A model generated the notes under the pieces. The model searched no databases and was not told the origin of the DNA. It saw nothing but the letters and a program-made list of their open reading frames with translations. The position numbers and the translations under genes were made by a program. 64,000 nucleotides of DNA from Ruegeria marina. Lineage in GTDB: Bacteria; Pseudomonadota; Alphaproteobacteria; Rhodobacterales; Rhodobacteraceae. This document shows, in pieces, positions 1 to 64,000 of this stretch (position 1 is the stretch's first letter; every line of letters begins with the position of its first letter). The stretch spans positions 62,001-126,000 of the forward strand of contig NZ_FMZV01000006.1 of assembly GCF_900101475.1 (NCBI RefSeq). Reading direction: 5' to 3'.

Positions 1-1
1 C

Positions 2-1042
2 GGTGCGATCATCGGCGGGCTGTTCCATTTCTGCCTTGGGTTCTTCATCGGACGGATCCGCTTTGCCCTGCCGCCGCTGGTCACGGGACTGGTGGTCACG
101 ATGATCGGCCTGGCGCTGGTCAAGGTCGGCATCCAGTATGCCGCCGGCGGCGTGCCCGCCATCGGCACGCCGGAATACGGCTCGCTTCTCAACTGGTCGG
201 CGGCATTGGTGGTGATCCTTGTCACGCTGGGGCTGAAATTCTTCAGCCGCGGGATGCTGTCGGTCTCGGCGGTGCTGATCGGGCTGATCGCGGGCTATGT
301 CTATGCGCTGCTGGTGGGCATGATCAGTTTCGAGGCGATCGGCACCAGCTGGAGCCGCGCCGCCGGGTTCGCCCTGCCGGTGCCGTTCAAATACGGGTTC
401 GAATTCTCGCTGGCCGCGGTGATCGGCTTTTCGATGATGGCGGTGGTCTCGGCCATCGAGACGGTGGGCGATGTCTCGGGTATTGCCAAGGGCGGTGCCG
501 GGCGCGAGGCGACCGACAAGGAGATTGCCGGCGCCACCTATGCCGATGGTATGGGGACCGCGATTGCGGGTCTGTTCGGGGCCTTCCCCAACACCTCGTT
601 CAGTCAGAACGTGGGCCTGATCGCCATGACCGGCGTGATGAGCCGCCATGTCGTCACCATCGGCGCCCTGTTCCTGATCCTGTGCGGGCTGGTGCCCAAG
701 GTGGGCGCGATCATCCGCACCGTGCCTATCGAGGTGCTGGGCGGTGGCGTCATCGTGATGTTCGGCATGGTGGTCGCCGCCGGTGTCTCGATGCTGTCGG
801 ATGTGGACTGGAACCGGCGCAACATGGTGATCTTCGCAATTTCGCTGTCGATTGGCCTGGGCCTGCAACTGGAACCCGGCGCGGTGCAACACCTGCCCGA
901 TACCGCGCGGATCCTGATGACCAGCGGCCTGTTGCCGGCCGCCGTGATTGCCATTGTGCTGAATCTCGTACTGCCGCAAGAACTGGGCGAGGAAGCGACC
1001 GAGGAGGTCTCGGGCGGCATGGCCGGACACGGGCGCACGTAG
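2..1042 (+). CDS. NCS2 family xanthine/uracil permease (5' end outside window)
   Basis: Inner-membrane nucleobase:cation symporter of the NCS2 (UraA/XanQ/UapA) family; only the last 346 residues are present and the frame is already open at the left edge. The substrate-site signature QNVGLIAMTG follows NTSFS at about 60% of the visible part, matching the Q-N-x-G-x4-T motif of xanthine/urate members. Most of the rest is hydrophobic helices, ending in a short charged cytoplasmic tail. The ureidoglycine aminohydrolase gene about 1.7 kb downstream fits a purine-salvage/catabolism setting, so xanthine or urate is a more likely substrate than uracil; this is inference. The gene ends just before a strong hairpin. 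Confidence 0.85.
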   Translation, partial: GAIIGGLFHFCLGFFIGRIRFALPPLVTGLVVTMIGLALVKVGIQYAAGGVPAIGTPEYGSLLNWSAALVVILVTLGLKFFSRGMLSVSAVLIGLIAGYVYALLVGMISFEAIGTSWSRAAGFALPVPFKYGFEFSLAAVIGFSMMAVVSAIETVGDVSGIAKGGAGREATDKEIAGATYADGMGTAIAGLFGAFPNTSFSQNVGLIAMTGVMSRHVVTIGALFLILCGLVPKVGAIIRTVPIEVLGGGVIVMFGMVVAAGVSMLSDVDWNRRNMVIFAISLSIGLGLQLEPGAVQHLPDTARILMTSGLLPAAVIAIVLNLVLPQELGEEATEEVSGGMAGHGRT

Positions 1043-1052
1043 GGCCGGACAG

Positions 1053-1076
1053 GAGGCGGGGCGCTCCCGCCTCTTT
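1053..1076 (+). terminator. Rho-independent terminator after the permease
   Basis: An 8-bp perfect stem GAGGCGGG / CCCGCCTC with a 5-nt loop is followed by TTT. It lies 10 bp after the permease stop and before the convergent GAPDH gene. Confidence 0.7.
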
Positions 1077-1099
1077 GCCCTGCATTACGGATGCAGGGC
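1077..1099. repeat. Perfect inverted repeat between convergent genes
   Basis: Nine-bp arms GCCCTGCAT / ATGCAGGGC surround a 5-nt loop, immediately beside the permease terminator. It may act as the terminator of the leftward GAPDH gene, although no T-run follows on that strand. Confidence 0.5.
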
Positions 1100-1140
1100 A
1101 CAAGACTTGGGCCGGGCAGCGCGCGGGGAGGTCCGCGCGC

Positions 1141-2124
1141 TCAGCCCGCCATCAGGCGCGCCACATCCAGCATCCGCGCCGAAAACCCCCATTCATTGTC
1201 ATACCATCCGAAGACGCGGACCTGACGCTCGCCGATCATGCGGGTTTCCGGCCCGGCGACGATCAGGGATTCCGGCCGCGCGCGCAAGTCTGAGGACACC
1301 AGAGGCCGATCGGTCCAGCCCAGCACCGGCGCGGCGGCCACAGCCGCACGCAGGGCGGCGTCGAATTCGGCCTCGGATATCGGGCGCTGCAACTGTGCCA
1401 CGAGGTCCACCGCCGAGACGCTGGCCGTCGGAACCCGCACCGCCGCGCCTGAGATCCGGCCCGCCAGATGCGGCAGCACCGCGTCGATCAGGTGGGTGGC
1501 GCTGGACGTGGTGGGCACCATCGACAGCGCGCCGGCCCGCGAGCGCGCGGCATCGCCGCGCGGCGCGTCGACCATCGGCTGGCTGTTGGTGTAACAATGA
1601 ATGGTCGTCATGTGGGCGCTGGCGATGCCTGCGATTTCGTCGATCACCCGCGCCAGCGGCGCCAGAGCGTTGGTGGTGCAAGAGGCGTTCGACACGATCC
1701 GGGCATTGCCCAGCCTGTCCTCGTTGGCGCCCAGCACCACGGTGATCTCGGCCGCCGGAGACGGCCCCGAGATCAGCACCTTGCCCGCCCCGGCCGAAAG
1801 GCCCCGCGCCGCAACGTCGGATGTGCGCGCGATCCCGGTGCAGTCGAGCAGCACATCCACCCCCGACAGGTCCACTCGCGCCAGGTCGGCGCTGTGGGCC
1901 ACCGGGATCTCGACTCCGTCCACCACCAGGACCTGATCCCCGGTCGCGACGGTGCCACGCCAGGGGCCGAATGTACTGTCGTATTCGAAGAGATAGGCAC
2001 AGGTATCGAGCGGTGCGATATCGTTGATCAGCGCGAGCTCTATATCCTTGGCCTGCGGTGCAGCCATCAGCTGCCGCAGGATGGTGCGGCCGATGCGGCC
2101 GAATCCGTTGATCGCGATTTTCAT
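1141..2124 (-). CDS. gap: Glyceraldehyde-3-phosphate dehydrogenase family protein
   Basis: NAD(P)-dependent type I GAPDH-family enzyme, 327 residues, close to the usual 330-335. The N-terminal Rossmann motif INGFGRIGR (residues 5-13) is followed by the catalytic SNASCTTN loop with Cys149 and by His176 in the HMTTIHCYT segment. The C-terminal YDNEWGFS motif is present. The residue after CTTN is Ala rather than the usual Cys, which is a minor variation. Erythrose-4-phosphate dehydrogenase has the same fold and cannot be excluded. The gene stands alone, with no pgk or tkt next to it, so it may be a secondary copy rather than the main glycolytic one. Confidence 0.88.
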   Translation of the reverse strand: MKIAINGFGRIGRTILRQLMAAPQAKDIELALINDIAPLDTCAYLFEYDSTFGPWRGTVATGDQVLVVDGVEIPVAHSADLARVDLSGVDVLLDCTGIARTSDVAARGLSAGAGKVLISGPSPAAEITVVLGANEDRLGNARIVSNASCTTNALAPLARVIDEIAGIASAHMTTIHCYTNSQPMVDAPRGDAARSRAGALSMVPTTSSATHLIDAVLPHLAGRISGAAVRVPTASVSAVDLVAQLQRPISEAEFDAALRAAVAAAPVLGWTDRPLVSSDLRARPESLIVAGPETRMIGERQVRVFGWYDNEWGFSARMLDVARLMAG

Positions 2125-2178
2125 GCGCCAGCTATGGCAGTTGCGCTGACCGACCTCAATGCCCCGGCGGCGCTGGAC

Positions 2179-2499
2179 TCAACGGCAAGTGACCCGGGCA
2201 AAGAACTGGCCGGAAATGTTCTGGTAGAGCGTGTTGCGATCCACCGTGCATCCGGTCGCCTGCTGGACGGCAGCAATCGCCTGATGGGTGCGCAGCCGGG
2301 CGGGCGGCCCATAGGGGTTGAGGTTGTTCCAGTCCCGCGTGGCGCGGTAGACGACCGGCTCCTGCGACACTTGCGTGACGGCCCAGGTCCGGTTCATCAC
2401 CCGGACGGTGATCGTCTCGTCCTGCGCGATGGCGCTTGTTCCGAAGGTGGACAGGGCGACCAGTCCGACCAGGGCCGGACGCATCAGACGCACATTCAT
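2179..2499 (-). CDS. Small exported protein of unknown function
   Basis: A 106-residue product with a clear Sec-type signal (MNVRLMRPALVGLVALSTFG, cleavage expected after SAIAQ near residue 26). The mature part of about 80 residues carries two Cys (about residues 84 and 105), which could form one disulphide in the periplasm. AGGAGGCCC lies a few bases upstream of the ATG. I do not recognise the family. It is co-directional with the GAPDH gene 54 bp downstream, but nothing indicates a functional link. Confidence 0.6.
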   Translation of the reverse strand: MNVRLMRPALVGLVALSTFGTSAIAQDETITVRVMNRTWAVTQVSQEPVVYRATRDWNNLNPYGPPARLRTHQAIAAVQQATGCTVDRNTLYQNISGQFFARVTCR

Positions 2500-2702
2500 G
2501 GTAGGGCCTCCTGTGCAATGCGACTACCTGCCCTGATTTGAGCAGATCGCGCGCGTTCTGAGAAGCCCCGGTGGACGTATGTATGGTCCGGGCGGTGAAG
2601 GTTGGAGTTCTGGATCAGCGCCTGTCGCCACCGGTGACGCGCCCGAGAGACCGGCTTGCGGCCGCCCACCGGACAGCCGCCGCCTTTTTCCTCTGCCCTG
2701 CC

Positions 2703-3530
2703 TTACCGCCGGGGCAGCACCATGTGCCGGTTCACGTCCTTGTAGAGCAGGTAGCGGAACCGCCCCGGCCCCCCGGCATAGCAGGCCTGCGGGCAGAACG
2801 CGCGCAGCCACATATAATCGCCCGCCTCGACCTCGACCCAGTCCTGGTTCAGCCGGTAGACTGCCTTGCCCTCCAGCACGTAGAGCCCGTGTTCCATCAC
2901 ATGGGTCTCGGCAAAGGGGATCACCCCGCCGGGCAGGAAGTTGACGATATTGACATGCATGTCGTGGCGCAGGTCCTCGGGGTCGACAAAGCGCGTGGTC
3001 GACCAGCGCCCCTCGGTGCCCGGCATCTCGCGCGGGACGATGTCCTGTTCGCGGGTGACGAAAGGCTCGGGCCGGTCGATCCCCTCGACCGCCTCATAGG
3101 CCTTGCGCACCCAGTGGAACCGCGCCGCAGGTCCCGCATGGTTGTGCAACTGCCAGTCGCAGCCCGCTGGCAGGTAGGCATAGCCGCCGGGTTCGAGCAC
3201 GTGATCGGCGCCCGCGATGGTCAGCGTTACCGCGCCCTCGACGACAAAGATCACACCCTGCGCGCCGGGATCGGTCTCGGGCCGGGAGCTGCCGCCGCCG
3301 GGCTGCACCTCGACGATGTAATGCGAAAAGGACTCGGCAAATCCGCTGAGGGGTCGCGCCAGCACCCAGACCCGCGTCCTGTCCCAGAACGGCAGGAAAC
3401 TGGTGACGATGTCGCGCATCGTGCCCTTGGGGATCACCGCATAGGCGGTGGTGAACATCGCCCGGTCGGTCAAAAGCTGCTCTTGCCCCGGATGCCCGCC
3501 CTGGGGCGCGTAATAGTTGGGATGTGCCAT
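2703..3530 (-). CDS. allE: (S)-ureidoglycine aminohydrolase
   Basis: Double-cupin, manganese-dependent enzyme that releases ammonia from (S)-ureidoglycine in allantoin breakdown. The product has 275 residues, normal for the family. The second cupin carries the metal ligands in the order Glu208, His210, His214 (segment AETHVMEHG) and Gln248 (CPQACYA), the set known for plant and bacterial ureidoglycine aminohydrolases. The frame is open upstream for 64 more codons, but the start at 3530 is preceded by AGGAACGAGG and gives the family-like N terminus MAHPNYYAPQGGH. Together with the nucleobase permease at the left edge it marks the end of a purine-degradation region. Confidence 0.88.
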   Translation of the reverse strand: MAHPNYYAPQGGHPGQEQLLTDRAMFTTAYAVIPKGTMRDIVTSFLPFWDRTRVWVLARPLSGFAESFSHYIVEVQPGGGSSRPETDPGAQGVIFVVEGAVTLTIAGADHVLEPGGYAYLPAGCDWQLHNHAGPAARFHWVRKAYEAVEGIDRPEPFVTREQDIVPREMPGTEGRWSTTRFVDPEDLRHDMHVNIVNFLPGGVIPFAETHVMEHGLYVLEGKAVYRLNQDWVEVEAGDYMWLRAFCPQACYAGGPGRFRYLLYKDVNRHMVLPRR

Positions 3531-3709
3531 CTGTGCCTCGTTCCTGTCTTGTCCGCCAATCTGGAACACGCGGTTCCCCGGTCCTAGGGTGAAAGGCCCG
3601 ATAGGTTCATTCGGGATATTTTGAAGATGACGGCATAGTCCGGCCTCTTGGTCTGTGCTGCGGCGGCGTGTAACGATGGCCGCAGAGCTGAACCGATTTC
3701 GAGGACCAG

Positions 3710-4063
3710 ATGAAACGCGCAATTCTCATTTTTCTGACCGCGACCGCCATGATCCTTGCCGCCGGGGCCGGCGCCAAACCGTTGTCGCGGATCATTGCCG
3801 AACTTGGCCTCTCACCCGAAGATTTCCAGCTGATGGGCGCGGCCTCGCGCCAACTGGTGGTCGATGACCGCCCGGTCGTGGGGCGCGAGGCGACATGGGA
3901 GAACGCCGCCACCGACTCGCGCGGGTCCGTGCGGGTTGACGCGGTGCAGGGCGATTGCGCCGTGCTGCATCACACGATCCACCCGACCGGAGCCGAGCAG
4001 GCCAAGCTGATTGGCACCCGCCTGTGCAAGGGTGCCGACGGCGTCTGGATGATGACGCCGTAA
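3710..4063 (+). CDS. Small exported protein, surface-antigen-like C terminus
   Basis: A 117-residue product with a signal peptide (MKRAILIFLTATAMILAAGA) and a mature domain of about 95 residues. GAGGACC lies at proper distance before the ATG. The second half has the pattern GSVRV..GDC...HH...LIGTRLCKGADGVWMM, with two Cys. This resembles the C-terminal module of small alphaproteobacterial surface-antigen-type proteins (glycine-rich strand, Cys, then dG.W at the end). That resemblance is from memory and weak. No operon partner; the divergent neighbour is the ureidoglycine aminohydrolase. Confidence 0.6.
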   Translation: MKRAILIFLTATAMILAAGAGAKPLSRIIAELGLSPEDFQLMGAASRQLVVDDRPVVGREATWENAATDSRGSVRVDAVQGDCAVLHHTIHPTGAEQAKLIGTRLCKGADGVWMMTP

Positions 4064-4260
4064 GGAAGGGCTCCGGGCCGGGTACTTCGGTGTCGTTCAT
4101 TGCCCGCGCGAAGGCTTGCCGAGTTCGCGGATGACCTGTTCGGACATCTGCGCGGTGCGGGTATAGCGGCATGCCGGGCGCGAGATAACTGAGTGGAATG
4201 TCCTGCAAAGGCCCCATGTGAGCCTGCGGAAAACACACCCCCTTGTATTGCGGTGCCGTC

Positions 4261-5739
4261 TTATCCGTGCCGCAGAACAAGGGTCCGCGTTGCGCTGAAA
4301 TCGTAAAGAGCGGCGAAGCCCTTTTCGCGCCCATGGCCCGACTTGCCGATGCCGCCGAACGGCAGTTCCACACCGCCACCGGTGCCGTAGCCGTTGACAT
4401 AGACCTGCCCCGCCGCGATCTGGCGGGCGACGCGCAGGGCGCGGCTGCCATCGGCGGACCAGACCCCGGCGACCAGCCCGTAGTCGGTGCCATTGGCCAG
4501 GGCGATGGCCTCGGCCTCGTCCCGGAAGGTGAGGAGGGCGAGAATGGGTCCGAAAATCTCATCCTGGGCCATCGGGTGGTCGGGGGGCACGGGGCCGTAG
4601 AGGCGCGGCGGGATGAAATGGCCGCCCGCCGGGGCGCCTTCGGCGATCCGGCCCTCGGCGATGAGCGGGATGCCATCGGCCTCGGCCATGGCGCAATAGC
4701 GTTGGACGCGCCGGTGCTGGGTGAGGTTGATCACCGGACCGAGTTCGGGGTTTTGCGCGGGCGCTCCCGCGACCAGCCGGGAAAAGGCGGCCCCGAGGCG
4801 GGCGGTAAAGCCATCGGCAATAGCGGCATCGACCAGCACTCGGGACCCGGCAGAGCAGGTTTGCCCGGCGTTCTGGACGATGGCGGCGATGACCGCAGGG
4901 ACGGCGACATCGAGATCGGCATCGGCAAAGACGATCTGGGGCGACTTGCCGCCAAGTTCGAGCGTGCAGCCGATATGATGGCGGGCGGCGGCGACCTGAA
5001 CCAGGGTGCCGACTTCGGGACTGCCGGTGAAGGAAATGAAGTCGATCCCACGATGGGCGGTGAGCGCCGCGCCCGCGATCTCGCCCCGGCCGGGCACGAC
5101 GTTGATGGCGCCGGCGGGAAAACCCGCCTCCCGTGCCAGTTCGGCCAGATGCAAGGCGGTGAGACAGGCATCCTCGGCCGGTTTCAGGACCGTGGCATTG
5201 CCCATGGCCAGCGCTGGCGCAAGGCTACGGCCGACCATCTGTGCGGGATAGTTCCAGGGGATGATATGGCCGGTGACGCCGTGCGGCACGTATTCGGTGC
5301 TGGCGTGCAGGCCGGGGCGCATCGGTATGGTGATGCCGTGCACCTTGTCGGCGGCGGCGCCGTAATATTCGAAATAGCGCGCGGCGGTGTCGATATCGCC
5401 CCGGGCCTGGTCCAGCGGTTTGCCGGTATCACGTGCCTCCAATCGGGAGAGATCGTCGCGATGTGTCTCGATCACCTGGCCCAGGCGCGAGAGCAGGCGG
5501 CCGCGTTCGGTGGCCGAAAGCCGGCCCCAGGGGCCGGACAGGGCCCGGCGCGCGGCACCGACGGCGGCATCGATATCTGCGGCGTTCCCGGCTGCGATGC
5601 GGGCAAAGACGGCACCCGTTGCCGGATCGGTCACGTCGAGCGACTTGCCTGAGGCGGGCGGGTGCCATTCGTTGTCGATGAACACGCCGTTGAAACGGGT
5701 GATTGGGTCGGCGGCGCCAGGCGTGTCATGCATTGTCAT
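4261..5739 (-). CDS. NAD(P)-dependent aldehyde dehydrogenase
   Basis: ALDH-superfamily enzyme, 492 residues, oxidising an aldehyde to its acid. Visible landmarks are PWNYP (about 161-165), the nucleotide-loop motif FTGSPEVG (238-245), the general base Glu261 in TLELGGKSP and the nucleophile Cys295 in AGQTCSAGS. The start at 5739 (MTMHD) is chosen because the open frame further upstream runs into the next gene. It is a clear paralogue of the ALDH at 26790-28253: both end in ELPFGG..KSGHGREKGF.ALY.FSA and share HIGCTLELGGKSPQIVFADA. It is the last gene of a leftward group SDR - GST - ALDH - ALDH. The substrate is unknown. Confidence 0.9.
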   Translation of the reverse strand: MTMHDTPGAADPITRFNGVFIDNEWHPPASGKSLDVTDPATGAVFARIAAGNAADIDAAVGAARRALSGPWGRLSATERGRLLSRLGQVIETHRDDLSRLEARDTGKPLDQARGDIDTAARYFEYYGAAADKVHGITIPMRPGLHASTEYVPHGVTGHIIPWNYPAQMVGRSLAPALAMGNATVLKPAEDACLTALHLAELAREAGFPAGAINVVPGRGEIAGAALTAHRGIDFISFTGSPEVGTLVQVAAARHHIGCTLELGGKSPQIVFADADLDVAVPAVIAAIVQNAGQTCSAGSRVLVDAAIADGFTARLGAAFSRLVAGAPAQNPELGPVINLTQHRRVQRYCAMAEADGIPLIAEGRIAEGAPAGGHFIPPRLYGPVPPDHPMAQDEIFGPILALLTFRDEAEAIALANGTDYGLVAGVWSADGSRALRVARQIAAGQVYVNGYGTGGGVELPFGGIGKSGHGREKGFAALYDFSATRTLVLRHG

Positions 5740-5770
5740 GGCTTGGCGCTGCCTTTCCGGTTGCGGGTCG

Positions 5771-7225
5771 TCAGATTTTGACGGTGACCGTCTTGAGGTG
5801 CGAATAGTGGTGGATCGCCTCGATCCCCTTTTCGCGGCCATAGCCCGAGTTCTTGTGCCCGCCAAAGGGCGTCTGCACCGACATCGTGTTCCAGACATTG
5901 ACAAAGATCTGGCCCGCATCGATCCGGTCGGCCACACGCAACGCGCGGGAGATGTCGCGGCTCCAGAGCGTTCCGATCAGGCCGTAGTCGCTGTCATTCG
6001 CGATGCGGATCGCGTCTTCCTCGGTGTCGAAGGGGATGGCAACGAGTACCGGGCCAAAAATCTCTTCCTGCGCGATGCGCATGGAGTTGTCGACATCGGC
6101 ATAGACCGTGGGCTGGATGTAGAAGCCGTTCTCCTGGCCTTGGACCTCGGCCACCGCGCCGCCGGTCAATACGCGGGCGCCATCCTCCTTGGCGACCTCG
6201 AAGTAGCCCTGCACGCGCTGGAACTGGGCCGGGGTGATGATCGGACCCAGCGTTTCGCCCGGGACGATGGATTCGGTGGCCTTGGCGACCTTTTCGAGGA
6301 AGGCATCATAGACGGAGCGTTGCACCAGAAGACGGGTGCCCGCCGAACAGACCTGCCCGCAGTTGAGTGTGAAGCCCTTGACCGCCTCGGTGGCGGCGGA
6401 ATCCAGATCGGCGTCCTCGAAGACGATGTTGGCCGATTTGCCGCCCAGTTCCAGCGTCAGCGGGATGATCCGCTCGGCGGCGATGCGACCGATGGCGCGG
6501 CCGGTGGCGACCGAGCCGGTGAAGGCGACCTTGCGCACGGCCGGGTGGCTGACGATGGCTTCGCCGACCTCTTGCCCGGTGCCGAGGACAATGTTGATCA
6601 CGCCCTTGGGGAACCCCACTTCACTGGCCATGCGGGCCATTTCGATAGTGGTGCGCGACGTGATCTCGGACGGTTTCGCCACCACCACGTTGCCGGCCAC
6701 CAGCGCCGGCGCGATGGCGCGGGCGGCCTGGTTCAGCGGCAGGTTCCAGGGCGTGATGATGCCGATCACGCCAAAGGGTTCGCGCTTGGTAAAGACATGC
6801 TGGTCGGGGGCGACGTCGAGCACATCGCCGGTGGGGAGATAGACAAGGCTGCCGTAGAATTCGAAATACTGGGCGCTGCCCTCGATCTCGGCCAGGGCGC
6901 CGGCCATGGGTTTGCCGGTGTCAGCGCGTTCAAGTTCAGCGAGGCGGTCTTTCTCGGCACGCATCCGGGCTGCCATGGCGAGCATCAGGCGGCCACGTTC
7001 GGCGGCGTTGAAACGGCGCCAGCCATCGGCGGCCGCCTGGGCCGCGGCAACGGCGGCTGCGACATCCTCGGACGTGCCGGCGGCGACGCGGTGTGACGGT
7101 GCGCCGGTCATTGGTGAGACATTTTCGATATAGCTGCCGCCCGATGGCGCCGTCGAGGCACCATCAATCCAGTGGTCATAGGAGGCAAGCGCCGTGTTGG
7201 TCTTTGCTTGGGCTTGGGGGTTCAT
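5771..7225 (-). CDS. NAD(P)-dependent aldehyde dehydrogenase
   Basis: Second ALDH-superfamily enzyme of the leftward group, 484 residues from the preferred start at 7225, which has GAGAGG ahead of it. A TTG at 7252 is in frame but sits on the GST stop codon. Key residues: TPWNLPL (158-164), FTGSVATG (235-242), general base Glu259 in TLELGGKSA and nucleophile Cys293 in GQVCSAGT. It differs clearly from the ALDH 31 bp downstream, so the pair is not a recent duplication and may act on different aldehydes or as a betaine-aldehyde-like and a semialdehyde-like enzyme. That split is a guess. Confidence 0.9.
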   Translation of the reverse strand: MNPQAQAKTNTALASYDHWIDGASTAPSGGSYIENVSPMTGAPSHRVAAGTSEDVAAAVAAAQAAADGWRRFNAAERGRLMLAMAARMRAEKDRLAELERADTGKPMAGALAEIEGSAQYFEFYGSLVYLPTGDVLDVAPDQHVFTKREPFGVIGIITPWNLPLNQAARAIAPALVAGNVVVAKPSEITSRTTIEMARMASEVGFPKGVINIVLGTGQEVGEAIVSHPAVRKVAFTGSVATGRAIGRIAAERIIPLTLELGGKSANIVFEDADLDSAATEAVKGFTLNCGQVCSAGTRLLVQRSVYDAFLEKVAKATESIVPGETLGPIITPAQFQRVQGYFEVAKEDGARVLTGGAVAEVQGQENGFYIQPTVYADVDNSMRIAQEEIFGPVLVAIPFDTEEDAIRIANDSDYGLIGTLWSRDISRALRVADRIDAGQIFVNVWNTMSVQTPFGGHKNSGYGREKGIEAIHHYSHLKTVTVKI

Positions 7226-7248
7226 GTCTGGCCTCTCTGGAACTGGGC

Positions 7249-7848
7249 TCAAATGAATGGCATGGTCGCTTCGACCGAAGCGCGGCCCTTCTGGCGCTCG
7301 CGCCAGGCGGCGAGGACGGGCAGATCGGCCAGCCAGTTGCGGTCGGGGTAGCGGAAAACGATATAGTCGAGGGCGGTGATCGCGGCGATGTTGGCTATAT
7401 CGGGCCGCTCGGCGAAATCGCGCGGCGGGTTGGCGTCCAGCCGGGCCAGCCCCTCGGCCATGGTGCGGAACCGCTTGGCGCCCACCATGTCCGTGTCGAA
7501 CCCGGGCGCCGACTTGCGGCCGATGATGACGGCCGTGGCAGCCTCGGCCGCGCCTAGAGCCGGGGCGGCGATGGAAAGCGTTTCGGCAAGACCCTGGGCG
7601 GGGTAGATCGGCACGTCGGGCGCGATCTGGTCAAGATAGCGCAGGATCAGGTGGGCCTCGGCGATGGCGTGACCATCATCGGTGATCAGTGTAGGCACCC
7701 GGCCAGCCGGATTGGCGGCAAGGAAATCTGCGGGGTCGGCCCAGGGATCGACGATCTGGATTTCAACCTTTTCGGACAGGCCCTTTTCCTCGATCGCGAG
7801 GCGAACCAGTCGGACAAAGGGCGATGTGGTGTTGGCGAAAAGTTTCAT
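7249..7848 (-). CDS. Glutathione S-transferase family protein
   Basis: A 199-residue GST with a thioredoxin-like N domain (residues 1-75: TTSPFVR active-site region, then GRVPTL with the cis-Pro and the glutathione gamma-glutamyl site near residues 65-69, EAHL) and an all-helical C domain. Ser in SPFVR is the likely catalytic residue. It lies 9 bp from the SDR upstream and its stop is 23 bp before the ALDH start, so it is operonic. A glutathione-dependent step beside an SDR and ALDHs is reminiscent of aryl-ether or formaldehyde-type chemistry, but no specific substrate can be read. Confidence 0.8.
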   Translation of the reverse strand: MKLFANTTSPFVRLVRLAIEEKGLSEKVEIQIVDPWADPADFLAANPAGRVPTLITDDGHAIAEAHLILRYLDQIAPDVPIYPAQGLAETLSIAAPALGAAEAATAVIIGRKSAPGFDTDMVGAKRFRTMAEGLARLDANPPRDFAERPDIANIAAITALDYIVFRYPDRNWLADLPVLAAWRERQKGRASVEATMPFI

Positions 7849-7857
7849 CTTCGAGCC

Positions 7858-8655
7858 TCACTTGACTTTGAGCGTGATGCCGCCATCCACCACCAGTTCG
7901 ATGCCGGTGATGAACTTGGCTTCGTCCGAAGCCAGGAAAACGCTGGCCCAGGCGACATCCCAAGCGTCGCCCATGTGGCCGAGCGGCACAAGGGCGTCAC
8001 GCTGGCGGACCATCTCCTCGGTCGAGCCGTAGACATCGGTGACATTGCCCATGTGGATGAGCGGCGTATTCATCAGTCCCGGCAGGATCGAGTTGCAGCG
8101 GATGCCCTTGCGGCCATAGTTCAGCGCGATGTCGCGGCTGAAGGCGTTCACCGCTCCCTTGGAGGCCGAATAGGATATGCAGGAATAGCCCAGCGAGTGG
8201 GTGGAGGCGATGGAGCTGATGTTGATGATCGAGCCGCCGCCCTGGCGTTCCATGATCGGCAGGATGTTGCGGCAGGTCAGGTAGATCGACTTGACGTTGA
8301 TATCCATCAGCCGGTCCCATTGCTGCTCGGTCAGGTCCTCGGGGCCGCCCGGATCGATGATGCCGACATTGTTGTGCAGCACGTCGATACGACTGAATTT
8401 CTCCATTGCCTTTTTGACGGCGGCTTCGACGTCGGCGGCCTTGGATACGTCGCAGACGGCGGTTTCGACGATCCCGCCCTCGTCGCGGATGATCTGGGCA
8501 GTTTCTTCCACCGCTTCCGATTTCAGATCGAGGGCGAACACCTTGGCGCCTTCGCGGGCAAAGGCAACCGCAGCGGCCTTGCCATTGCCCCAGCCGGGGC
8601 CGATCGAGCCTGCGCCGGTCAGGAAAACCACCTTGTCCTTAAGACGATCACCCAT
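7858..8655 (-). CDS. Short-chain dehydrogenase/reductase
   Basis: Classical SDR of 265 residues: cofactor loop TGAGSIGPGWG near residues 14-24, the NNVG motif near 92 (usual NNAG, here Val for Ala), catalytic Ser in NISSIAS, Tyr and Lys in YSASK, and the C-terminal ELVVDGG typical of the family. The start at 8655 has GGAGA at correct spacing; an in-frame ATG 14 codons upstream lacks one. Asp at the end of strand beta-2 (ALDLKS) suggests NAD rather than NADP. First gene of the leftward SDR - GST - ALDH - ALDH operon, divergent from the ABC importer at 9019. Confidence 0.88.
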   Translation of the reverse strand: MGDRLKDKVVFLTGAGSIGPGWGNGKAAAVAFAREGAKVFALDLKSEAVEETAQIIRDEGGIVETAVCDVSKAADVEAAVKKAMEKFSRIDVLHNNVGIIDPGGPEDLTEQQWDRLMDINVKSIYLTCRNILPIMERQGGGSIINISSIASTHSLGYSCISYSASKGAVNAFSRDIALNYGRKGIRCNSILPGLMNTPLIHMGNVTDVYGSTEEMVRQRDALVPLGHMGDAWDVAWASVFLASDEAKFITGIELVVDGGITLKVK

Positions 8656-9018
8656 CTGACATTCTCCGTTCTCTTGCAATTGAGGTTGGGCCGACAATCC
8701 CGCCCGCCGCCTGTGTGCGCAAATATTGTTGTGGTCTAGGGGTGATAGTTATTTTTTATACCGGGCTGTCTATCGGGCAGAGCGGTCATGCGGCGGGATG
8801 GCGTGACGGGATAAAATCGCTTTTTTTCATGTGTTTGTTGTTTTTCGCGGTGAGCTGCCAGCTGGCCGATATAAGAAAATCATCTGAGGGACATGGGAAA
8901 TCGCTATTTGTTGACTGCATATTACGCACCTCATCCTGCTGCCACCGGATCATGGGCGGTCGATGGAATCTGAACGTGCCGATCCTTCCGGACCAAGACA
9001 GTCACCTGGAGGAGACAC
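8656..9018. promoter_or_regulatory. AT-rich divergent intergenic region (363 bp)
   Basis: The longest gene-free stretch in the window, between the leftward SDR operon and the rightward ABC importer. It holds A/T-rich patches unlike the neighbouring genes (around 8747-8760 and 8815-8840) and a TTGACT at 8911 that could be a -35 element, without a convincing -10 at normal spacing. CTGGAGGAG just before 9019 is the importer ribosome binding site. I see no reading frame with a credible start here. Confidence 0.5.
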
Positions 9019-10218
9019 ATGAAACTCAAATCTCTCATCACGGCCGGGATGATCAGTGCGTCAGCGCTGGCACTTTCGTCCGCGGCATTCGCCGCCGACA
9101 AGACCGTGCGCATCGTCGGCTTTGGCGCCAGCTCGGGCGTTGTGGGCATTTTCGGTCAGAACTCGGGCGCGGCCATGAGCGCGGCGTTCGAGAAGATCAA
9201 CGCGGAAGGCGGGATCACGCTGGCCGATGGTTCGAAAGCGATGATCGAAACCGAATACTATGACGACCGCTGCAATGCCGAGGAGGGCATTTCGGTCCTG
9301 CGCCGGATCGCCTCGACCGATGCACTGGTCGCCATCGGTCCGACCTGCTCGAACGTGGCAGAACCGCTGTTCGGCATCCTGCAGGCCAAGGTTGACGACG
9401 CTGGCGATACCGGTCTGCAATTCCCGGTCTTCACCGACGTGGCGATCAAGGGCGGGCTGGCCGGTATCTCAGAATGGGTGTTCCGCAACACGCCGTCCGA
9501 GGCCAAGATGTATGATGACCTGTTTGCATGGATCCGCGAGACCTATCCCGATGCCAAGACCATCTATGGCGGCGTGGAAGAGGACTTCGCCCATTCGCGT
9601 TTCACCTGGTATTCGGTGATGAAAACCGCCGCTGAAGCGCATGGTTTCGAACTGGTCGGCGAGGCGCAATGGCTGCTGAACGACACCAACTTCTCGAACC
9701 AGGCGCGCGGCATGCGCCGGGCCGAACCGGACGTGGTGGCGATCTCGGCCCATCCGTTCACTTCGTGCGGGATGCTGCGCGAGATGGCGCGGCAGAAGAT
9801 CCAGCCCAAGGTACTCGTTGGCCTGACCTCGTCGTCGAGCCTCGAGACGCTTTCGGGCTGCGCCAACGAGGCACAGGGGATCATCATCCCGACAAGCTTT
9901 GCCCCGGTGAATGACGAAGCGAAAGCCGCGGCTGAGGCGGTTGCCGCCAAGGGCGGTGCGTTGGACCTGCACAGCGCTGCGGCCTGGGAAAACGCCATGA
10001 TCCTGCGTGACGTGATCAATGCCGCCGGCATCGAAGGAACACCCGACACGCTGGAAGCCGACCGCCGCAAGATCCGCGACGGGCTGGCTGCGCTGACCAC
10101 CGCGCATGGGCTGTTGGGAGAGAACAAGCGGATGCCCGATGGCGAGGCCGTGAAGCCCTATGTCTTCGTGCATGCCCAGGGCAACGCCTGGGAAGTCGTT
10201 CACAACCCCGGCAGCTGA
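9019..10218 (+). CDS. Branched-chain-type ABC transporter substrate-binding protein
   Basis: Periplasmic binding protein (LivK-like, type I fold), 399 residues. The Sec signal MKLKSLITAGMISASALALS ends at SAAFA, with cleavage expected near residue 25. A strong GGAGGAG precedes the ATG. It is the first gene of a five-gene importer operon (binding protein, two permeases, two ATPases). Family members bind branched amino acids, but also aromatic acids, amides and urea, so the ligand cannot be read from the sequence. The dehydrogenase genes on both sides suggest a carbon source rather than leucine. A hairpin follows at 10230. Confidence 0.87.
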   Translation: MKLKSLITAGMISASALALSSAAFAADKTVRIVGFGASSGVVGIFGQNSGAAMSAAFEKINAEGGITLADGSKAMIETEYYDDRCNAEEGISVLRRIASTDALVAIGPTCSNVAEPLFGILQAKVDDAGDTGLQFPVFTDVAIKGGLAGISEWVFRNTPSEAKMYDDLFAWIRETYPDAKTIYGGVEEDFAHSRFTWYSVMKTAAEAHGFELVGEAQWLLNDTNFSNQARGMRRAEPDVVAISAHPFTSCGMLREMARQKIQPKVLVGLTSSSSLETLSGCANEAQGIIIPTSFAPVNDEAKAAAEAVAAKGGALDLHSAAAWENAMILRDVINAAGIEGTPDTLEADRRKIRDGLAALTTAHGLLGENKRMPDGEAVKPYVFVHAQGNAWEVVHNPGS

Positions 10219-10229
10219 GCCGGATCGGC

Positions 10230-10255
10230 GGCGCGCGCGGAACCTCGTGCGCGCC
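10230..10255 (+). terminator. Intra-operon hairpin after the binding-protein gene
   Basis: Arms GGCGCGC / GCGCGCC extend by further pairs to about 10 bp with a short loop and no T-run. Hairpins in this position often protect the binding-protein mRNA and lower expression of the permease genes. That role is inferred. Confidence 0.45.
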
Positions 10256-10332
10256 ATTCCCGCCAGTGCCCGGGCTGCCCCTGCTCCCCTGCGAAAACCG
10301 GCGCGGCCCGGGCCTCCTAAACGAGCGCCACA

Positions 10333-11223
10333 ATGGATTATTTCTTCATCATCGATTTCGTGCAGTCGCTGGCCGATGGCCTCCTGTTCGGAACCACCTA
10401 CGCGCTGATCGGGATCGGGTTCACCCTGATCTTCGGTGTGATGCGCAAATTGAACCTGGCCTATGGGGCAGCCGCCCTGGCGGGAACCTATGTGGGTCTT
10501 GGATTGTTCCTGACCTTCAACGCGCCGCCCTTCGTGGTGTTCCTGGCCTCTGCCATCGGGGCCGGTTTGATCGGCCTCGTGGTCTATTACTGCTGCTTCA
10601 GGTTCACGCCCGAGGCCCATCCCATGGCGTCGCTTCTGGCGTCGGTCGGGATGCTGCTGTTCCTTGAGGAAATGATGACCCATGTCAGCCACGGCATGCC
10701 ACATCCCTACCCGTCGGTACTGAGCGGTGCGACGCTGGAACTGGGGGATATCTGGATCCGGGGCGACCTGCTTTTCGTGTTCGGCATCTGCGTCGTGGCG
10801 ATGGCGCTCCTGTTCTGGCTGCTCTACCGCACGCCGCTGGGCCTGGCCACGCGGGCCGTGTCGCAACAGCCGCGCGCCGCTCAACTTTGCGGTATCGACA
10901 GTGCTCGTGTGAATGCGCTGACATTTGTTATCGCCGGTGTTCTGGGCGGCACGGCCGGGGCCATGACCGCCGCCGCCGTCGGGATCCTGTCGCCGATCAT
11001 CGCGACCGGGCTTACCGTCAAGGGGCTGATCGTCGTTGTCATCGGCGGTCTGGGCTCGATCCCCGGCGCGATCATCGGCGGACTTCTCGTCGGTGCCGCC
11101 GAAAACATCTTCCTGTTGCTGCGCGGAGTCACCGAGCGCGACATCTACGTGATGCTGCTGCTCTTCCTCTTCCTCACACTGCGTCCCGGTGGCCTATTCG
11201 GCTCGGCCGCCACGCGCGATTGA
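10333..11223 (+). CDS. Branched-chain-type ABC permease (LivH-like)
   Basis: Inner-membrane permease of 296 residues, almost entirely hydrophobic helices. It has the LivH hallmarks ALIGIGFTLIFGVMRKLNLA at residues 26-45 and a late GGLGSIPGAIIGG loop (about 237-249), the cytoplasmic coupling segment that contacts the ATPases. Second gene of the 9019-13635 importer, expected to pair with the LivM-like subunit 12 bp downstream. Confidence 0.88.
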   Translation: MDYFFIIDFVQSLADGLLFGTTYALIGIGFTLIFGVMRKLNLAYGAAALAGTYVGLGLFLTFNAPPFVVFLASAIGAGLIGLVVYYCCFRFTPEAHPMASLLASVGMLLFLEEMMTHVSHGMPHPYPSVLSGATLELGDIWIRGDLLFVFGICVVAMALLFWLLYRTPLGLATRAVSQQPRAAQLCGIDSARVNALTFVIAGVLGGTAGAMTAAAVGILSPIIATGLTVKGLIVVVIGGLGSIPGAIIGGLLVGAAENIFLLLRGVTERDIYVMLLLFLFLTLRPGGLFGSAATRD

Positions 11224-11235
11224 TCGGAGGCCCCG

Positions 11236-12156
11236 ATGGATTTCTATTTCGGACTCTTGCAGATCTTCGGCGTGCACACGCTGCTCGGTCTCTCGGCCTA
11301 TGTGGTTTTGCTGACCGGGCAGGTCAGCATGGCGCAGGCGGGCTTCTATGCGATTGGCGCCTATACCGCCGGAGCCGGCACCGCGATGTTCGGCATCCAC
11401 ATCCTGCCCGCAATCATCGTGGCCGGGCTGGTGACGGCGGTGATTGCCTGCATCGTCGGGTTCCCGGCTCTCAGGGTAAAGGGGTTGATGCTGGTCGTGG
11501 CGACGCTCGCCTTTGGCGAGATGGTGCGGCTCTTCTTCTTCAACCTGACATGGCAGGTTGATCGCGGCGGCGAGTTGGTTGGCCCGAACGGCGCCGAAGG
11601 TTTCCGTTCGATCCGCTACTTCCCCGAACATGGCTGGGAGGTGTGGCATGTGACGGCGTTCATCTGGGCCGTGGTGATCGTGGTGATGGTCGCGCTGTGG
11701 TGGGTCGACCGGACCCGTGCGGGTGCCGTGCTGCGCGCCGTCGGCCATGACGAAACCGCCGCGCAGTCGATCGGGCTGAACCTGACGGCGGTGAAAGTGG
11801 GCGCGATGACCGCCGGCGGCTTCATCGCGGGCCTGGGCGGCGGTATATATGCCCATACGGTGACGCATATCGAACATGGCGTGTTCGGCGTTCTGCTGGC
11901 TACTTTTGCCATCGCCTATCCGATCCTTGGCGGGCTCGGGTCGGTCTTTGGTACCGTGATCGCGGTGCTTTTCATTCAGGGGTTCCTGATCGAAGGACTG
12001 CGCTTCCTTGGCGACTGGCGGTCGCTGCTCTTTGGCGCGCTGATCGTGCTGGCGATGAACCTGCGGCCGACCGGCCTCTTGGGCGAACATGCGCCCCGCT
12101 GGTTCCGGCGCCGCAAGACCGGCTCCGAACCCCTCGAACTGAAGGAAGCCAACTGA
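11236..12156 (+). CDS. Branched-chain-type ABC permease (LivM-like)
   Basis: Second permease subunit, 306 residues. Typical LivM features are an early GQVSMAQAGFYAIGAYT (about 29-45), the ALRVKGLMLVVATLAFGEM helix (about 78-96) and GGLGSVFGTVIA in the final third. The C terminus is charged (RRRKTGSEPLELKEAN). Its stop overlaps the start of the following ATPase gene (TGATG), so the two are probably translationally coupled. Confidence 0.88.
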   Translation: MDFYFGLLQIFGVHTLLGLSAYVVLLTGQVSMAQAGFYAIGAYTAGAGTAMFGIHILPAIIVAGLVTAVIACIVGFPALRVKGLMLVVATLAFGEMVRLFFFNLTWQVDRGGELVGPNGAEGFRSIRYFPEHGWEVWHVTAFIWAVVIVVMVALWWVDRTRAGAVLRAVGHDETAAQSIGLNLTAVKVGAMTAGGFIAGLGGGIYAHTVTHIEHGVFGVLLATFAIAYPILGGLGSVFGTVIAVLFIQGFLIEGLRFLGDWRSLLFGALIVLAMNLRPTGLLGEHAPRWFRRRKTGSEPLELKEAN

Positions 12157-12923
12157 TGCTGACGCTGGAAAACCTTTCGAAGCTTTTCGGCGGTGTGCGC
12201 GCGGTCGACGATGTCAGCCTGACGATCCGCGAGGGAGAGATATTCGGCCTGATCGGCCCCAACGGGTCGGGCAAGTCAACCACGATCAACCTCATCACCG
12301 GGCTTTATACACCGACGACGGGCAAGGTGACGCTGGATGGCCACGACCTGACTGCGATGGCGCAACACGAACGCACCTCGATGGGGGTGGCGCGGACGTT
12401 CCAGAACATCCGCCTGTTCGGCAACCTGACTGTGGCGCAGAACCTTTGGGTGGCGCAGAACGGGCACGAACAACGCCGGGCGCATTTCCTGGCGCGCTGG
12501 TTCAAGGCGGGCGGCGAGCACGGACCGGATATCGAGGAACTGCTGCGGTTCTCGCAGCTGCATTCCAAGCGCGACCTGCAGGCCAATGCGCTGTCCTTCG
12601 GCGAGATGCGGCGGCTGGAAATGGCCCGTGCGCTGGCCTCGAACCCCAGGGTCCTGCTGCTCGATGAGCCGGCGGCCGGTGCCAGCCAGGAAGACGCGCA
12701 ACTCTTGGCCGAACGCATCCGCGCGGTGCGCGACCGCGGCGTCACGGTTCTTCTGATCGAGCACATGATGGAACTGGTTATGGGCATCACCGACCGGATC
12801 GCGGTGCTGAATTTCGGCCGCAAGATCGCCGAGGGCAGCCCGGCCGAGGTGCAAATGAACGAGGATGTACGCGCCGCCTACCTGGGTGGCAGCCACAAGA
12901 ACGAGGAGCTGGTTCATGCTTGA
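12156..12923 (+). CDS. Branched-chain-type ABC ATPase (LivG-like)
   Basis: Cytoplasmic ATPase of 255 residues. Walker A is GPNGSGKST (about 34-42) and Walker B LLLDEPAAG. The signature helix reads LSFGEMRRLEMAR, so the canonical LSGGQ is altered, as it is in many LivG proteins (LAYGQQRRLEIAR). It energises the importer whose permeases precede it. The start overlaps the upstream stop and the end overlaps the next ATPase start. Confidence 0.9.
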   Translation: MLTLENLSKLFGGVRAVDDVSLTIREGEIFGLIGPNGSGKSTTINLITGLYTPTTGKVTLDGHDLTAMAQHERTSMGVARTFQNIRLFGNLTVAQNLWVAQNGHEQRRAHFLARWFKAGGEHGPDIEELLRFSQLHSKRDLQANALSFGEMRRLEMARALASNPRVLLLDEPAAGASQEDAQLLAERIRAVRDRGVTVLLIEHMMELVMGITDRIAVLNFGRKIAEGSPAEVQMNEDVRAAYLGGSHKNEELVHA

Positions 12924-13635
12924 GATCCGCGACATTCACACCTCTTATGGCAAGATCGCGGCGCTGAAAGGGGTTTCGCTCGATATCGCCGACGGCGGGC
13001 TGACCTGCCTGTTGGGGCCGAACGGTGCTGGCAAGACGACCTTGATCTGGACCATCGCCGGCATCCTGAAGGCGCGGGCCGGGTCAATGAAGCTCGACGG
13101 CGAGGAAATCGCGGGGCTGCGGGCGCCGCAGATCGTCGGCAAGGGGATCGTGACCGTGCCGGAAAACAGGCTGGTGTTCCCTGAAATGACCGTCAGGGAC
13201 AATCTGATCGCCGGTTCGTTCAGCCGCCGCAAGGACAAGGGCGGCGTGGCGCGGGACCTGGAAGAAGTTCTGGAACGGTTCCCGCGTCTGCGTGAGCGGG
13301 CGAACCAGGATGCCGGTACGCTGTCGGGCGGTGAGCAACAGATGCTGGCCGTTGGCCGGGCGCTGATGGCCCGGCCCAAGATTTTGCTGATGGATGAGCC
13401 GTCAACCGGTCTGGCCCCGATCATCGTCGAGGAAATCTTCCAGATCATCGGTCAGCTGCGCGATGAAGGAAAAACCATCTTCCTGGTCGAGCAGAACGCC
13501 CATATGGCCTTGGATTATGCCGATCATTTCTACCTGCTGGAACAAGGGCATGTGACCTTTGGCGGAGTGCCGGGCGAAGTGGACCACGACGAGTTGATCC
13601 AGCGCGCTTATCTGGGTGCGCGCAAGGCGAGCTGA
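12916..13635 (+). CDS. Branched-chain-type ABC ATPase (LivF-like)
   Basis: Second ATPase of the first importer, 239 residues from the start at 12916 (MLEIRDIHTSYG), which overlaps the end of the LivG-like gene by 8 bp. Walker A GPNGAGKTT, canonical signature LSGGEQQMLAVGRAL, Walker B LLMDEPSTGL and the switch His in LVEQNAH are all present. Length and the ENRLVFPEMTV segment are normal for LivF. It closes a complete binding-protein-dependent importer, and the second importer follows within 14 bp. Confidence 0.9.
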   Translation: MLEIRDIHTSYGKIAALKGVSLDIADGGLTCLLGPNGAGKTTLIWTIAGILKARAGSMKLDGEEIAGLRAPQIVGKGIVTVPENRLVFPEMTVRDNLIAGSFSRRKDKGGVARDLEEVLERFPRLRERANQDAGTLSGGEQQMLAVGRALMARPKILLMDEPSTGLAPIIVEEIFQIIGQLRDEGKTIFLVEQNAHMALDYADHFYLLEQGHVTFGGVPGEVDHDELIQRAYLGARKAS

Positions 13636-13648
13636 GCGAGGCCGGGCC

Positions 13649-14551
13649 GTGCTACTCGACCTTGTACAGAACACCGTGGATGGGCTGGCCGTCGGTGCGG
13701 CCTACGGATTGCTGGCATTGGGTTTCACCCTCATCTTTGGCGTGATGCGGCGGCTGAACATCGCGTTCGGGCCGTCGATCATGATCGGGATCTTTGCCGG
13801 TGCCTGGCTGCACGCGGAATGGTCGGTGGGGATGGTGCCGGTGTTCCTGGCGGTGCTGGCAGGCGCGGTGATAACGGCGGCCTATGTCGAGCGGATATCC
13901 TTTGCCGCTATCCGGGGAGATGCGGCGCTGGCCTCGATGGCGTCGAGCTTTGCCATCTGGATGCAGCTGGAAGAGGCCGTGGCGCGCGTGTTTCCCGGCC
14001 GGACCTATGGCTTTCCCACTTTTGACGGGATGCCGATGATCGAGATCGGGCCGGTGCTGCTGAGGCCCGAGTACCTGGTCATGCTGGTCACGGCGGCGGC
14101 GCTGGTTGCGGCGCTGCAATGGGGGCTTGCGCATACGCGGTTCGGGCTGGAGTTGCGCACGCTGGCCGACCGGCCCGAGGCGGCGCGGGTTTCCGGTGTG
14201 AATGTGGCGCGGGTGGCGTTCCTGACCTTTCTTCTGGCCGCTGCAATCGGCGGCATCGCCGGCTTCCTGATTGCGGCGGCGGATGGGCAGATCACGCCCA
14301 AGATCGGATTGTGGGCGACGATTAAAGGGCTGATCGCCATGGTGATCGGGGGCCTCGGATCGCTGCGCGGCGCGCTCATTGGCGGGCTGGTTCTGGGCGT
14401 GGTCGAGGCTAATGCACAATGGTTCCTGGGCGCCGCCGGGCGCGAGATGACGACCTATGCTCTCTTGTTTCTGGCGCTGGTGCTATTGCCTGCGGGGCTG
14501 GCCGGGCGCACCGAGGCCGGCGCCCGGGCCGAGGCCGAGCGAAGGCTCTGA
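13649..14551 (+). CDS. Branched-chain-type ABC permease (LivH-like), second system
   Basis: LivH-type permease of 300 residues from a GTG at 13649; the open frame extends 11 codons further, into the LivF stop region. Segments AAYGLLALGFTLIFGVMRRL (about 17-36) and GGLGSLRGALIGG (about 239-251) match the family. It starts a second set permease - permease - ATPase - ATPase transcribed directly after a complete importer. No binding-protein gene belongs to this set, so it may use the protein at 9019 or one encoded elsewhere. The C-terminal tail is Glu/Ala/Arg-rich. Confidence 0.85.
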   Translation: MLLDLVQNTVDGLAVGAAYGLLALGFTLIFGVMRRLNIAFGPSIMIGIFAGAWLHAEWSVGMVPVFLAVLAGAVITAAYVERISFAAIRGDAALASMASSFAIWMQLEEAVARVFPGRTYGFPTFDGMPMIEIGPVLLRPEYLVMLVTAAALVAALQWGLAHTRFGLELRTLADRPEAARVSGVNVARVAFLTFLLAAAIGGIAGFLIAAADGQITPKIGLWATIKGLIAMVIGGLGSLRGALIGGLVLGVVEANAQWFLGAAGREMTTYALLFLALVLLPAGLAGRTEAGARAEAERRL

Positions 14552-14554
14552 GCG

Positions 14555-15445
14555 ATGGACTCCTACACGATCTCGGTGCTGTCGAATATCGGGCTGTTCT
14601 CGTTCCTGGCCATCTCGGCCTGGATATTGCTGATCGCGGGTGAGATCAGTTTCGGGCAACAGGCCTATTTCGCACTTGGGGCCTACGGCGCCGGGATTGC
14701 CACGGCGGTTTGGCAATGGCCCTTCGCACTGGGGCTGGGGTTCGGTATCGTTCTGGGCGCCGGAATCGGCGCGCTGGTGGCGTGGCCGGCGATGCGGCTC
14801 ACCGGGGTGCATTTCGCGATTGCGACCTTGGCCTTTGCCGAGTTCCTGCGCAGCGGGCTGAACATCTTTCGCTACCGGCGCGAGGTCGGGGGCTATCTGA
14901 CCGGGCCGGACGGCGCCAACGGGTTTCGCGATATCCGTTGGGCCTATGAGGCGGGGGTTGAGCCTCTGGGCTATCTGATCCTGATCGGTGGGTGCCTGCT
15001 GTCCGTCATCGCTCTGGTGGCCTGCCTGGCGCGGGGACGTGGCATGGCGCTCCTCCGGATCGTAGGAGAGGACCCGATCCTGGCCGCGATGCAGGGGATA
15101 AGCGTGGCGCGCGTGCGCATCGGCGCGGCGGCGCTGGCGGGCGGGGTCGCCGGGTTCGGCGGCGGGCTTTATGCCCATATGGCGACCTATGTGGAGCCGG
15201 CGCAGTTCGGAGTGATGCCGGGCGTACATGCGCTGGCCTATGGCCTGATCGGCGGGCTGGGCACCGTGTTCGGGCCGATCCTGGGGGTGCTGGTGGATAT
15301 CGGTGCGCTGGAATCCCTGCGCGTCTTTTCTGGTTACCGGATGATCGTGTTCGGCGGGCTGGTGGCGCTGGTGTTGATCGTGCGGCCACGCGGGCTCCTC
15401 GACGAGGCGGCGCTGCGGCGGGGGTTGGCATGGCTGCGGCGCTAG
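14555..15445 (+). CDS. Branched-chain-type ABC permease (LivM-like), second system
   Basis: LivM-type permease of 296 residues, starting 3 bp after the LivH-like stop. Landmarks: ISFGQQAYFALGAYGAG (about 31-47), MRLTGVHFAIATLAFAEFLR (about 79-98) and GGLGTVFGPILGVLVD late in the protein. Its last codons overlap the start of the ATPase gene by 16 bp, indicating tight coupling. It is clearly diverged from the LivM-like protein at 11236, so the second system is not a recent tandem copy of the first. Confidence 0.86.
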   Translation: MDSYTISVLSNIGLFSFLAISAWILLIAGEISFGQQAYFALGAYGAGIATAVWQWPFALGLGFGIVLGAGIGALVAWPAMRLTGVHFAIATLAFAEFLRSGLNIFRYRREVGGYLTGPDGANGFRDIRWAYEAGVEPLGYLILIGGCLLSVIALVACLARGRGMALLRIVGEDPILAAMQGISVARVRIGAAALAGGVAGFGGGLYAHMATYVEPAQFGVMPGVHALAYGLIGGLGTVFGPILGVLVDIGALESLRVFSGYRMIVFGGLVALVLIVRPRGLLDEAALRRGLAWLRR

Positions 15446-16182
15446 AGATTTCCGGACTGACCCGCCGGTTTGGTGGTGTGACCGCTTTGGCGGGGGTGGA
15501 TCTGAGCCTGCTTCCGGGCGAGGTGCTGGGCCTGATCGGACCGAACGGATCTGGCAAGACATCGCTGTTCAACGTGCTGAGCGGGCATTACGCGCCGGAT
15601 GCAGGGGCCGTGCGGCTCGATGGCCGCGACATTGCTGGTTGGGCGCCGCGCCGGATCGCACGGGCGGGCGTGACCCGGAGTTTCCAGAACCTGCGGCTGC
15701 TCAAGCGGTTGTCGCTGTACGAGAATCTGCGCGCGGCGACCCATTCGGCGGCGTCAGGGCGCGAGTTGTTCTGGCAAAGCCGGGCGGCGAAGCGGCGTGA
15801 GCGTTCACAGCTGATGGATCTGCTGGCGCTCTTTGGCCTGGAGGACAAGGCCGATGACGCGCCGGGTGCGCTGACGCTGGTCGAGATGCGGCAACTGGAG
15901 ATCGCGCGGCTGTTGGCGGCGCGGCCTCGGTTGGTGCTGCTGGACGAGCCCGCGGCGGGGATGACGCCCGCCGAGACGGCGCGGATCAGCAGGATCATCG
16001 CCGAACATGTCCTGCCCGGACGCAGCGTGATCGTGATCGAGCACAAGATGCCGCTGATCACCGCGCTTTGCCGGCGCATCGCGGTGCTGCAGGCGGGGGT
16101 CAAGATCGCCGATGGCCCGGCGCGGGCAGTGCTGGACGACCCGCTGGTGCGGCAAAGCTATTTCGGGTCGCGGCCATGCTAG
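15430..16182 (+). CDS. Branched-chain-type ABC ATPase (LivG-like), second system
   Basis: ATPase of 250 residues from the start at 15430 (MAAALEISGLTRRFGG), overlapping the LivM-like gene. Walker A GPNGSGKTS and Walker B VLLDEPAAGM are intact. The signature helix reads LTLVEMRQLEIAR, with none of the Gly residues of LSGGQ. Even for LivG, whose signature is naturally loose, this is an extreme form. The frame is otherwise undamaged and the switch His is present (IVIEHKM), so it is probably functional as the weak half of a heterodimer. Confidence 0.86.
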   Translation: MAAALEISGLTRRFGGVTALAGVDLSLLPGEVLGLIGPNGSGKTSLFNVLSGHYAPDAGAVRLDGRDIAGWAPRRIARAGVTRSFQNLRLLKRLSLYENLRAATHSAASGRELFWQSRAAKRRERSQLMDLLALFGLEDKADDAPGALTLVEMRQLEIARLLAARPRLVLLDEPAAGMTPAETARISRIIAEHVLPGRSVIVIEHKMPLITALCRRIAVLQAGVKIADGPARAVLDDPLVRQSYFGSRPC

Positions 16183-16871
16183 AGTTGTCGAACCTCTGCG
16201 TGCGTTATGGTCACATCCGGGCTTTGGAGGGTGTCTCGCTGACGCTGAAGGCGGGCGAGGCGCTGGCGGTGGCGGGCATGAACGGGGCCGGGAAGTCCTC
16301 GCTCGTGCGGGCGATCTGCGGGCTGGTTCCCGTGCGCGAGGGACAGGTGCGGCTGGACGGACAGGCGATCACCGGGCGGCCCCTGCACCGGCTGGAAGGT
16401 GTGGCGCTGGTGCCCGAGGGTCGCGTGTTGGCGCCATCTCTGAGCGTGAGCGAAACGCTGTGGCTGGGCGCGGGGCGGGTTTCCGCGCGCACCCTGGCCG
16501 CGCGGCGCGATGGCGTTCTGGCTCGGTTCCCGGAACTGGCCGGGCGGCTCACCCAGCGTGCCGGCACGCTGAGTGGTGGCGAGGCGACGATGCTGGCGCT
16601 GGCGCGCGGGCTGATGGCCGCGCCACGCATTCTGATACTGGACGAGCCGTCTCTGGGCCTGTCACCTGCGGCGACGGCGCGGGTATTCGATACGCTGGCC
16701 GAGCTGCGGCAAGACGGGATCGGTGTCTTGATCGTCGAGCAGAACCTGCATCTGGCGCTGGGCTTTGCCGACCGGTTCCTGCTGTTGCAGCACGGGCGCC
16801 CGGTGGGCGAAGGGAGTACTGCCGAGGCCGACCGCTCCGCCGGGCTGGAAGAACTGTTGCTTGGACATTAG
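16176..16871 (+). CDS. Branched-chain-type ABC ATPase (LivF-like), second system
   Basis: ATPase of 231 residues from the ATG at 16176, inside the end of the LivG-like gene (7-bp overlap). Walker A reads GMNGAGKSS (Met replaces the usual Pro), the signature is LSGGEATMLALARGL, Walker B LILDEPSLGL and the switch His lies in VEQNLHLAL. It completes the second importer. The next gene, for a small secreted protein, starts 17 bp downstream. Confidence 0.87.
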   Translation: MLELSNLCVRYGHIRALEGVSLTLKAGEALAVAGMNGAGKSSLVRAICGLVPVREGQVRLDGQAITGRPLHRLEGVALVPEGRVLAPSLSVSETLWLGAGRVSARTLAARRDGVLARFPELAGRLTQRAGTLSGGEATMLALARGLMAAPRILILDEPSLGLSPAATARVFDTLAELRQDGIGVLIVEQNLHLALGFADRFLLLQHGRPVGEGSTAEADRSAGLEELLLGH

Positions 16872-16888
16872 AAACGAGGAGAGGGCGC

Positions 16889-17329
16889 ATGTCGAAACCT
16901 GTTCTGATAGCCTGGTTCCTGGCCGTGACAGCCAGTCCGGCACTGGCCGACCGGATGCTGGCCGAGGTGGATTGCACAGCCACCGAAACGGTTTTTGCCT
17001 ATGATTGCGCGATACACCTGTCGCAGGCCGGGGCGCCGGTCGAAGGGGCGGAGTTTACCGTGAAGGCGGACATGCCCGAGATGCCGATGGCCCATAACCT
17101 CGCGCCGGTGGCGGCGGTTCCGGGGGGCGAACCGGGCAGCTACACTGTGCCGCTGACCATCGAGATGTTCGGGCGCTGGATGCTGCGGCTGGAAGTGAAC
17201 GCCCCACGCCGCGACGTGATCGTCCTGGATCAGGAGTTCATACCGGGTCAGGGCGCCCGGTGCGATGATAACACCAAGGCGGATCATGCAGGTCATGCCC
17301 GCCACACCGGCATGACGCACTGCAACTGA
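16889..17329 (+). CDS. FixH/YtkA-like secreted protein, possibly metal-binding
   Basis: A 146-residue product with a Sec signal (MSKPVLIAWFLAVTASPALA, then D). The mature domain has the FixH/YtkA beta-sandwich pattern DMPEMPMAH ... GSYTVPLTIEMFGRWMLRL. The Met/His cluster at MPEMPMAH and the His-rich tail HAGHARHTGMTHC could bind copper or another soft metal. AACGAGGAGAG precedes the start. It is the last gene of the two-importer transcription unit, an unusual partner. No fix or cox genes are nearby, so the FixH resemblance should not be read as a nitrogen-fixation link. Confidence 0.65.
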   Translation: MSKPVLIAWFLAVTASPALADRMLAEVDCTATETVFAYDCAIHLSQAGAPVEGAEFTVKADMPEMPMAHNLAPVAAVPGGEPGSYTVPLTIEMFGRWMLRLEVNAPRRDVIVLDQEFIPGQGARCDDNTKADHAGHARHTGMTHCN

Positions 17330-17336
17330 GCGCCGA

Positions 17337-18278
17337 TCAGCGCGCCGCCGGATCGAAGGCCTGCCAGATGCCGCGCGCCACCAGATCCCGGATGACTTCG
17401 AGCGTTATCCGTTCAAGTTCGAGGCTTGCACGGGTGACCGGCCGGGCCGGGTTGCGCACGAGGTAGACCGGCCGCACCATCGCCGGTTTCACGATAGGGG
17501 CCATGATCAGTTCGCCCCGCTCGACGAAATCGATGGCGGCGGCGGGGGCGAGGATGGTGTAGCCGCTGCTGCGCGAAACCATGATCTTGATCTGCGCCAA
17601 TGCATCCATTTCGGTGGCCACATTCAGGCTTACGCCCTGGCCGCGGGCAAAACGGTCGATCATGCTGCGCAGCCCGTGATGCGGCGAGGGCAATACGAGT
17701 TCGACTTCGGCCAGATCGGCGAAACGCACGGGGCTGCCGGCGCGGCTGTGGAAGGGCCAGGCATCGGGGGCCGAGAAGAAGTGCAGCTCTTCCGTCATCA
17801 GTTGGCGATGGCTCAGATGGCCGACCGAGGCGATGTCGTAAAGCATGCCAAGGTCGATGGACTGGTCTTCGAGCCATGTCTTGATGAAACCGCTCATCGC
17901 GTCGATGGCGCGCAGGCGGACCTTGGGCAGTTCCAGCCTTACGGTTTCTGCCAGCGGCACCGAAAGCACCATGGCGATGGAACTGGGCAGGCCGAAGCTG
18001 ACCTCGCCTTGCGGTTCACTGCCGCTTTCACGGACGGCGGCGCGGGTACGTTCGAGCGCCGCGATCACCTCGCGCGCGTGGCTGAGCAGGACCTCGCCCG
18101 ATTCCGTAAGGGACACGCCGCGGGGGCTACGATCGAGAAGGGTAACGTCAAGTTCGCGTTCGAGAGCGATCACATGCTGCGACAGCGATGGTTGGGCCAC
18201 GTTCACGCGCTGGGCTGCGGCGGAAAGCGAACCTTCCTCGGCGATGGCGACGAAATAGCGGAGTTGACGGATATCCAT
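17337..18278 (-). CDS. LysR family transcriptional regulator
   Basis: A 313-residue LysR-type regulator: winged helix-turn-helix in residues 1-60 (MDIRQLRYFVAIAEEGSLSA then AAQRVNVAQPSLSQHV), a linker helix, and a two-lobed effector domain from about residue 90. It is divergent from the GST - NTF2 - SDR - CitE - CitF operon (242 bp between starts), the classical arrangement for a LysR protein controlling its neighbour. A T-N11-A dyad at 18323 lies in the shared promoter. Its 3' end is only 7 bp from the end of the second importer operon. Confidence 0.9.
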   Translation of the reverse strand: MDIRQLRYFVAIAEEGSLSAAAQRVNVAQPSLSQHVIALERELDVTLLDRSPRGVSLTESGEVLLSHAREVIAALERTRAAVRESGSEPQGEVSFGLPSSIAMVLSVPLAETVRLELPKVRLRAIDAMSGFIKTWLEDQSIDLGMLYDIASVGHLSHRQLMTEELHFFSAPDAWPFHSRAGSPVRFADLAEVELVLPSPHHGLRSMIDRFARGQGVSLNVATEMDALAQIKIMVSRSSGYTILAPAAAIDFVERGELIMAPIVKPAMVRPVYLVRNPARPVTRASLELERITLEVIRDLVARGIWQAFDPAAR

Positions 18279-18322
18279 CGCTTGTCCTTGACCGGTGCCA
18301 TCCCTGCTTCATACGCAAAACC

Positions 18323-18335
18323 TCTGACAGGCAGA
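18323..18335. promoter_or_regulatory. Candidate LysR binding dyad (T-N11-A)
   Basis: TCTG-N5-CAGA is a perfect dyad with the T-N11-A form expected for LysR-type sites, about 45 bp upstream of the LysR start and 186 bp upstream of the GST start. It is a good candidate for the autoregulatory and activation site. This has not been tested against chance. Confidence 0.45.
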
Positions 18336-18520
18336 GATGAATTGTCGTCAAATGCCAGTAAGCGCCGGGCTTTTATCGGTGTCAAAACTTTTTCCTATGA
18401 CGGGCGGAGTGAATGCATATTACCGACGCTTCGGGAAACCCTGTTATCGAAAGGCAATGCGCCGCGACTGCGCTGTCCGCGCCGCTGTCATCACTGGACC
18501 CAGCGGAGAGGAGCCGCCCC

Positions 18521-19468
18521 ATGACCGACATCATCCTGCATCACTACGACCTGTCCCCGTTCTCCGAAAAAATTCGGCTGGCGCTGGGGTACAAGGGGCT
18601 GCCGTGGAAGTCGGTCAAGGTCGAGGCTGTTCCGCCCCGTCCGCTGCTCGACGCTCTGACCGGCGGCTATCGCCGGGTGCCGGTAATGCAGATCGGCGCC
18701 GACATCTATTGCGACACCGAGGTCATCTTTCGCGCGCTGGAACGTATCCAGCCGCAGCCCAGCCTCTATCCGGCCGGCGAGGGTATCGCCAAGGCGCTGT
18801 CGTTCTGGTGGGACCGCGCGACCTGGAAACCGGCCATCGGCATCCTGGTGGATTACATCGGCGAGCATCTGCCCGAGGAGTTCCTGCGCGACCGCAAGGA
18901 CCATTACCTGGGCTATGACATTTCCAAGTCGGCAATGGCGCCGATGCTGTCGGCCTATGTGCAGCAGATGACCGCCTTCGGGGAATGGCTCGCCTCGATG
19001 CTGGCCGAGAATGGCGATTACCTGACCGGCCAGGCGGTAAGCGCGGCCGATATCACCTGTTATCATTCGCTGTGGCTTTTGCGCGCGAATTGCGGGGCCG
19101 AGGCGATTGATGCGCAGTTGCGGCTGAGCCCCGCCGTGACCGCCTGGATGGACCGGATCGCCGCGATCGGCCACGGCACGCCAACCGAGATGACGCCGGA
19201 GGAGGCGCTGGCGGTGGCCAAGGAGGCCGAACCCGCCGACAGCTTTGCCGCCGACGCCGATCCGACCGGGCTGAAACCCGGCCAGGCGGTGACGGTCACA
19301 CCCGACGACAATGCCAAGGTGACCGTCGCTGGAACGCTGGTCGCCGTTGACGCGCAGGAGATCGTGATCGCCCGGCAAAGCTCCGAGGCGGGTACGCACC
19401 ACATCCATTTCCCGCGTGCCGGTTTCGAGGTGTTCGCTGCACCCGCCGACGCGCAAACCGCAGCCTGA
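18521..19468 (+). CDS. Glutathione S-transferase with extra C-terminal domain
   Basis: A 315-residue product, longer than a normal GST (200-230). Residues 1-80 form the thioredoxin-like domain (DLSPFSEKIRLAL active-site region, then RRVPVMQ with the cis-Pro, then DTEVIF). About 90-235 is the helical GST C domain. The remaining ~65 residues (from DPTGLKPGQAVTV to the end) look like a small beta-rich, SH3-like module joined by an Ala/Glu-rich linker. AGCGGAGAGGAG precedes the start; an earlier in-frame ATG at 18413 lacks one. First gene of the operon leading to CitE and CitF. The substrate and the role of the extra domain are unknown. Confidence 0.8.
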   Translation: MTDIILHHYDLSPFSEKIRLALGYKGLPWKSVKVEAVPPRPLLDALTGGYRRVPVMQIGADIYCDTEVIFRALERIQPQPSLYPAGEGIAKALSFWWDRATWKPAIGILVDYIGEHLPEEFLRDRKDHYLGYDISKSAMAPMLSAYVQQMTAFGEWLASMLAENGDYLTGQAVSAADITCYHSLWLLRANCGAEAIDAQLRLSPAVTAWMDRIAAIGHGTPTEMTPEEALAVAKEAEPADSFAADADPTGLKPGQAVTVTPDDNAKVTVAGTLVAVDAQEIVIARQSSEAGTHHIHFPRAGFEVFAAPADAQTAA

Positions 19469-19488
19469 GACCCGAAAAGGTCCTCGTA

Positions 19489-19926
19489 ATGAAGGATATC
19501 GACATGACCGAAACGACCACGATCGAAGCGAACCGCAAACGCGCCAAGGATTATTTCAAGGCATTTGCCACCAAGGACCGGGCATGGCTGGAGGCCAACG
19601 TGGCCGCGACCTATATCCGCAACGACTCCACGCTGCCCTTCGAGGTGGTCGGCCCCGAAGGCGTGCTGCAACTGGGCGACCTGCTGCTCGGCGCCTTTTC
19701 TGAGATCGAGCTCGACGTGCAGGATACCGTGGCCGAGGGAGACAAGGTGCTGGTTCGGTTGCAGTTCCGCGGGGTCCATTCCGGGCCGTTCGGTGACTAC
19801 CAGGCGACGGGCAAGCGGTTCGACGTGGCCGTGCTGGACCTGTTCCGGATGGAGAACGGCAAGATCGCCGAGCAATGGCCCGCCATCGACAACATCGGCC
19901 TGCAACAGCAGATCGGCATGCTCTGA
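19489..19926 (+). CDS. NTF2/SnoaL-like protein
   Basis: A 145-residue alpha+beta barrel-type protein of the SnoaL/ester-cyclase kind: N-terminal helix ANRKRAKDYFKAFATKD, central strands EIELDVQDTVAEGDKVLVR and the C-terminal pattern FRMENGKIAEQWPAIDN typical of the family. A second start at 19504 (MTETTT) has AAGGA at good spacing and may be the true one. Such proteins act as small isomerases, cyclases or hydrolases, and often the function is unknown. It lies between the GST and the SDR in one transcription unit. Confidence 0.75.
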   Translation: MKDIDMTETTTIEANRKRAKDYFKAFATKDRAWLEANVAATYIRNDSTLPFEVVGPEGVLQLGDLLLGAFSEIELDVQDTVAEGDKVLVRLQFRGVHSGPFGDYQATGKRFDVAVLDLFRMENGKIAEQWPAIDNIGLQQQIGML

Positions 19927-19939
19927 GGAAGATGGCAGG

Positions 19940-20689
19940 ATGCGTCTGAACGGAAAGACCGCGATCGTCACCGGCGGTGGCGCCGGGTTCGGGGCCGAGA
20001 TTGCCCGTGTGTTTGCCCGGGAGGGGGCCAGGGTCGTGATCCTGGACCTGAACGGCGCGGCGGCCGAGGCCACTGCAGCCGAGATCGGCGCAGCGGCGCT
20101 GGCGGTGGCGGGCGACGTGACCAGAGCGGCGGATATCGATCGCGCGGTACACGAAGCTCGACGCTTTGGCGGCCGGGTGGACATAGTGGTCAACAACGCC
20201 GGTTGGACGCATCGCAACAAGCCGATCCTGGAGGTCACGGAAGAAGAATTCGACCGCGTTTATGCAATCAACGTGAAATCGATCTTTCACATGACCAATG
20301 CCGTGGTGCCGGTCATGCGGGCGCAAGGCAGGGGGGTGATCCTGAACATCGGGTCGACGGCGGGCATTCGCCCGCGTCCGGGCCTGACATGGTACAACTC
20401 GACAAAGGGAGCAGTGAACCTGCTGAGCAGGTCGATGGCGGTGGAACTGGCGCCTGACGGCATCCGGGTGAACTGCGTGGCCCCGGTGATGGGCGCGACC
20501 GGCCTTCTGGAATCGTTCATGGGCGTGCCCGACACGCCCGAGAACCGCGCGAAATTCATCGCCACCGTACCGCTGGGCCGGCTGGCCGAGCCGCGCGACG
20601 TCGCCGGGGCTTGTCTCTACCTCGCTTCCGACGATGCCGAGTTCATCACCGGCACAGTTCTGGAAGTGGACGGTGGGCGCACGGTCTGA
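19940..20689 (+). CDS. Short-chain dehydrogenase/reductase
   Basis: Classical SDR, 249 residues. Cofactor loop TGGGAGFG (about 12-19), Asp in VVILDLN (NAD preference), NNAG, catalytic Ser in NIGSTAG, Tyr/Lys in YNSTK and the terminal VLEVDGG are all present. It is strongly paralogous to the SDR at 26033-26779: both share NIGSTAG.RPRPGL.WYN, the THRN.P.L.VTEEE segment and TGTVLEVDGGR. GGCAGG precedes the start. Third gene of the LysR-linked operon; it probably oxidises a hydroxyacid or sugar-like alcohol before the CoA-dependent steps. Confidence 0.88.
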   Translation: MRLNGKTAIVTGGGAGFGAEIARVFAREGARVVILDLNGAAAEATAAEIGAAALAVAGDVTRAADIDRAVHEARRFGGRVDIVVNNAGWTHRNKPILEVTEEEFDRVYAINVKSIFHMTNAVVPVMRAQGRGVILNIGSTAGIRPRPGLTWYNSTKGAVNLLSRSMAVELAPDGIRVNCVAPVMGATGLLESFMGVPDTPENRAKFIATVPLGRLAEPRDVAGACLYLASDDAEFITGTVLEVDGGRTV

Positions 20690-20699
20690 GGTCTGGCCG

Positions 20700-21512
20700 A
20701 TGCGCACGCCTGTCACATATCTCTTCGTTCCCGCCGACCGGCCCGAGCGGTTTGCCAAGGCGATGGGATCCGGCGCGGATCGGGTGATCCTCGACCTGGA
20801 GGATGCCGTGCGCCCGGAGGCCAAGCCCGCGGCGCGGGCGGCGATACGGGCCGCCGCGCTGGACTGGCCCCGGGTGGTGGTTCGGGTCAATCCCGCGACG
20901 ACGGAATTCATCGCCGATGACCTGTCTGCGGTGGCTGCAACGGGGGCTATGGCGGTGATGCTGCCCAAAGCGGAAGAACCGCGCGAAGTGGCCCGCGTGC
21001 GCGACGCCATCGGGAGGGAAATCGAGGTGATCCCGCAAATCGAAACGGCACTTGGACTGGAGCGGGTCGATGCCCTGCTGGGGGCGCAGGGCGTGCGGCG
21101 GGTGGCATTTGGCCATCTGGACTACGCGCTCGACCTGGGTTGCGTGCCCGAATGGGAGGCGCTGACGCTGGCGCGGCAACGGCTGGTCTGGCGGTCGCGC
21201 CTGGCGGGGCGCGATGCGCCGGTCGACAGTGTGACGCCCGAGTTGGATCCTGCCCGCGTGGCCGAGGACACGGCGCGGGCCAAGGCGCTGGGTATGGGGG
21301 GCAAGCTGTTGATCCATCCGGCTCAGGTTGCGCCCTCTGCAGAAAGTTTCGCCCCGACCGAGGCGGAACTGGCCTGGGCGCGCAGGGTTCTGGCAGCCGT
21401 GGCCGCTGGCGCTGGCGCGATCGCTGTTGATGGCCGAATGGTCGACAAACCGGTCGAAGACGCGGCGCGCCGTATCCTCGATCTTTCCCCGAACGCCCAG
21501 GAGCATGTGTGA
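20700..21512 (+). CDS. CitE-like HpcH/HpaI CoA-ester lyase
   Basis: A 270-residue member of the citrate lyase beta / malyl-CoA lyase family, which cleaves beta-hydroxyacyl thioesters. Family landmarks: FVPADRPERF near the N terminus, DLEDAV (about 32-37, with the magnesium-binding Glu/Asp set), RVN, QIETALGL, FGHLDYALDLG, the phosphate/CoA-region motif KLLIHPAQ and VDGRMVDKPV near the C terminus. It is shorter than most CitE proteins (~290-300). It is followed by CitF with an overlap, but no CitD (acyl carrier gamma subunit) gene is present, so it may act on a true CoA ester. Confidence 0.82.
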   Translation: MRTPVTYLFVPADRPERFAKAMGSGADRVILDLEDAVRPEAKPAARAAIRAAALDWPRVVVRVNPATTEFIADDLSAVAATGAMAVMLPKAEEPREVARVRDAIGREIEVIPQIETALGLERVDALLGAQGVRRVAFGHLDYALDLGCVPEWEALTLARQRLVWRSRLAGRDAPVDSVTPELDPARVAEDTARAKALGMGGKLLIHPAQVAPSAESFAPTEAELAWARRVLAAVAAGAGAIAVDGRMVDKPVEDAARRILDLSPNAQEHV

Positions 21513-21513
21513 A

Positions 21514-23016
21514 ATGCTGGATCTTCCCCGTACCCTGGCCGGCTATGGCCGCCTGCGCAGCCCGGACACGACCGAAACGCTGAGCCGCCGGTTGACCCGC
21601 CGCAACAAGATCCTGCCGGATCTCGATGCGGCCCTGTCCGCCTGTGAACTGAAGGATGGCGACACGATTTCCTTCCACCATCACCTGCGCAACGGCGATG
21701 GCGTGCTGAATGCGGTGATGGAGGCGGTGGCGCGGCGCGGGCTCCGAGGCATCCATGTCGCTGCGACCTCGATCTTCCCGGTGCATGCGCCGCTGGTCGA
21801 GCATATCCGAAATGGAACGGTGCGACGGATATCGGCCAACTTCATCTCTGGTCCGGTGGGCGAGGCGGTGAGCGCCGGGGCGCTGGAGGAACCGGTGATC
21901 CTGCGGACCCATGGCGGACGGGCGCGGGCGCTGGACCAGGGCGAGCTGAAGGTCGATGTCGCCTTCGTGGCGGCGCCCGCGGCGGATGAGCTGGGCAATA
22001 TCAGCGGCCGGATCGGGCGGGCGGCCTGCGGTACGATGGGCTATCCGTTATGTGATGTCGAGGTTGCAGCCCGCGTGGTGGCGGTAACCGACAGCCTGAT
22101 GCCCTTTCCCTGCGGGCCGGTGGACATAGCCCAGGACAAGGTTGATCACGTGGTCGTCGTTGGATCGATCGGTGATCCGGGCGGGATTTCGTCAGGGACG
22201 ACCAGACCGGCGGAGGATCAGCTTGGGCTGGCTATCGGTGAAACCGCCGCGGCGGTGATCGCGGCCAGCGGTTTCTTGGAAGACGGGTTCGCGTTCCAGA
22301 CCGGGGCCGGGTCGATCTCGCTTGCCACCGCGGCGGCGGTTGGGCGCGAGATGGCGCGGCGCGGGATCACCGGCAGTTTTGCCGCAGGGGGGATCACCGG
22401 TTTCCATGTCGACATGCTGGAGGCCGGTCTGTTTCGCAACCTGATGGACGTGCAATGTTTCGACCAGGCTGCCGTGCGGTCCTATCGCGATGACGCGCGG
22501 CACCTGTCGATGTCGGCGGGTGTCTATGCCGCGCCGCATATCGGGGGGGCCGTGGTGGATCGGATCGACACGGTGGTTCTGGGCGCGGCCGAGGTGGACC
22601 TGAATTTCAACGTCAACGTCACCACCAAGGCGGGCGGCGTGATCATCGGCGGGTCGGGCGGGCATGCCGATACCGCTGCGGGTGCAAGGATGAGCGTGAT
22701 CACCACGCGGCTGAATGCGGCCGGTTATGCGAAGATCGTGCCGCAGGTCGGCACGCTGACGACGCCGGGCGCGACGGTGGACGTCGTGGTGACGGATGGC
22801 GGCATCGCGGTGAACCCGGCACGGGGCGATTTGTGCGAACGTTTCCGCGCAGCCGGTTTGCCGGTTTTAAGCATCGAGGAACTCGGGGCGCGGGCCGCCG
22901 ACGCCGCGACGCGGGCCGTACCGGCCCGAGCGGATGGGCGGGTTGTCGCCGTCTCGGAATACCGCGACGGATCGGTCACCGACGTGGTGCGGCAGATCGA
23001 TCCCGAAAGGCTCTAG
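21514..23016 (+). CDS. citF: Citrate lyase alpha subunit (CitF)-like CoA transferase
   Basis: A 500-residue protein with the CitF architecture: RNKILPDLDAAL near the N terminus, a CoA-transferase core (HHHLRNGDGV, GRIGRAACGTMGYPLCDVEV, PVDIAQDKVDHVVVV), then FQTGAGSISLA, FAAGGITGFHVDMLEAGLFR and NVTTKAGGVIIGGSGGHADT. In citrate lyase, CitF exchanges acetyl for citrate on the CitD prosthetic group. CAGGAG is correctly placed for the ATG at 21514; an ATG at 21505 is too close. CitD, CitC, CitX and CitG are all absent here. Its stop shares the bases CTAG with the convergent oxidoreductase gene. Confidence 0.85.
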   Translation: MLDLPRTLAGYGRLRSPDTTETLSRRLTRRNKILPDLDAALSACELKDGDTISFHHHLRNGDGVLNAVMEAVARRGLRGIHVAATSIFPVHAPLVEHIRNGTVRRISANFISGPVGEAVSAGALEEPVILRTHGGRARALDQGELKVDVAFVAAPAADELGNISGRIGRAACGTMGYPLCDVEVAARVVAVTDSLMPFPCGPVDIAQDKVDHVVVVGSIGDPGGISSGTTRPAEDQLGLAIGETAAAVIAASGFLEDGFAFQTGAGSISLATAAAVGREMARRGITGSFAAGGITGFHVDMLEAGLFRNLMDVQCFDQAAVRSYRDDARHLSMSAGVYAAPHIGGAVVDRIDTVVLGAAEVDLNFNVNVTTKAGGVIIGGSGGHADTAAGARMSVITTRLNAAGYAKIVPQVGTLTTPGATVDVVVTDGGIAVNPARGDLCERFRAAGLPVLSIEELGARAADAATRAVPARADGRVVAVSEYRDGSVTDVVRQIDPERL

Positions 23017-23999
23017 GTAATCATCCGACCGGTGAGCACGACCTTTCCCCGGGCACCGGGGCGCAGCACGTCACGCTGGGCCTCGGCTGCCTCCGCCAGC
23101 GGATAGGTGCGGTTCACCACCGGACGCAGACTGCCATCCGCAAGACCCGCGCCGATATCGGCGAGCGTGTCCAGCACCCGCGTGCGGGGTGCGTTCCATA
23201 CGGCGGTTCCCGCGATATCAAGCTCCTTCATCATCGCGACACGCGGCGAGATCACGATTTCTCCGCGGCACCCGACGATCACGATTCGCCCGAACGGGGC
23301 GGCAAGGTCCATGTCGGCGGCAAGGTTTGCGTTGGCGAGCATTTCGAGGATCAGCGCGGGGCCCTCGCCGCCCGTCGCGCTTCGGACCTGGTCAAGGTAT
23401 CCCGGCCGGGAATGATCGACCGCGACTTCTGCACCCTGTGCGCGAACGAGGTCGAGGCCCGCGGCGCTGCCGGCGCTGCCGATCGCGCGCATCCCGGCAC
23501 GATGGGCAAGCTGGATTGCCGCGGTGCCGACTGCACCGCTGGCGCCATGGATGAAGACGGTCTCGCCCGCCTGCGCTCGGCCCCGGGTGAAAAGGGCAAG
23601 ATGAGCGGTGACATAGGGCACGCCGATTGCTGCGGCCTCGGCGAAGCCGACGTTCTCGGGCAATGGCAGAATGTTTTCCGCCGGGCGCAGCACGTATTCG
23701 GCATAGCAGCCCGAGAGGTCGCGACCCAGCGCGGCGCTGACGAAAACGCGGTCGCCGGGGGCGAATTTTTCCACCTGCGGTCCCACTGTAGCGACCACAC
23801 CGGCACAATCGCCGCCGGGAATGTAGGGAAGATCGGGGGTGATGGCGTAATTTCCCGTCAGCATATAGGTATCGGCCGGGTTGACACCGGCGGCCTTCAT
23901 TTCGATCAGCACCTGGCCCGGGCCGGGTTCAGGCGCGGGGATTTCGTCAAGGACAAGGGTTTCGGGGCCGCCGAAGGCATGGGCGCGGATGGCTTTCAT
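23013..23999 (-). CDS. Zinc-independent quinone oxidoreductase (MDR superfamily)
   Basis: A 328-residue NADPH:quinone/enoyl reductase-like protein. GroES-like N domain (MKAIRAHAFGGPETLVLDEI), GVNPADTYMLTGNY typical of QOR proteins, VFVSAALG, the Rossmann loop GASGAVGTAAIQLA (about 150-163) and a C-terminal RTYPLAEAAEAQRDV segment. No catalytic or structural zinc Cys cluster is seen, which places it with QOR/zeta-crystallin reductases rather than alcohol dehydrogenases. Last gene of a leftward group with the enolase-superfamily, lactonase, SDR and ALDH genes. Its stop overlaps that of citF. Confidence 0.85.
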   Translation of the reverse strand: MKAIRAHAFGGPETLVLDEIPAPEPGPGQVLIEMKAAGVNPADTYMLTGNYAITPDLPYIPGGDCAGVVATVGPQVEKFAPGDRVFVSAALGRDLSGCYAEYVLRPAENILPLPENVGFAEAAAIGVPYVTAHLALFTRGRAQAGETVFIHGASGAVGTAAIQLAHRAGMRAIGSAGSAAGLDLVRAQGAEVAVDHSRPGYLDQVRSATGGEGPALILEMLANANLAADMDLAAPFGRIVIVGCRGEIVISPRVAMMKELDIAGTAVWNAPRTRVLDTLADIGAGLADGSLRPVVNRTYPLAEAAEAQRDVLRPGARGKVVLTGRMIT

Positions 24000-24010
24000 C
24001 GCTTGGTTCC

Positions 24011-25141
24011 TCAGCACCGGTCGGATGTCCAGGTGGCAAAGGGCGAGAGCGCGGCGAGGTCCGGTTCGGTACCGAGCCCGAGGCCGGCGGGCAAGGGGAC
24101 CGTGCCTTCGCTTACAGGCAACAGATCGCCGACAATCAACTCGCGCCCTGCATTCGGATGGCAATCCATCTCGAGATTTCCCTCTCCACCGGCAGCCGCC
24201 AGCGCGTGGAGAGACGAGAGACTGGCAATGCCGCCGCCGAAGACATGCGGGCAGTAGACGGCGCCAGTTTTTGCCGCCGCGCGGGCCACGCGCATGCAGC
24301 CGGTGACACCGCCCCATTTGGTGATGTCGGGCTGGTAGTAGCGCAGCGCCTTCCGGGCGAACCAGATATCGAAATCGCCGCCGCGCAGGTTTTCGCCCCC
24401 GGCAAGCGGAATCGGTGACGCCTTGGCCAGCGCATCCCAGTCGTCCAGCGGCGTGTCGACGCGCATCGGTTCCTCGAACCAGCGTAGGTGATGCTCGGCC
24501 GCGGCGCGGGCCATTTCCGCGGCGTCGGCGGGCGAAAGCGACTGGTTGGCGTCGATCATGAACTCGGCAGCGGGTCCGATGGCCGCGCGAACCTCGGCGA
24601 TGTTGGCAAGGTCGCGCGCGCGCCCGAAACCGATCTTGAGCTTGAAGGCGCGGTGGCCCTCGGCGTACCGAGCGGCGGCGAACTCGGCCGCGCCATCGGG
24701 GTTGATGCCGGTGGCATAGACCGGGATGCGCTGCATCGGGGTGTCGGAGAGCAGCCGCGCCAGCGGCTTACCCGCGCGCCGCGCGGACATGTCCCAGAGC
24801 GCTATGTCGATACCGGCGATGACTTGCGCCACGGGGCCGACCTCGCCGGTTTGCAGCACCAGGACCTCTGTCAGCTGTGTCAGGTGGTCGAAGGCCTCGG
24901 CCGGATCGCCGAAGCTCTTGCCGACCAGCGCCTGGCCCAGATCCACCGCCAGCCTGGCGCGGTGTTCGGCGCCGACGGCGGGCCAGTTCGACCAGACCTC
25001 GCCCCAGCCTTCGGCGCCCTCGGTATCGGTGACCCGGACCAGGACCATCGGCCTGTCGCGGAACGTGCCGAAGGCGACCTTGATCGGCTGCGCGATGGGC
25101 ACCCGAAAGGCGAAGGCGTCGATACGGGCGATGGCGGGCAT
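24011..25141 (-). CDS. Mandelate racemase/muconate lactonizing enzyme family dehydratase
   Basis: Enolase-superfamily enzyme, 376 residues. The capping domain is followed by a barrel with the MR-subgroup residues: Lys167 and Lys169 in FKLKIG, metal ligands Asp197 (IDANQ), Glu223 (WFEEP) and Glu250 (GGEN), and an Asp272/His299 dyad (QPDITKWGG and CPHVFGGG). This set usually abstracts a proton from a sugar acid and eliminates water, giving a 2-keto-3-deoxy acid. With the lactonase immediately upstream, an aldonate or aldarate dehydratase is the most likely job. The exact sugar acid cannot be read. Confidence 0.85.
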   Translation of the reverse strand: MPAIARIDAFAFRVPIAQPIKVAFGTFRDRPMVLVRVTDTEGAEGWGEVWSNWPAVGAEHRARLAVDLGQALVGKSFGDPAEAFDHLTQLTEVLVLQTGEVGPVAQVIAGIDIALWDMSARRAGKPLARLLSDTPMQRIPVYATGINPDGAAEFAAARYAEGHRAFKLKIGFGRARDLANIAEVRAAIGPAAEFMIDANQSLSPADAAEMARAAAEHHLRWFEEPMRVDTPLDDWDALAKASPIPLAGGENLRGGDFDIWFARKALRYYQPDITKWGGVTGCMRVARAAAKTGAVYCPHVFGGGIASLSSLHALAAAGGEGNLEMDCHPNAGRELIVGDLLPVSEGTVPLPAGLGLGTEPDLAALSPFATWTSDRC

Positions 25142-25152
25142 GGGGGCTCCTT

Positions 25153-26052
25153 TCAGCGCGGCGGCAGGATAACGCGGGGCTCGGGCAGGCCGGGCACGGG
25201 CACGCGGACCGAGAAGAGCGCGCCGGCAAGCGGTTCGGCGATGCGCTCGGCTTCGGTCATGTTCTGGCAGGTGGTGGTGATGTAGAGAGTTCTCAGGTCG
25301 GGCCCGCCGAGGGTGCAGGCGGTCGGGCGATCGACGGGCATGTCGATGCGGTCCGAGACCGTGCCATCGGGGGCAAGGCGGGTGACGCGGCCGCCGTTGA
25401 ATTCGGCTACCCAGAGGTGCCCTTCGGAATCGACAGTGGCGCCGTCCGGAAAGGCCGGCGGTGTGCTGGCGGCGAAGGGGCGCGGTTGGCTCATGGCGCC
25501 GGTGATCGGGTCGAAATCATGGGTATCGATCCGGTGTTGCAGGCTGTCGGCGAAATACATCCGCGTCCCGTCGGGGCTCCAGGCCAGGGAATTGGGGATC
25601 GCGATACTGTCCCTGACCGGGGTCAGCCCTTCGCGGTCAAGCCGGTAGAGCGTGCCTTCGGGCGCGCGGGTGATGTTGTGCATCGTGCCCGCCCAGAACC
25701 GCCCCTGCCGGTCGGCCCGACCATCGTTCCAGCGATGGCCTTCGACCTCGGGCAGGTCGGCCAGGGTTTCAAAGGCGCCGCTGGCCGGGTTCCACAGGCA
25801 CACCCGGCGTTCCAGCGCCACGATCAGGCCGGGGCCTTCGGTCAGCGCCAGGGCGCCGATCATTCCGGGCATGTCCCAGCTGTCGAAGGCGCCGGTGGCC
25901 GGGGCGAGCCGACAAATCGCCGGACGGCGGATATCGACCCACCACAAGACACCCGCGCGCGCGTCCCATGTCGGGCATTCTCCCAGGATGTCGCGGCTGC
26001 TGCCCTCGCGCCGAAGCCCTGCGGGGGCCGGATCAGATGCAGCGGCCACCAT
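25153..26052 (-). CDS. SMP-30/gluconolactonase family lactonase
   Basis: Six-bladed beta-propeller lactonase of 299 residues. Metal and catalytic residues fit the family: Glu25 in GECPTWD, Asn109 in HRWNDG, Asn154 in IPNSLAWSPDG and Asp203 in FPDGATVD. The start at 26052 lies 20 bp inside the upstream SDR gene and has TGAGG ahead of it; an alternative start within residues 1-20 is possible. It would open the sugar-lactone made by the SDR before dehydration by the enolase-superfamily enzyme, the usual order in non-phosphorylating sugar routes. Confidence 0.84.
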   Translation of the reverse strand: MVAAASDPAPAGLRREGSSRDILGECPTWDARAGVLWWVDIRRPAICRLAPATGAFDSWDMPGMIGALALTEGPGLIVALERRVCLWNPASGAFETLADLPEVEGHRWNDGRADRQGRFWAGTMHNITRAPEGTLYRLDREGLTPVRDSIAIPNSLAWSPDGTRMYFADSLQHRIDTHDFDPITGAMSQPRPFAASTPPAFPDGATVDSEGHLWVAEFNGGRVTRLAPDGTVSDRIDMPVDRPTACTLGGPDLRTLYITTTCQNMTEAERIAEPLAGALFSVRVPVPGLPEPRVILPPR

Positions 26053-26779
26053 CGACCTCAAGCACCGTGCCGGTGACCATCGCCGCCTCGTCCGAGGCCA
26101 GGAACAGCGCGCCATTGGCAATGTCGAGCGGGGTCGAAAGCCGGCCCAGCGGAATGGTGGCGCGGAACTGGGCGCGCTTCTCGGGCGTGTCCTCGCCCAT
26201 GAATTGCGCCAGAAGCGGCGTTTCCCCGGCCACCGGCGCAATCGCGTTGACGCGGATCTGCTCGGGTGCCAGCTCGATCGCCATCGCCTTGGTCAGCAGG
26301 TTCACCGCGCCCTTGGAAGCATTGTACCAGACCAGGCCGGGGCGCGGGCGCAGCCCGGCGGTGGAGCCGATATTGACGATATTGCCGCCGCCATGGGCGC
26401 GGAAATGCGGGATCACGGCCTGGGCCATCAGGTAGATCGACTTCACGTTGACGTCGAACACCCGGTCGTATTCCTCTTCCGTGACATCAAGCATCGGCTG
26501 GTTGCGATGCGTGGTGCCGGCGTTGTTGACGACGCAGTCGAGCCGGCCAAAGGCGGCGATGACCTGGTCCACCACCGTTCTCAGCGCGGCGCCATCGGTC
26601 ACGTTGCAGCCGAAGGCGAGGGTGCCATGGCCGATCTCGTCGGCGGCCTGCTGTGCCTTGTCGGTGTTGAGGTCCAGAATGGCGACACGCGCCCCCTCTT
26701 CGACGAAGCGCTGGGCGATGCCATAGCCAAAGCCCTGGGCCGCGCCGGTGACGATAGCGGTCTTGTCCTTCAGACGCAT
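26033..26779 (-). CDS. Short-chain dehydrogenase/reductase
   Basis: Classical SDR, 248 residues. TGAAQGFG cofactor loop (about 12-19), Asp in AILDLN (NAD type), NNAG, Ser in NIGSTAG, Tyr/Lys in YNASK, and VLEVDGG at the end. AAGGA with a 7-nt spacer selects the ATG at 26779; two more upstream Met codons are less well placed. It is the paralogue of the SDR at 19940-20689. Its 3' end overlaps the lactonase start by 20 bp, and the ALDH gene lies 10 bp upstream, so ALDH - SDR - lactonase - dehydratase - QOR form one leftward unit. Confidence 0.88.
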   Translation of the reverse strand: MRLKDKTAIVTGAAQGFGYGIAQRFVEEGARVAILDLNTDKAQQAADEIGHGTLAFGCNVTDGAALRTVVDQVIAAFGRLDCVVNNAGTTHRNQPMLDVTEEEYDRVFDVNVKSIYLMAQAVIPHFRAHGGGNIVNIGSTAGLRPRPGLVWYNASKGAVNLLTKAMAIELAPEQIRVNAIAPVAGETPLLAQFMGEDTPEKRAQFRATIPLGRLSTPLDIANGALFLASDEAAMVTGTVLEVDGGRCI

Positions 26780-26789
26780 GGTCATTTCC

Positions 26790-28253
26790 TTATCCGTGAT
26801 TGAGTACGATGGTTTTCGAGGCCGAGAATTCGTAGAGCGCCTCGAAGCCCTTTTCGCGGCCATGGCCGGATTTCTTCACCCCGCCGAAGGGCAGTTCGAT
26901 GCCCCCCGCCGCGCCGAAGCCGTTCACGAAGACCTGGCCGCAGCGCATGGCGCGGGCGACCCGCATCGAGCGGTTGGTGTTGCCGGTCCAGATGCCGGCA
27001 ACCAGCCCGTAATCGGTGCCGTTGGCCAGCGCGATGGCGTCGGCCTCGTCCTCGAACGGCATGAGCGAGAGAACCGGGCCGAACACTTCCTCGCGCGCCA
27101 GCTTGGTTTCACGCGGGACGGGGGCGAAGAGGGTGGGCTGGACATAGAACCCACCTGCGGGTGCGTTGCCGACAACCTGGCCCTGCGCCAGGACCGGGAT
27201 GCCCGCGGCCTCGGCCTCGGCCACGAAGGCCTTGACGCGGGCCTGCTGCTTGGCCGTCACCATGGCGCCCAGGTCGAGATCCTGCTCGTGCGGGCCGGCC
27301 TTGGTCGCGGCGAAGCGGCGCGCCAGTTCGGCGGCGACCTGATCGTAGATCGGGCGTTCCAGCAGCACCCGGCTGCCGGCGGAACAGGTCTGCCCGCCAT
27401 TCTGAAGGATCGCCTTGACCAGCACCGGCATCGCGGCATCGAGATCGGCATCGGCAAAGACGATCTGGGGCGACTTGCCGCCCAGCTCCAGCGTGCAGCC
27501 GATATGGTTCTCGGCCGCCGCCTTCTGCACCAGGGTTCCCACTTCGGGGCTGCCGGTAAACGAGATGTAGTTGATGTCTGGATGTGCGGTCAGCGCGGCC
27601 CCCGCTTCGGCGCCGAGACCGAAGACGATGTTGAGAACGCCTTCTGGGAAACCCACCTCCAGGGCCAGCTCGGCGATCCTGAGCAAAGTCAGCCCGGCGT
27701 CCTCGGCCGGTTTCACCACGCATGTATTGCCGCAGGCGAGCGAGGCGCCGACCGACCGGCCGAAAATCTGGCTGGGATAGTTCCATGGCACGATATGGCC
27801 GGTCACTCCATGCGGGTCACGCACCACGGCGACGGTATAGCCGTTCAGAAAAGGAATAGTCTCGCCATGCAGCTTGTCTGCGGCCGACCCGTAATACTCG
27901 AAGTAGCGGGCGGTGGCGACGATATCGGCCCGGCCCTGGCTGATTGGTTTGCCGGTATCGAGCGATTCGAGCGCACCCAGCTCGTCGGTCCGGGCAAGGA
28001 TCGCCTCGCCCAGCTTCATCAGCAACCGCCCCCGCTCGATCGCCGTGAAACGGCACCAGGTGGTTTCGAACGCATGGCGTGCGGCGCGCACCGCGCGATC
28101 GATCTCGGCGACGCCGGATCGCGGGATCGTTCCAAATGCCGTTCCGTCCGAAGGGGAAAGTGCCGCGAGCGTTTGGCCAGCATCTGCATCTTCGGAGCGG
28201 CCGGCGATCAGGTTGCGAAACACGGTAAGCGAATCAAGAGCGGCGGTGTCCAT
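26790..28253 (-). CDS. NAD(P)-dependent aldehyde dehydrogenase
   Basis: ALDH-superfamily protein, 487 residues from the start at 28253, which has AGGAG 8 bp upstream. PWNYPSQ (156-162), FTGSPEVG (232-239), general base Glu256 in TLELGGKSP and nucleophile Cys290 in GGQTCSAGS are intact. Closest relative in the window is the ALDH at 4261-5739. First gene of the leftward sugar-acid-type operon, divergent from the D-2-hydroxyacid dehydrogenase. In such pathways ALDHs oxidise lactaldehyde, glycolaldehyde or 2-ketoglutarate semialdehyde; which one applies here is open. Confidence 0.9.
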   Translation of the reverse strand: MDTAALDSLTVFRNLIAGRSEDADAGQTLAALSPSDGTAFGTIPRSGVAEIDRAVRAARHAFETTWCRFTAIERGRLLMKLGEAILARTDELGALESLDTGKPISQGRADIVATARYFEYYGSAADKLHGETIPFLNGYTVAVVRDPHGVTGHIVPWNYPSQIFGRSVGASLACGNTCVVKPAEDAGLTLLRIAELALEVGFPEGVLNIVFGLGAEAGAALTAHPDINYISFTGSPEVGTLVQKAAAENHIGCTLELGGKSPQIVFADADLDAAMPVLVKAILQNGGQTCSAGSRVLLERPIYDQVAAELARRFAATKAGPHEQDLDLGAMVTAKQQARVKAFVAEAEAAGIPVLAQGQVVGNAPAGGFYVQPTLFAPVPRETKLAREEVFGPVLSLMPFEDEADAIALANGTDYGLVAGIWTGNTNRSMRVARAMRCGQVFVNGFGAAGGIELPFGGVKKSGHGREKGFEALYEFSASKTIVLNHG

Positions 28254-28365
28254 CAAAACATCTCCTGCTGTCAGTATGCTCTTGCTCCTACAACTTGTAA
28301 TTAATATTGACAAGCGGAAAACATGTAACTAGCCGTAAGAATGCATTGGCTGGCGAGGTGCGGAT
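28254..28365. promoter_or_regulatory. Divergent promoter region with operator-like repeats
   Basis: A 112-bp AT-rich gap between the leftward ALDH operon and the rightward D-2-hydroxyacid dehydrogenase. It contains a dyad CTTGT-N11-ACAAG (28294-28314), a consensus -35 hexamer TTGACA (28307-28312) and AACATGTAA (28320-28328). The last 9-mer recurs exactly in front of the GntR regulator gene near 39515. GAGGTG precedes the start at 28366. Confidence 0.5.
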
Positions 28366-29370
28366 ATGGAAAGTTTCACAGATGATCGGCAACGGCGGGG
28401 CGAGCTGCCCAGACTGGTTGTCACCCGCGCCCTGCCGGATGAACTCTCCCGGCGCATTGCGCGGGGGTGGGATGTCTGGACCAACCCGTTCGATCGCACC
28501 CTGACCGCCGACGAGCTGATCGCGGCGGCGGAACGGCAGCGCGCCGAGGTGCTGCTGGTCATGGCAATGGACCGCATCGACGCCCAGGTGATCGAAAGGT
28601 TGCCCGATGCCGTGCGCATCATTGCGACACTCTCGGTCGGCCACGACCATATCGATCTCGATGCGGCGCGGGCGCGCGGCATTGCGGTTGTGCATACTCC
28701 CGACATCCTGTCCGACGCGGTGTCGGAAATCGCCCTGATGCTGATGCTCTGCGCGGCACGGCGTGCCCGCGAAGGCGAGCGGATGCTCTACGAGCGCACG
28801 TGGCAGGGCTGGTCGCCGACGCAACTGCTTGGCCGCGACGTTACCGGCGCAAGGCTTGGCGTACTCGGCATGGGGCGGATCGGGCGGACAATTGCGCGGC
28901 GCGCCCGCACGGCTTTCGACATGGAGCTGCACTATCACAATCGCTCGCGACTGGCGCCCGGCCTGGAGGAGGGGGCGATCTATCATCCAGATGCCGAGGG
29001 CCTTCTCGCGGCAAGCGATTTCCTGGTCCTGGCCGCGCCCTCCAATCCGCAGACCCGTGGATTCTTGAACCGAGAGCGTCTCGCATTGCTTCCCCGCGGT
29101 GCGATTGTGGTGAATATCGCACGCGGCGATCTGGTCGATGACGAGGCGCTTGTCGCCGCCTTGCAATCCGGGCATGTCGCGGCGGCGGGGCTCGACGTAT
29201 TCAATGGCGAACCCGACATTCATCCGGGGTATCTGGATCTTCCCAACGTGTTCCTGCAGCCGCACCAGGGCAGCTCGACCGTGGGGACGCGGGTTCGCAT
29301 GGGGCACATGTTGCTGGATGCAATCGAAGCCTGTTCGGCGGGGCAGAGCGTGCCCAATCGCCTAGTGTAA
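28366..29370 (+). CDS. D-2-hydroxyacid dehydrogenase
   Basis: NAD(P)-dependent D-isomer 2-hydroxyacid dehydrogenase, 334 residues. The Rossmann motif GMGRIG is at 168-173; catalytic Arg253 (NIARGDLVDD), Glu282 (NGEPD) and His300 (LQPHQGSS) are in place, although the usual PHIGSA reads PHQGSS. Substrates of this family include glyoxylate, hydroxypyruvate and lactate-type acids; (S)-sulfolactate dehydrogenase SlcC also belongs to it. It opens a two-gene unit with an SDR and lies 1 kb before the NitT/TauT-type importer. A link to the importer is suggested by shared promoter motifs. Confidence 0.87.
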   Translation: MESFTDDRQRRGELPRLVVTRALPDELSRRIARGWDVWTNPFDRTLTADELIAAAERQRAEVLLVMAMDRIDAQVIERLPDAVRIIATLSVGHDHIDLDAARARGIAVVHTPDILSDAVSEIALMLMLCAARRAREGERMLYERTWQGWSPTQLLGRDVTGARLGVLGMGRIGRTIARRARTAFDMELHYHNRSRLAPGLEEGAIYHPDAEGLLAASDFLVLAAPSNPQTRGFLNRERLALLPRGAIVVNIARGDLVDDEALVAALQSGHVAAAGLDVFNGEPDIHPGYLDLPNVFLQPHQGSSTVGTRVRMGHMLLDAIEACSAGQSVPNRLV

Positions 29371-29395
29371 TTCCTTGAAAGCAATGGAGGTCAAC

Positions 29396-30172
29396 ATGTT
29401 TGACCAACTCGCACCATCCCGACTGTTCTCTCTTGAGGGGCGCGTGGCGCTGATAACCGGGGCTGCTGGCGGCATCGCCTCGGGCGTTGCCGAAGCCTTT
29501 GCCGCTGCCGGCGCCAGGCTGGTCCTGGCGGACCTGAACGAGAAGGTGCACGCGCGCGCGCAGGCGCTACGCGAAGCGGGAGCCGAGGTGCAGTCGCTGA
29601 CCTTCGATGTCAACGATGCCGAGGCTGCCGGCGCCGCCGTGAACCAGGCTGCGGGCATCTTCGGGCGGCTCGACATCCTTGTGAACAATGCCGCCGTCAT
29701 CGTGCGCAAACCATTCCTGGAATTGGAGCAAGCGGATTGGCGAAAGGTGATCGATACCGACCTCAATGCCTATTTCACCGTCGCGCAGGCAGCGGCCCGC
29801 ATCATGGTCGAGCGCGGCGCGGGGCGCATCATCAACATGGGTTCGATCATGGGCCATGTCTCGCGTCCGAACCTCGTCCCATATGTCTCGGCCAAGGGGG
29901 CGGTGCATTCCTTTGCCCAGGCCGTTGCTGCCGATCTCGCGGGAACAGGGGTGACGGTGAACGTGCTTGCGCCGGGATATACCATCACCGAATTCAGCCA
30001 GGCCAATGTCAAGGAATTCCACGATTTCGTGCGCGACTGGACGCCATGCCGGCGCTGGGGAAAACCGCAGGATATCGCCGGGGCCGCATTGCTCCTGGCG
30101 TCCGATGCGGGCGCGTATATCAACGGGCAGGTGATCTACATCGACGGCGGGTTCACTGCGGTGACACGCTGA
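29396..30172 (+). CDS. Short-chain dehydrogenase/reductase
   Basis: Classical SDR, 258 residues from the ATG at 29396, which has a strong GGAGGT; an in-frame ATG at 29375 has none. TGAAGGIASG cofactor loop, Asp in LVLADLN, NNAA in place of NNAG, Ser in NMGSIMG, Tyr/Lys in YVSAK and VIYIDGG at the end. It resembles gluconate 5-dehydrogenase/3-oxoacyl reductase-type SDRs (FSLEGRVALITG near the start). It follows the D-2-hydroxyacid dehydrogenase by 25 bp, and a strong hairpin after it suggests the transcript ends there. Confidence 0.87.
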   Translation: MFDQLAPSRLFSLEGRVALITGAAGGIASGVAEAFAAAGARLVLADLNEKVHARAQALREAGAEVQSLTFDVNDAEAAGAAVNQAAGIFGRLDILVNNAAVIVRKPFLELEQADWRKVIDTDLNAYFTVAQAAARIMVERGAGRIINMGSIMGHVSRPNLVPYVSAKGAVHSFAQAVAADLAGTGVTVNVLAPGYTITEFSQANVKEFHDFVRDWTPCRRWGKPQDIAGAALLLASDAGAYINGQVIYIDGGFTAVTR

Positions 30173-30212
30173 TTCACTTTCGGGCCGTCTCTTGGGGCGG
30201 CAAGTGCCTTTC

Positions 30213-30240
30213 GCGGCCGCGCAGCAACCTGCGCGGCCGC
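30213..30240 (+). terminator. Strong hairpin after the SDR gene
   Basis: A perfect 12-bp stem (GCGGCCGCGCAG / CTGCGCGGCCGC) with a CAAC loop, followed by TTGCC. It lies 40 bp after the SDR stop and before the importer promoter. The T-run is poor, but the stem is very stable. Confidence 0.6.
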
Positions 30241-30382
30241 TTGCCGTGTTGGGGGTGAAAGCATGCGCGGCGAGAATCTACCGGGCGAACGCATTCGCCG
30301 CCAGGTGCGAGCAAAAGGGCTGTCAGTTGCGAAAAACCGTTGTGCGTCAAGGAGTAACTCTCTCCGATTTTAAATTGTAAAA

Positions 30383-30397
30383 ATAGTTGACAACTAT
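30383..30397. promoter_or_regulatory. Palindrome overlapping a -35 element ahead of the NitT/TauT-type importer
   Basis: ATAGTTG-A-CAACTAT is a perfect 15-bp palindrome that contains TTGACA (30387-30392). TGTA-N4-TACA and TTACAAGT follow at 30409-30423. The position just upstream of the permease operon and inside a consensus -35 fits a repressor operator. The GntR protein encoded at 38738-39493 is the natural candidate. A good -10 was not identified. Confidence 0.45.
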
Positions 30398-30439
30398 GAA
30401 AGTTGATATGTAGCCTTACAAGTAAATGGAGCTATGGAA

Positions 30440-31336
30440 ATGCCTGCGACAATGCCGAAACAGCGACCATTAAATGCAGCCGTGCTGCCGGGCGGCGAAC
30501 GCGGAGCCGCGGTACCGCCACAGGCTGCGACCGCGCCGGCGGCTCGGTACGGAGCCGGGCTTTTCCTGCGGGTCTGGCGGTCGCGCTGGTTCATCGCCCT
30601 GCGGTCCTTTGCGATCTTCGTTGGGCTTTGGGCGCTGCTGGCGGCTTGGGTCGCCAGCCCGCTTCAGCTTCCTTCGCCCGCCACGGTCTTTGATGCGATG
30701 GTCGGCCTCGCCCGCAAGGGCGAGCTCCTGAGCCAGACCCTGATCAGCGCGTCGCGCCTTGGTGTCGCGCTGCTGGTGGCGGCGGTCATCGCCGTGCCGT
30801 TGGGATTTGCCATGGCCCTGAGCCGCGAACTGAACGCCTATCTCGACCCGATCGTAGAGTTGCTGCGGCCGATCTCGGGCATCGCCTGGATCCCTCTCGG
30901 GCTGTTCATCTTCGGCGTCGGAGGTACATTGCCGGTCTTCATCATGACCTATGTCGCCTTCTTCCCGCTGCTCCTGAACACGATCGACGGTGTGCGGGAC
31001 ATCGACCGGAAGCTTCTGGCCGCCGCCAAGACGATGGGCGTGACCCGAAAGGCGCAGCTCGTGCATGTTGTGGTGCCTGCGGCGTTGCCATCGGTGATGG
31101 TCGGTTTCCGGATCGCCTTTGCCTCGGCATGGGCTGCGATCATCGCCGCCGAACTGATCGGTTCGCCCAGCGGGCTGGGGTTCTCCATCGAATGGTATCG
31201 CCAGCTGCTGATGAGCCCGAAAGTCTTCTCCTTCATCGTGCTGATCGGTGTCGTCGGCTATCTCAGCGACCTCGTGCTGCGCGCCCTGCAACGCAAACTC
31301 ACGCCCTGGGCCGAAGGATTGGGGATCGACGCATGA
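30440..31336 (+). CDS. NitT/TauT-type ABC permease, subunit 1
   Basis: Inner-membrane permease related to SsuC/TauC, 298 residues. GGAG is too close to the ATG at 30434 but correctly spaced for 30440. After a Pro/Ala-rich N terminus of about 45 residues come about six hydrophobic helices. The cytoplasmic coupling motif reads AAKTMGVTRKAQLVHVVVPAA (split: AAKTMG near 195, then VVVPAALPSV), the EAA-loop equivalent of this family. The stop overlaps the next permease start (ATGA), so two different permeases are made in coupled fashion, probably as a heterodimer. Confidence 0.87.
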   Translation: MPATMPKQRPLNAAVLPGGERGAAVPPQAATAPAARYGAGLFLRVWRSRWFIALRSFAIFVGLWALLAAWVASPLQLPSPATVFDAMVGLARKGELLSQTLISASRLGVALLVAAVIAVPLGFAMALSRELNAYLDPIVELLRPISGIAWIPLGLFIFGVGGTLPVFIMTYVAFFPLLLNTIDGVRDIDRKLLAAAKTMGVTRKAQLVHVVVPAALPSVMVGFRIAFASAWAAIIAAELIGSPSGLGFSIEWYRQLLMSPKVFSFIVLIGVVGYLSDLVLRALQRKLTPWAEGLGIDA

Positions 31337-32133
31337 GTATGAACGTGAACACCCGTCCCGCCGATGTCATGCCCCCCTGGGCCAAGGCGATCACTTTGCC
31401 GATAATCCTCGTGGTGATCTGGCAGGCCTGGGCCATGACCCTGCCCGAAACTTCGCCCGCCCCCGCGCCGCTGAAGGTCGTTCAATCCTTCGTCGAGCTC
31501 ACGGCCAGCGGCGAACTGGTCTGGGCCACCCTGCAAAGCCTTGGCCGGGTGCTGGCCGGATTTGCCATCGCACTGGCCGCCGGCCTGAGCCTGGGCGTGC
31601 TGATGGGATCAAGCCGGATGGTGCGCGAGAACCTTGACCCGATTGTCGAGAGCTTCCGCCCGATCGCGCCGATGGCGATCCTGCCGATCGCGATCCTGTG
31701 GTTCGGCACCGGAACCCCGGCCGCCCTGACGATCGTGGCCTACGCCGCCTTCTTCCCGCTGCTGATCAACACCATTCATGGCGTCAGCCGGGTCGACCGG
31801 CAGCTGATCCGCGCCGCCCAGACAATGGGCATTTCCCGGCTGCGTATCGTCATCGCCGTTGTCGTCCCGGCGGCCATTCCCAGTGTCCTGCTGGGATCGC
31901 GCCTGGCCATGGGCGTCGCCTGGACCGCAATCATCGCCGCAGAACTGGCCGTCGGCGCCAAGTCGGGCGGCGGAACGTCGGGCGGCGTCGGTCAGATGAT
32001 GTTTGTTTTCTACGCCTATTCCATCGACCTGAACGGGATCGTCGTCTGCATGATCGTGGTCGGTGTCATCGCCCTGTTGATCGACCGGTTGTTCCGCCTT
32101 GTCGAACGCCATCTTCTGCCCTGGAGGAACTGA
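31333..32133 (+). CDS. NitT/TauT-type ABC permease, subunit 2
   Basis: Second permease of 266 residues, beginning inside the stop codon of the first. It contains the RAAQTMGISRLRIVIAVVVP coupling loop (about 160-180) and hydrophobic helices throughout. It is homologous to the preceding permease but clearly distinct; for example, it has an insertion AVGAKSGGGTSGGVGQMM in the late periplasmic loop. Most taurine/sulfonate importers use one permease as a homodimer, so this pair is unusual. AGGAACTGACCC at its end holds the ATPase ribosome binding site. Confidence 0.87.
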   Translation: MSMNVNTRPADVMPPWAKAITLPIILVVIWQAWAMTLPETSPAPAPLKVVQSFVELTASGELVWATLQSLGRVLAGFAIALAAGLSLGVLMGSSRMVRENLDPIVESFRPIAPMAILPIAILWFGTGTPAALTIVAYAAFFPLLINTIHGVSRVDRQLIRAAQTMGISRLRIVIAVVVPAAIPSVLLGSRLAMGVAWTAIIAAELAVGAKSGGGTSGGVGQMMFVFYAYSIDLNGIVVCMIVVGVIALLIDRLFRLVERHLLPWRN

Positions 32134-32137
32134 CCCG

Positions 32138-32974
32138 ATGAGTGTCCAGATGATCCAACCGAAACCCGCTCCAAAGCTGCGCCTGAAAGGAATCTCCAAG
32201 GAATTCATTGCGCCCCGGACAGGGCAGCGCACCCTGGCGGTGGCCGATTTCAACCTCGATGTGCAGCCGGGCGAGTTCATCTGCATTGTCGGCCCGTCGG
32301 GCTGTGGCAAGTCGACGGTTCTGAATATGATCGCGGGGCTCGAGAAATCCACCTCCGGCTCGATTGAGATGGACGGCAAGGCGATTTCGGCTCCGGGCGC
32401 GGAACGCGGCGTGATGTTCCAGGACTATGCGCTTTTCCCTTGGAAGTCGGTCCGCGACAATGTCGGCTTCGGTCTGCGTCACGGCACCGCCGGCGCCGGG
32501 ATGGCGAAAGCCGAACGCGAAGACCGCATCAACCATTTCGTCCAGCTTGTCGGACTCAAGGGCGCCGAAAGCAAGTACCCGCACCAGTTGTCCGGCGGTA
32601 TGCGTCAGCGCGTGGCGCTTGCCCGGCTGCTGGCCAACGGACCCGACGTGCTGTTGATGGACGAACCGCTTGGTGCGCTCGACGCCCAGACCCGCCTTGT
32701 GCTCCAGGTCGAACTCCTCCGGATCTGGGGCGAGACCGGCAACAAGGACGACCGCAAGACAGTAATCTTCATCACCCACGGCATCGACGAGGCAGTCTTT
32801 CTGGCCGACCGGGTAGTGGTGATGTCGAGCCATCCGGGTCGCGTCAGTGCGGTGCTCGATGTCGATATTCCCCGCCCCCGGACCGAGGAAGTCCGGCTTG
32901 ACCCGCGCTTTGCCGAACTGAGCGAGGAAATCTGGTCGCTCATCCGCGACGAGGCCTATCGCGCCATCGCCTGA
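32138..32974 (+). CDS. NitT/TauT-type ABC ATPase
   Basis: Cytoplasmic ATPase, 278 residues, SsuB/TauB type. Walker A GPSGCGKST (about 52-60), Q-loop FQDYALFPW, canonical signature LSGGMRQRVALARLL, Walker B LLMDEPLGALD and switch His in FITHGIDEA. GGAGG precedes the ATG. The sequence HPGR..AVLDVDIPRPR after the switch is typical of nitrate/sulfonate/taurine ATPases. Third gene of the importer operon, before the Tat-exported binding protein. Confidence 0.92.
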   Translation: MSVQMIQPKPAPKLRLKGISKEFIAPRTGQRTLAVADFNLDVQPGEFICIVGPSGCGKSTVLNMIAGLEKSTSGSIEMDGKAISAPGAERGVMFQDYALFPWKSVRDNVGFGLRHGTAGAGMAKAEREDRINHFVQLVGLKGAESKYPHQLSGGMRQRVALARLLANGPDVLLMDEPLGALDAQTRLVLQVELLRIWGETGNKDDRKTVIFITHGIDEAVFLADRVVVMSSHPGRVSAVLDVDIPRPRTEEVRLDPRFAELSEEIWSLIRDEAYRAIA

Positions 32975-33044
32975 CCCGGCCTCAGACCCATTTTCACCGG
33001 CCCGCCACGCAAGGGCCAGCCATTCGGACCAAGGGAGGAAAACC

Positions 33045-34286
33045 ATGTCCGTTTCCAAGTCTCGACTACTGACCCTCAATCGCCGGTCTTTCCTGGCGGC
33101 AACAGGTGCCGTAGGCGGCCTGCTTGCTGCGCCCGGGATCGTCCGCGCGGCCACCGACAAGCTGACGGTCTCGTGCGGCAGGATCCCATGGGCTGCGGGC
33201 AACGCTCCGATGACCGCCCTGATGATCAAGGAAAAGCTGTTCGAAAAATACGCCGCCGAGCTTGGCTATGAGCTGACCGTCGACTGGCGTGACTATCCGA
33301 CCGCCATGCCGCAGGTCGAAGCCTTCGTCGCCAATGATCTCGACATGGGCATGTGGGGCAATACGCCGATCATCCGCTCCATCGCCGCCGGCCTGCCGCT
33401 CAGCCTGATGGTGGTCGGTGAAGGCCGCCTTCGCTTCATGATCGTCACGCGCGAAGATCGCGGTATCCGCAAGCCGGAAGACCTGAAGGGCAAGACCATC
33501 GGTTCGCTTCTGGGCGGTGACCCCTACAACGCCCTGTCGCAGATGCTGCGTTGGGAGCTGGGTTCCGCCGACCCGCGCGAACTGGGCATCAACCTGGTCA
33601 ACGTGCCGGTGCTGAGTCAGGCCGCCGCGGTGCCCACCGGGCTCGACGCAGCCATCGCGATCCAGCCGATGTATCTTGCCGCCGCCAAGAACGGCACAAA
33701 GGCGATCTGGAACTCCTACGGCTACACCGAGGATTTCTACGACGGTCCGCTTGGCACCGGTGCCGGCATCCAGCTGCCTTCGGTGAAGAACTCGCCCTTC
33801 TATCCGGAAGGCTACTACATTCACCGTTCCTTCTGGGTTCTTCGCAATTCGCTGGCCGAACAGCATCCGAACATCGTCGTTGCCTTCATGGCGGCTCAGC
33901 AGGAAGCCGTGGCGCGCCTGTCGGCACAGGATCCGGGCGAGGTTTCGCAACTGGTCCACGACTACTGGAAGCTCGACCCCGAGGATGGCGCCAAGGTTGT
34001 CAACGACGACCTGATCTTCAGCCGCGGCTGGGCCTGGCCCACCAACGCCGAAGCGCGCGCCGTGCAGCAGGCATCGCAATACCTGGTCGACGGCGGCGTG
34101 ATCGAACAGCCCCTGAGCTGGGATCAGGTCAAGGGCGCGTTCGAACTGACCGCGCCGCTCGCCAAGCAGGCTTACGAACTTCTGGGCTCGAAGACCGCGG
34201 ATGCCGAGTTCACCCGGACCGACGTGAACGACCTGCGCGGCCTGCCGCTGTGGAACATGGATAATTGGACCGAGAAATCGGCCTGA
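33045..34286 (+). CDS. NitT/TauT-type ABC substrate-binding protein, Tat-exported
   Basis: Periplasmic binding protein of 413 residues. The N terminus carries a twin-arginine signal, NRRSFLAATGAVGGLLAAPG, ending at VRA. AAGGGAGG precedes the start. The mature part follows the SsuA/TauA pattern: substrate-site region GNAPMTALMIKEKLFEKY, a DLDMGMWGNTPIIR segment and EDLKGKTIG before the second lobe. It is longer than TauA (~320) because of extra C-terminal sequence. Ligands of the family are alkanesulfonates, taurine, nitrate, thiamine precursors and aromatic acids. Neighbouring enzymes make an anionic C3-C4 compound likely. Confidence 0.85.
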   Translation: MSVSKSRLLTLNRRSFLAATGAVGGLLAAPGIVRAATDKLTVSCGRIPWAAGNAPMTALMIKEKLFEKYAAELGYELTVDWRDYPTAMPQVEAFVANDLDMGMWGNTPIIRSIAAGLPLSLMVVGEGRLRFMIVTREDRGIRKPEDLKGKTIGSLLGGDPYNALSQMLRWELGSADPRELGINLVNVPVLSQAAAVPTGLDAAIAIQPMYLAAAKNGTKAIWNSYGYTEDFYDGPLGTGAGIQLPSVKNSPFYPEGYYIHRSFWVLRNSLAEQHPNIVVAFMAAQQEAVARLSAQDPGEVSQLVHDYWKLDPEDGAKVVNDDLIFSRGWAWPTNAEARAVQQASQYLVDGGVIEQPLSWDQVKGAFELTAPLAKQAYELLGSKTADAEFTRTDVNDLRGLPLWNMDNWTEKSA

Positions 34287-34327
34287 CGATCCGCGGATAA
34301 CGAAACGCCAGAGAAAGGTAAGAGAGA

Positions 34328-35239
34328 ATGGCCAACGTTGGATTTATCGGTCTGGGTGTCATGGGCGCGCCGATGGCGCTCAACATCCTCAAGGGCGGTC
34401 ATTCGCTCAGCGTGTTCGACCTCAACCCGGACGCGGTCGCGCGCCTGGTCGAGGCTGGCGCAACAGCCTGTTCGTCGCCCCGCGAGGTCGGGGCGGCGAG
34501 CGATTTCGTCGTTACCATGCTGCCCGAGCCGCGCCATGTGCGCGAGGCGATCCTCGGCAAGGACGGCGTTGCAGAGGGGCTGCGCAAGGGCGGCATCGTG
34601 ATCGAGATGAGCACTATCGACCCGAAGACTTCGCAATCGGTGGGCGATGAACTGCGCAAGCGCGGCATGAACCTTGTCGACAGCCCGGTGGGCAAGACCT
34701 CGGAACATGCGGTGACCGGCACGCTGACGCTGATGATCGGCGGCGAGCCGGAAGCGATCGCCAGGGCCGAGCCGGTGCTCGACTGCATGGGCAACGAGAA
34801 ATACTATTGCGGCGGCCCCGGCATGGGGCACGCGATGAAGATCACCAACAACGTGCTGGCGACCACGATCATGGTAGCCAATACCGAGGCGCTGGCGATG
34901 GGTCTGAAATGCGGCCTGACGCTGGAGTTGATGCAAAGCGTGATGAAAAACACCATGGCCTGGAACAGCCAGTTTTCGACGGCCATGCCGAAGAAAGGTT
35001 TTCTGGGGGACGACAGCCCCGGTTTCGCGATCCGTCTGGCCGCCAAGGATGTGCGCCTGGCCTGCGAGCTGGAGGAAAGCCTCGGCATTCCGTCACGGAT
35101 CGGCCGGGGTGGACTGGCGGCGCTCGATGCCGCCATCGTGGCGGGCTACGGCGACCGCGATACCGCGCGGCTGATGTTCATGCTCGAAGAAAAGCTTGGC
35201 GTCGAGGCGCGCCAGCAGCCGGTCAAGAAGGCCGGTTGA
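34328..35239 (+). CDS. Beta-hydroxyacid dehydrogenase, YihU-like (sulfolactaldehyde reductase-like)
   Basis: NAD(P)-dependent 3-hydroxyisobutyrate-dehydrogenase-family protein, 303 residues. Rossmann motif GLGVMG (8-13) and catalytic Lys171 with Asn175 (KITNN). The substrate loop reads DSPVGKTSEHAVTGTL (118-133). Standard family members have a Gly-rich GG..GA..GTL form here. From memory, the E. coli sulfolactaldehyde reductase YihU has DVPVGRTSANAITGTL, and GGPGMG ahead of the catalytic Lys is also shared. Lys123 takes the place of the YihU Arg. This points to a sulfonated or otherwise acidic C3 substrate. The following lyase genes fit that idea. Confidence 0.8.
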   Translation: MANVGFIGLGVMGAPMALNILKGGHSLSVFDLNPDAVARLVEAGATACSSPREVGAASDFVVTMLPEPRHVREAILGKDGVAEGLRKGGIVIEMSTIDPKTSQSVGDELRKRGMNLVDSPVGKTSEHAVTGTLTLMIGGEPEAIARAEPVLDCMGNEKYYCGGPGMGHAMKITNNVLATTIMVANTEALAMGLKCGLTLELMQSVMKNTMAWNSQFSTAMPKKGFLGDDSPGFAIRLAAKDVRLACELEESLGIPSRIGRGGLAALDAAIVAGYGDRDTARLMFMLEEKLGVEARQQPVKKAG

Positions 35240-35263
35240 GAAAGGGCGCGCAGGGTCGGGACG

Positions 35264-36421
35264 ATGACCACCTTCGAGGGATATCACCGGCCAGACGGCC
35301 GCGTCGGCATCCGCAACCGGCTGTTGATCCTGTCGGTGGGGGGGCTTACAGGCCCGGCCTGCCGCCGGATCGCCGCCGGGCTGCGCGATGCAGCCGTTGT
35401 CGTGCTGCCTTACGAGGCCGGGCTGATCGGCGAGGACAAGGCGATCCACGACCGCGCGGCGCTGGGGCTTGCATCCCATCCCAATGTCGGCGCGGCGTTG
35501 CTTGTCGGTGACAACCCGGCAGTGCTGGAGGAACTGGCGTCCGGGCTCGCGACCCGCCGGGTGCCGCATGTCGCGCTCAGCATGGACGCGTGCGGCAACG
35601 ACACCTTCACCCTGGTCGAACGCGGTCTGCGCGCAGGCGCCGGGCTTGTCCGCGCCATGTCGCGCCAACGCCGTGCGCCCGCGCCGCTGTCGGCACTGGT
35701 TCTGGGTCTGGAATGCGGGCGCTCCGATCCCAGTTCGGGGCTGGTGGCCAACCCGCTGCTGGGCCGCGTTTCCGACCGGCTCGTCGATGCCGGCGGCACC
35801 GCGATCCTGGGGGAAACCACCGAATGGCTGGGTGCCGAACACCTGCTGGCGGCCCGCGCCCGGACGCCCGGTGTCGCGGACGCCATCACCACGGCAGTGA
35901 AGCGGCGCGAACAGGCGGCCATCGCCGCGGGCGTCGATCTGCTGGGGCGCAACCCGACGCCGACCAATATCGCCTCGGGATTGACCACCATCGAGGAGAA
36001 ATCGCTGGGCAGCACCGCCAAGTCGGGCGCCCGGCCCATCGAGGGCGTGCTCGGCTACGCCGAGGCGCCGGCCCATCCCGGACTCTGGCTGATGGATGCG
36101 CCGGCCTTTGCACCGGAATCCCTGACCGGTTTCGTCGCGGCGGGGGCGCAGGCGATCCTGTTCACCACCGGCGTCGGCAATTCCTATGTCTCGGCCCTGG
36201 CGCCGACGATCAAGGTCAGCGCCAACCCGGAAAGTTGCGCCCGGCTGAAAGAGCAATTCGATTTCTGCGCCGATGCCACGCTTTCCGGGCAGGAGGAGCC
36301 CGAGGCGCTGACAGATGGGCTGCTGGCGACGCTGCAAGGCGTCGCCAGCGGCGATCTCACCTGGGGCGAGATTCTGGGTGAGGGCGACGAAGTGGTCAGC
36401 CGGTTCGGTGCCGCGTTATGA
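35264..36421 (+). CDS. UxaA-family lyase, large subunit (SuyB-like)
   Basis: A 385-residue protein equivalent to the C-terminal part of altronate/galactarate dehydratases, encoded apart from its SAF domain as in (R)-sulfolactate sulfo-lyase SuyAB. Family motifs: GYHRPDGRVGIRNRLLI at the start, MDACGND, LGLECGRSDPSSGLVANP (usual CGGSD), NPTPTNIASGLTTIEEKSLG and FTTGVGNSYVSALAPTIKV. Conserved Cys (DACGND, LECGRSD) could bind iron. Expected chemistry is beta-elimination of water, or of sulfite from sulfolactate giving pyruvate. Separation into two genes favours, but does not prove, the SuyAB type. The stop overlaps the small-subunit start. Confidence 0.8.
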   Translation: MTTFEGYHRPDGRVGIRNRLLILSVGGLTGPACRRIAAGLRDAAVVVLPYEAGLIGEDKAIHDRAALGLASHPNVGAALLVGDNPAVLEELASGLATRRVPHVALSMDACGNDTFTLVERGLRAGAGLVRAMSRQRRAPAPLSALVLGLECGRSDPSSGLVANPLLGRVSDRLVDAGGTAILGETTEWLGAEHLLAARARTPGVADAITTAVKRREQAAIAAGVDLLGRNPTPTNIASGLTTIEEKSLGSTAKSGARPIEGVLGYAEAPAHPGLWLMDAPAFAPESLTGFVAAGAQAILFTTGVGNSYVSALAPTIKVSANPESCARLKEQFDFCADATLSGQEEPEALTDGLLATLQGVASGDLTWGEILGEGDEVVSRFGAAL

Positions 36422-36729
36422 CAGCTCAGGATAGACGCCCGGGCTTCGACGCCATTGCCCTTGACCAGGGCGACAACGTCGCCACCGCGTTGCGCCCCTT
36501 GTCGGGTGGCGAAATCGTTCGCATCCGCGGGCGCGGAGACGAAGCGAAAGTCGTTCTGCGCGACCCTATACCGTTCGGCCACAAACTGGCGCTTGCAACA
36601 ATCGAGGCCAACGCGCCGGTTCTGAAATATGGCACCCCCATCGGCCGGGCCACCGCCCGGATCGAACCGGGCGCCCACGTGCACACCCACAACCTGATCA
36701 GCGACCGGGCCCGCCCGAACGCCGACTGA
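36418..36729 (+). CDS. UxaA-family lyase, small SAF-domain subunit (SuyA-like)
   Basis: A 103-residue SAF-domain protein corresponding to the N-terminal part of UxaA and to SuyA. The core runs from residue 10, with IPFGHKLAL in the middle, KYGTPIGRATARIEPG and the terminal VHTHN motif; the last is the usual end of UxaA N domains. It starts within the stop codon of the large subunit (ATGA), so both are made together. The order large-then-small is the reverse of the domain order in one-piece family members. Confidence 0.82.
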   Translation: MTAQDRRPGFDAIALDQGDNVATALRPLSGGEIVRIRGRGDEAKVVLRDPIPFGHKLALATIEANAPVLKYGTPIGRATARIEPGAHVHTHNLISDRARPNAD

Positions 36730-36788
36730 CAGGTCCAGAGACAACAGTGCCCGGCACCAGGCCGGCACCCATCAGAGAAGGACGCATC

Positions 36789-37901
36789 ATGGCGGCTCGA
36801 CGCGCAAACGCACTCAAGATAGCGGTGATCGCTGGCGATGGTATCGGCAAGGAGGTCATGCCCGAAGGGTTGCGGGTGCTCCGCGCCGCCGCCGAGCGTT
36901 TCGGGCTAGATATCACCTTCGATGAATTCCCGTTCTCGTCTTGGGACTATTACGAACAGCACGGCCGCATGCTGCCCGTTGACTGGAAAGACCAGATCGG
37001 CGGACATGATGCGATCTATTTCGGTGCTGTCGGCTGGCCCGAAAAGATCGCCGACCATGTCTCTCTCTGGGGGTCGCTCTTGCTGTTCCGGCGGGAATTC
37101 GACCAGTATGTCAACCTGCGACCCGTGCGCCTGATGCCGGGTGTCCCGTCGCCGTTGGCCGGGCGCAAGCCCGGCGACATCGACTTCTACGTGGTGCGCG
37201 AGAACACCGAGGGCGAATATTCGTCGATCGGCGGTCGCATGTTCGAAGGCACCGAGCGCGAAGTGGTGGTTCAGGAAACCGTGATGAGCCGGGTCGGCGT
37301 CGACCGTATCCTGCGCTTTGCCTTCGAACTGGCCCGGCGTACCCCGAAGAAGCACCTGACCTCGGCCACCAAGTCCAACGGCATCGCCATTACCATGCCC
37401 TATTGGGACGAACGGGTGGAAGCGATGGCGAAGCATTATCCGGATGTGAAATGGGACAAGTATCACATCGACATCCTGACCGCGCATTTCGTGCTGAACC
37501 CGCAGCGGTTCAACGTGGTGGTCGCCTCCAACTTGTTTGGCGACATCCTTTCCGATCTCGGTCCGGCCTGCACCGGCACCATCGGTATCGCGCCGTCGGG
37601 CAACATCAACCCTGCGGGTGACTTCCCGTCACTGTTTGAGCCAGTTCACGGATCGGCCCCCGATATCGCTGGTCAGGGCATTGCCAACCCGGTGGGGCAG
37701 ATCTGGGCCGGGGCCATGATGCTGGACCATCTCGGCCATGCCCAGGCAGCAGCGGCGATCGTCCGGGCCATCGAGGAAGTTCTGGCGCAAAAACCCTTGC
37801 GCACCCGCGATCTGGGCGGGCTGGCCGATACCGAAACCTGCGGCGCGGCGATTGCTGACGCGGTCGCGCGGTCCGCGGATCGGGCCGCGATTCCGGCCTG
37901 A
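36789..37901 (+). CDS. Tartrate / D-malate dehydrogenase (decarboxylating), TtuC/DmlA-like
   Basis: A 370-residue beta-decarboxylating dehydrogenase, homologous to isopropylmalate dehydrogenase but of the TtuC/DmlA branch: FGAVGWPEKIADHVSLWGSL and RREFDQYVNLRPVR match E. coli DmlA closely from memory. Catalytic Tyr144 (ENTEGEYS), Lys195 (SATKSNG) and metal ligands Asp228, Asp252 and Asp256 (NLFGDILSDLGP) are present. It oxidises D-malate to pyruvate and CO2, or tartrate to oxaloglycolate or glycerate. The start at 36789 has AAGGA. Its place beside a UxaA-type lyase suggests a C4 hydroxyacid branch that converges on pyruvate. Confidence 0.88.
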   Translation: MAARRANALKIAVIAGDGIGKEVMPEGLRVLRAAAERFGLDITFDEFPFSSWDYYEQHGRMLPVDWKDQIGGHDAIYFGAVGWPEKIADHVSLWGSLLLFRREFDQYVNLRPVRLMPGVPSPLAGRKPGDIDFYVVRENTEGEYSSIGGRMFEGTEREVVVQETVMSRVGVDRILRFAFELARRTPKKHLTSATKSNGIAITMPYWDERVEAMAKHYPDVKWDKYHIDILTAHFVLNPQRFNVVVASNLFGDILSDLGPACTGTIGIAPSGNINPAGDFPSLFEPVHGSAPDIAGQGIANPVGQIWAGAMMLDHLGHAQAAAAIVRAIEEVLAQKPLRTRDLGGLADTETCGAAIADAVARSADRAAIPA

Positions 37902-37913
37902 GGCGGCGCGGCA

Positions 37914-38741
37914 ATGGGCAGCGCGGACACCGGCATCTGGGAGGCCTATGCCATCGAATACGGCCGCCACGCTGACAGGCAGGTCCATGAGAATTTCACG
38001 GCGCCGCTGCCGTCGGCCTTCCCGCGGGCCGATGCGGCGATGCCTCTGAGTTTCTTCATCTGGCTTCTCAGGTCGGGCGACCGGGTGATTGCCGTCGATA
38101 CCGGCTTTGCCGAGGCCGAGGCCAGGGCGCGCGGCCGCGAGGTTCTGCTTTCGCTTGAAACCGCGCTGGCCGCGCTGGGCATCGCCCGCGACAAGGTTCA
38201 GGATGTGATCCTGACCCACCTGCACTGGGATCACGCCGGCAATCACGATCTTTTCCCGCAGGCGCGCCTGCATGTGCAGGCGGTCGAGATGGCCTATTGC
38301 ACCGGTCCCTGCATGTGCCACGCGGCCTTGCGCAAACCCTATGATCCGGCCTCGGTCGCCGCGCTGGTTAAGCGGGTTCATGCCGGCCATGTGCAGTTTC
38401 ACGAGGGCAGGGCCGAGATCGCGCCGGGGGTCTTCGTCCACCTCGTCGGCGGCCACACAAGGGGCCTGCAGGTGGTCACCGCCGAAACCCGGCGCGGACG
38501 GCTGGTGCTGGCCTCGGACGCGGTGCATTACTACGCCAATGCCGAACTGGAGCATCCCTTTCCTCTGATACATGACGCCGAGGCGATGCTGGAAGGCTTC
38601 CGGACGGTCAAGCGGCTGGCGCCCAGCCCTGCGCATATCGTGGCGGGGCACGATCCGCTGGTGCTGGAACGGTTCGCCCCGGTCGATGCCGCCGGGCTGC
38701 CCGGTATCGTGCGGCTGGATATCGAGCCTGCCCGCTCCTAG
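37914..38741 (+). CDS. Metallo-beta-lactamase fold hydrolase, lactonase-like
   Basis: A 275-residue MBL-fold protein. The dimetal motif HLHWDH (102-107), a later His in GGHTRG, the bridging Asp in LASDA and a final His in AGHD are in place. The layout (N-terminal DTGFAEAEA, long insertion before the metal motif, VDTG strand) resembles N-acyl-homoserine lactonase/AttM-like and gamma-butyrolactone hydrolases. In a catabolic operon it probably opens a lactone or cleaves an ester rather than quenching a signal. It starts 12 bp after the dehydrogenase. Its TAG overlaps the TAG of the convergent GntR gene (shared CTAG). Confidence 0.82.
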   Translation: MGSADTGIWEAYAIEYGRHADRQVHENFTAPLPSAFPRADAAMPLSFFIWLLRSGDRVIAVDTGFAEAEARARGREVLLSLETALAALGIARDKVQDVILTHLHWDHAGNHDLFPQARLHVQAVEMAYCTGPCMCHAALRKPYDPASVAALVKRVHAGHVQFHEGRAEIAPGVFVHLVGGHTRGLQVVTAETRRGRLVLASDAVHYYANAELEHPFPLIHDAEAMLEGFRTVKRLAPSPAHIVAGHDPLVLERFAPVDAAGLPGIVRLDIEPARS

Positions 38742-39493
38742 GGGCGGTGCTCCATCATTCGGATGCGCGCCTGTTCAAGATGTTCTGTCATCAGTTTGCG
38801 GGCCAGTTCTGCATTCTGGCTTTCGATCGCCTGATACATGCCAAGGTGCTCGCTCCAGACCTTCTTGGCCCGTTCGAGATGATCGAAACGCGCCAGGTAG
38901 CGCACCAGGTTCACGGCGTTGTCGACATCGTATTCGACGGCCGAGATCGCATCGACGAACCGGCGATTTCCGCTGGCGGTGGCAACCGCGTGGTGAAACT
39001 TGAAATCGAGATGCCGGCCCACCTTGCCACCCTTGACGGAATAGGCTTCGAAATCGTCTACAGCGGCCTTGATCATGGCGAGGTCGGCATCGCTGCGCCG
39101 CTGGGCCGCGAAATAGGCGGCCGCCGGTTCGATCACCTTGCGAAACTCCAGGTTCATCAGGATCTCGCGCAGGCGGCCATCGGTGAAACCACCTTCGTTC
39201 GCCAGTTTCTTGCGCCGTTTCACGAATGACCCCGATCCGCGCCGCGAGTCGATCAGATCATCCTCGCGCAGCCGCTCGAGCGCCTTGCGCACGACGGGGC
39301 GTGAAATGCCGAACAGCTCGCAAAGCTCGTTCTCGGACGGCAGCTGTTCGCCTTCGCCATAGGCGCCAATGGTGATCTGGTGAAACAGATAGGCATAAGC
39401 CTGGTCTGCATAGCTCGTGCGATTGAGCGTCGCCTTGCTGCGATCGGGCGGGAAGCCGACCGCCTCCTTCAATGCAGATTTGCCTTTGGCCAC
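38738..39493 (-). CDS. GntR (FadR subfamily) transcriptional regulator
   Basis: Winged-HTH regulator with a helical FCD ligand domain. The HTH lies in the first 85 residues (FHQITIGAYGEGEQLPSENE, then ISRPVVRKALERLREDDLI); the FCD part has the metal-site residues in HLDFKFHHAVA and the late SEHLGMYQAI. I prefer a GTG start at 39493, giving 251 residues, because GGAGGG sits 4 bp ahead of it. An ATG at 39514 has no ribosome binding site and lies in the operator region. It probably senses the acid degraded by the neighbouring operon and represses it and itself. Confidence 0.87.
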   Translation of the reverse strand: MAKGKSALKEAVGFPPDRSKATLNRTSYADQAYAYLFHQITIGAYGEGEQLPSENELCELFGISRPVVRKALERLREDDLIDSRRGSGSFVKRRKKLANEGGFTDGRLREILMNLEFRKVIEPAAAYFAAQRRSDADLAMIKAAVDDFEAYSVKGGKVGRHLDFKFHHAVATASGNRRFVDAISAVEYDVDNAVNLVRYLARFDHLERAKKVWSEHLGMYQAIESQNAELARKLMTEHLEQARIRMMEHRP

Positions 39494-39518
39494 GTCACCC
39501 TCCGGATTCGGCATAACA

Positions 39519-39535
39519 TGTAAACTTACTTTACA
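39519..39535. promoter_or_regulatory. Candidate GntR operator
   Basis: A perfect dyad TGTAAA-N5-TTTACA lies 26 bp upstream of the GTG start of the GntR gene. AACATGTAA overlaps its left arm and recurs exactly at 28320-28328. The symmetry and position suggest autoregulation. Confidence 0.55.
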
Positions 39536-39638
39536 ACGTAGTGGCTACCGAAGGCAAATCAACAAAAAAGAACAACATGCTGCAAAAGCCGCGACTGCCA
39601 AGGCGCCAAGAATTGTTCCCAGATCACCGGCCTTCCGA

Positions 39639-40103
39639 TCATGGCGGGACCGGAAGCGCGGTCTTGTATTTAACCTGTTTCAAGGCGAAGCTCGACTTGA
39701 TGTTGGCAACTCCGGGGATGGTGGTCAACTCCCGGACGATGAAACGCTGCAAGCTTTCGATATCCTTGACGACGAGGCGCACAAGGTAATCGCTGTCGCC
39801 TGTCATAAGGTAGCATTCCATGACTTCATCGAAAGCCCGCATCCTGGATTCGAAATCGGCAAGCCCACGTTCCGTCTGCCGTTCCAGCGTCACCTGGATG
39901 AAGACGCTCAGCCCCAAACCCAGCGCTTCAGGCTTCACCAGGGCCACGTAGCGGTCGATCGTGCCCGACTTTTCCAGCGCCTTGACCCGCGCAAGACAGG
40001 GGGACGGGGAAAGATTGATGCGTGCTGCAAGGTCGACGTTCGTCAGTCGACCATGCTTCTGAAGCTCGGTCAATATCCTGCGATCTGTCGCATCTAGAGT
40101 CAT
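39639..40103 (-). CDS. Lrp/AsnC family transcriptional regulator
   Basis: A 154-residue Lrp-type regulator: N-terminal HTH (DATDRRILTELQKHGRLTN and ARINLSPSPCLARVKALE) and C-terminal RAM domain ending in PGVANIKSSFALK. The ATG at 40103 (MTLD) is better spaced from AGGAA than the ATG at 40112. It is divergent from the E1-type thiamine enzyme gene with 153 bp between starts, the usual layout for an Lrp protein that activates an amino- or keto-acid catabolic gene next door. A short palindrome at 40155 lies between them. Confidence 0.88.
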   Translation of the reverse strand: MTLDATDRRILTELQKHGRLTNVDLAARINLSPSPCLARVKALEKSGTIDRYVALVKPEALGLGLSVFIQVTLERQTERGLADFESRMRAFDEVMECYLMTGDSDYLVRLVVKDIESLQRFIVRELTTIPGVANIKSSFALKQVKYKTALPVPP

Positions 40104-40154
40104 TTGCCGCATTTCCTGCTGTTAAGTCTCCTGAACAATGCCGAATCTGCCAAA

Positions 40155-40165
40155 ACTTGTAAAGT
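40155..40165. promoter_or_regulatory. Short palindrome between the Lrp and E1 genes
   Basis: ACTT-GTA-AAGT is a perfect 11-bp palindrome in the divergent region, a possible Lrp-type half-site pair. It is short and could be chance. Confidence 0.3.
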
Positions 40166-40256
40166 TCGCAGCCACCTTTAGCAGCACTTGCGGCCCGTCC
40201 CAGGGCAGGATGACAGGCAAAACAAGCTCGCGACGATGCGCGAAGGAGGCATTGCC

Positions 40257-42641
40257 ATGACCGAAGATGATCTGCACCACCTCGCAACCCTGGAAAAGCG
40301 CCTGTTGTGGCTCTCCAACTGGATGATCCACAATGCCAACCATCTGCGAGAGAAAGACGAGCACGATGTCAAGGTCGGTGGCCACCAGGCCTCCTGCGCC
40401 TCGATGGTGTCGATCATGACGGCGCTCTATTTCTCGGCGCTGCGCCCAGAGGACCGGGTCGCCGTCAAGCCGCATGCCTCGCCGGTGTTTCACGCCATGC
40501 AATACCTGATGGGCAACCAGAGCCTGGAGAACATCCGCAACTTCCGCGCCTTGGGCGGCGCGCAATCCTATCCCTCGCGCACCAAGGACGTGGACGATGT
40601 CGATTTCTCCACCGGTTCGGTGGGCCTTGGCGTGGCGATTACCGCCTTCGCCTCGTTGATCCAGGACTATGTGCAGGCCCACGGCTGGGCGGCGGGCCGG
40701 CCCGAGGGGCGGATGGTGGCGCTGGTCGGCGATGCCGAACTTGACGAAGGCAACATATACGAGTGCTTGCAGGAGGGTTGGAAAAACGACCTGCGCAACA
40801 CCTGGTGGATCATCGACTATAACCGCCAGTCGCTCGACGGTGTTGTCCGCGAAGGGCTCTGGCAACGGGTCGAGGGCATTTTCGCCGCGTTCGGATGGCG
40901 CGTCGTGCGTGTGAAATACGGGGTCCTGCAGCGTGCGGCCTTTGCCGAGCCCGGTGGCGAAGCGCTGCGCAACTGGATCGACACTTGCCCCAACGCGCTT
41001 TATTCGGCGCTGACCTTCAAGGGCGGCGCGGCCTGGCGCCAGCGGCTTCTTGACGATCTGGGCGATCAGGGCGACGTGAGCGCCCTGATCGAACGGCGCA
41101 GCGATGCCGAGTTGAATGACCTGATGAACAATCTTGGCGGTCACTGCCTGCGGAGCCTGTCGGAAACCTTCGCCGGCGTGACCGATGATCGCCCCACGGT
41201 TTTCCTTGCCTACACGATCAAGGGATGGGGTACACCGCTGGCCGGCCACAAGGACAACCATGCCGGGTTGATGACTGCGGCCCAGATGGAAACGCTGCAA
41301 ACCGCGCTGGCGGTGCCGCGTGGCGAGGAATGGGAGCCGCTTGCCACCGTCTCCGATCGCCCGGCCTTCCGCGCCTTCCTGGATCGTACGCCGTTCTTCG
41401 CGAAAGGGCCGCGCCGACTGACCGCTGACGCGGTGGCGTCCACCGGACCGGTCTGGCTTGACGAGGCCGTTCAGTCCACCCAAGCCGCTTTTGGCAAGAT
41501 CCTCGACCGGTTGGCGAAATCCGACAGCGACCTTGCCCGGCGCATCCTTACAATGTCGCCCGACGTGACGGTCTCGACCGGGCTCAGCCCCTGGGTCAAC
41601 CGTCGTGGCCTGTTCGCCCGCGATCCGCGTTCGGATACCTTCAAGGCCGAGAACATCCCGTCGAGCCAGAAATGGGTGTTCTCGCCCGAGGGCCAGCATC
41701 TGGAGCTTGGCATCGCCGAGATGAACCTGTTCCTGGCGCTCGGGGCCGCGGGGCTCAGCCATTCGCTGTTCGGCGCGCGGTTGCTGCCGGTGGGAACGGT
41801 CTATGATCCCTTCGTCTGCCGCGGCCTCGATGCGCTCAACTACGCCTGTTACCAGGATGCCCGGTTTATGTTCGCAGGCACGCCCTCGGGCGTCACCCTT
41901 GCACCCGAGGGCGGCGCGCACCAGTCGATCGGCACGCCGCTGATCGGGATGAGCCAGGATGGCCTGGCGTCCTTCGAACCGGCGTTCACCGACGAGTTAT
42001 CGGTGATCATGGACTGGGGTTTCGATTACATGCAGCGGCAGGACGGCAATGATCCCGATCCCCGGACCTGGCTGCCCGACAGCGCCGGGGGCGCGGTCTA
42101 TCTGCGGCTTTCCACCCGGCCTGTCGAACAGGTTCAAGGCCCGCGCGACGACACCTTCCGCCGCGGGGTCACGGATGGCGGCTACTGGCTGCGCCAGCCG
42201 GGCCCGAATGCCGAGGTGGTGATCGTCTACCAGGGCGCCGTGGCCCCTGCCGCGATCGAGGCCGCTGGACGTATCGGCAATGACCGGCGCGATATCGGCG
42301 TGCTGGCGGTCACCTCGGCCGACCGGCTGCATGCCGGATGGGCTGCGGCCGGCCGCGCCCGCGCGACCGGGATCGCAACCGCGCGCTCGCAAATCGAGCG
42401 GCTTCTGGAACACATTCCTCCGCATTGCCTGCTGATCACCGTAGTCGATGGGCATCCGGCCACACTGTCCTGGATCGGTGGCGTTCACGGTCATCGTGTG
42501 GCGGCACTGGGCGTTGACCGGTTCGGACAAAGTGGATCCATCGGAGATTTGCACCGGTATTTCTCGATCGACGCCGATGCCATCGTTTCCGCCGCTTCGG
42601 CAATGTCGTCCGGCCGTCCGCTGCGCTTGTTGGCCGTTTGA
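40257..42641 (+). CDS. Homodimeric E1-type 2-oxoacid dehydrogenase / transketolase-like enzyme
   Basis: A 794-residue thiamine-diphosphate enzyme of the AceE/transketolase class in which both halves are fused. The TPP/Mg region reads GDAELDEGN (158-166) with Asn189 in WIIDYNRQSLDG. The second half holds AEMNLFLALGAAG, EGGAHQSIGTP and a transketolase C domain. AAGGAGG precedes the start. It is shorter than E. coli AceE (887) and close to MdeB-type 2-ketobutyrate dehydrogenase E1 proteins, which also sit beside Lrp-type regulators. No E2 or E3 gene lies nearby. The 2-oxoacid substrate is unknown. Confidence 0.8.
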   Translation: MTEDDLHHLATLEKRLLWLSNWMIHNANHLREKDEHDVKVGGHQASCASMVSIMTALYFSALRPEDRVAVKPHASPVFHAMQYLMGNQSLENIRNFRALGGAQSYPSRTKDVDDVDFSTGSVGLGVAITAFASLIQDYVQAHGWAAGRPEGRMVALVGDAELDEGNIYECLQEGWKNDLRNTWWIIDYNRQSLDGVVREGLWQRVEGIFAAFGWRVVRVKYGVLQRAAFAEPGGEALRNWIDTCPNALYSALTFKGGAAWRQRLLDDLGDQGDVSALIERRSDAELNDLMNNLGGHCLRSLSETFAGVTDDRPTVFLAYTIKGWGTPLAGHKDNHAGLMTAAQMETLQTALAVPRGEEWEPLATVSDRPAFRAFLDRTPFFAKGPRRLTADAVASTGPVWLDEAVQSTQAAFGKILDRLAKSDSDLARRILTMSPDVTVSTGLSPWVNRRGLFARDPRSDTFKAENIPSSQKWVFSPEGQHLELGIAEMNLFLALGAAGLSHSLFGARLLPVGTVYDPFVCRGLDALNYACYQDARFMFAGTPSGVTLAPEGGAHQSIGTPLIGMSQDGLASFEPAFTDELSVIMDWGFDYMQRQDGNDPDPRTWLPDSAGGAVYLRLSTRPVEQVQGPRDDTFRRGVTDGGYWLRQPGPNAEVVIVYQGAVAPAAIEAAGRIGNDRRDIGVLAVTSADRLHAGWAAAGRARATGIATARSQIERLLEHIPPHCLLITVVDGHPATLSWIGGVHGHRVAALGVDRFGQSGSIGDLHRYFSIDADAIVSAASAMSSGRPLRLLAV

Positions 42642-42650
42642 AGCAGGGCA

Positions 42651-42674
42651 CCCGCCGCGCGTCGTCGCGGCGGG
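42651..42674 (+). terminator. Terminator after the E1-type gene
   Basis: A perfect 9-bp stem CCCGCCGCG / CGCGGCGGG with a 6-nt loop, followed by TTCGTCC, 10 bp after the stop. The rest of the 294-bp gap to gcvH shows no gene and no recognisable riboswitch. Confidence 0.65.
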
Positions 42675-42935
42675 TTCGTCCTGCCCTGCGTATCGTCGAC
42701 AAAGGACACTGCACCGGGGTGCCGGCCCATGTCCACGTCTGTTCGGATGCCGGCCATGTTCGTGTACCGGTAACTGCATCCGGGTGCAGCAAAACGCGGA
42801 ACCGTGGCTGTTGGCAGGTGTTGGCGCCGATCGTGGCGAATGATCGGCCTGCGTCCTGATCGATTTGATCTATTGCCGCGATTCGAGAGCGCGGCTAGGC
42901 TCTGTTCGTGCGTTTTTCACAGGGAAAGACATCGG

Positions 42936-43295
42936 ATGAAATACACCGAAGAACATGAATGGTTGCTGCCCGAGGACGATCTGATCGTGGTGGGCATCAC
43001 CGCCTATGCCGCCGAACAACTGGGCGATGTGGTATTCGTCGAGCTGCCCGAGGTCGGCACCGAGGTCAGCAAGGATGACGAGATCGTGGTGATCGAATCG
43101 GTCAAGGCCGCCTCGGACATCCTCGCGCCGCTTGATGGAGAGATCGTCGAGGTCAACGAGACGCTTGCCGACAACCCCAGCCTCGTGAACGAGGACCCGA
43201 CGGGCGATGCCTGGTTCTTCAAGATGCGCCCCAGCGACCTGTCGCCAATGGACGACTACATGGACGAGGCCGCCTACAAGGATTTCATCAGCTGA
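42936..43295 (+). CDS. gcvH: Glycine cleavage system H protein
   Basis: A 119-residue lipoyl-carrier protein. Starts with the family-typical MKYTEEHEWL, has ITAYAAEQLGDVVFVELP, and the lipoylation site is Lys57 in IESVKAASDI, identical in form to canonical GcvH. The C terminus WFFKMRPSD is also typical. GcvH shuttles the aminomethyl group between the P and T proteins of glycine cleavage. Neither gcvT nor gcvP is next to it, so it is either an isolated copy or a carrier for another system. An independent transcript seems likely given the terminator upstream. Confidence 0.93.
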   Translation: MKYTEEHEWLLPEDDLIVVGITAYAAEQLGDVVFVELPEVGTEVSKDDEIVVIESVKAASDILAPLDGEIVEVNETLADNPSLVNEDPTGDAWFFKMRPSDLSPMDDYMDEAAYKDFIS

Positions 43296-43370
43296 TCCTG
43301 ACAACGCCTCTGTGCTGACCGGGTTTCGTGTTATTTTGCGCCTGCCCGCTCAGCATCGGAGGTTTCCCGG

Positions 43371-44267
43371 ATGGCACAGGCCCCCCGCAAGTCCGCGCAG
43401 GATTTCGATCCGCGTATTCTGGAGATTTTCGACGGCTACGTGCACGGCACGCTGTCCAAGCGGGAGTTCATCACCCAGGCTGGGCGCTATGCCGCCGCCG
43501 GTGTGACCGGGGCGATGCTGCTCGACCAGTTGCAGCCCAATTATGCGCTGGCCCAACAGGTGGCCGCCGACGATCCGGCCATCGAAACCGCGCGCGTTGC
43601 CTATGACAGCCCGCAGGGCAACGGCGAGATCACCGGCCTGATGGTGCGCCCGGCAGGGGTGTCGGGCAAACTGCCCGCGATCCTGGTGGTGCACGAAAAT
43701 CGCGGATTGAACCCCTATATCGAGGATGTCGTGCGCCGCTGTGGCAAGGCGGGCTATCTCGCCTTTGGTCCCGACGGGCTGAGCTCGCTGGGCGGCTATC
43801 CCGGCACAGATGAAGAGGGTCGCGAGATGCAGAAGATGCTCGACCCCGCCAGGCTGATGGCGGATTTCTTCGCCGCCTTCGAATTCCTGCGTGACCACGA
43901 AGGGTCCACCGGCAAGGTGGGCGCGGTGGGCTTCTGCTACGGCGGTGGCGTCTGCAACGCGCTGGCGGTGGCCTATCCCGACCTTGCCGCCTCGGTCCCG
44001 TTCTATGGCCGTCAGCCCGCGGCCGAGGACGTGCCCGCGATCGAGGCGCCGCTGATGATCCATTACGCGGGGCTGGACGACCGTATCAACGCCGGTTGGC
44101 CCGCCTATTCCGAGGCGCTGCGCGCCAATCAAAAGGCGTTTACCGTGCATTTCTATCCGAACGTGAACCACGGGTTCCACAACGACACCACGCCGCGCTA
44201 TGACGCGGAGGCGGCGGAACTGGCCTGGGCGCGAACGATGGAGTTCTTCGGGCGGGAATTGTCCTAG
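43371..44267 (+). CDS. Dienelactone hydrolase family protein, YghX-like
   Basis: Alpha/beta hydrolase of 298 residues with the dienelactone-hydrolase triad Cys189 (GFCYGGG), Asp236/237 (GLDDRIN) and His267 (NVNHGFHND). The first 70 residues (YVHGTLSKREFITQAGRYAA and a short hydrophobic stretch ending ALAQQV) match YghX-type proteins. They look like a degenerate twin-arginine-type signal (KR instead of RR), so export is uncertain. GGAGG is weakly represented upstream (CGGAGGTTTCCCGG). The natural substrate is not known; family members cleave lactones or esters. Confidence 0.85.
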   Translation: MAQAPRKSAQDFDPRILEIFDGYVHGTLSKREFITQAGRYAAAGVTGAMLLDQLQPNYALAQQVAADDPAIETARVAYDSPQGNGEITGLMVRPAGVSGKLPAILVVHENRGLNPYIEDVVRRCGKAGYLAFGPDGLSSLGGYPGTDEEGREMQKMLDPARLMADFFAAFEFLRDHEGSTGKVGAVGFCYGGGVCNALAVAYPDLAASVPFYGRQPAAEDVPAIEAPLMIHYAGLDDRINAGWPAYSEALRANQKAFTVHFYPNVNHGFHNDTTPRYDAEAAELAWARTMEFFGRELS

Positions 44268-44269
44268 TC

Positions 44270-45205
44270 TCAGTACCCTCGCTGGCGGTCGACCTCGTGC
44301 AACAGGGCCTCGCCGGCGCCGAGGCGGCGGAAATTCTCGGCCACGTCCTTCATCGCGTCGCCCAGATGCCAGCCCGAGATATGCGGGGTGAGCGTGACGC
44401 CCGGATGCGACCAGAGCGGGTTGACGGAGGGCAAAGGCTCGGTGCTGACCACGTCCAGCACCGCGTGACCCGGCCGCCCGGCGTCGAGCGCCGTCAACAG
44501 CGCCGCCTCGTCGATCAGGTTGCCTCGGCCCGCGTTCAAGAGCTGGCTGCCCGGTTTCATCGCGCCCAGCAGGCCGGCGTCGAACAGGCCGGCGGTCTCG
44601 GCGGTCGAGGGCAGGATGGCGCAGACGTGGTCGCAGTCGCCCAGCATCTCGGGCAGCGCCGCCGCGCCATGGCGGCAATCGACCCCCTGAATGTCACGCG
44701 GCGAACGTGACCAGCCCCGCACCTGAAACCCGATATCGCGGAACATGCGCGCCGTCCGCCCGCCGATATGACCCAGACCCAGCATCCCAACCACCGTGTC
44801 AGGGGTATATTTCGGCTCGATATCGACCCAGGCCGCCCGCGCCTGATTGGCGCGGTGGGCATCGAGGTTGCGATGCGCCCGCAGCACATAGGCCAGGAAC
44901 CATTCAGCGATCTCGCGCGCCGGGTCGTCGGGTTTCAGCCGCGTCACCCGCACATGGGGCGGCAGGGCGGGATGGGCGACGATGGTTTCGACCCCTGCGC
45001 CCAGTTTCTGCACCAGCGCCAGGTTCGGCAGTTGCGCGGGCCAATCGGCGCGCAGGTTGGCCACCGCCATCATCGTCACCTGCGACGGATCCCCCAGCCC
45101 TTCGGGCGTGCGGATATCGGCGCCGGGCAGATGCCCCTGCAACTGTGCCGCGATCTCTTCGTTCGACATCCAGCCGGATATTCCGGTATCGACCAGCAGG
45201 GCCAT
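44270..45205 (-). CDS. ghrA: Glyoxylate/hydroxypyruvate reductase A
   Basis: D-2-hydroxyacid dehydrogenase of the GhrA type, 311 residues. Rossmann motif LGLGHIGG (about 140-147), catalytic Arg in NAGRGNLID, Glu in VSTEPLP and His in LTPHISGW, the last a GhrA-like form. It reduces glyoxylate and hydroxypyruvate with NADPH in family members. The start at 45205 has GAGGGAGA ahead; the frame stays open far upstream but is antisense to the next gene. Convergent with the YghX-like gene (2 bp apart) and divergent from the acyl-CoA dehydrogenase. Confidence 0.86.
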   Translation of the reverse strand: MALLVDTGISGWMSNEEIAAQLQGHLPGADIRTPEGLGDPSQVTMMAVANLRADWPAQLPNLALVQKLGAGVETIVAHPALPPHVRVTRLKPDDPAREIAEWFLAYVLRAHRNLDAHRANQARAAWVDIEPKYTPDTVVGMLGLGHIGGRTARMFRDIGFQVRGWSRSPRDIQGVDCRHGAAALPEMLGDCDHVCAILPSTAETAGLFDAGLLGAMKPGSQLLNAGRGNLIDEAALLTALDAGRPGHAVLDVVSTEPLPSVNPLWSHPGVTLTPHISGWHLGDAMKDVAENFRRLGAGEALLHEVDRQRGY

Positions 45206-45232
45206 GCGCGTCTCCCTCTCACATTCAGCGCG

Positions 45233-45247
45233 GTGACGTTTCGTCAC
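45233..45247. promoter_or_regulatory. Operator-like palindrome between ghrA and the acyl-CoA dehydrogenase
   Basis: GTGACG-TTT-CGTCAC is a perfect 6+6 dyad in the 120-bp divergent region. Dyads of this form serve MerR- or TetR-type fatty-acid/branched-chain regulators in related bacteria. No regulator gene is adjacent, so the factor is unknown. Confidence 0.45.
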
Positions 45248-45325
45248 GCCGCTAGACTTTGTCGTGGCAGCTAAGTCATCCTTTCGGCCAAGGTAAACCC
45301 CGAATGTCGGGGTATGGGAGGCACC

Positions 45326-46573
45326 ATGGCAAACATCATGAACATGTCCTTTGGGATGCGCGAGGAAAACCGCAAGCTCTTGAGCCGGGTGGCCGACATG
45401 ATCCGGGACGAGATCATGCCGCTCGAAGATGAATACCATGCCGAGGTCGCCAAGGGTGACCGCTGGCAATACACCGAACGCCAGACCGCGATCCTCGAAG
45501 GGCTCAAGGCCAAGGCCAAGGCCGCCGGCCTGTGGAACTTCTGGCTGACCGACAGCGAGCGCGGCTTTGGTCTGTCGACCGTCGAATACGCCTATTTCGC
45601 CGAGGAGATGGGCAAGACGCCGCTGGGCGCCGAGGTGTTCAACTGTTCCGCCCCCGATACCGGCAACATGGAAGTGTTCGAGCGGTACGGCAGCGAGAAG
45701 ATGAAGAAGCAGTGGCTGGAGCCGCTGCTGGATGGGCAGATCCGCTCGGCCTATCTGATGACGGAACCCGATGTCGCCAGTTCGGATGCCACCAACATCT
45801 CGATGTCCTGTGTGCGCGACGGCGACGACTATGTGCTGAATGGCGAGAAATACTGGGCCTCGGGCGCGGGCGATCCGCGCTGCAAGGTCTATATCGTGAT
45901 GGTCAAGACCGGGGGCGAGGATACGCCCAAGCATCAGCGCCATTCGATGATCGTGGTGCCGGCCGGGACCGAGGGCATCGAGGTGCTGCGCCCGATGCTG
46001 GTGTTCGGCCACGATGACGCGCCGCATGGCCACATGCATATCCGGTTCACCGATGTGCGCGTTCCGGCCGAGAACATTTTGGTGGGTGAGGGGCGCGGGT
46101 TCGAGATCGCGCAGGGCCGGCTTGGGCCCGGACGCATCCACCATTGCATGCGTTCGATCGGTCAGGCCGAGATCGCGCTGGAACGCATGTGCAAGCGGGC
46201 GCTGGCGAAAGAGGCGTTCGGCAAGAAGCTGGCGCATCTGGGTGCCAACTATGACATCATCGCCGAGTGCCGGATGGAGATCGAGATGGCCCGCCTCCTG
46301 TGCCTCAAGGCCGCCTGGATGATGGATCAGGGCGATGCCCGGGCCGCAGCACCCTGGATCAGCCAGATCAAGGTGGTGGCGCCGCGCGTCTCGCTCAAGG
46401 TGATCGACGAGGCGATGCAGATGCATGGCGGTCAGGGCATCAGCCAGGACACGCCGCTGGCCGCCGCATGGACCGGTCAGCGCACTCTGCGCTTTGCCGA
46501 TGGTCCCGACGCGGTGCACCGCCGCCAGATCGCCCGGACCGAGCTGAAGAAGTACACGCAGGAAAAGGTCTGA
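45326..46573 (+). CDS. Acyl-CoA dehydrogenase, ACAD10/11-like
   Basis: FAD-dependent acyl-CoA dehydrogenase, 415 residues. N-terminal helical domain, beta domain with YLMTEPDVASSDATN, and C-terminal helices with QMHGGQGIS. The segment VFGHDDAPHGHMHIRF followed by GEGRGFEIAQGRLGPGRIHH is characteristic of the ACAD10/11 branch, which in other organisms handles branched or 4-hydroxy acyl-CoAs. GGGAGG selects the ATG at 45326 over 45314. The thioesterase gene begins 5 bp downstream, so they are co-transcribed. The APH-kinase partner often found with ACAD10/11 proteins is not here. Confidence 0.9.
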   Translation: MANIMNMSFGMREENRKLLSRVADMIRDEIMPLEDEYHAEVAKGDRWQYTERQTAILEGLKAKAKAAGLWNFWLTDSERGFGLSTVEYAYFAEEMGKTPLGAEVFNCSAPDTGNMEVFERYGSEKMKKQWLEPLLDGQIRSAYLMTEPDVASSDATNISMSCVRDGDDYVLNGEKYWASGAGDPRCKVYIVMVKTGGEDTPKHQRHSMIVVPAGTEGIEVLRPMLVFGHDDAPHGHMHIRFTDVRVPAENILVGEGRGFEIAQGRLGPGRIHHCMRSIGQAEIALERMCKRALAKEAFGKKLAHLGANYDIIAECRMEIEMARLLCLKAAWMMDQGDARAAAPWISQIKVVAPRVSLKVIDEAMQMHGGQGISQDTPLAAAWTGQRTLRFADGPDAVHRRQIARTELKKYTQEKV

Positions 46574-46578
46574 TCTCC

Positions 46579-47370
46579 GTGACGGCCCCGGTCTATTTCA
46601 CCGAAACCGAACCGGGGCTGTTCGTCGGCAACGACCCCGCGCGCGGGCCATGGTCGGCCGATCACTGCCATGCGGGGCCGGTCACCGGCCTTGTCGTCCG
46701 CGCCGCCGAGACCGCCGCCGGGCCGGGAAAGATGCTGACGCGGCTCACGCTCGATGTGCTCCGACCACTGCCCCTGTCGGGGCTCAGGGTCTCGGTCGAA
46801 ATGCAGCGCAACAGCCGTACGCTGACCACGACGCGGGTCGCCGTGCACGATACCGATGGCACGCTCTGCCTGTCCGGCACCTCGATGCACCTGGTGCGCA
46901 AGGATCTTGGCGCGGTGCCCACTGCACAGGTCGCCGCCCCGGATTTCAGCGAAGCAGAGAGCGGTGCGCCCCTGCTGGTGGGCAAACTGCACGACCGGCC
47001 TGCCTTTGGCCAGTTCGTCGAAATGGCCTATCCGCGTGGCGAAAACCTCGGACCGGGTCCGAAAACCGTCTGGATGAAGGCGCCGCGCCTGCTGGCGACC
47101 GAGGCGCCTTCGCCGATCCAGGCGATCTGCCCGCTCGCTGATTGCGGCAACGGCCTGTCGTGGAACGAACCGCCGGTGCGGTTAGGCTTCATGAATACCG
47201 ACCTGACCCTGCAGATTCACCGCGAACCGCAGGGCGACTGGTTCGCGGCCGAGGCCGTTTCACACTGGCAGCCCAACGGGATCGGCATGTCGCAAGCCGT
47301 GCTCTATGACACGGCCGGGCCGGTGGGGATGGCCCTTCAGACGCTGGTGCTGCATCCGATGGCGAAATAA
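46579..47370 (+). CDS. Acyl-CoA thioesterase family protein (double hotdog)
   Basis: A 263-residue protein with two hotdog-like halves. The N half has GPWSADHCHAGPVTGLVVRA, the hotdog helix region, then TRLTLDVLRPLPL; the C half ends SQAVLYDTAGPVGMALQTLV. This matches TesB-like/4HBT_3 thioesterases that hydrolyse acyl-CoA. Start taken as GTG at 46579, 5 bp after the acyl-CoA dehydrogenase stop, because no ATG precedes the conserved region. A coupled dehydrogenase-thioesterase pair could release enoic acids or recycle CoA. Confidence 0.78.
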   Translation: MTAPVYFTETEPGLFVGNDPARGPWSADHCHAGPVTGLVVRAAETAAGPGKMLTRLTLDVLRPLPLSGLRVSVEMQRNSRTLTTTRVAVHDTDGTLCLSGTSMHLVRKDLGAVPTAQVAAPDFSEAESGAPLLVGKLHDRPAFGQFVEMAYPRGENLGPGPKTVWMKAPRLLATEAPSPIQAICPLADCGNGLSWNEPPVRLGFMNTDLTLQIHREPQGDWFAAEAVSHWQPNGIGMSQAVLYDTAGPVGMALQTLVLHPMAK

Positions 47371-47428
47371 CGCCATCGGCGCACAGAGCCGGATTGTCAG
47401 GCCGCCGCCTGCGCCCTATCGTTTGGCC

Positions 47429-48079
47429 ATGCACCGGATCGCCCTGCTCCTTTCCCTGTTGCTCCCCGCGCCGCTTGGCGCGCACCCGCATGTCTTTGTC
47501 GACACCGGGGTCGAACTGATCTTCGATGCGGACCAAAAGCTGACCCATGTGCGTGTCACCTGGGCCTATGACGATTTCTATTCCCTGATCATTCTCGAGG
47601 ACATGGGCCTCGATCCCGATGGCGACGGTCTGCTGACGCGGGAAGAAGAACAGCAACTGGCCGGCTTCGACGCCCAATGGATCGAAGGCTATACCGGCGA
47701 TCTCGACATACGGCTGGGTGACAGCGCGCTAGACCTGTCGGGCCCGCTCGAACCCACCGCCACGACCGAAGCCGGGCGCATCGTGACGACTCATCTGCGC
47801 GCGGTGAAGAATGCCCCCCGTCTGGGTGGCGCGGCGCTCTCCGTCAAACCCTATGACGAGACCTACTATACCGCCTACGAGGTCGCCCGCCCCGTCACCC
47901 TGACCGGGCGCGACGATTGCACGGTCCAGCGGTTCGAGCCGGATATCGACGGGCAACTGGCGCAGATGCAGCAGATGCTGCTGCGGATCGACGCTGATGC
48001 CGACCTCGAGGAATTGGATATTCCCCTGATGGGGGCCGAGTTTGCGACCGAGATCCGGGTGACATGTCCCGTTTCGTGA
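47429..48079 (+). CDS. DUF1007 family periplasmic protein with EF-hand-like loop
   Basis: A 216-residue product: Sec signal (MHRIALLLSLLLPAPLG, cleaved before AHPHVF), then the HPHVFVDT start that defines DUF1007. The 12-residue loop at 62-73 has the EF-hand form D-P-D-G-D-G-L-L-T-R-E-E. DUF1007 genes commonly precede NicO-type metal transporters, and here the transporter gene overlaps by 16 bp. The N-terminal His pair could bind metal in the periplasm. The role is inferred as metal capture or handover. Confidence 0.82.
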   Translation: MHRIALLLSLLLPAPLGAHPHVFVDTGVELIFDADQKLTHVRVTWAYDDFYSLIILEDMGLDPDGDGLLTREEEQQLAGFDAQWIEGYTGDLDIRLGDSALDLSGPLEPTATTEAGRIVTTHLRAVKNAPRLGGAALSVKPYDETYYTAYEVARPVTLTGRDDCTVQRFEPDIDGQLAQMQQMLLRIDADADLEELDIPLMGAEFATEIRVTCPVS

Positions 48080-48957
48080 TTTTGCCGGTGGCGCTGGCGC
48101 TCGCAGTGCTGGGCTGGGTCTGGGCCAGCGGCGGGTTCGATCAACTGGCCTTGTGGGCGGGGGGAGAGCAGCGCGCCTTTCAGAACCAGATCGCCCAGGC
48201 GCTGCGCGGCTTGCGCGGCGGGCAGGCGGGCGCGCTGGCACTGCTCCTGTCGGTCTGTTTCGCCTACGGGTTCTTTCACGCCGTGGGTCCGGGCCATGGC
48301 AAGGTGCTGATCGGCGGTTACGGCCTGGGCCGCCGGGTGCCGGTGCTGCGGCTCTCTCTGATCGGGCTGGCCGCCAGCCTCGGGCAGGCGGTGACGGCTG
48401 TGGTGCTGGTCTATGCCGGTGTCGCGGTGCTGAACCTCTCGCGCCAGCATCTTGTCGGTGTGACCGAACAGGTCATGGCTCCGCTCAGCTATGCCGCAAT
48501 CGCGCTGATCGGCCTCTGGCTGGTCTGGCGCGGATTGCGTCGACTGGCCACCGCGCGCAGATCCCACGATCATCATCACGCGGGGGACACCTGCGCCCAG
48601 TGCGGCCACAAACACGGCCCCGACCTGGCCGAGATCGAACAGGTCGGAACCCTGCGCGAGGCGCTGGTCCTGATCACCAGCATCGCCGCGCGCCCCTGTA
48701 CCGGGGCGCTCTTCGTGCTGATCCTGACCTGGCAGATGGGGATTGCGGCTGCCGGTATCGCGGGGGCTTTCGCCATGGCCCTGGGCACGGCCAGCGTCAC
48801 CATCGGTGTGGGCCTCGCCTCGGCGGGACTGCGCGGCGGGCTGCTCGGGGCAGCTTCGGCCTGGCGCGTTGCGGATGTCACCCTGCCGATGGTCGAATTG
48901 GCGGCCGGGTTGATCGTTGCCACCATCGCGGGCGGGCTGTTCCTGAACGCGGTCTGA
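48064..48957 (+). CDS. NicO/RcnA-type nickel/cobalt (or zinc) transporter
   Basis: Integral membrane protein of 297 residues. The metal-site motif HAVGPGHGK (72-80) is in an early helix and ARPCTGAL in a later one, both diagnostic of the NicO family. A cytoplasmic loop at about 167-184 is rich in His and Cys (SHDHHHAGDTCAQCGHKHG), a probable metal sensor or buffer. It overlaps the DUF1007 gene. Direction of transport and the metal (nickel, cobalt, zinc) cannot be decided from sequence. Confidence 0.85.
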   Translation: MSRFVILPVALALAVLGWVWASGGFDQLALWAGGEQRAFQNQIAQALRGLRGGQAGALALLLSVCFAYGFFHAVGPGHGKVLIGGYGLGRRVPVLRLSLIGLAASLGQAVTAVVLVYAGVAVLNLSRQHLVGVTEQVMAPLSYAAIALIGLWLVWRGLRRLATARRSHDHHHAGDTCAQCGHKHGPDLAEIEQVGTLREALVLITSIAARPCTGALFVLILTWQMGIAAAGIAGAFAMALGTASVTIGVGLASAGLRGGLLGAASAWRVADVTLPMVELAAGLIVATIAGGLFLNAV

Positions 48958-49216
48958 CGGCACTTTCCCCATGCCCCCCATCAGCGCCCGAGAACGTCCT
49001 CCTGGAGGGCCAAGGACCAAGGACCGACCAAGCTCTGACAATCATGCCCGACCACCAGACGGGACTCTCCAGTCGCGCATATCCAAACCAACTATCTCGA
49101 TCACGTCGCGGGCACAAATGTCGATTGCCCTGTCCGCCGCGCCAGGCCAGCGTGACAACAGGTGGCTCGGCAGATCCGGGACCGGGGCACCCCTTTGCCC
49201 CCGAGACCAGACGTTT
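48958..49216. other. Gap of 259 bp with a possible gene remnant
   Basis: Between the transporter and the convergent truA. On the minus strand a frame ending at 49042 reads ...HLLSRWPGAADRAIDICARD and DVIEIVGLDMRDWRVP before its stop, with protein-like composition, but it has no start of its own and runs out of frame into truA. It may be the tail of a lost gene or chance. No terminator was recognised. Confidence 0.25.
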
Positions 49217-50005
49217 TCAGCGCGAGCCCAAGCCTGCGTGGTCGAAAACCGGCTCCGGATAGCCCACCCGTGCCAGGTAGAGCCCCTGCGGCGGGCAGAC
49301 CGGACCGCAAGCGGCGCGGTCGCGCGCCTGAAGCGCCGCCTGCACATCCGCTGGCGACCAGGCGCCGGCGCCCACCCGTTCCAGCGTGCCGACAAAGCTG
49401 CGCACCTGGTTGTGAAGGAACGAGCGTGCGCGCACGTGGAAGCGGATTTCCGGTCCCGAAAAACTCTCCACCTCTTCGACGCGCAGCTCGTCCAGCGTCT
49501 TGACCGGGCTGGCCGCCTGGCAGATCGACGAGCGGAAGGTGGTGAAGTCATGCCGGCCCACCAGCAGGTCGGCCGCCGCCTGCATGGCGCCGACATCCAG
49601 CCGGTGACCGATCTGCCAGACCAGCCCCGCATCATGCGTCGCCGGTGCCCGCCGCATCAGCAGGCGGAAGAGATACTGCCGTTCGGTAGCCGAAAACCGG
49701 GCGTGCCAGTCGTCGGCCACCCGTGCCGCCGCCACGATGGCCACCGGCTGCGGTTTCAGGTGCCAGTTCAGCGCCTCGGATAGCCGGAACGGCTCCCAGT
49801 CCTTGGCCAGGTCGCAATGCGCGACCTGCCCCAGCCCGTGCACGCCGGCATCGGTGCGCCCGGCGGCGGCAATGGTATGCGGCCCAGGCTCCAGCCGCGC
49901 AAGCGCATCTTCGATGGCGCCCTGAACCGATGGCAACTCCTTCTGCCTCTGCCAGCCGGCAAAGGGGGCGCCATGATACTCGACTTTCAAAGCGTAACGG
50001 GGCAT
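49217..50005 (-). CDS. truA: tRNA pseudouridine(38-40) synthase
   Basis: A 262-residue Tru[21 protein letters not shown] at the start, catalytic Asp52 in [16 protein letters not shown], the RQYLF strand and the [15 protein letters not shown] segment near residue 195. It modifies U38-U40 in the anticodon arm of many tRNAs. The length is normal. It reads leftward alone; its promoter must lie in the 230-bp region that also carries the inverted repeat pair at 50044-50164. Confidence 0.95.
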
Positions 50006-50043
50006 GACCGCGCTGGTATCGCGCCGCCGCCGCCCTGTCCAGT

Positions 50044-50164
50044 GGGGGCGCTGCCCCCGTCGCCTGCCGGCGACTCCCCCGGAGTATTTCCGACCAGAAA
50101 GAAACCAGGCAGTTTTGGCTTCTTTCTGGTGAAAAATACTCCGGAGCGCGAGGCAGAGCCTCGC
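50044..50164. repeat. Inverted pair of intergenic repeat elements
   Basis: Two copies of the repeat family face each other between the divergent genes truA and ycjX. Left copy: GGGGGCGCTGCCCCC hairpin, a second GC stem, then CCGGAGTATTT (50079-50089) and CCAGAAAGAA (50094-50103). The right copy carries TTCTTTCTGG (50120-50129) and AAATACTCCGG (50134-50144). The arms pair as 11 bp + 10 bp with a symmetric 4-nt internal loop and a 16-nt apical loop. Other copies lie at 53095 and about 57590. Confidence 0.75.
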
Positions 50165-50235
50165 AAGAAAATGGCAACCCTAGCAACCGGGCGCGCCGGT
50201 CTCTATCTTGGCCGGGAAACAGGCAGGGGCAGAGT

Positions 50236-51651
50236 TTGGTCATTTCCTCTATCGCAGATCGTCTGGTGCGCGGCGTCGAGACGGTTTCCGACACGGTCAG
50301 CGAAGCGCTGTTCGAGCCGGTGGTCCGTCTGGGCGTCACCGGGCTGGCACGCTCGGGCAAGACCGTGTTCATCACCTCGCTGGTGGCCAACCTGCTCGAC
50401 CGCGGTCGGATGCCCGGCCTTGTCGCGGCGCAAGAGGGGCGGATCGAGGCCGCCTTCCTGCAACCCCAGCCCGACGATACCGTGCCGCGTTTCGATTACG
50501 AAGCGCACCTGGCGGCGCTCACCGGCCCTGCGCCGCACTGGCCCGAAAGTACCCGCGCGGTCAGCGAGTTGCGCCTGTCGCTGCGGGTGCGCCCCGCCGG
50601 ACTGCTGGCCGGTTTGCAGGGACCGCGCACCGTGCATCTCGACATCGTCGATTACCCCGGCGAATGGCTGCTCGACCTCGGCCTGATGGAAAAAAGCTAT
50701 GCCGAGTGGGCGGCCGAGACGCTGGAGCGCCTGCGCGCCCGGCCCGAGGCGGCTGAGTATCTGGCCGCGCTCTCGGGGATCGACCCCGATGCCCGCCATA
50801 ACGAACCGCAGGCGCAGGCGCTGGCACGCCGCTTTACCGCCTATCTCGAAACGGCCCGCGCGACCGGTTATTCCGATTGCACCCCCGGCCGCTTCCTGCT
50901 GCCGGGCGACCTGGCGGGCTCGCCGGTGCTGACCTTCGCGCCGTTGCCGGTATCGGGCGCATCCCGCCGCGGGACGCTCCTGCGCGAGATGGAGCGCCGC
51001 TTCGAGGCCTACAAGTCACAGGTGGTGCGGCCCTTCTTTCGCGACCATTTTGCCCGTATCGACCGGCAGGTGGTTCTGGTCGACGCGCTGGGCGCGATCC
51101 ATAAGGGGCCGCAGGCGGTCGAGGACATGCGCCGCGCCATGGCCGATATCCTGGGCGCCTTCCGCCCAGGCCGCAACGCCTGGCTGAACCGGCTGCTGCT
51201 GGGCCGCCGGGTCGACCGCATCCTCTTTGCCGCCACCAAGGCCGACCATCTGCACCACCAGCAGCACCCGCAACTGACCGCGATCATCGAGGCACTGACC
51301 CGCGAGGCCCGCGACCGCGCGCAATTCGCGGGCGCAGGGACCGAGGCGCTGGCGCTGGCCGCGCTGCGCGTCACCACCGAGGAGATGCGCACGCATCAGG
51401 GGCGGGAATTGCCCTGCGTGCGTGGCACCCTGCTGGAGGGCGGGCGGCAGGCCGCCTTTTATCCCGGCGCCTTGCCGCAGGATCCGGGTCAGCTCCTTGG
51501 CACGGCCCGCAGCGGCGCCACCGAATGGCTGAACGACGGGTTTCAGGCGATGACCTTTGCGCCCGCCCCGATGCAGTTGAGACCTGGCGATGGCCCGCCG
51601 CATATCCGGCTTGACCGCGCCGCCCAGTTCCTGATCGGAGACCGCCTGTGA
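50236..51651 (+). CDS. ycjX: YcjX family GTP-binding protein (DUF463)
   Basis: A 471-residue cytoplasmic P-loop protein. GLARSGKTVF (36-45) is the nucleotide-binding loop; HLDIVDYPGEWLLDL and DALGAIHKGPQAVEDM are characteristic of YcjX, as is ATKADHLHHQQH, the NKxD-like base-specificity segment. Start taken as TTG at 50236 with CAGGGG upstream; a later GTG is possible. In gammaproteobacteria ycjX-ycjF belong to the phage-shock/envelope-stress regulon. Here a GNAT gene separates ycjX from ycjF, all three overlapping by 4 bp. No psp genes are nearby. Confidence 0.87.
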   Translation: MVISSIADRLVRGVETVSDTVSEALFEPVVRLGVTGLARSGKTVFITSLVANLLDRGRMPGLVAAQEGRIEAAFLQPQPDDTVPRFDYEAHLAALTGPAPHWPESTRAVSELRLSLRVRPAGLLAGLQGPRTVHLDIVDYPGEWLLDLGLMEKSYAEWAAETLERLRARPEAAEYLAALSGIDPDARHNEPQAQALARRFTAYLETARATGYSDCTPGRFLLPGDLAGSPVLTFAPLPVSGASRRGTLLREMERRFEAYKSQVVRPFFRDHFARIDRQVVLVDALGAIHKGPQAVEDMRRAMADILGAFRPGRNAWLNRLLLGRRVDRILFAATKADHLHHQQHPQLTAIIEALTREARDRAQFAGAGTEALALAALRVTTEEMRTHQGRELPCVRGTLLEGGRQAAFYPGALPQDPGQLLGTARSGATEWLNDGFQAMTFAPAPMQLRPGDGPPHIRLDRAAQFLIGDRL

Positions 51652-52088
51652 CCGCCCTGCTGCGCCCCGGGCTGCCCGGCGATGCCGCGGCTACGGGTGA
51701 GATCCTCTATGCTTTCGCCCGCGACACCGACTGGATGCCCCTGCTGCACTGCCGCGACGAGACCGAAATGTTCTGTGGCGTGATGATCGCGCGCGGCTGG
51801 GTCACGGTGGCGGTTCTTAACGGCCGGGTCGCGGGGTTCATCGCGCGCGATGGCGGCGAGATCTGTTCGCTCTACCTGGCGCGCAATGCGCAAGGTCGGG
51901 GCCTTGGCGCGCGGCTGTTGCAACAGGCGCAGCACAGCGCCGAGCAACTGGAGCTCTGGACCTTTCAGGCCAATGCAGGCGCCCGGCGCTTTTACGAGCG
52001 GCACGGGTTCCGAGAGACCCTGCGCACCGATGGCAGCCGCAACGATGAGCGCCTGCCCGACGTCCGCTATGAATGGAGCCGCACATGA
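51648..52088 (+). CDS. GNAT family N-acetyltransferase
   Basis: A 146-residue acetyltransferase. The acetyl-CoA loop is ARNAQGRGLGARLL (about 85-98, the Q/RxxGxG/A motif), preceded by the SLYL beta-4 strand and followed by the NAGARRFYERHGF motif C. The GTG start overlaps the ycjX stop (GTGA) and the stop overlaps the ycjF start (ATGA), so it is translated as part of the ycjX-ycjF unit. The acetyl acceptor is unknown; an RimI-like or small-molecule role are both possible. Confidence 0.85.
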   Translation: MTALLRPGLPGDAAATGEILYAFARDTDWMPLLHCRDETEMFCGVMIARGWVTVAVLNGRVAGFIARDGGEICSLYLARNAQGRGLGARLLQQAQHSAEQLELWTFQANAGARRFYERHGFRETLRTDGSRNDERLPDVRYEWSRT

Positions 52089-53080
52089 CCCAAGGCCCGG
52101 TGCTGATCGACCTCGGCGACGAGACCACACCGCCGCCGCCCGTGACCGAGGCACCCGCGGTGCCCGATCTCGACCGGCCGCAGGGAACGGCGATGCAGGC
52201 CGCCGCGCGGGTCGCGGCCCGGCGGCCCTCGCGGCTGGCGCGCTGGTTCTGGGGGCTGGCGCTGTCACTGTTGGGGGCCATGGTCTCGCTCACGGCCTGG
52301 AGCTGGGTCAATGACCTGATCGCGCGTGTTCCGGTGCTGGGCTGGGCGATGGCGGCTCTGCTGGCGGTTTTCGTGCTGGTTTGCGGACTGATCGCCCTGC
52401 GCGAACTGGCGGCGATCGGGCGGCTGGGACGTATTGATGGCCTGCGCCGCGCCGCCGATGCGGCGCTGGCCGAGGACAATCTGGCACAGGCACGCGCCGT
52501 CTGCGCCCGGCTCGACGGCTTTTATCGCGGACGCGAGGATTTGGCTTGGGGCCGCGCGCGGCTGACTGAGCGCGCCGGCGAACAGTTTGATGCCGCCACG
52601 CTGCTGGCGCTGGCCGAAGAGACTCTGCTGGCGCCGCTCGACGCAGTGGCGCAGCGCGAGGTCGAGGCGGCGGCCCGCCGGGTCGCCACGGTAACGGCGC
52701 TGGTGCCGATGGCGCTGGCCGATGTGGCAACCGCGCTGGCTTCGTCGCTCAGGATGATCCGCCGGGTGGCCGAGATCTATGGCGGTCGCGCCGGGGTGCT
52801 GGGCAGCTGGCGGCTGACGCGGGCGGTGCTGTCGCATCTGGTGGCCACCGGCGCGGTCGCCGTCGGCGACGACCTGCTGGAACCGGTGCTGGGCGGTTCG
52901 GTGCTCAGCAAGCTGTCGCGCCGGTTTGGCGAGGGGCTGGTCAACGGCGCGCTGACCGCGCGCGTGGGCGTCGCTGCGATGGAGGTCTGCCGGCCCCTGC
53001 CGTTTTCCGGTGGGCGCAGGCCCTCGGTCCGCAAGGTCGTGCGCCGGGCGCTGACCGGTTTGATGAGCAAATCGGGCTGA
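52085..53080 (+). CDS. ycjF: YcjF family inner-membrane protein (DUF697/TIGR01620)
   Basis: A 331-residue membrane protein. Acidic N terminus of about 50 residues, two hydrophobic helices (about 60-80 and 85-110), a soluble helical middle part, and the DUF697 domain with SLRMIRRVAEIYGGRAG, GDDLLEPVLGGSVLSKLS and a late amphipathic region. It is the usual partner of YcjX and is probably part of an envelope-stress response complex; the exact function is unknown. It overlaps the upstream GNAT gene. Confidence 0.84.
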   Translation: MTQGPVLIDLGDETTPPPPVTEAPAVPDLDRPQGTAMQAAARVAARRPSRLARWFWGLALSLLGAMVSLTAWSWVNDLIARVPVLGWAMAALLAVFVLVCGLIALRELAAIGRLGRIDGLRRAADAALAEDNLAQARAVCARLDGFYRGREDLAWGRARLTERAGEQFDAATLLALAEETLLAPLDAVAQREVEAAARRVATVTALVPMALADVATALASSLRMIRRVAEIYGGRAGVLGSWRLTRAVLSHLVATGAVAVGDDLLEPVLGGSVLSKLSRRFGEGLVNGALTARVGVAAMEVCRPLPFSGGRRPSVRKVVRRALTGLMSKSG

Positions 53081-53094
53081 CCGGAGGGGGAGAA

Positions 53095-53157
53095 GGGGGC
53101 GCTGCCCCCGTCGCCGCAGGCGGCGACTCCCCCGGAGTATTTCAAACCAGAAAGAAG
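53095..53157. repeat. Intergenic repeat element, copy between ycjF and the globin gene
   Basis: GGGGGCGCTGCCCCC hairpin, GTCGCC...GGCGAC hairpin, then CCCCCGGAGTATTT, CAAA and CCAGAAAGAAG. The order and sequence match the copy at 50044. Here it lies between convergent genes, where it could work as a terminator. Confidence 0.75.
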
Positions 53158-53162
53158 CGGGA

Positions 53163-53576
53163 TCAGAACAGCGAGGGCACTTCGTCGGGTCGCTGGCGCA
53201 TCGAGACGATGCCGGTGCGGAAGCCTTCGCCGATCCGGTCGGCCAGCGCGGCCCATTGTGCGGCGATGTCTTCGGGAAGTTCGTCGCGCAGCACCTCGCG
53301 GAACAGGCCCAGCCAGACCGCGAAATGTTCGGGCCGGATCTCGGGACGCGCCACATGCACCCGCATCGGGTTGCCGTCATAGCTGCGCTCGCGCAGGATC
53401 GCGTTGCGCCAGAACCCGGCGATCTTGGCCTCGTGGCCGGGCCAGTCCGTCACATGGGCGGCGAAGACCGGTCCCAGCACCGGATTGGCGCGCACCCTGG
53501 CATAGAACCGGGCCACCACCCGGTCGATCTGACCGGGAGCGATGTCGAACCGTGCAAGAGGATTGGGCAGGGTCAT
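53163..53576 (-). CDS. Group III truncated haemoglobin
   Basis: A 137-residue truncated globin. The proximal His is probably His74 in GNPMRVHVARP, followed by the HFAVWLGLF pattern (84-92) typical of group III globins; the FYARVRANPVLGPVF segment near the N terminus is the B/C-E region. Such proteins bind O2 or NO and are linked to NO or peroxide defence. AGGA lies 8 bp ahead of the start at 53576. Divergent from the VIT-family gene. Confidence 0.87.
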   Translation of the reverse strand: MTLPNPLARFDIAPGQIDRVVARFYARVRANPVLGPVFAAHVTDWPGHEAKIAGFWRNAILRERSYDGNPMRVHVARPEIRPEHFAVWLGLFREVLRDELPEDIAAQWAALADRIGEGFRTGIVSMRQRPDEVPSLF

Positions 53577-53707
53577 GGGTGGAAATCCTGAGTGAGCGCC
53601 TTGCATATAGGCGTTTGCCGTGCCGCCGCAAACCCGGTTTGACCTGACGCAAGGTCGCGGGGGCAATACCGGTGCACACTGTCCCCAGCCAGACGAGGAA
53701 ATGCGCC

Positions 53708-54418
53708 ATGACCGATCACAGCCACTCGCCCGATGCCATCGCCGCCCGGATCGGCGCACCGCCGGGGCGCGGGGTGTTGCGCGACATCGTTTATGGCGGC
53801 ATTGACGGGTCGGTGACGACCTTTGCCATCGTGGCGGGGGTGGCGGGGGCCGGGCTGTCGCCCTTTGTCATCGTGGCGCTGGGTTTGGCCAATGTGCTGG
53901 CCGACGGGTTTTCGATGGCGGCGGGCAACTACTCGGGCACCAAGGCCGAGCTGGACAATATCCGCCGCCTGCGCGTGGTCGAGGAGCGCCATATCGCCCG
54001 CTACCCCGAGGGCGAGCGGCTGGAGGTGCGCGAGATCCTGGCGCAGAAGGGCCTGTCGGGCGATGTGCTGGAGCAGGCCACCGACGCCATCACCGCCAAT
54101 CGCGAAAACTGGGTCGCGCTTATGATCGAGGGGGAATACGGGCTGGGCAGCGTCGATCCGCACCCGATGCGCGCGGCACTGGCCACCTTTGCGGCCTTTC
54201 TGGTGGCAGGCATGATCCCGCTGCTGCCGTTTCTCTTCGGGCTGGCCGAAGCGTTCACCGTATCGGCCTGGATGACCGGGGCGGTGTTCTTTGCGATTGG
54301 CACGATGAAGAGCTTCTGGTCGCTGGCGCCCTGGTGGCGGTCCGGCCTGGAGACACTGGCCATTGGTGGCGCCGCGGCGCTGATCGCCTATGGGGTCGGG
54401 CTGTTGTTCCATGCCTGA
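53708..54418 (+). CDS. VIT1/CCC1 family iron/manganese transporter
   Basis: A 236-residue membrane protein. N-terminal helix [20 protein letters not shown] and [17 protein letters not shown] are diagnostic of VIT1/CCC1. A cytoplasmic segment of about 65 residues ([19 protein letters not shown]...) forms the metal-binding region between TM2 and TM3, and the last ~90 residues contain three helices. It probably exports Fe2+ or Mn2+ from the cytoplasm. Standalone gene, divergent from the truncated globin. Confidence 0.88.
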
Positions 54419-54501
54419 TGCGGCGAATTGAGCGCGCAAAAGCGGTCTGCACCCGCGTCTCGGCGCTTTACCCCGGCGTGGCCCCGCCATATAAGGCGCG
54501 C

Positions 54502-54552
54502 ATGAGCCATCCGCGCCTCATCATTATTCGAATTACGTCCCCGGCGCTCTGA
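54502..54552 (+). CDS. Putative ileS leader peptide
   Basis: A 16-codon frame, MSHPRLIIIRITSPAL then TGA, lies 87 bp ahead of ileS. Four of five consecutive codons specify isoleucine (ATC ATT ATT CGA ATT). ATT is a minor Ile codon in this GC-rich window, where ATC prevails by eye. The end of the frame overlaps the 5' arm of a hairpin. This is the layout of a ribosome-mediated attenuator that would sense charged tRNA-Ile and control ileS. A clear ribosome binding site is not seen (AAGGCGCGC precedes the ATG). Confidence 0.6.
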   Translation: MSHPRLIIIRITSPAL

Positions 54553-54570
54553 TCTATCCGAGACGCCGGG
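54540..54570 (+). promoter_or_regulatory. Hairpin overlapping the ileS leader peptide end
   Basis: CCCGGCG (54540-54546) pairs with CGCCGGG (54564-54570), extended inward by TCT/AGA after one bulge. The 5' arm lies in the last codons of the leader peptide, so a ribosome stalled on the Ile codons or stopped at the end would change its folding. A second possible stem around 54575-54594 follows. No strong T-run is seen, so control could act on translation or Rho access. Confidence 0.45.
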
Positions 54571-54639
54571 CAAAGGTGTTCGAGACCTCGCACCGACCGC
54601 ACCCATTTTCGCTAAGACGACCATCCAAGGGACGCCCCC

Positions 54640-57579
54640 ATGTGCGCCGACACGCCTGACTACAAAGACACGCTGAACCTGCCGAAAACCGAATTCCCGA
54701 TGCGCGCCGGACTGCCCGCGCGCGAGCCGCAGTGGCTGGAGCGCTGGGAGCGCATCGGTGTCTATGACCGCCTGCGGGAAAAAGAGGGCCGCGCGCCGTT
54801 CACCCTGCATGACGGCCCTCCCTACGCCAACGGTCACCTGCATATCGGCCACGCGCTGAACAAGACGATCAAGGACATGATCGTGCGCAGCCATCAGATG
54901 ATGGGGTTTGACGCGCGTTACGTGCCCGGCTGGGACTGTCACGGCCTGCCCATCGAATGGAAGATCGAGGAACAGTACCGCAAGAAGGGCAAGAGCAAGG
55001 ATGACGTCAATGTCGTCGAGTTCCGCCAGGAATGCCGCCGCTTTGCCGAGGGCTGGATCGACATCCAGCGCGAAGAGTTCAAGCGCCTGGGCATCACCGG
55101 CAACTGGGCCGACCCTTACGTCACCATGGACTATCATGCCGAGGCGGTGATCGCCGACGAGTTCATGAAGTTCCTGATGAACGGCACGCTCTATCAGGGC
55201 TCGAAACCCGTGATGTGGTCGCCCATCGAACAGACCGCCCTGGCCGAGGCCGAGGTCGAATATCACGACAAGGAAAGCTTCACCATCTGGGTGAAGTTCC
55301 GGGTCCACTCGGTGTCTCAAGACGATGACATTGACCTTTCGAAGACAGACTATCTGCGCGGAGCCTATGTCGTCATCTGGACCACGACACCCTGGACCAT
55401 CCCGTCGAACAAGGCGGTGGTTTTCGGCGATGACATCGCCTACGGTCTCTACGAGGTGACCGGCACTCCAGACGAGTGTTGGGCGTCGGTGGGCGACAAA
55501 TACATCCTGGCCGACAAGCTTGCTGGGGATGTGTTCCGCCGTGCACGGCTTGACGAAGGTCAATGGAAACGTACCGCAGATGTTCCGACAAGTGACCTTG
55601 CTGGGGTTTTCCTTACCCACCCGCTGCATGGTGCCGAAGGCGGCAATGGCGAATGGGACGACCTACGCGATTTCCGCGCCGCCGAGTTCGTGACCGATAC
55701 CGAAGGCACCGGTTTCGTCCATTGCGCCCCTTCCCACGGGATGGAGGAATTCGAGCTTTACCGCGATCTGGGCATGCTGGAGCAGGTCATCACCTGGAAC
55801 GTGATGGACGATGGCAGCTTCCGCGCCGATCTGCCCTTCTTCGGCGGCAAGTACATTCTCAACCGCAAGGGTGGCGAGGGCGATGCCAACAAGACGGTGA
55901 TCGACAAGCTGGTCGAGGTGGGCGGCCTGCTCGCGCGTGGCAAGATCAAGCACAGCTATCCGCATAGCTGGCGGTCGAAGGCGCCGATCATCTATCGCAA
56001 CACGCCGCAATGGTTCGCCAGCGTCGACCGTCCCGTGAACGACGGGCAGGACAGCTATGGCAAGACCATCCGCGAACGCGCGCTGACCTCGATCGACCAG
56101 CTGGTCAAGTTCACGCCGCAGAGCGGCCGCAACCGGCTCTATTCGATGATCGAGGCGCGGCCCGACTGGGTGCTGTCGCGCCAGCGCGCCTGGGGCGTGC
56201 CGCTGACCTGCTTCACCCGCAAGGGCGCGCTGCCGACCGACGCGGACTTCCTGCTGCGCGACCCGGCGGTGAATGCCCGCATCTTTGCCGCATTCGAGGC
56301 AGAGGGCGCCGATTGCTGGTACGCGGAGGGCGCCAAGGAGCGGTTCCTGGGCGCGGATTACAACGCCGATGACTGGGAACAGGTGTTCGACGTGCTCGAC
56401 GTCTGGTTCGACAGCGGCTCGACCCATGCCTTCGTGCTGCGCGACCGCGAAGACGGCACCGCGGACGGCATCGCCGATGTCTACATGGAAGGCACCGACC
56501 AGCACCGCGGCTGGTTCCATAGCTCGCTCTTGCAGGCCTGTGGCACACTCGGTCGTGCGCCTTACCGCAACGTGGTCACGCACGGGTTCACCCTCGACGA
56601 GAAGGGCATGAAGATGTCCAAGTCGCTGGGCAATACCATCGTGCCCGACGAGGTGGTCAAGCAGTACGGTGCCGATATCCTGCGGCTCTGGGTGGCGCAG
56701 ACCGACTATACAGCCGACCAGCGCATCGGGCCCGAGATCCTGAAAGGCGTCGCCGACAGCTATCGCCGGCTGCGCAACACCATGCGCTTCCTGCTGGGCT
56801 CGCTCGGTGATTTCACCGAGGCGGACCGGGTGAGCGACCCGGCTGAAATGCCGCCGCTGGAACGCTGGGTGCTGAGCCGGATGGCCGAACTCGACGAAGA
56901 GGTCCGCAAGGGCTATGCCGGTTTCGACTTCCAGGGCGTCTACAGCGCGGTGTTCAACTTTGCCACCGTGGACCTGTCGGCCTTCTACTTCGACATCCGC
57001 AAGGACGTGCTCTATTGCGATGGCGACAGCCCGCGCCGCCGGGCAGCGCGCACGGTGCTTGACCTGCTGTTCCACCGCCTGACCACCTGGCTTGCGCCGG
57101 TGCTGGTGTTTACCATGGAAGAGGTCTGGCTGGAGCGCTATCCCGCAGATGACAGCTCGGTCCACCTGATCGATTTCCCCGACACACCCGCTAACTGGCG
57201 CGATGCCGAACTGGAGGCGCGTATCGCCCGCATCCGCCGGGTGCGCCGGGTGGTGACCTCGGCGCTGGAAATCCAGCGCCGCGACAAGGTGATCGGGTCG
57301 AGCCTTGAAGCGGCCCCGGTGGTGCATGTCGAGGACGCGGGCCTGCGCGAGTTGCTCGCGGGCCTTGACATGGATGATCTCTGCATCACCTCGGGCCTGA
57401 CGGTGACGGGCGACCCGACCCCTGCGGAGGCGTTCCGCCTGCCCGAGGTCGAAGGGGTCGGCGTGGTTTTCGAGACGGCGGAGGGCGAGAAATGCCAGCG
57501 CTGCTGGAAGATCCTGCCCGATGTCGGCCGCCACGCCCATGCCGGCGTCTGCGGCCGCTGCGACGCCGCGCTGGGATAG
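54640..57579 (+). CDS. ileS: Isoleucyl-tRNA synthetase
   Basis: Class I aminoacyl-tRNA synthetase, 979 residues. HIGH at 68-71 (GHLHIGHALNK), KMSKS at 658-662 (GMKMSKSLGN), the editing domain between about residues 200 and 420 (WTTTPWTIPSNKAV, GTGFVHCAPSHG), and the C-terminal zinc-binding CQRCW...CGRC. A bacterial-type (class 1) IleRS, so likely mupirocin-sensitive. Preceded by a candidate leader-peptide attenuator and followed by a repeat element. The coding sequence is intact. Confidence 0.97.
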   Translation: MCADTPDYKDTLNLPKTEFPMRAGLPAREPQWLERWERIGVYDRLREKEGRAPFTLHDGPPYANGHLHIGHALNKTIKDMIVRSHQMMGFDARYVPGWDCHGLPIEWKIEEQYRKKGKSKDDVNVVEFRQECRRFAEGWIDIQREEFKRLGITGNWADPYVTMDYHAEAVIADEFMKFLMNGTLYQGSKPVMWSPIEQTALAEAEVEYHDKESFTIWVKFRVHSVSQDDDIDLSKTDYLRGAYVVIWTTTPWTIPSNKAVVFGDDIAYGLYEVTGTPDECWASVGDKYILADKLAGDVFRRARLDEGQWKRTADVPTSDLAGVFLTHPLHGAEGGNGEWDDLRDFRAAEFVTDTEGTGFVHCAPSHGMEEFELYRDLGMLEQVITWNVMDDGSFRADLPFFGGKYILNRKGGEGDANKTVIDKLVEVGGLLARGKIKHSYPHSWRSKAPIIYRNTPQWFASVDRPVNDGQDSYGKTIRERALTSIDQLVKFTPQSGRNRLYSMIEARPDWVLSRQRAWGVPLTCFTRKGALPTDADFLLRDPAVNARIFAAFEAEGADCWYAEGAKERFLGADYNADDWEQVFDVLDVWFDSGSTHAFVLRDREDGTADGIADVYMEGTDQHRGWFHSSLLQACGTLGRAPYRNVVTHGFTLDEKGMKMSKSLGNTIVPDEVVKQYGADILRLWVAQTDYTADQRIGPEILKGVADSYRRLRNTMRFLLGSLGDFTEADRVSDPAEMPPLERWVLSRMAELDEEVRKGYAGFDFQGVYSAVFNFATVDLSAFYFDIRKDVLYCDGDSPRRRAARTVLDLLFHRLTTWLAPVLVFTMEEVWLERYPADDSSVHLIDFPDTPANWRDAELEARIARIRRVRRVVTSALEIQRRDKVIGSSLEAAPVVHVEDAGLRELLAGLDMDDLCITSGLTVTGDPTPAEAFRLPEVEGVGVVFETAEGEKCQRCWKILPDVGRHAHAGVCGRCDAALG

Positions 57580-57589
57580 GGGTTTCGCC

Positions 57590-57660
57590 GCCTGACGGCG
57601 GCGACCGGGCGAGGGGCGCTGCCCCTCGCGCTCCCCGGAGTATTTCTGAAAAGTTGAAAC
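57590..57660. repeat. Intergenic repeat element, copy after ileS
   Basis: A CGCCGCC...GGCGGCG stem, GCGAGGGGC...GCCCCTCGC stem, then CTCCCCGGAGTATTT and TGAAAAGTTGAAAC. It shares the stems-plus-GGAGTATTT plan with the copies at 50044 and 53095, but its tail differs. It lies directly after the ileS stop. Confidence 0.65.
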
Positions 57661-57710
57661 CGGATCGGGGCAGGCTTGCGTTGCGATGGGTGTAGGGCGA
57701 AACTGGCGCC

Positions 57711-58163
57711 ATGCCCAGCCTGACTGTCGACACCCCCACCGGCCCCTTTGTCCTGACCGAAGAGAAGGGGGCGATCACGCGCGCCACCTGGGGACGGGGC
57801 GGGGCGGATCATACACCGCTGCTCGACCGGGCGGCGGCGCAGCTCGAAGAATATTTCCGGGGCGCGCGCAAATCCTTCGACTTGCCGTTGCATCTGCGCG
57901 GCTCGCCCCTGCAACGCGCGGTCTGCGCCGCGATCATCGCCATCCCCTATGGCGATACCCTGACCTATGGCGAGATCGCGCGCGACCTGGGCTCCTCGGC
58001 ACAGGCGGTGGGCCAGTGTTGTGGCGGCAACCCGATTCCGATCCTGATCCCCTGCCATCGGGTTCTGGGGGTCAGGGGGCTGACCGGCTTTTCCGGGGTC
58101 GGCGGGGTGGAGACAAAAGTGGCTCTTTTGCGTCTCGAGGGCGCTGCGGGCTTGCTCATATGA
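57711..58163 (+). CDS. Methylated-DNA--protein-cysteine methyltransferase (Ogt type)
   Basis: A 150-residue suicide DNA-repair protein. The active-site motif IPCHRV contains the acceptor Cys (about residue 114), preceded by the helix-turn-helix with YGEIARDLGSSAQAVGQ and GGNPIPILIP. The usual AVGxA reads AVGQC. A short N domain indicates the Ogt rather than the Ada type. It removes alkyl groups from O6-guanine. Monocistronic; the next gene starts 68 bp downstream. Confidence 0.9.
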   Translation: MPSLTVDTPTGPFVLTEEKGAITRATWGRGGADHTPLLDRAAAQLEEYFRGARKSFDLPLHLRGSPLQRAVCAAIIAIPYGDTLTYGEIARDLGSSAQAVGQCCGGNPIPILIPCHRVLGVRGLTGFSGVGGVETKVALLRLEGAAGLLI

Positions 58164-58231
58164 CCCAGATCAAGGCAATCTGACCCGCAGCCCGGCCAGA
58201 TAGCGTGCCGGAGAAAAACAAGGAGACGCCC

Positions 58232-58690
58232 ATGACCGACCGCGCCGTTCTGAAACAGGCCGTGCACGACAAGCTGATGTCGCTGGAGGCCGCCGAACTG
58301 GCCGCGGCCAAGGCCCATTACGAAGCCTTCCTGAAGGAATCGCAGCTCTCGGACCGCGAGGTGCATGACAAGGACGACCTCGTCGCCTCGCGCGAGAGCC
58401 GCGACCTGGCTGCCGCGTTCGACGCGCCCGTGCAGGCCCATCATGCCAAGATCGACGTGATCGAGAATACCGATTTTTCCCTGACAGATACGGTGCGGCC
58501 CGGCGCAGCGGTGTCGTTCGGTGGCCGCAACTTCATCGTCTGCGTCTCGACCACCCGGTTCGAGGTCAATGGCAAGACCTATATGGGGATCTCGACGCAG
58601 AGCCCGATCTACCTGGCGATGGCGGGTCTGCAAATGGGCGAGAGTTTCACTCACAACGGCTCGGAGTTCGTGATCGACGACGTGATGTAG
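58232..58690 (+). CDS. GreA/GreB-like protein
   Basis: A 152-residue product with AAGGAG well placed. Residues 1-60 are predicted helical, with a charged turn DREVHDKDD (41-49). From about 83 on the pattern is that of the GreA C-terminal FKBP-like domain: DTVRPGAAVSFGGRNFIV, then MGISTQSPIYLAMAGLQMGE and a terminal EFVIDDV. It may bind in the RNA polymerase secondary channel like Gre factors, with the acidic turn at the coiled-coil tip. It is not a standard GreA (length and tip sequence differ), so the function is inferred. Convergent with pcs. Confidence 0.6.
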   Translation: MTDRAVLKQAVHDKLMSLEAAELAAAKAHYEAFLKESQLSDREVHDKDDLVASRESRDLAAAFDAPVQAHHAKIDVIENTDFSLTDTVRPGAAVSFGGRNFIVCVSTTRFEVNGKTYMGISTQSPIYLAMAGLQMGESFTHNGSEFVIDDVM

Positions 58691-58698
58691 GGCCGTGC

Positions 58699-58722
58699 GG
58701 GGGTGGCCATCTGGCCGCCCCC
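58699..58722. terminator. Bidirectional hairpin between the GreA-like gene and pcs
   Basis: GGGGG-T-GGCC / GGCC-G-CCCCC forms a 10-bp stem with one T-G wobble and a 4-nt loop. It lies 8 bp after the GreA-like stop and 33 bp before the pcs stop, suiting both convergent genes. Confidence 0.55.
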
Positions 58723-58755
58723 CAAGTCGCCCACCAAGCCGCCTGCCGGGCGGTA

Positions 58756-59463
58756 TCAGCCGTAGCGGGGCTGGTCCCTCTCGGGGATGATCATCTGGGC
58801 GATGCCCGCAAAGATCAGGTACAGGCTGGTCACGACCAGACCCCAGTGCGCCCAGCTTTCGGGGTGGAATTCGACCCATGCCGCCCAGCCCGCGAAAAAG
58901 GTCCAGGCCAGCGCCATCGGCAGGGTGACCGCCCGCCAGCGCTCGGTCCGGACCGGATGGACGAATTTCAGTGGCAGGAACATCGCCACCGCCAGCACGG
59001 TGACCAGCACCAGGCTGACCCAGAAATTGGGTTCGAGCGCAAAGATCACCAGCACCACCATGTTCCAGCAGCCGGGAAAGCCCGAGAACGAATTGTCCTT
59101 GGTTTTCATCCGCGTGTCGGCGAAATACATCGCGCTGGCGAAGGTGATGACGATGATCGCGAACCAGCCGGTCCAGCCGTCCATCAGCCCCGATTTGAAC
59201 AGGGCAAAGGCGGGGATGAACACATAGGTCAGGTAGTCGATGATCAGGTCCAGCAGCACCCCGTCGAATTCGGGCGCGTAGGTCTTGACGTGGTACTTGC
59301 GTGCCAGCGGTCCGTCGATTCCGTCAACCACGAAGGCCACGACCAGCCAGAGAAACATGAGGTCCCACTTGGCATCCACTGCTGCCAGCATCGCCAGCAT
59401 GGAGAAAACGGCGCCGGTGGCGGTGAAGAGGTGAACGCAGAGCGCGCGAAACTGTGAAGTCAT
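58756..59463 (-). CDS. pcs: Phosphatidylcholine synthase
   Basis: Membrane enzyme of 235 residues that condenses choline with CDP-diacylglycerol. The CDP-alcohol phosphatidyltransferase motif is present in the longer Pcs form: Asp50-Gly51...Arg55, then Asp67-Gly68...Asp72...Asp76 (DGPLAR and DGVLLDLIID). Several hydrophobic helices and FHPESWAHWGL near the end fit Pcs of Rhizobiales and Rhodobacterales. It allows phosphatidylcholine to be made directly from external choline. Monocistronic, reading leftward. Confidence 0.9.
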   Translation of the reverse strand: MTSQFRALCVHLFTATGAVFSMLAMLAAVDAKWDLMFLWLVVAFVVDGIDGPLARKYHVKTYAPEFDGVLLDLIIDYLTYVFIPAFALFKSGLMDGWTGWFAIIVITFASAMYFADTRMKTKDNSFSGFPGCWNMVVLVIFALEPNFWVSLVLVTVLAVAMFLPLKFVHPVRTERWRAVTLPMALAWTFFAGWAAWVEFHPESWAHWGLVVTSLYLIFAGIAQMIIPERDQPRYG

Positions 59464-59528
59464 TTCCCCCTCATGACGGAAAATCGGTTGTCTTGCAAAC
59501 CGAGATCACGGCCCGGCCCGGTTTGAGG

Positions 59529-60449
59529 TCACGCCTTGGGATGGGTGCGATTGTAGACATCCATCAGATGCGCGGTGTTGACAGCGGTATAGGCCTGGGT
59601 TGTCGACAACGAGGCATGGCCCAGCAACTCCTGGATCGCGCGCAGGTCACCGCCGGCCTCCAGCAGGTGGGTGGCAAAACTGTGTCGCATCGCGTGCGGC
59701 GTTGCGGTCGAGGGCAGGCCCAGTTGCATCCGCGCCCGGGCCATGACCGCCTGGATGCTGCGCGCGTTGAGCGCCCCGCCCCGGACGCCGCGGAACAGCG
59801 GCCCGGTGGCCTCCTGCGGCCAGGGGCAGAGGCGCAGATAGGTGTCGACAGCGTGGCGCGCGGCGGGGATGACCGGCACCAGCCGCTCCTTGCCGCCCTT
59901 GCCGCGGATGCGCAGCGTCGAGGGCAGCGGCGCGTCGCGTCCGGTCAACGCCAGCGCCTCGGAAATTCGCAGCCCGCAACCGTAGAGAAGTGTTACCACC
60001 GCCACGTCCCGCGCCGCGACCCAGGGTGTCTGCGATTGCAGCTCGATCGTGTCGATCATGGTGCGGGCGGCATCCTCTGCCAGCGGGCGCGGCAGTTTCT
60101 TCTGGAATTTGGGGGCGCGGGTCGACAGCACGGCGGTCGGTTCGAAGCCTTCACGTTCCGCCAACCAGCGGTAGAAGCTTTTGACTGCCGACAGTTTGCG
60201 CGCCAGCGACCGCGCGCCTGCGCCGTCGGCTCGCATGCGCGCCATCCAGGCGCGCATGTCGGGCACTCCGATCCGGGCCAATGCGCCCAGACCCTGCGGT
60301 GCGCCGCGATGTTCGGTCATGAAGGCGATGAAATCGGTTACGTCGCCGCGATAGGCGGCGACGGTGTTCCCGGCCTGCCCCGCCAGCGCCGACCGCGTCT
60401 CCAGCCAGTGCTGCAGCGCATCGCGGCAGGCCGGCGAGATCAGGGTCAC
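59529..60449 (-). CDS. xerC: Tyrosine recombinase XerC
   Basis: A 306-residue site-specific recombinase. N-terminal SAM-like core-binding domain (about 10-105) and catalytic domain with Arg161 (GLRISEAL), Lys184 (RGKGGKER), His252 and Arg255 (PHAMRHSFATHL), His278 (LGHASLSTTQ) and nucleophile Tyr287. It resolves chromosome dimers at dif with XerD. The start overlaps the stop of the DUF484 gene by 4 bp, the same pairing as in many Proteobacteria. No dif-like site was noticed in the window. Confidence 0.93.
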   Translation of the reverse strand: MTLISPACRDALQHWLETRSALAGQAGNTVAAYRGDVTDFIAFMTEHRGAPQGLGALARIGVPDMRAWMARMRADGAGARSLARKLSAVKSFYRWLAEREGFEPTAVLSTRAPKFQKKLPRPLAEDAARTMIDTIELQSQTPWVAARDVAVVTLLYGCGLRISEALALTGRDAPLPSTLRIRGKGGKERLVPVIPAARHAVDTYLRLCPWPQEATGPLFRGVRGGALNARSIQAVMARARMQLGLPSTATPHAMRHSFATHLLEAGGDLRAIQELLGHASLSTTQAYTAVNTAHLMDVYNRTHPKA

Positions 60450-61153
60450 GACAGCCAGCGGCGCATCGACCGTTCGAAGACGCCGGCGAAGAAGGACAAC
60501 AGATCCGAGCCCAATTGCGGAGTGAACTGATGCGGATCCTCGGCGCCGAAGGCCAGCATCCCAGGCAGCCGTCCGGCTCCCAGATCGAGCTTGAGGCAGG
60601 CCTCGGAGCGGATCCAGTCCGCTTGCCGTCCATAAACCTGCCGAGTTCCGGTCTGCATCTGGCGCAAGGTGACCTGCCGCGCGCCCGGTCCGCGGCCGCC
60701 GGTCAGGTAGCGCTCGATGAAACCGGGTTCGGCCACGCTCAGCACCTCGCCCAGCCGTTCCAGCGCGCGGCCCTGTTCCGGCTGGTTGCTTTCCAGCACC
60801 AGCCGTACCGAGTCGACCCGAAGGATCTCGCCTATCTCGCCGCCGAGGTCGCGCAGGAAGGATTCGAAGTCGGTCGCCTCGAGCAGCCGAAGCACAGCGC
60901 GATGCACCTGGTTGGTTCCGGCGAGATTCTCGTAGGCGGCCGCGATGACCGAACGATGGGTGTCTTCCAGCCGGTCCAGTCGCGCCTCGAGCCGCTCCAT
61001 CGCGATGCCGCGCAGGTCAATGATATTGCCGCCCATTGCGCGCTCGTTGGCGGCCACGAGGGCGTGCATGACATCCTTGTCGTCCAGCACCGATTGGGGT
61101 TTCGCGAGGATCGCCTCGCGCAGCATGTCGTCCAGTTTCGGGCTGCCGCTCAT
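60446..61153 (-). CDS. DUF484 family protein
   Basis: A 235-residue cytoplasmic protein. An N-terminal helical part (about 1-70, with MHALVAANERAMGGNIIDLR and a coiled-coil-like ERLEARLDRLEDTHRSVI) is followed by a GAF-like domain to the end. DUF484 genes regularly precede xerC and may assist it; the function is unknown. GAGGC precedes the ATG. The C terminus FFAGVFERSMRRWLS is family-typical. Co-transcribed with xerC (4-bp overlap). Confidence 0.88.
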   Translation of the reverse strand: MSGSPKLDDMLREAILAKPQSVLDDKDVMHALVAANERAMGGNIIDLRGIAMERLEARLDRLEDTHRSVIAAAYENLAGTNQVHRAVLRLLEATDFESFLRDLGGEIGEILRVDSVRLVLESNQPEQGRALERLGEVLSVAEPGFIERYLTGGRGPGARQVTLRQMQTGTRQVYGRQADWIRSEACLKLDLGAGRLPGMLAFGAEDPHQFTPQLGSDLLSFFAGVFERSMRRWLS

Positions 61154-61345
61154 TTAAGCCTCGTGTTCTTGTTGGACCGTTTTATAACACGGGATTGCTG
61201 TTTTGCTGCCGAAAAAATCAACATCTGGGCAGATTTCTACCAGCGGATGCAAGCGTTGGGGCAGGCGGCTCCCGCATGTCGTTGCCCGATCTTGCGATCG
61301 GGCGCCTCCCGTTGGGCCGGGCGCCGCGCCTGCGCGCGGCGCGGG

Positions 61346-61370
61346 GAAGAAAATTCGGCGAATTTTCTTC
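61346..61370. repeat. Perfect AT-rich palindromic hairpin
   Basis: GAAGAAAATTC-GGC-GAATTTTCTTC is a perfect 11-bp stem with a 3-nt loop, sitting in otherwise very GC-rich sequence between the transaldolase 3' end and the DUF484 promoter. It is probably the terminator of the leftward transaldolase gene. CATACTCC just to its right echoes the GGAGTATTT box of the repeat family on the opposite strand. Confidence 0.6.
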
Positions 61371-61393
61371 CATACTCCGCCCCCGAATCAGGC

Positions 61394-62047
61394 TCAGAGG
61401 ATCTTGATGCCGGCGGCCTTGATGTCGGCGAGGAAGGCGTCGAGCCCCTTGTCGGTCAGCGGGTGATTCACCATCGCCTTGATCACCGAGGGCGGCGCGG
61501 TAATCACGTCGGCGCCGACGCGGGCGCTGTCGGCAATGTGGTTCACCGAGCGGATCGAGGCCGCCAGGATCTGCGTCTCGAACCCGTAGTTGTCATAGAC
61601 GGTGCGGATATCCTCGATCAGTTCCATGCCGTCGAGGTTGATGTCGTCGAGCCGCCCGATGAAGGGCGAGATGAAGGTCGCCCCCGCCTTGGCCGCCAAA
61701 AGCGCCTGGTTGACCGAGAAGCACAGCGTGACGTTGACCATGTGGCCCTCGTCCGACAGCACCTTGCAGGCTTTCAGCCCATCCCAGGTCAGCGGCACCT
61801 TGACCGCGATATTGCCGGCGATTTCCACCAGCTTGCGGCCTTCGGCGATCATCGTGTCGGCATCGGTTGCCGTCACCTCGGCGGAAACCGGCCCGCTTAC
61901 CATGGCGCAGATCTCGCGGGTGACCTCGATGATGTCGCGGCCCGATTTCTTGATCAGCGAGGGGTTGGTGGTGACTCCGTCCACCATGCCCAGGTCGTTC
62001 AGTTCGGCGATGGCGGCGATCTCGGCGGTATCAACGAAGAATTTCAT
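61394..62047 (-). CDS. tal: Small transaldolase / fructose-6-phosphate aldolase family
   Basis: A 217-residue TalC/MipB-type transaldolase. The Schiff-base Lys83 is in [21 protein letters not shown] (24-36), [19 protein letters not shown] and [11 protein letters not shown] are all typical. Sequence alone does not separate transaldolase from fructose-6-phosphate aldolase; proteins of this length in alphaproteobacteria are usually annotated as transaldolase. It is divergent from priA, the normal neighbourhood in Rhodobacteraceae. Confidence 0.92.
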
Positions 62048-62170
62048 GTCGGCAGTCCTTTGATGGGTTGGCCTCGGTCTGGCTTGCCTTTACCTCATGA
62101 GACAAGGTCCGGGAACCCCGGAAACATCGGGTTCGTTGGCACCGGCAGGCAGAAGGCAGGGGAATCGGGC

Positions 62171-64000
62171 TTGGACGAACCGGGATATTTCCAGCAAGGC
62201 GACCTGGTCTCGGTCCTGACCACCCAGCCGCTCGACCGGCCGCTCGACTATCTCGCGCCCGAGGGCGGCTGTTTTGCCGGGGCCTTTGTCGAGGCCCCGC
62301 TTGGCCCGCGCAAGGTGCTGGGTGTGGTCTGGGGACCGGGGCGAGGCGATTTCGACCGCTCGAAAATCCGCTCGCTGAACCGGGTGCTCGACGTAGCGCC
62401 CATGCGAGAGGAAATGCGCAGCTTCCTGATCCGTGCCGCCGATTACACGCTGACGCCGCTGCCCGCGATGCTGCGGCTGGCGACTCGTGCGCCGGGCCTG
62501 GGCGATCCGCCCTCGATGCGCAAGATCTACCGGCTGGGCGGGGCAGAGCCCGACCGCATGACCGAGGCCCGGGCCCGCGTGCTCGCGGTGCTGCGCGACT
62601 ATGGCGGGCTGGCCTTCACCCTGCGCGAACTGGCCGAGATGGCGGGTGTGACCTCGTCGGTGGTCAAGGGGCTGGTCAAGCAGTGCGCCGTGCGCGAAGA
62701 GGACAGCCCCCGCGATCTGCCCTTTCCGCATCTGGACCCGGACCTGCCCGGCAAGCCGCTGACCGCTGACCAGGCGCAGGCGGCCGACAGCCTGCGCGCC
62801 GGGCTGCGCAGCGGCGGCTATGGCACCACGCTCCTCAAGGGTGTCACCGGCGCGGGCAAGACCGAGGTCTATCTGGAGGCGGTGGCCGAGGCACTGCGCA
62901 TGGGCCGGCAGGCCCTGGTGTTGCTGCCGGAAATCGCGCTGACGGCCGAGTTCCTGACTCGGGTCGAGGCGCGCCTTGGCGCGCGCCCGGCCGAGTGGCA
63001 CTCGGGCGCCACGATGACCGAACGGCGCCGCATCTGGCGGATGGTCGGGCAGGGCGAGGCGCAACTGGTGGTGGGCGCTCGTTCGGCGCTGTTCCTGCCG
63101 TTTCGCGACCTCGGGCTGATCATCGTGGATGAGGAGCACGACACCTCTTACAAGCAGGAGGACGGCGTGCTCTACAATGCCCGCGACATGGCCGTCCTGC
63201 GCGCCTCGATTTGCGGCGCGCGGGTGGTGCTGGCCAGCGCCACGCCGTCCCTGGAAAGCTGGGCCAATGCCGAGGCGGGCAAATACCTGCGGCTGGAGCT
63301 TTCGGCGCGGTTCGGCGCCGCCACCCTGCCCGAGATGCGCGCCATCGACATGCGGGCCGAGGCGCTGACCCCCGGCATCTGGATCTCGCCAACCTTGCGC
63401 GCGGCGGTGGCCGACCGGCTGACCAGGGGCGAACAGTCGCTCCTCTTCATCAACCGGCGCGGCTATGCCCCGGTTACGCTCTGCCGCGCCTGCGGCCAGC
63501 AGATCGGCTGCGACCACTGCGATGCGCGCATGGTCGAACACCGGTTCCTGAAACGGCTGATGTGCCACCAATGCGGCGAGACCAAGCCGATCCCCGACAC
63601 CTGCCCCCATTGCGGCGTCGAGGGAAAGCTCGCCCCGGTCGGCCCCGGCATCGAGAGGCTCGCCGAAGAGGCCGCCGCCACCTTCCCCGAGGCGCGGCTG
63701 GCGGTGCTCAGCTCCGATCTCTTCGGCTCGGCCCGCGCCCTCAAGGAGAGGATCGAACAGATCGCGGCGGGCGAGGCCGATATCGTCATCGGCACCCAAC
63801 TGGTGGCAAAGGGACACAACTTTCCCCAGTTGACGCTGGTGGGGGTGATCGACGCCGATCTGGGCCTGCAAGGCTCCGACCTGCGTGCCGCCGAACGTAC
63901 CTTCCAGCTGATGCGGCAGGTGGCGGGCAGGGCCGGCCGGGCGGAGAAACCGGGCCAGGCGCTGCTCCAGACCCACCAGCCCGAACATCCGGTGATCCGC
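62171..64000 (+). CDS. priA: Primosomal protein N' (replication restart helicase PriA), 3' end outside window
   Basis: 610 residues are visible and the frame is open to the right edge. Start taken as TTG at 62171, since no ATG or GTG precedes the conserved DNA-binding domain in frame; CAGGGG lies upstream. Helicase motifs: Walker A GVTGAGKTEVY, LVLLPEIALT, DEEHD, LASATPS, then the zinc-binding region CRACG..IGCDHCD...CHQCGE...CPHCG, and GTQLVAKGHNFP and QVAGRAGR. It reloads the replisome at stalled forks. Divergent from the transaldolase gene. Confidence 0.95.
   Translation, partial: MDEPGYFQQGDLVSVLTTQPLDRPLDYLAPEGGCFAGAFVEAPLGPRKVLGVVWGPGRGDFDRSKIRSLNRVLDVAPMREEMRSFLIRAADYTLTPLPAMLRLATRAPGLGDPPSMRKIYRLGGAEPDRMTEARARVLAVLRDYGGLAFTLRELAEMAGVTSSVVKGLVKQCAVREEDSPRDLPFPHLDPDLPGKPLTADQAQAADSLRAGLRSGGYGTTLLKGVTGAGKTEVYLEAVAEALRMGRQALVLLPEIALTAEFLTRVEARLGARPAEWHSGATMTERRRIWRMVGQGEAQLVVGARSALFLPFRDLGLIIVDEEHDTSYKQEDGVLYNARDMAVLRASICGARVVLASATPSLESWANAEAGKYLRLELSARFGAATLPEMRAIDMRAEALTPGIWISPTLRAAVADRLTRGEQSLLFINRRGYAPVTLCRACGQQIGCDHCDARMVEHRFLKRLMCHQCGETKPIPDTCPHCGVEGKLAPVGPGIERLAEEAAATFPEARLAVLSSDLFGSARALKERIEQIAAGEADIVIGTQLVAKGHNFPQLTLVGVIDADLGLQGSDLRAAERTFQLMRQVAGRAGRAEKPGQALLQTHQPEHPVIR

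Follow-up and report, generated by a model that had tools for sequence, protein, structure and literature searches.

A conserved leader-peptide element upstream of ileS in Alphaproteobacteria as a candidate attenuator

Introduction

Several bacterial aminoacyl-tRNA synthetase genes are preceded by leader peptides. These have been described for trpS and leuS in Streptomyces and for pheST (PMC1262725), and leader-peptide attenuation has been reported for hisS paralogues (PMC2965389). In view of these precedents, the opinion of the first-pass annotation of the DNA considered here, that a leader peptide on a synthetase gene is less usual, needs qualifying. As far as the available text of these sources goes, the pheST, trpS, leuS and hisS leaders resemble the one upstream of ileS in having cognate codons in an ORF before the synthetase gene. 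Unlike them, the ileS leader has one main conserved hairpin, one invariant Ile codon and a probably leaderless start.

The leaderless trpL attenuator of Sinorhizobium meliloti (peTrpL/rnTrpL) lies before the biosynthetic gene trpE (PMC10117765). On the available text, it shares with the present element an alphaproteobacterial leader peptide, a leaderless sORF, here predicted, and the position of an attenuator before an amino-acid gene. It differs in that it concerns tryptophan and trpE, with no mention of the core in the portions available, while the present element precedes ileS and several other genes. An "ileS leader CDS" of Caulobacter crescentus (CCNA_03934) is named in a ribosome-profiling paper as the negative control in an overexpression assay, and the accessible part of that paper gives no sequence, hairpin, mechanism or conservation for it (PMC4117421). 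Like the leader described here, it is a small alphaproteobacterial CDS that precedes ileS, and compared by description alone it is a likely homologue. Judging by the method of that paper, its translation was likely measured.

T-box RNAs bind tRNA directly and have no leader peptide. Translational T-boxes are found before ileS in Actinobacteria (PMC1262725) and, to the extent that this source describes them, are like the present element in being upstream RNA elements that sense tRNA-Ile, as proposed here. They differ in that a leader peptide is present here and no T-box match was found between positions 53000 and 56000 of the window. In the literature covered, through titles and the openings of abstracts and with subscription journals thinly represented, the core, hairpin and spread of the ileS leader were not described.

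The ileS Leader of Ruegeria marina

The window is a 64,000-nucleotide stretch of Ruegeria marina DNA. It contains, on the forward strand, the following features:

54467 to 54495, + strand: predicted promoter, with -35 TTTACC (54467-54472), a 17 nt spacer and -10 TATAAG (54490-54495)
54502 to 54552, stop included, + strand: leader ORF MSHPRLIIIRITSPAL, 16 sense codons, with ATG at 54502 and TGA at 54550-54552
54529 to 54535, + strand: invariant core CGA-ATT-A, comprising Arg, the proposed sensing Ile codon and the first base of the next codon
54540 to 54570, + strand: hairpin 1 (segments 1:2), with the stop codon in its loop and its 5′ arm within the ORF
54575 to 54594, + strand: hairpin 2, GGTGT/GCACC in Rhodobacteraceae, stem in 95/118
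54627 to 54632, + strand: putative Shine-Dalgarno-like AAGGGA of ileS, read in the sequence
54640 to 57579, + strand: ileS, isoleucyl-tRNA synthetase, 979 aa (TIGR00392, 763.2 bits against a cut-off of 621.4)

The first-pass annotation had proposed a 16-codon, Ile-rich ORF before ileS, followed by a hairpin with its 5′ arm in the last leader codons, and both are borne out by the sequence. The Ile codons of the leader are, in order, ATC, ATT, ATT and ATT. The arms of hairpin 1, CCCGGCGCTC and GAG-A-CGCCGGG, occupy 54540-54549 and 54560-54570. A search of Rfam with window positions 53000 to 56000 gave four matches, every one under the gathering score, and no T-box family was among them (E up to 5). 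Rfam cis-regulatory families had no match in 11 loci. The gene just before the leader, also on the + strand, encodes a membrane protein (53708-54418), which we take to resemble the VIT1/CCC1 family. A 27-codon ORF with a GTG start (54576-54659) overlaps the start of ileS.

Distribution of the Leader

Leaders were recognized by three features: a core with few mismatches, an in-frame ATG ahead of it and a stop codon shortly behind it. The family sample (Rhodobacteraceae) consisted of 120 genomes, of which 117 were judged, 97 through the position of ileS and 20 through an exact-core locus beside ileS. Two genomes without a usable ileS start and one with its leader at a contig end were left out of the count. 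The other samples were the ileS upstream regions of 80 named genomes and of 80 genomes from a class sample of 191. The 80 class loci are not a random draw, since 22 were picked for an exact core beside ileS and 58 by order of IleS similarity. One of the 22 belongs to Rhodobacteraceae and was counted there, and one of the 58 is only 94 nt long.

The first-pass annotation had asked for the region upstream of ileS to be compared among relatives, and this comparison found the leader in 109 of the 117 judged family genomes, three of them with one or two mismatches, together with a conserved hairpin. The exact core was found in 107 of the 120 family genomes. In the named genomes the leader was present in all 26 Rhodobacterales loci (L031-L056) and in 32/54 others; the carriers include Ruegeria, Leisingera, Paracoccus, Agrobacterium, Rhizobium, Methylobacterium, Bosea, Bradyrhizobium, Hyphomonas and Neoroseomonas. 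In the same scan it was absent from all four Sphingomonas loci and one Pelagibacteraceae locus. Leaders with at most one mismatch were present in 33/79 class loci, that is, in 20/21 of those picked by core and 13/58 of the others; one match with three mismatches was excluded. In the window's own 5.0 Mb genome the exact 13-base core occurs once. Since it is that rare and is placed before ileS throughout the family, the element lies far beyond chance. Outside the class, an exact core was present in 6 of 161 genomes of a phylum sample. This does not exceed background, since the reversed pattern, used as a control, matched 10 times in 8 of the same 161. The sequence comparisons indicate that the leader is a real, widely conserved cis-element of the leader-peptide type.

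Where ileS follows ribF, the leader tends to be missing. A match to the C terminus of RibF (six short seeds, E up to 0.01) was found upstream in 55 of the 76 loci that lack the leader, compared to 30 of the 210 that have it, so the position of ileS after ribF is only partly the reason for the absence. A different spacing between core and hairpin was looked for in the loci without the motif, and no convincing case was found. In L157, L255 and L304 the core stands at the usual spacing in longer ORFs, with one changed base in L157.

The Conserved Core and the Isoleucine Codons

The conserved unit is CGA-ATT-A-NNNN-CCCGG, or Arg-Ile-x-x-Pro, in which CCCGG is the 5′ arm of hairpin 1. CGA is conserved in 193/198 leaders, ATT in 198/198 and the following A in 196/198, and the next four bases are variable. 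Core sequences were admitted with up to two mismatches and were required to have an ORF, so these figures carry some ascertainment. In a less biased check, with ACT-like genes (see below) found by protein search, CGAATTA was present in 23 of 24 leaders and CGAATTC in one. The core Arg is replaced by Gly in three Bradyrhizobium leaders.

The reading frame of the core is also conserved. Among 173 non-redundant exact-core sequences, the core frame is open to an ATG within 75 nt in all 173 and meets a stop within 60 nt in 172. In the same set the two other frames are open to an ATG in 24/346. Counted from the nearest ATG, leaders are 8 to 32 residues long.

Of the residues that separate the core from the nearest Met, 276 of 927 (30%) are Ile in Rhodobacteraceae and 81 of 651 (12%) elsewhere. 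These upstream codons are skewed to the rarer ATT and ATA relative to ileS genes. In Rhodobacteraceae the leaders have ATC 126, ATT 116 and ATA 34, compared to 1069, 148 and 10 in the ileS genes; elsewhere ATA accounts for 36 of the 81 leader codons, and the ileS genes have ATC 1488, ATT 240 and ATA 60. The core Ile is always ATT (198/198), a codon that makes up 12–13% of the Ile codons in ileS genes (148/1227 and 240/1788). On the frame test and the Ile enrichment, a short, presumably translated ORF with cognate Ile codons, as expected of an attenuator, lies upstream of ileS.

The run of Ile codons that drew attention to the R. marina leader is less general. Ile stands at codons -3, -2 and -1 in 81/127, 98/129 and 74/131 Rhodobacteraceae leaders and in 6, 13 and 15 of 64 leaders outside this family. 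Because Ile is frequent at these positions only in Rhodobacteraceae, the tandem run is a lineage feature. The first-pass annotation had proposed an Ile-run leader. An in-frame ORF bearing Ile is indeed conserved; the poly-Ile run is lineage-specific, and the Ile codon that never varies is the lone ATT following CGA. In 20 of the 198 leaders, counting from the nearest ATG, there is a single Ile.

Promoter and Leaderless Start

When 112 Rhodobacteraceae sequences were aligned on TATA[AG]N, T was present at -23 in 111, A at -20 in 97 and C at -19 in 104. This -35-like T-[TG]-[GT]-A-C lies at a constant distance from TATA[AG]N. The -10 hexamer was matched in 108 sequences and not in 18 others; in 82 of the 108 it is separated from the first in-frame ATG by 6 or 7 nt. 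In other families the promoter is harder to make out, and a suitably placed -10-like pattern fits 27/65. A consensus promoter scan detected no sigma-70 site at the leader.

The usual spacing from promoter to start sets the expected point at which transcription begins. For the conserved promoter this places the predicted transcription start at or beside the leader ATG, and the leader mRNA is therefore probably leaderless. The leader ORF is thus probably translated from a leaderless mRNA.

The Hairpins and the Read-Out

The five outer pairs of hairpin 1 can form in 127/133 Rhodobacteraceae and 62/65 other sequences within a permissive window of 90 nt. CCGGG is found 13–60 nt past the 5′ arm in 121/133 and 54/65, respectively. 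In control windows it was found in 18 and 4 cases upstream and in 1 and 1 further downstream (Rhodobacteraceae and others). Covariation was assessed in 118 Rhodobacteraceae sequences anchored on the structure and selected for possessing the outer pairs. Inner pairs 7 to 10 had changes on both sides in 5, 6, 11 and 6 of these sequences. At pairs 8, 9 and 10 the paired counts were higher than in any of 500 shuffles, and at pairs 6 and 7 they were not. This conserved hairpin overlaps the end of the ORF, and in an attenuator its formation would depend on the position of the ribosome.

The stem of hairpin 2 was searched as GG...CC, and only its inner pairs are informative. The third pair, C-G in 60 sequences and T-A in 30, exceeded every shuffle. 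In 78 sequences of an unselected register this pair was formed in 56, compared to a shuffle maximum of 49, and pairs 1, 2, 4 and 5 had no excess over shuffles in the same register. Two conserved hairpins raise the question of a classical attenuator in Rhodobacteraceae, with 1:2 and 3:4 hairpins and a 2:3 antiterminator. Of 78 sequences, at least 71 allow CGCC (segment 2) to pair with GGYG (segment 3), with 0, 0, 1 and 6 mismatches at the four pairs, and covariation of this 2:3 pairing is not above shuffles. The 5′ arm was then hidden in the 78 sequences up to the base taken as the ribosome edge and the minimum-energy fold was calculated. The 2:3 pairing formed in 12 and 3:4 in 44 (six with residual 1:2). 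Of the remainder, 4 had residual 1:2 alone and 18 had none of the three pairings. A classical 2:3 antiterminator is thus feasible as pairing and not favoured by energy. Inspection by eye of a set of leader sequences revealed no T-run behind hairpin 2. We regard a four-segment attenuator as an unlikely account of these leaders, despite the conservation of both hairpins.

With respect to termination, the absence of a good T-run noted in the first-pass annotation was confirmed: hairpin 1 of the window is followed by CAAAGGTG. In Rhodobacteraceae the 8 nt after hairpin 1 contain 0.84 T compared to a background of 1.38, and at least four T are present in 1/122, on which a T-run terminator is rejected for this family. 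Outside Rhodobacteraceae the mean is 2.95 compared to 1.51 nearby (p 8e-8), and 19/56 have at least four T. Among ACT-like leaders, at least four T follow the hairpin in 1/22. These counts make intrinsic termination plausible for some of the other families and implausible for Rhodobacteraceae. In the set of leader sequences inspected by eye no conserved complement to the Shine-Dalgarno sequence, such as would sequester it, was noticed.

Proposed Mechanism and Alternatives

Taken from sequence comparison, the probable function of the ileS leader is that of a ribosome-mediated attenuator responding to charged tRNA-Ile. Transcription would begin at or beside the leader ATG, as the promoter suggests, and leaderless translation would run close behind RNA polymerase. 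When charged tRNA-Ile is scarce, the ribosome would wait once the invariant AUU has entered its A site. A ribosome covers roughly 15 nt downstream of its P site. Since CCCGG starts 8 nt after the first base of the AUU, it lies inside this footprint, and hairpin 1 could not close under the stalled ribosome. Masking of the 5′ arm would raise ileS expression. With plentiful Ile-tRNA the ribosome would finish at the stop codon, which lies within the hairpin loop in most Rhodobacteraceae, and depart; hairpin 1 would then form and ileS expression would fall. Outside Rhodobacteraceae the output is probably intrinsic termination, given the T-rich stretch behind the hairpin in many. In Rhodobacteraceae, which have no T-run, Rho, pausing or translation would be the candidates. 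Sensing of Ile-tRNA by the leader is likely on this evidence, and the fixed AUU is the best candidate for the sensor.

If this is true, a large part of the Alphaproteobacteria uses a leader peptide to set the level of IleS, and the sensing unit of this leader is conserved down to single bases, synonymous positions included. The question of codon context, CGA before AUU and A after it, would be directly testable. The core would also provide a sequence handle for a small regulon, in which the ACT-like protein is a candidate player in isoleucine control. In its widest form the proposal is tentative: an alphaproteobacterial regulon may be read through a fixed dicodon, in which CGA, decoded by inosine wobble, sits in the P site and makes the following AUU unusually sensitive to Ile-tRNA. 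The sensor would then be one codon set at a constant distance from a hairpin. Under its control might be ileS and an ACT-like protein that takes part in isoleucine metabolism as partner or regulator; a P-loop kinase-like and a SnoaL-like protein might be added in some lineages.

Several observations count against Ile sensing by attenuation. A stall at the tandem Ile codons -3 to -1 is too far upstream to cover hairpin 1 and would favour its formation. Ile sensing leaves the invariant CGA, and the A after ATT, unexplained, and AAA_33 and SnoaL-like genes that follow the same leader have no known link to Ile. The T content after hairpin 1 is below background in Rhodobacteraceae, and only 1/22 ACT-like leaders have at least four T. 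Masking of segment 1 does not favour the 2:3 antiterminator, 20/198 leaders have a single Ile and 16/24 ACT-like leader ORFs continue past the hairpin.

The recurrence of R, I, P and A/V across gene contexts, including genes without a link to Ile, would be expected if the nascent peptide R-I-x-x-P-(A/V) arrested the ribosome upon a signal other than Ile-tRNA and the stall opened the hairpin. The fixation of synonymous positions (ATT in 198/198, CGA in 193/198) argues against such an arrest, as do the variation of the two residues after Ile, the Arg to Gly change in the three Bradyrhizobium leaders and leader lengths of 8 to 32 residues. The P-A/V is already accounted for by the hairpin arm, and we consider this reading improbable. 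Conservation of CGA-ATT-A at the nucleotide level, which neither hairpin nor peptide explains, and the identical core ahead of several gene types would fit a 7-mer, CGAAUUA, that together with the hairpin is an RNA or DNA site for a protein or small RNA, the ORF being secondary. However, the core frame is open in 173/173, Ile and its rarer codons are enriched upstream, and the transcription start predicted from the promoter falls at the start codon, which leaves this site a slim prospect. It is also doubtful that the leader is conserved yet constitutive, setting basal ileS expression through a leaderless start or RNA stability with no sensing of Ile. Small leader CDSs are not necessarily regulatory, but the enrichment of Ile and its rarer codons, the fixed distance from Ile to hairpin and the T-rich tail in other lineages speak against this.

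Other Genes behind the Same Leader

The device proposed for ileS, attenuation through the fixed AUU, seems from its sequence to operate also at some ACT-like genes and at a few further genes. The class sample contains 55 exact-core places. Of these, 24 lie before ileS, 14 before an ACT-like gene (L319 being a distant member), 3 before AAA_33 genes (two from the same genus) and 2 before SnoaL-like genes (one genus). Eleven lie in or beside other frames without the shape of a leader, and one was not retrieved. In a protein search for ACT-like genes, the leader was present in 24 of the best 30 of 46 places. Ten of those 30 had seeded the search; among the other 20 it was present in 14. Two of the six leaderless cases (L387 and L403) are short loci with a guessed gene start. 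The leader ORF of ACT-like genes (36–49 codons) extends past the hairpin in 16/24 and perhaps reaches toward the gene start. In genome G233 one strand carries, in this order, the leader, an ACT-like gene with a weak match (E 4e-10) and, directly after it, ileS. Loci of this small alphaproteobacterial protein family, in which the leader is frequent, include L318, L320, L322, L324, L325, L327, L329, L331-L333, L336, L353, L354 and, with the ileS of G233, L304.

The ACT-like family matches models of the acetolactate synthase small subunit weakly and below cut-off (Pfam E 0.028, NCBIfam E 0.052). Its match to that subunit in the PDB has an E of 0.71, behind tyrosyl-tRNA synthetase at 0.5. Several members had no match in family or structure searches.

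In the family sample, three of the second core matches that were retrieved (L123, L219 and L223) precede an AAA_33 gene. When AAA_33 genes were collected by protein search from the 120 family genomes, the leader was found before 4 of 20. The AAA_33 gene is not called a homoserine kinase here, the NCBIfam model for that enzyme giving 20.2 bits compared to a cut-off of 197. The AAA_33 P-loop loci L123, L219, L223, L334, L349, L352 and L363 have an R-I-x-x-P-(A/V)-stop leader, and in these leaders a tight hairpin surrounds the stop codon. The name SnoaL-like was assigned by eye, with no Pfam match. In the two loci of this kind (L355 and L356, one genus) the leader ends in R-I-S-N-P-A-stop at a near-perfect hairpin.
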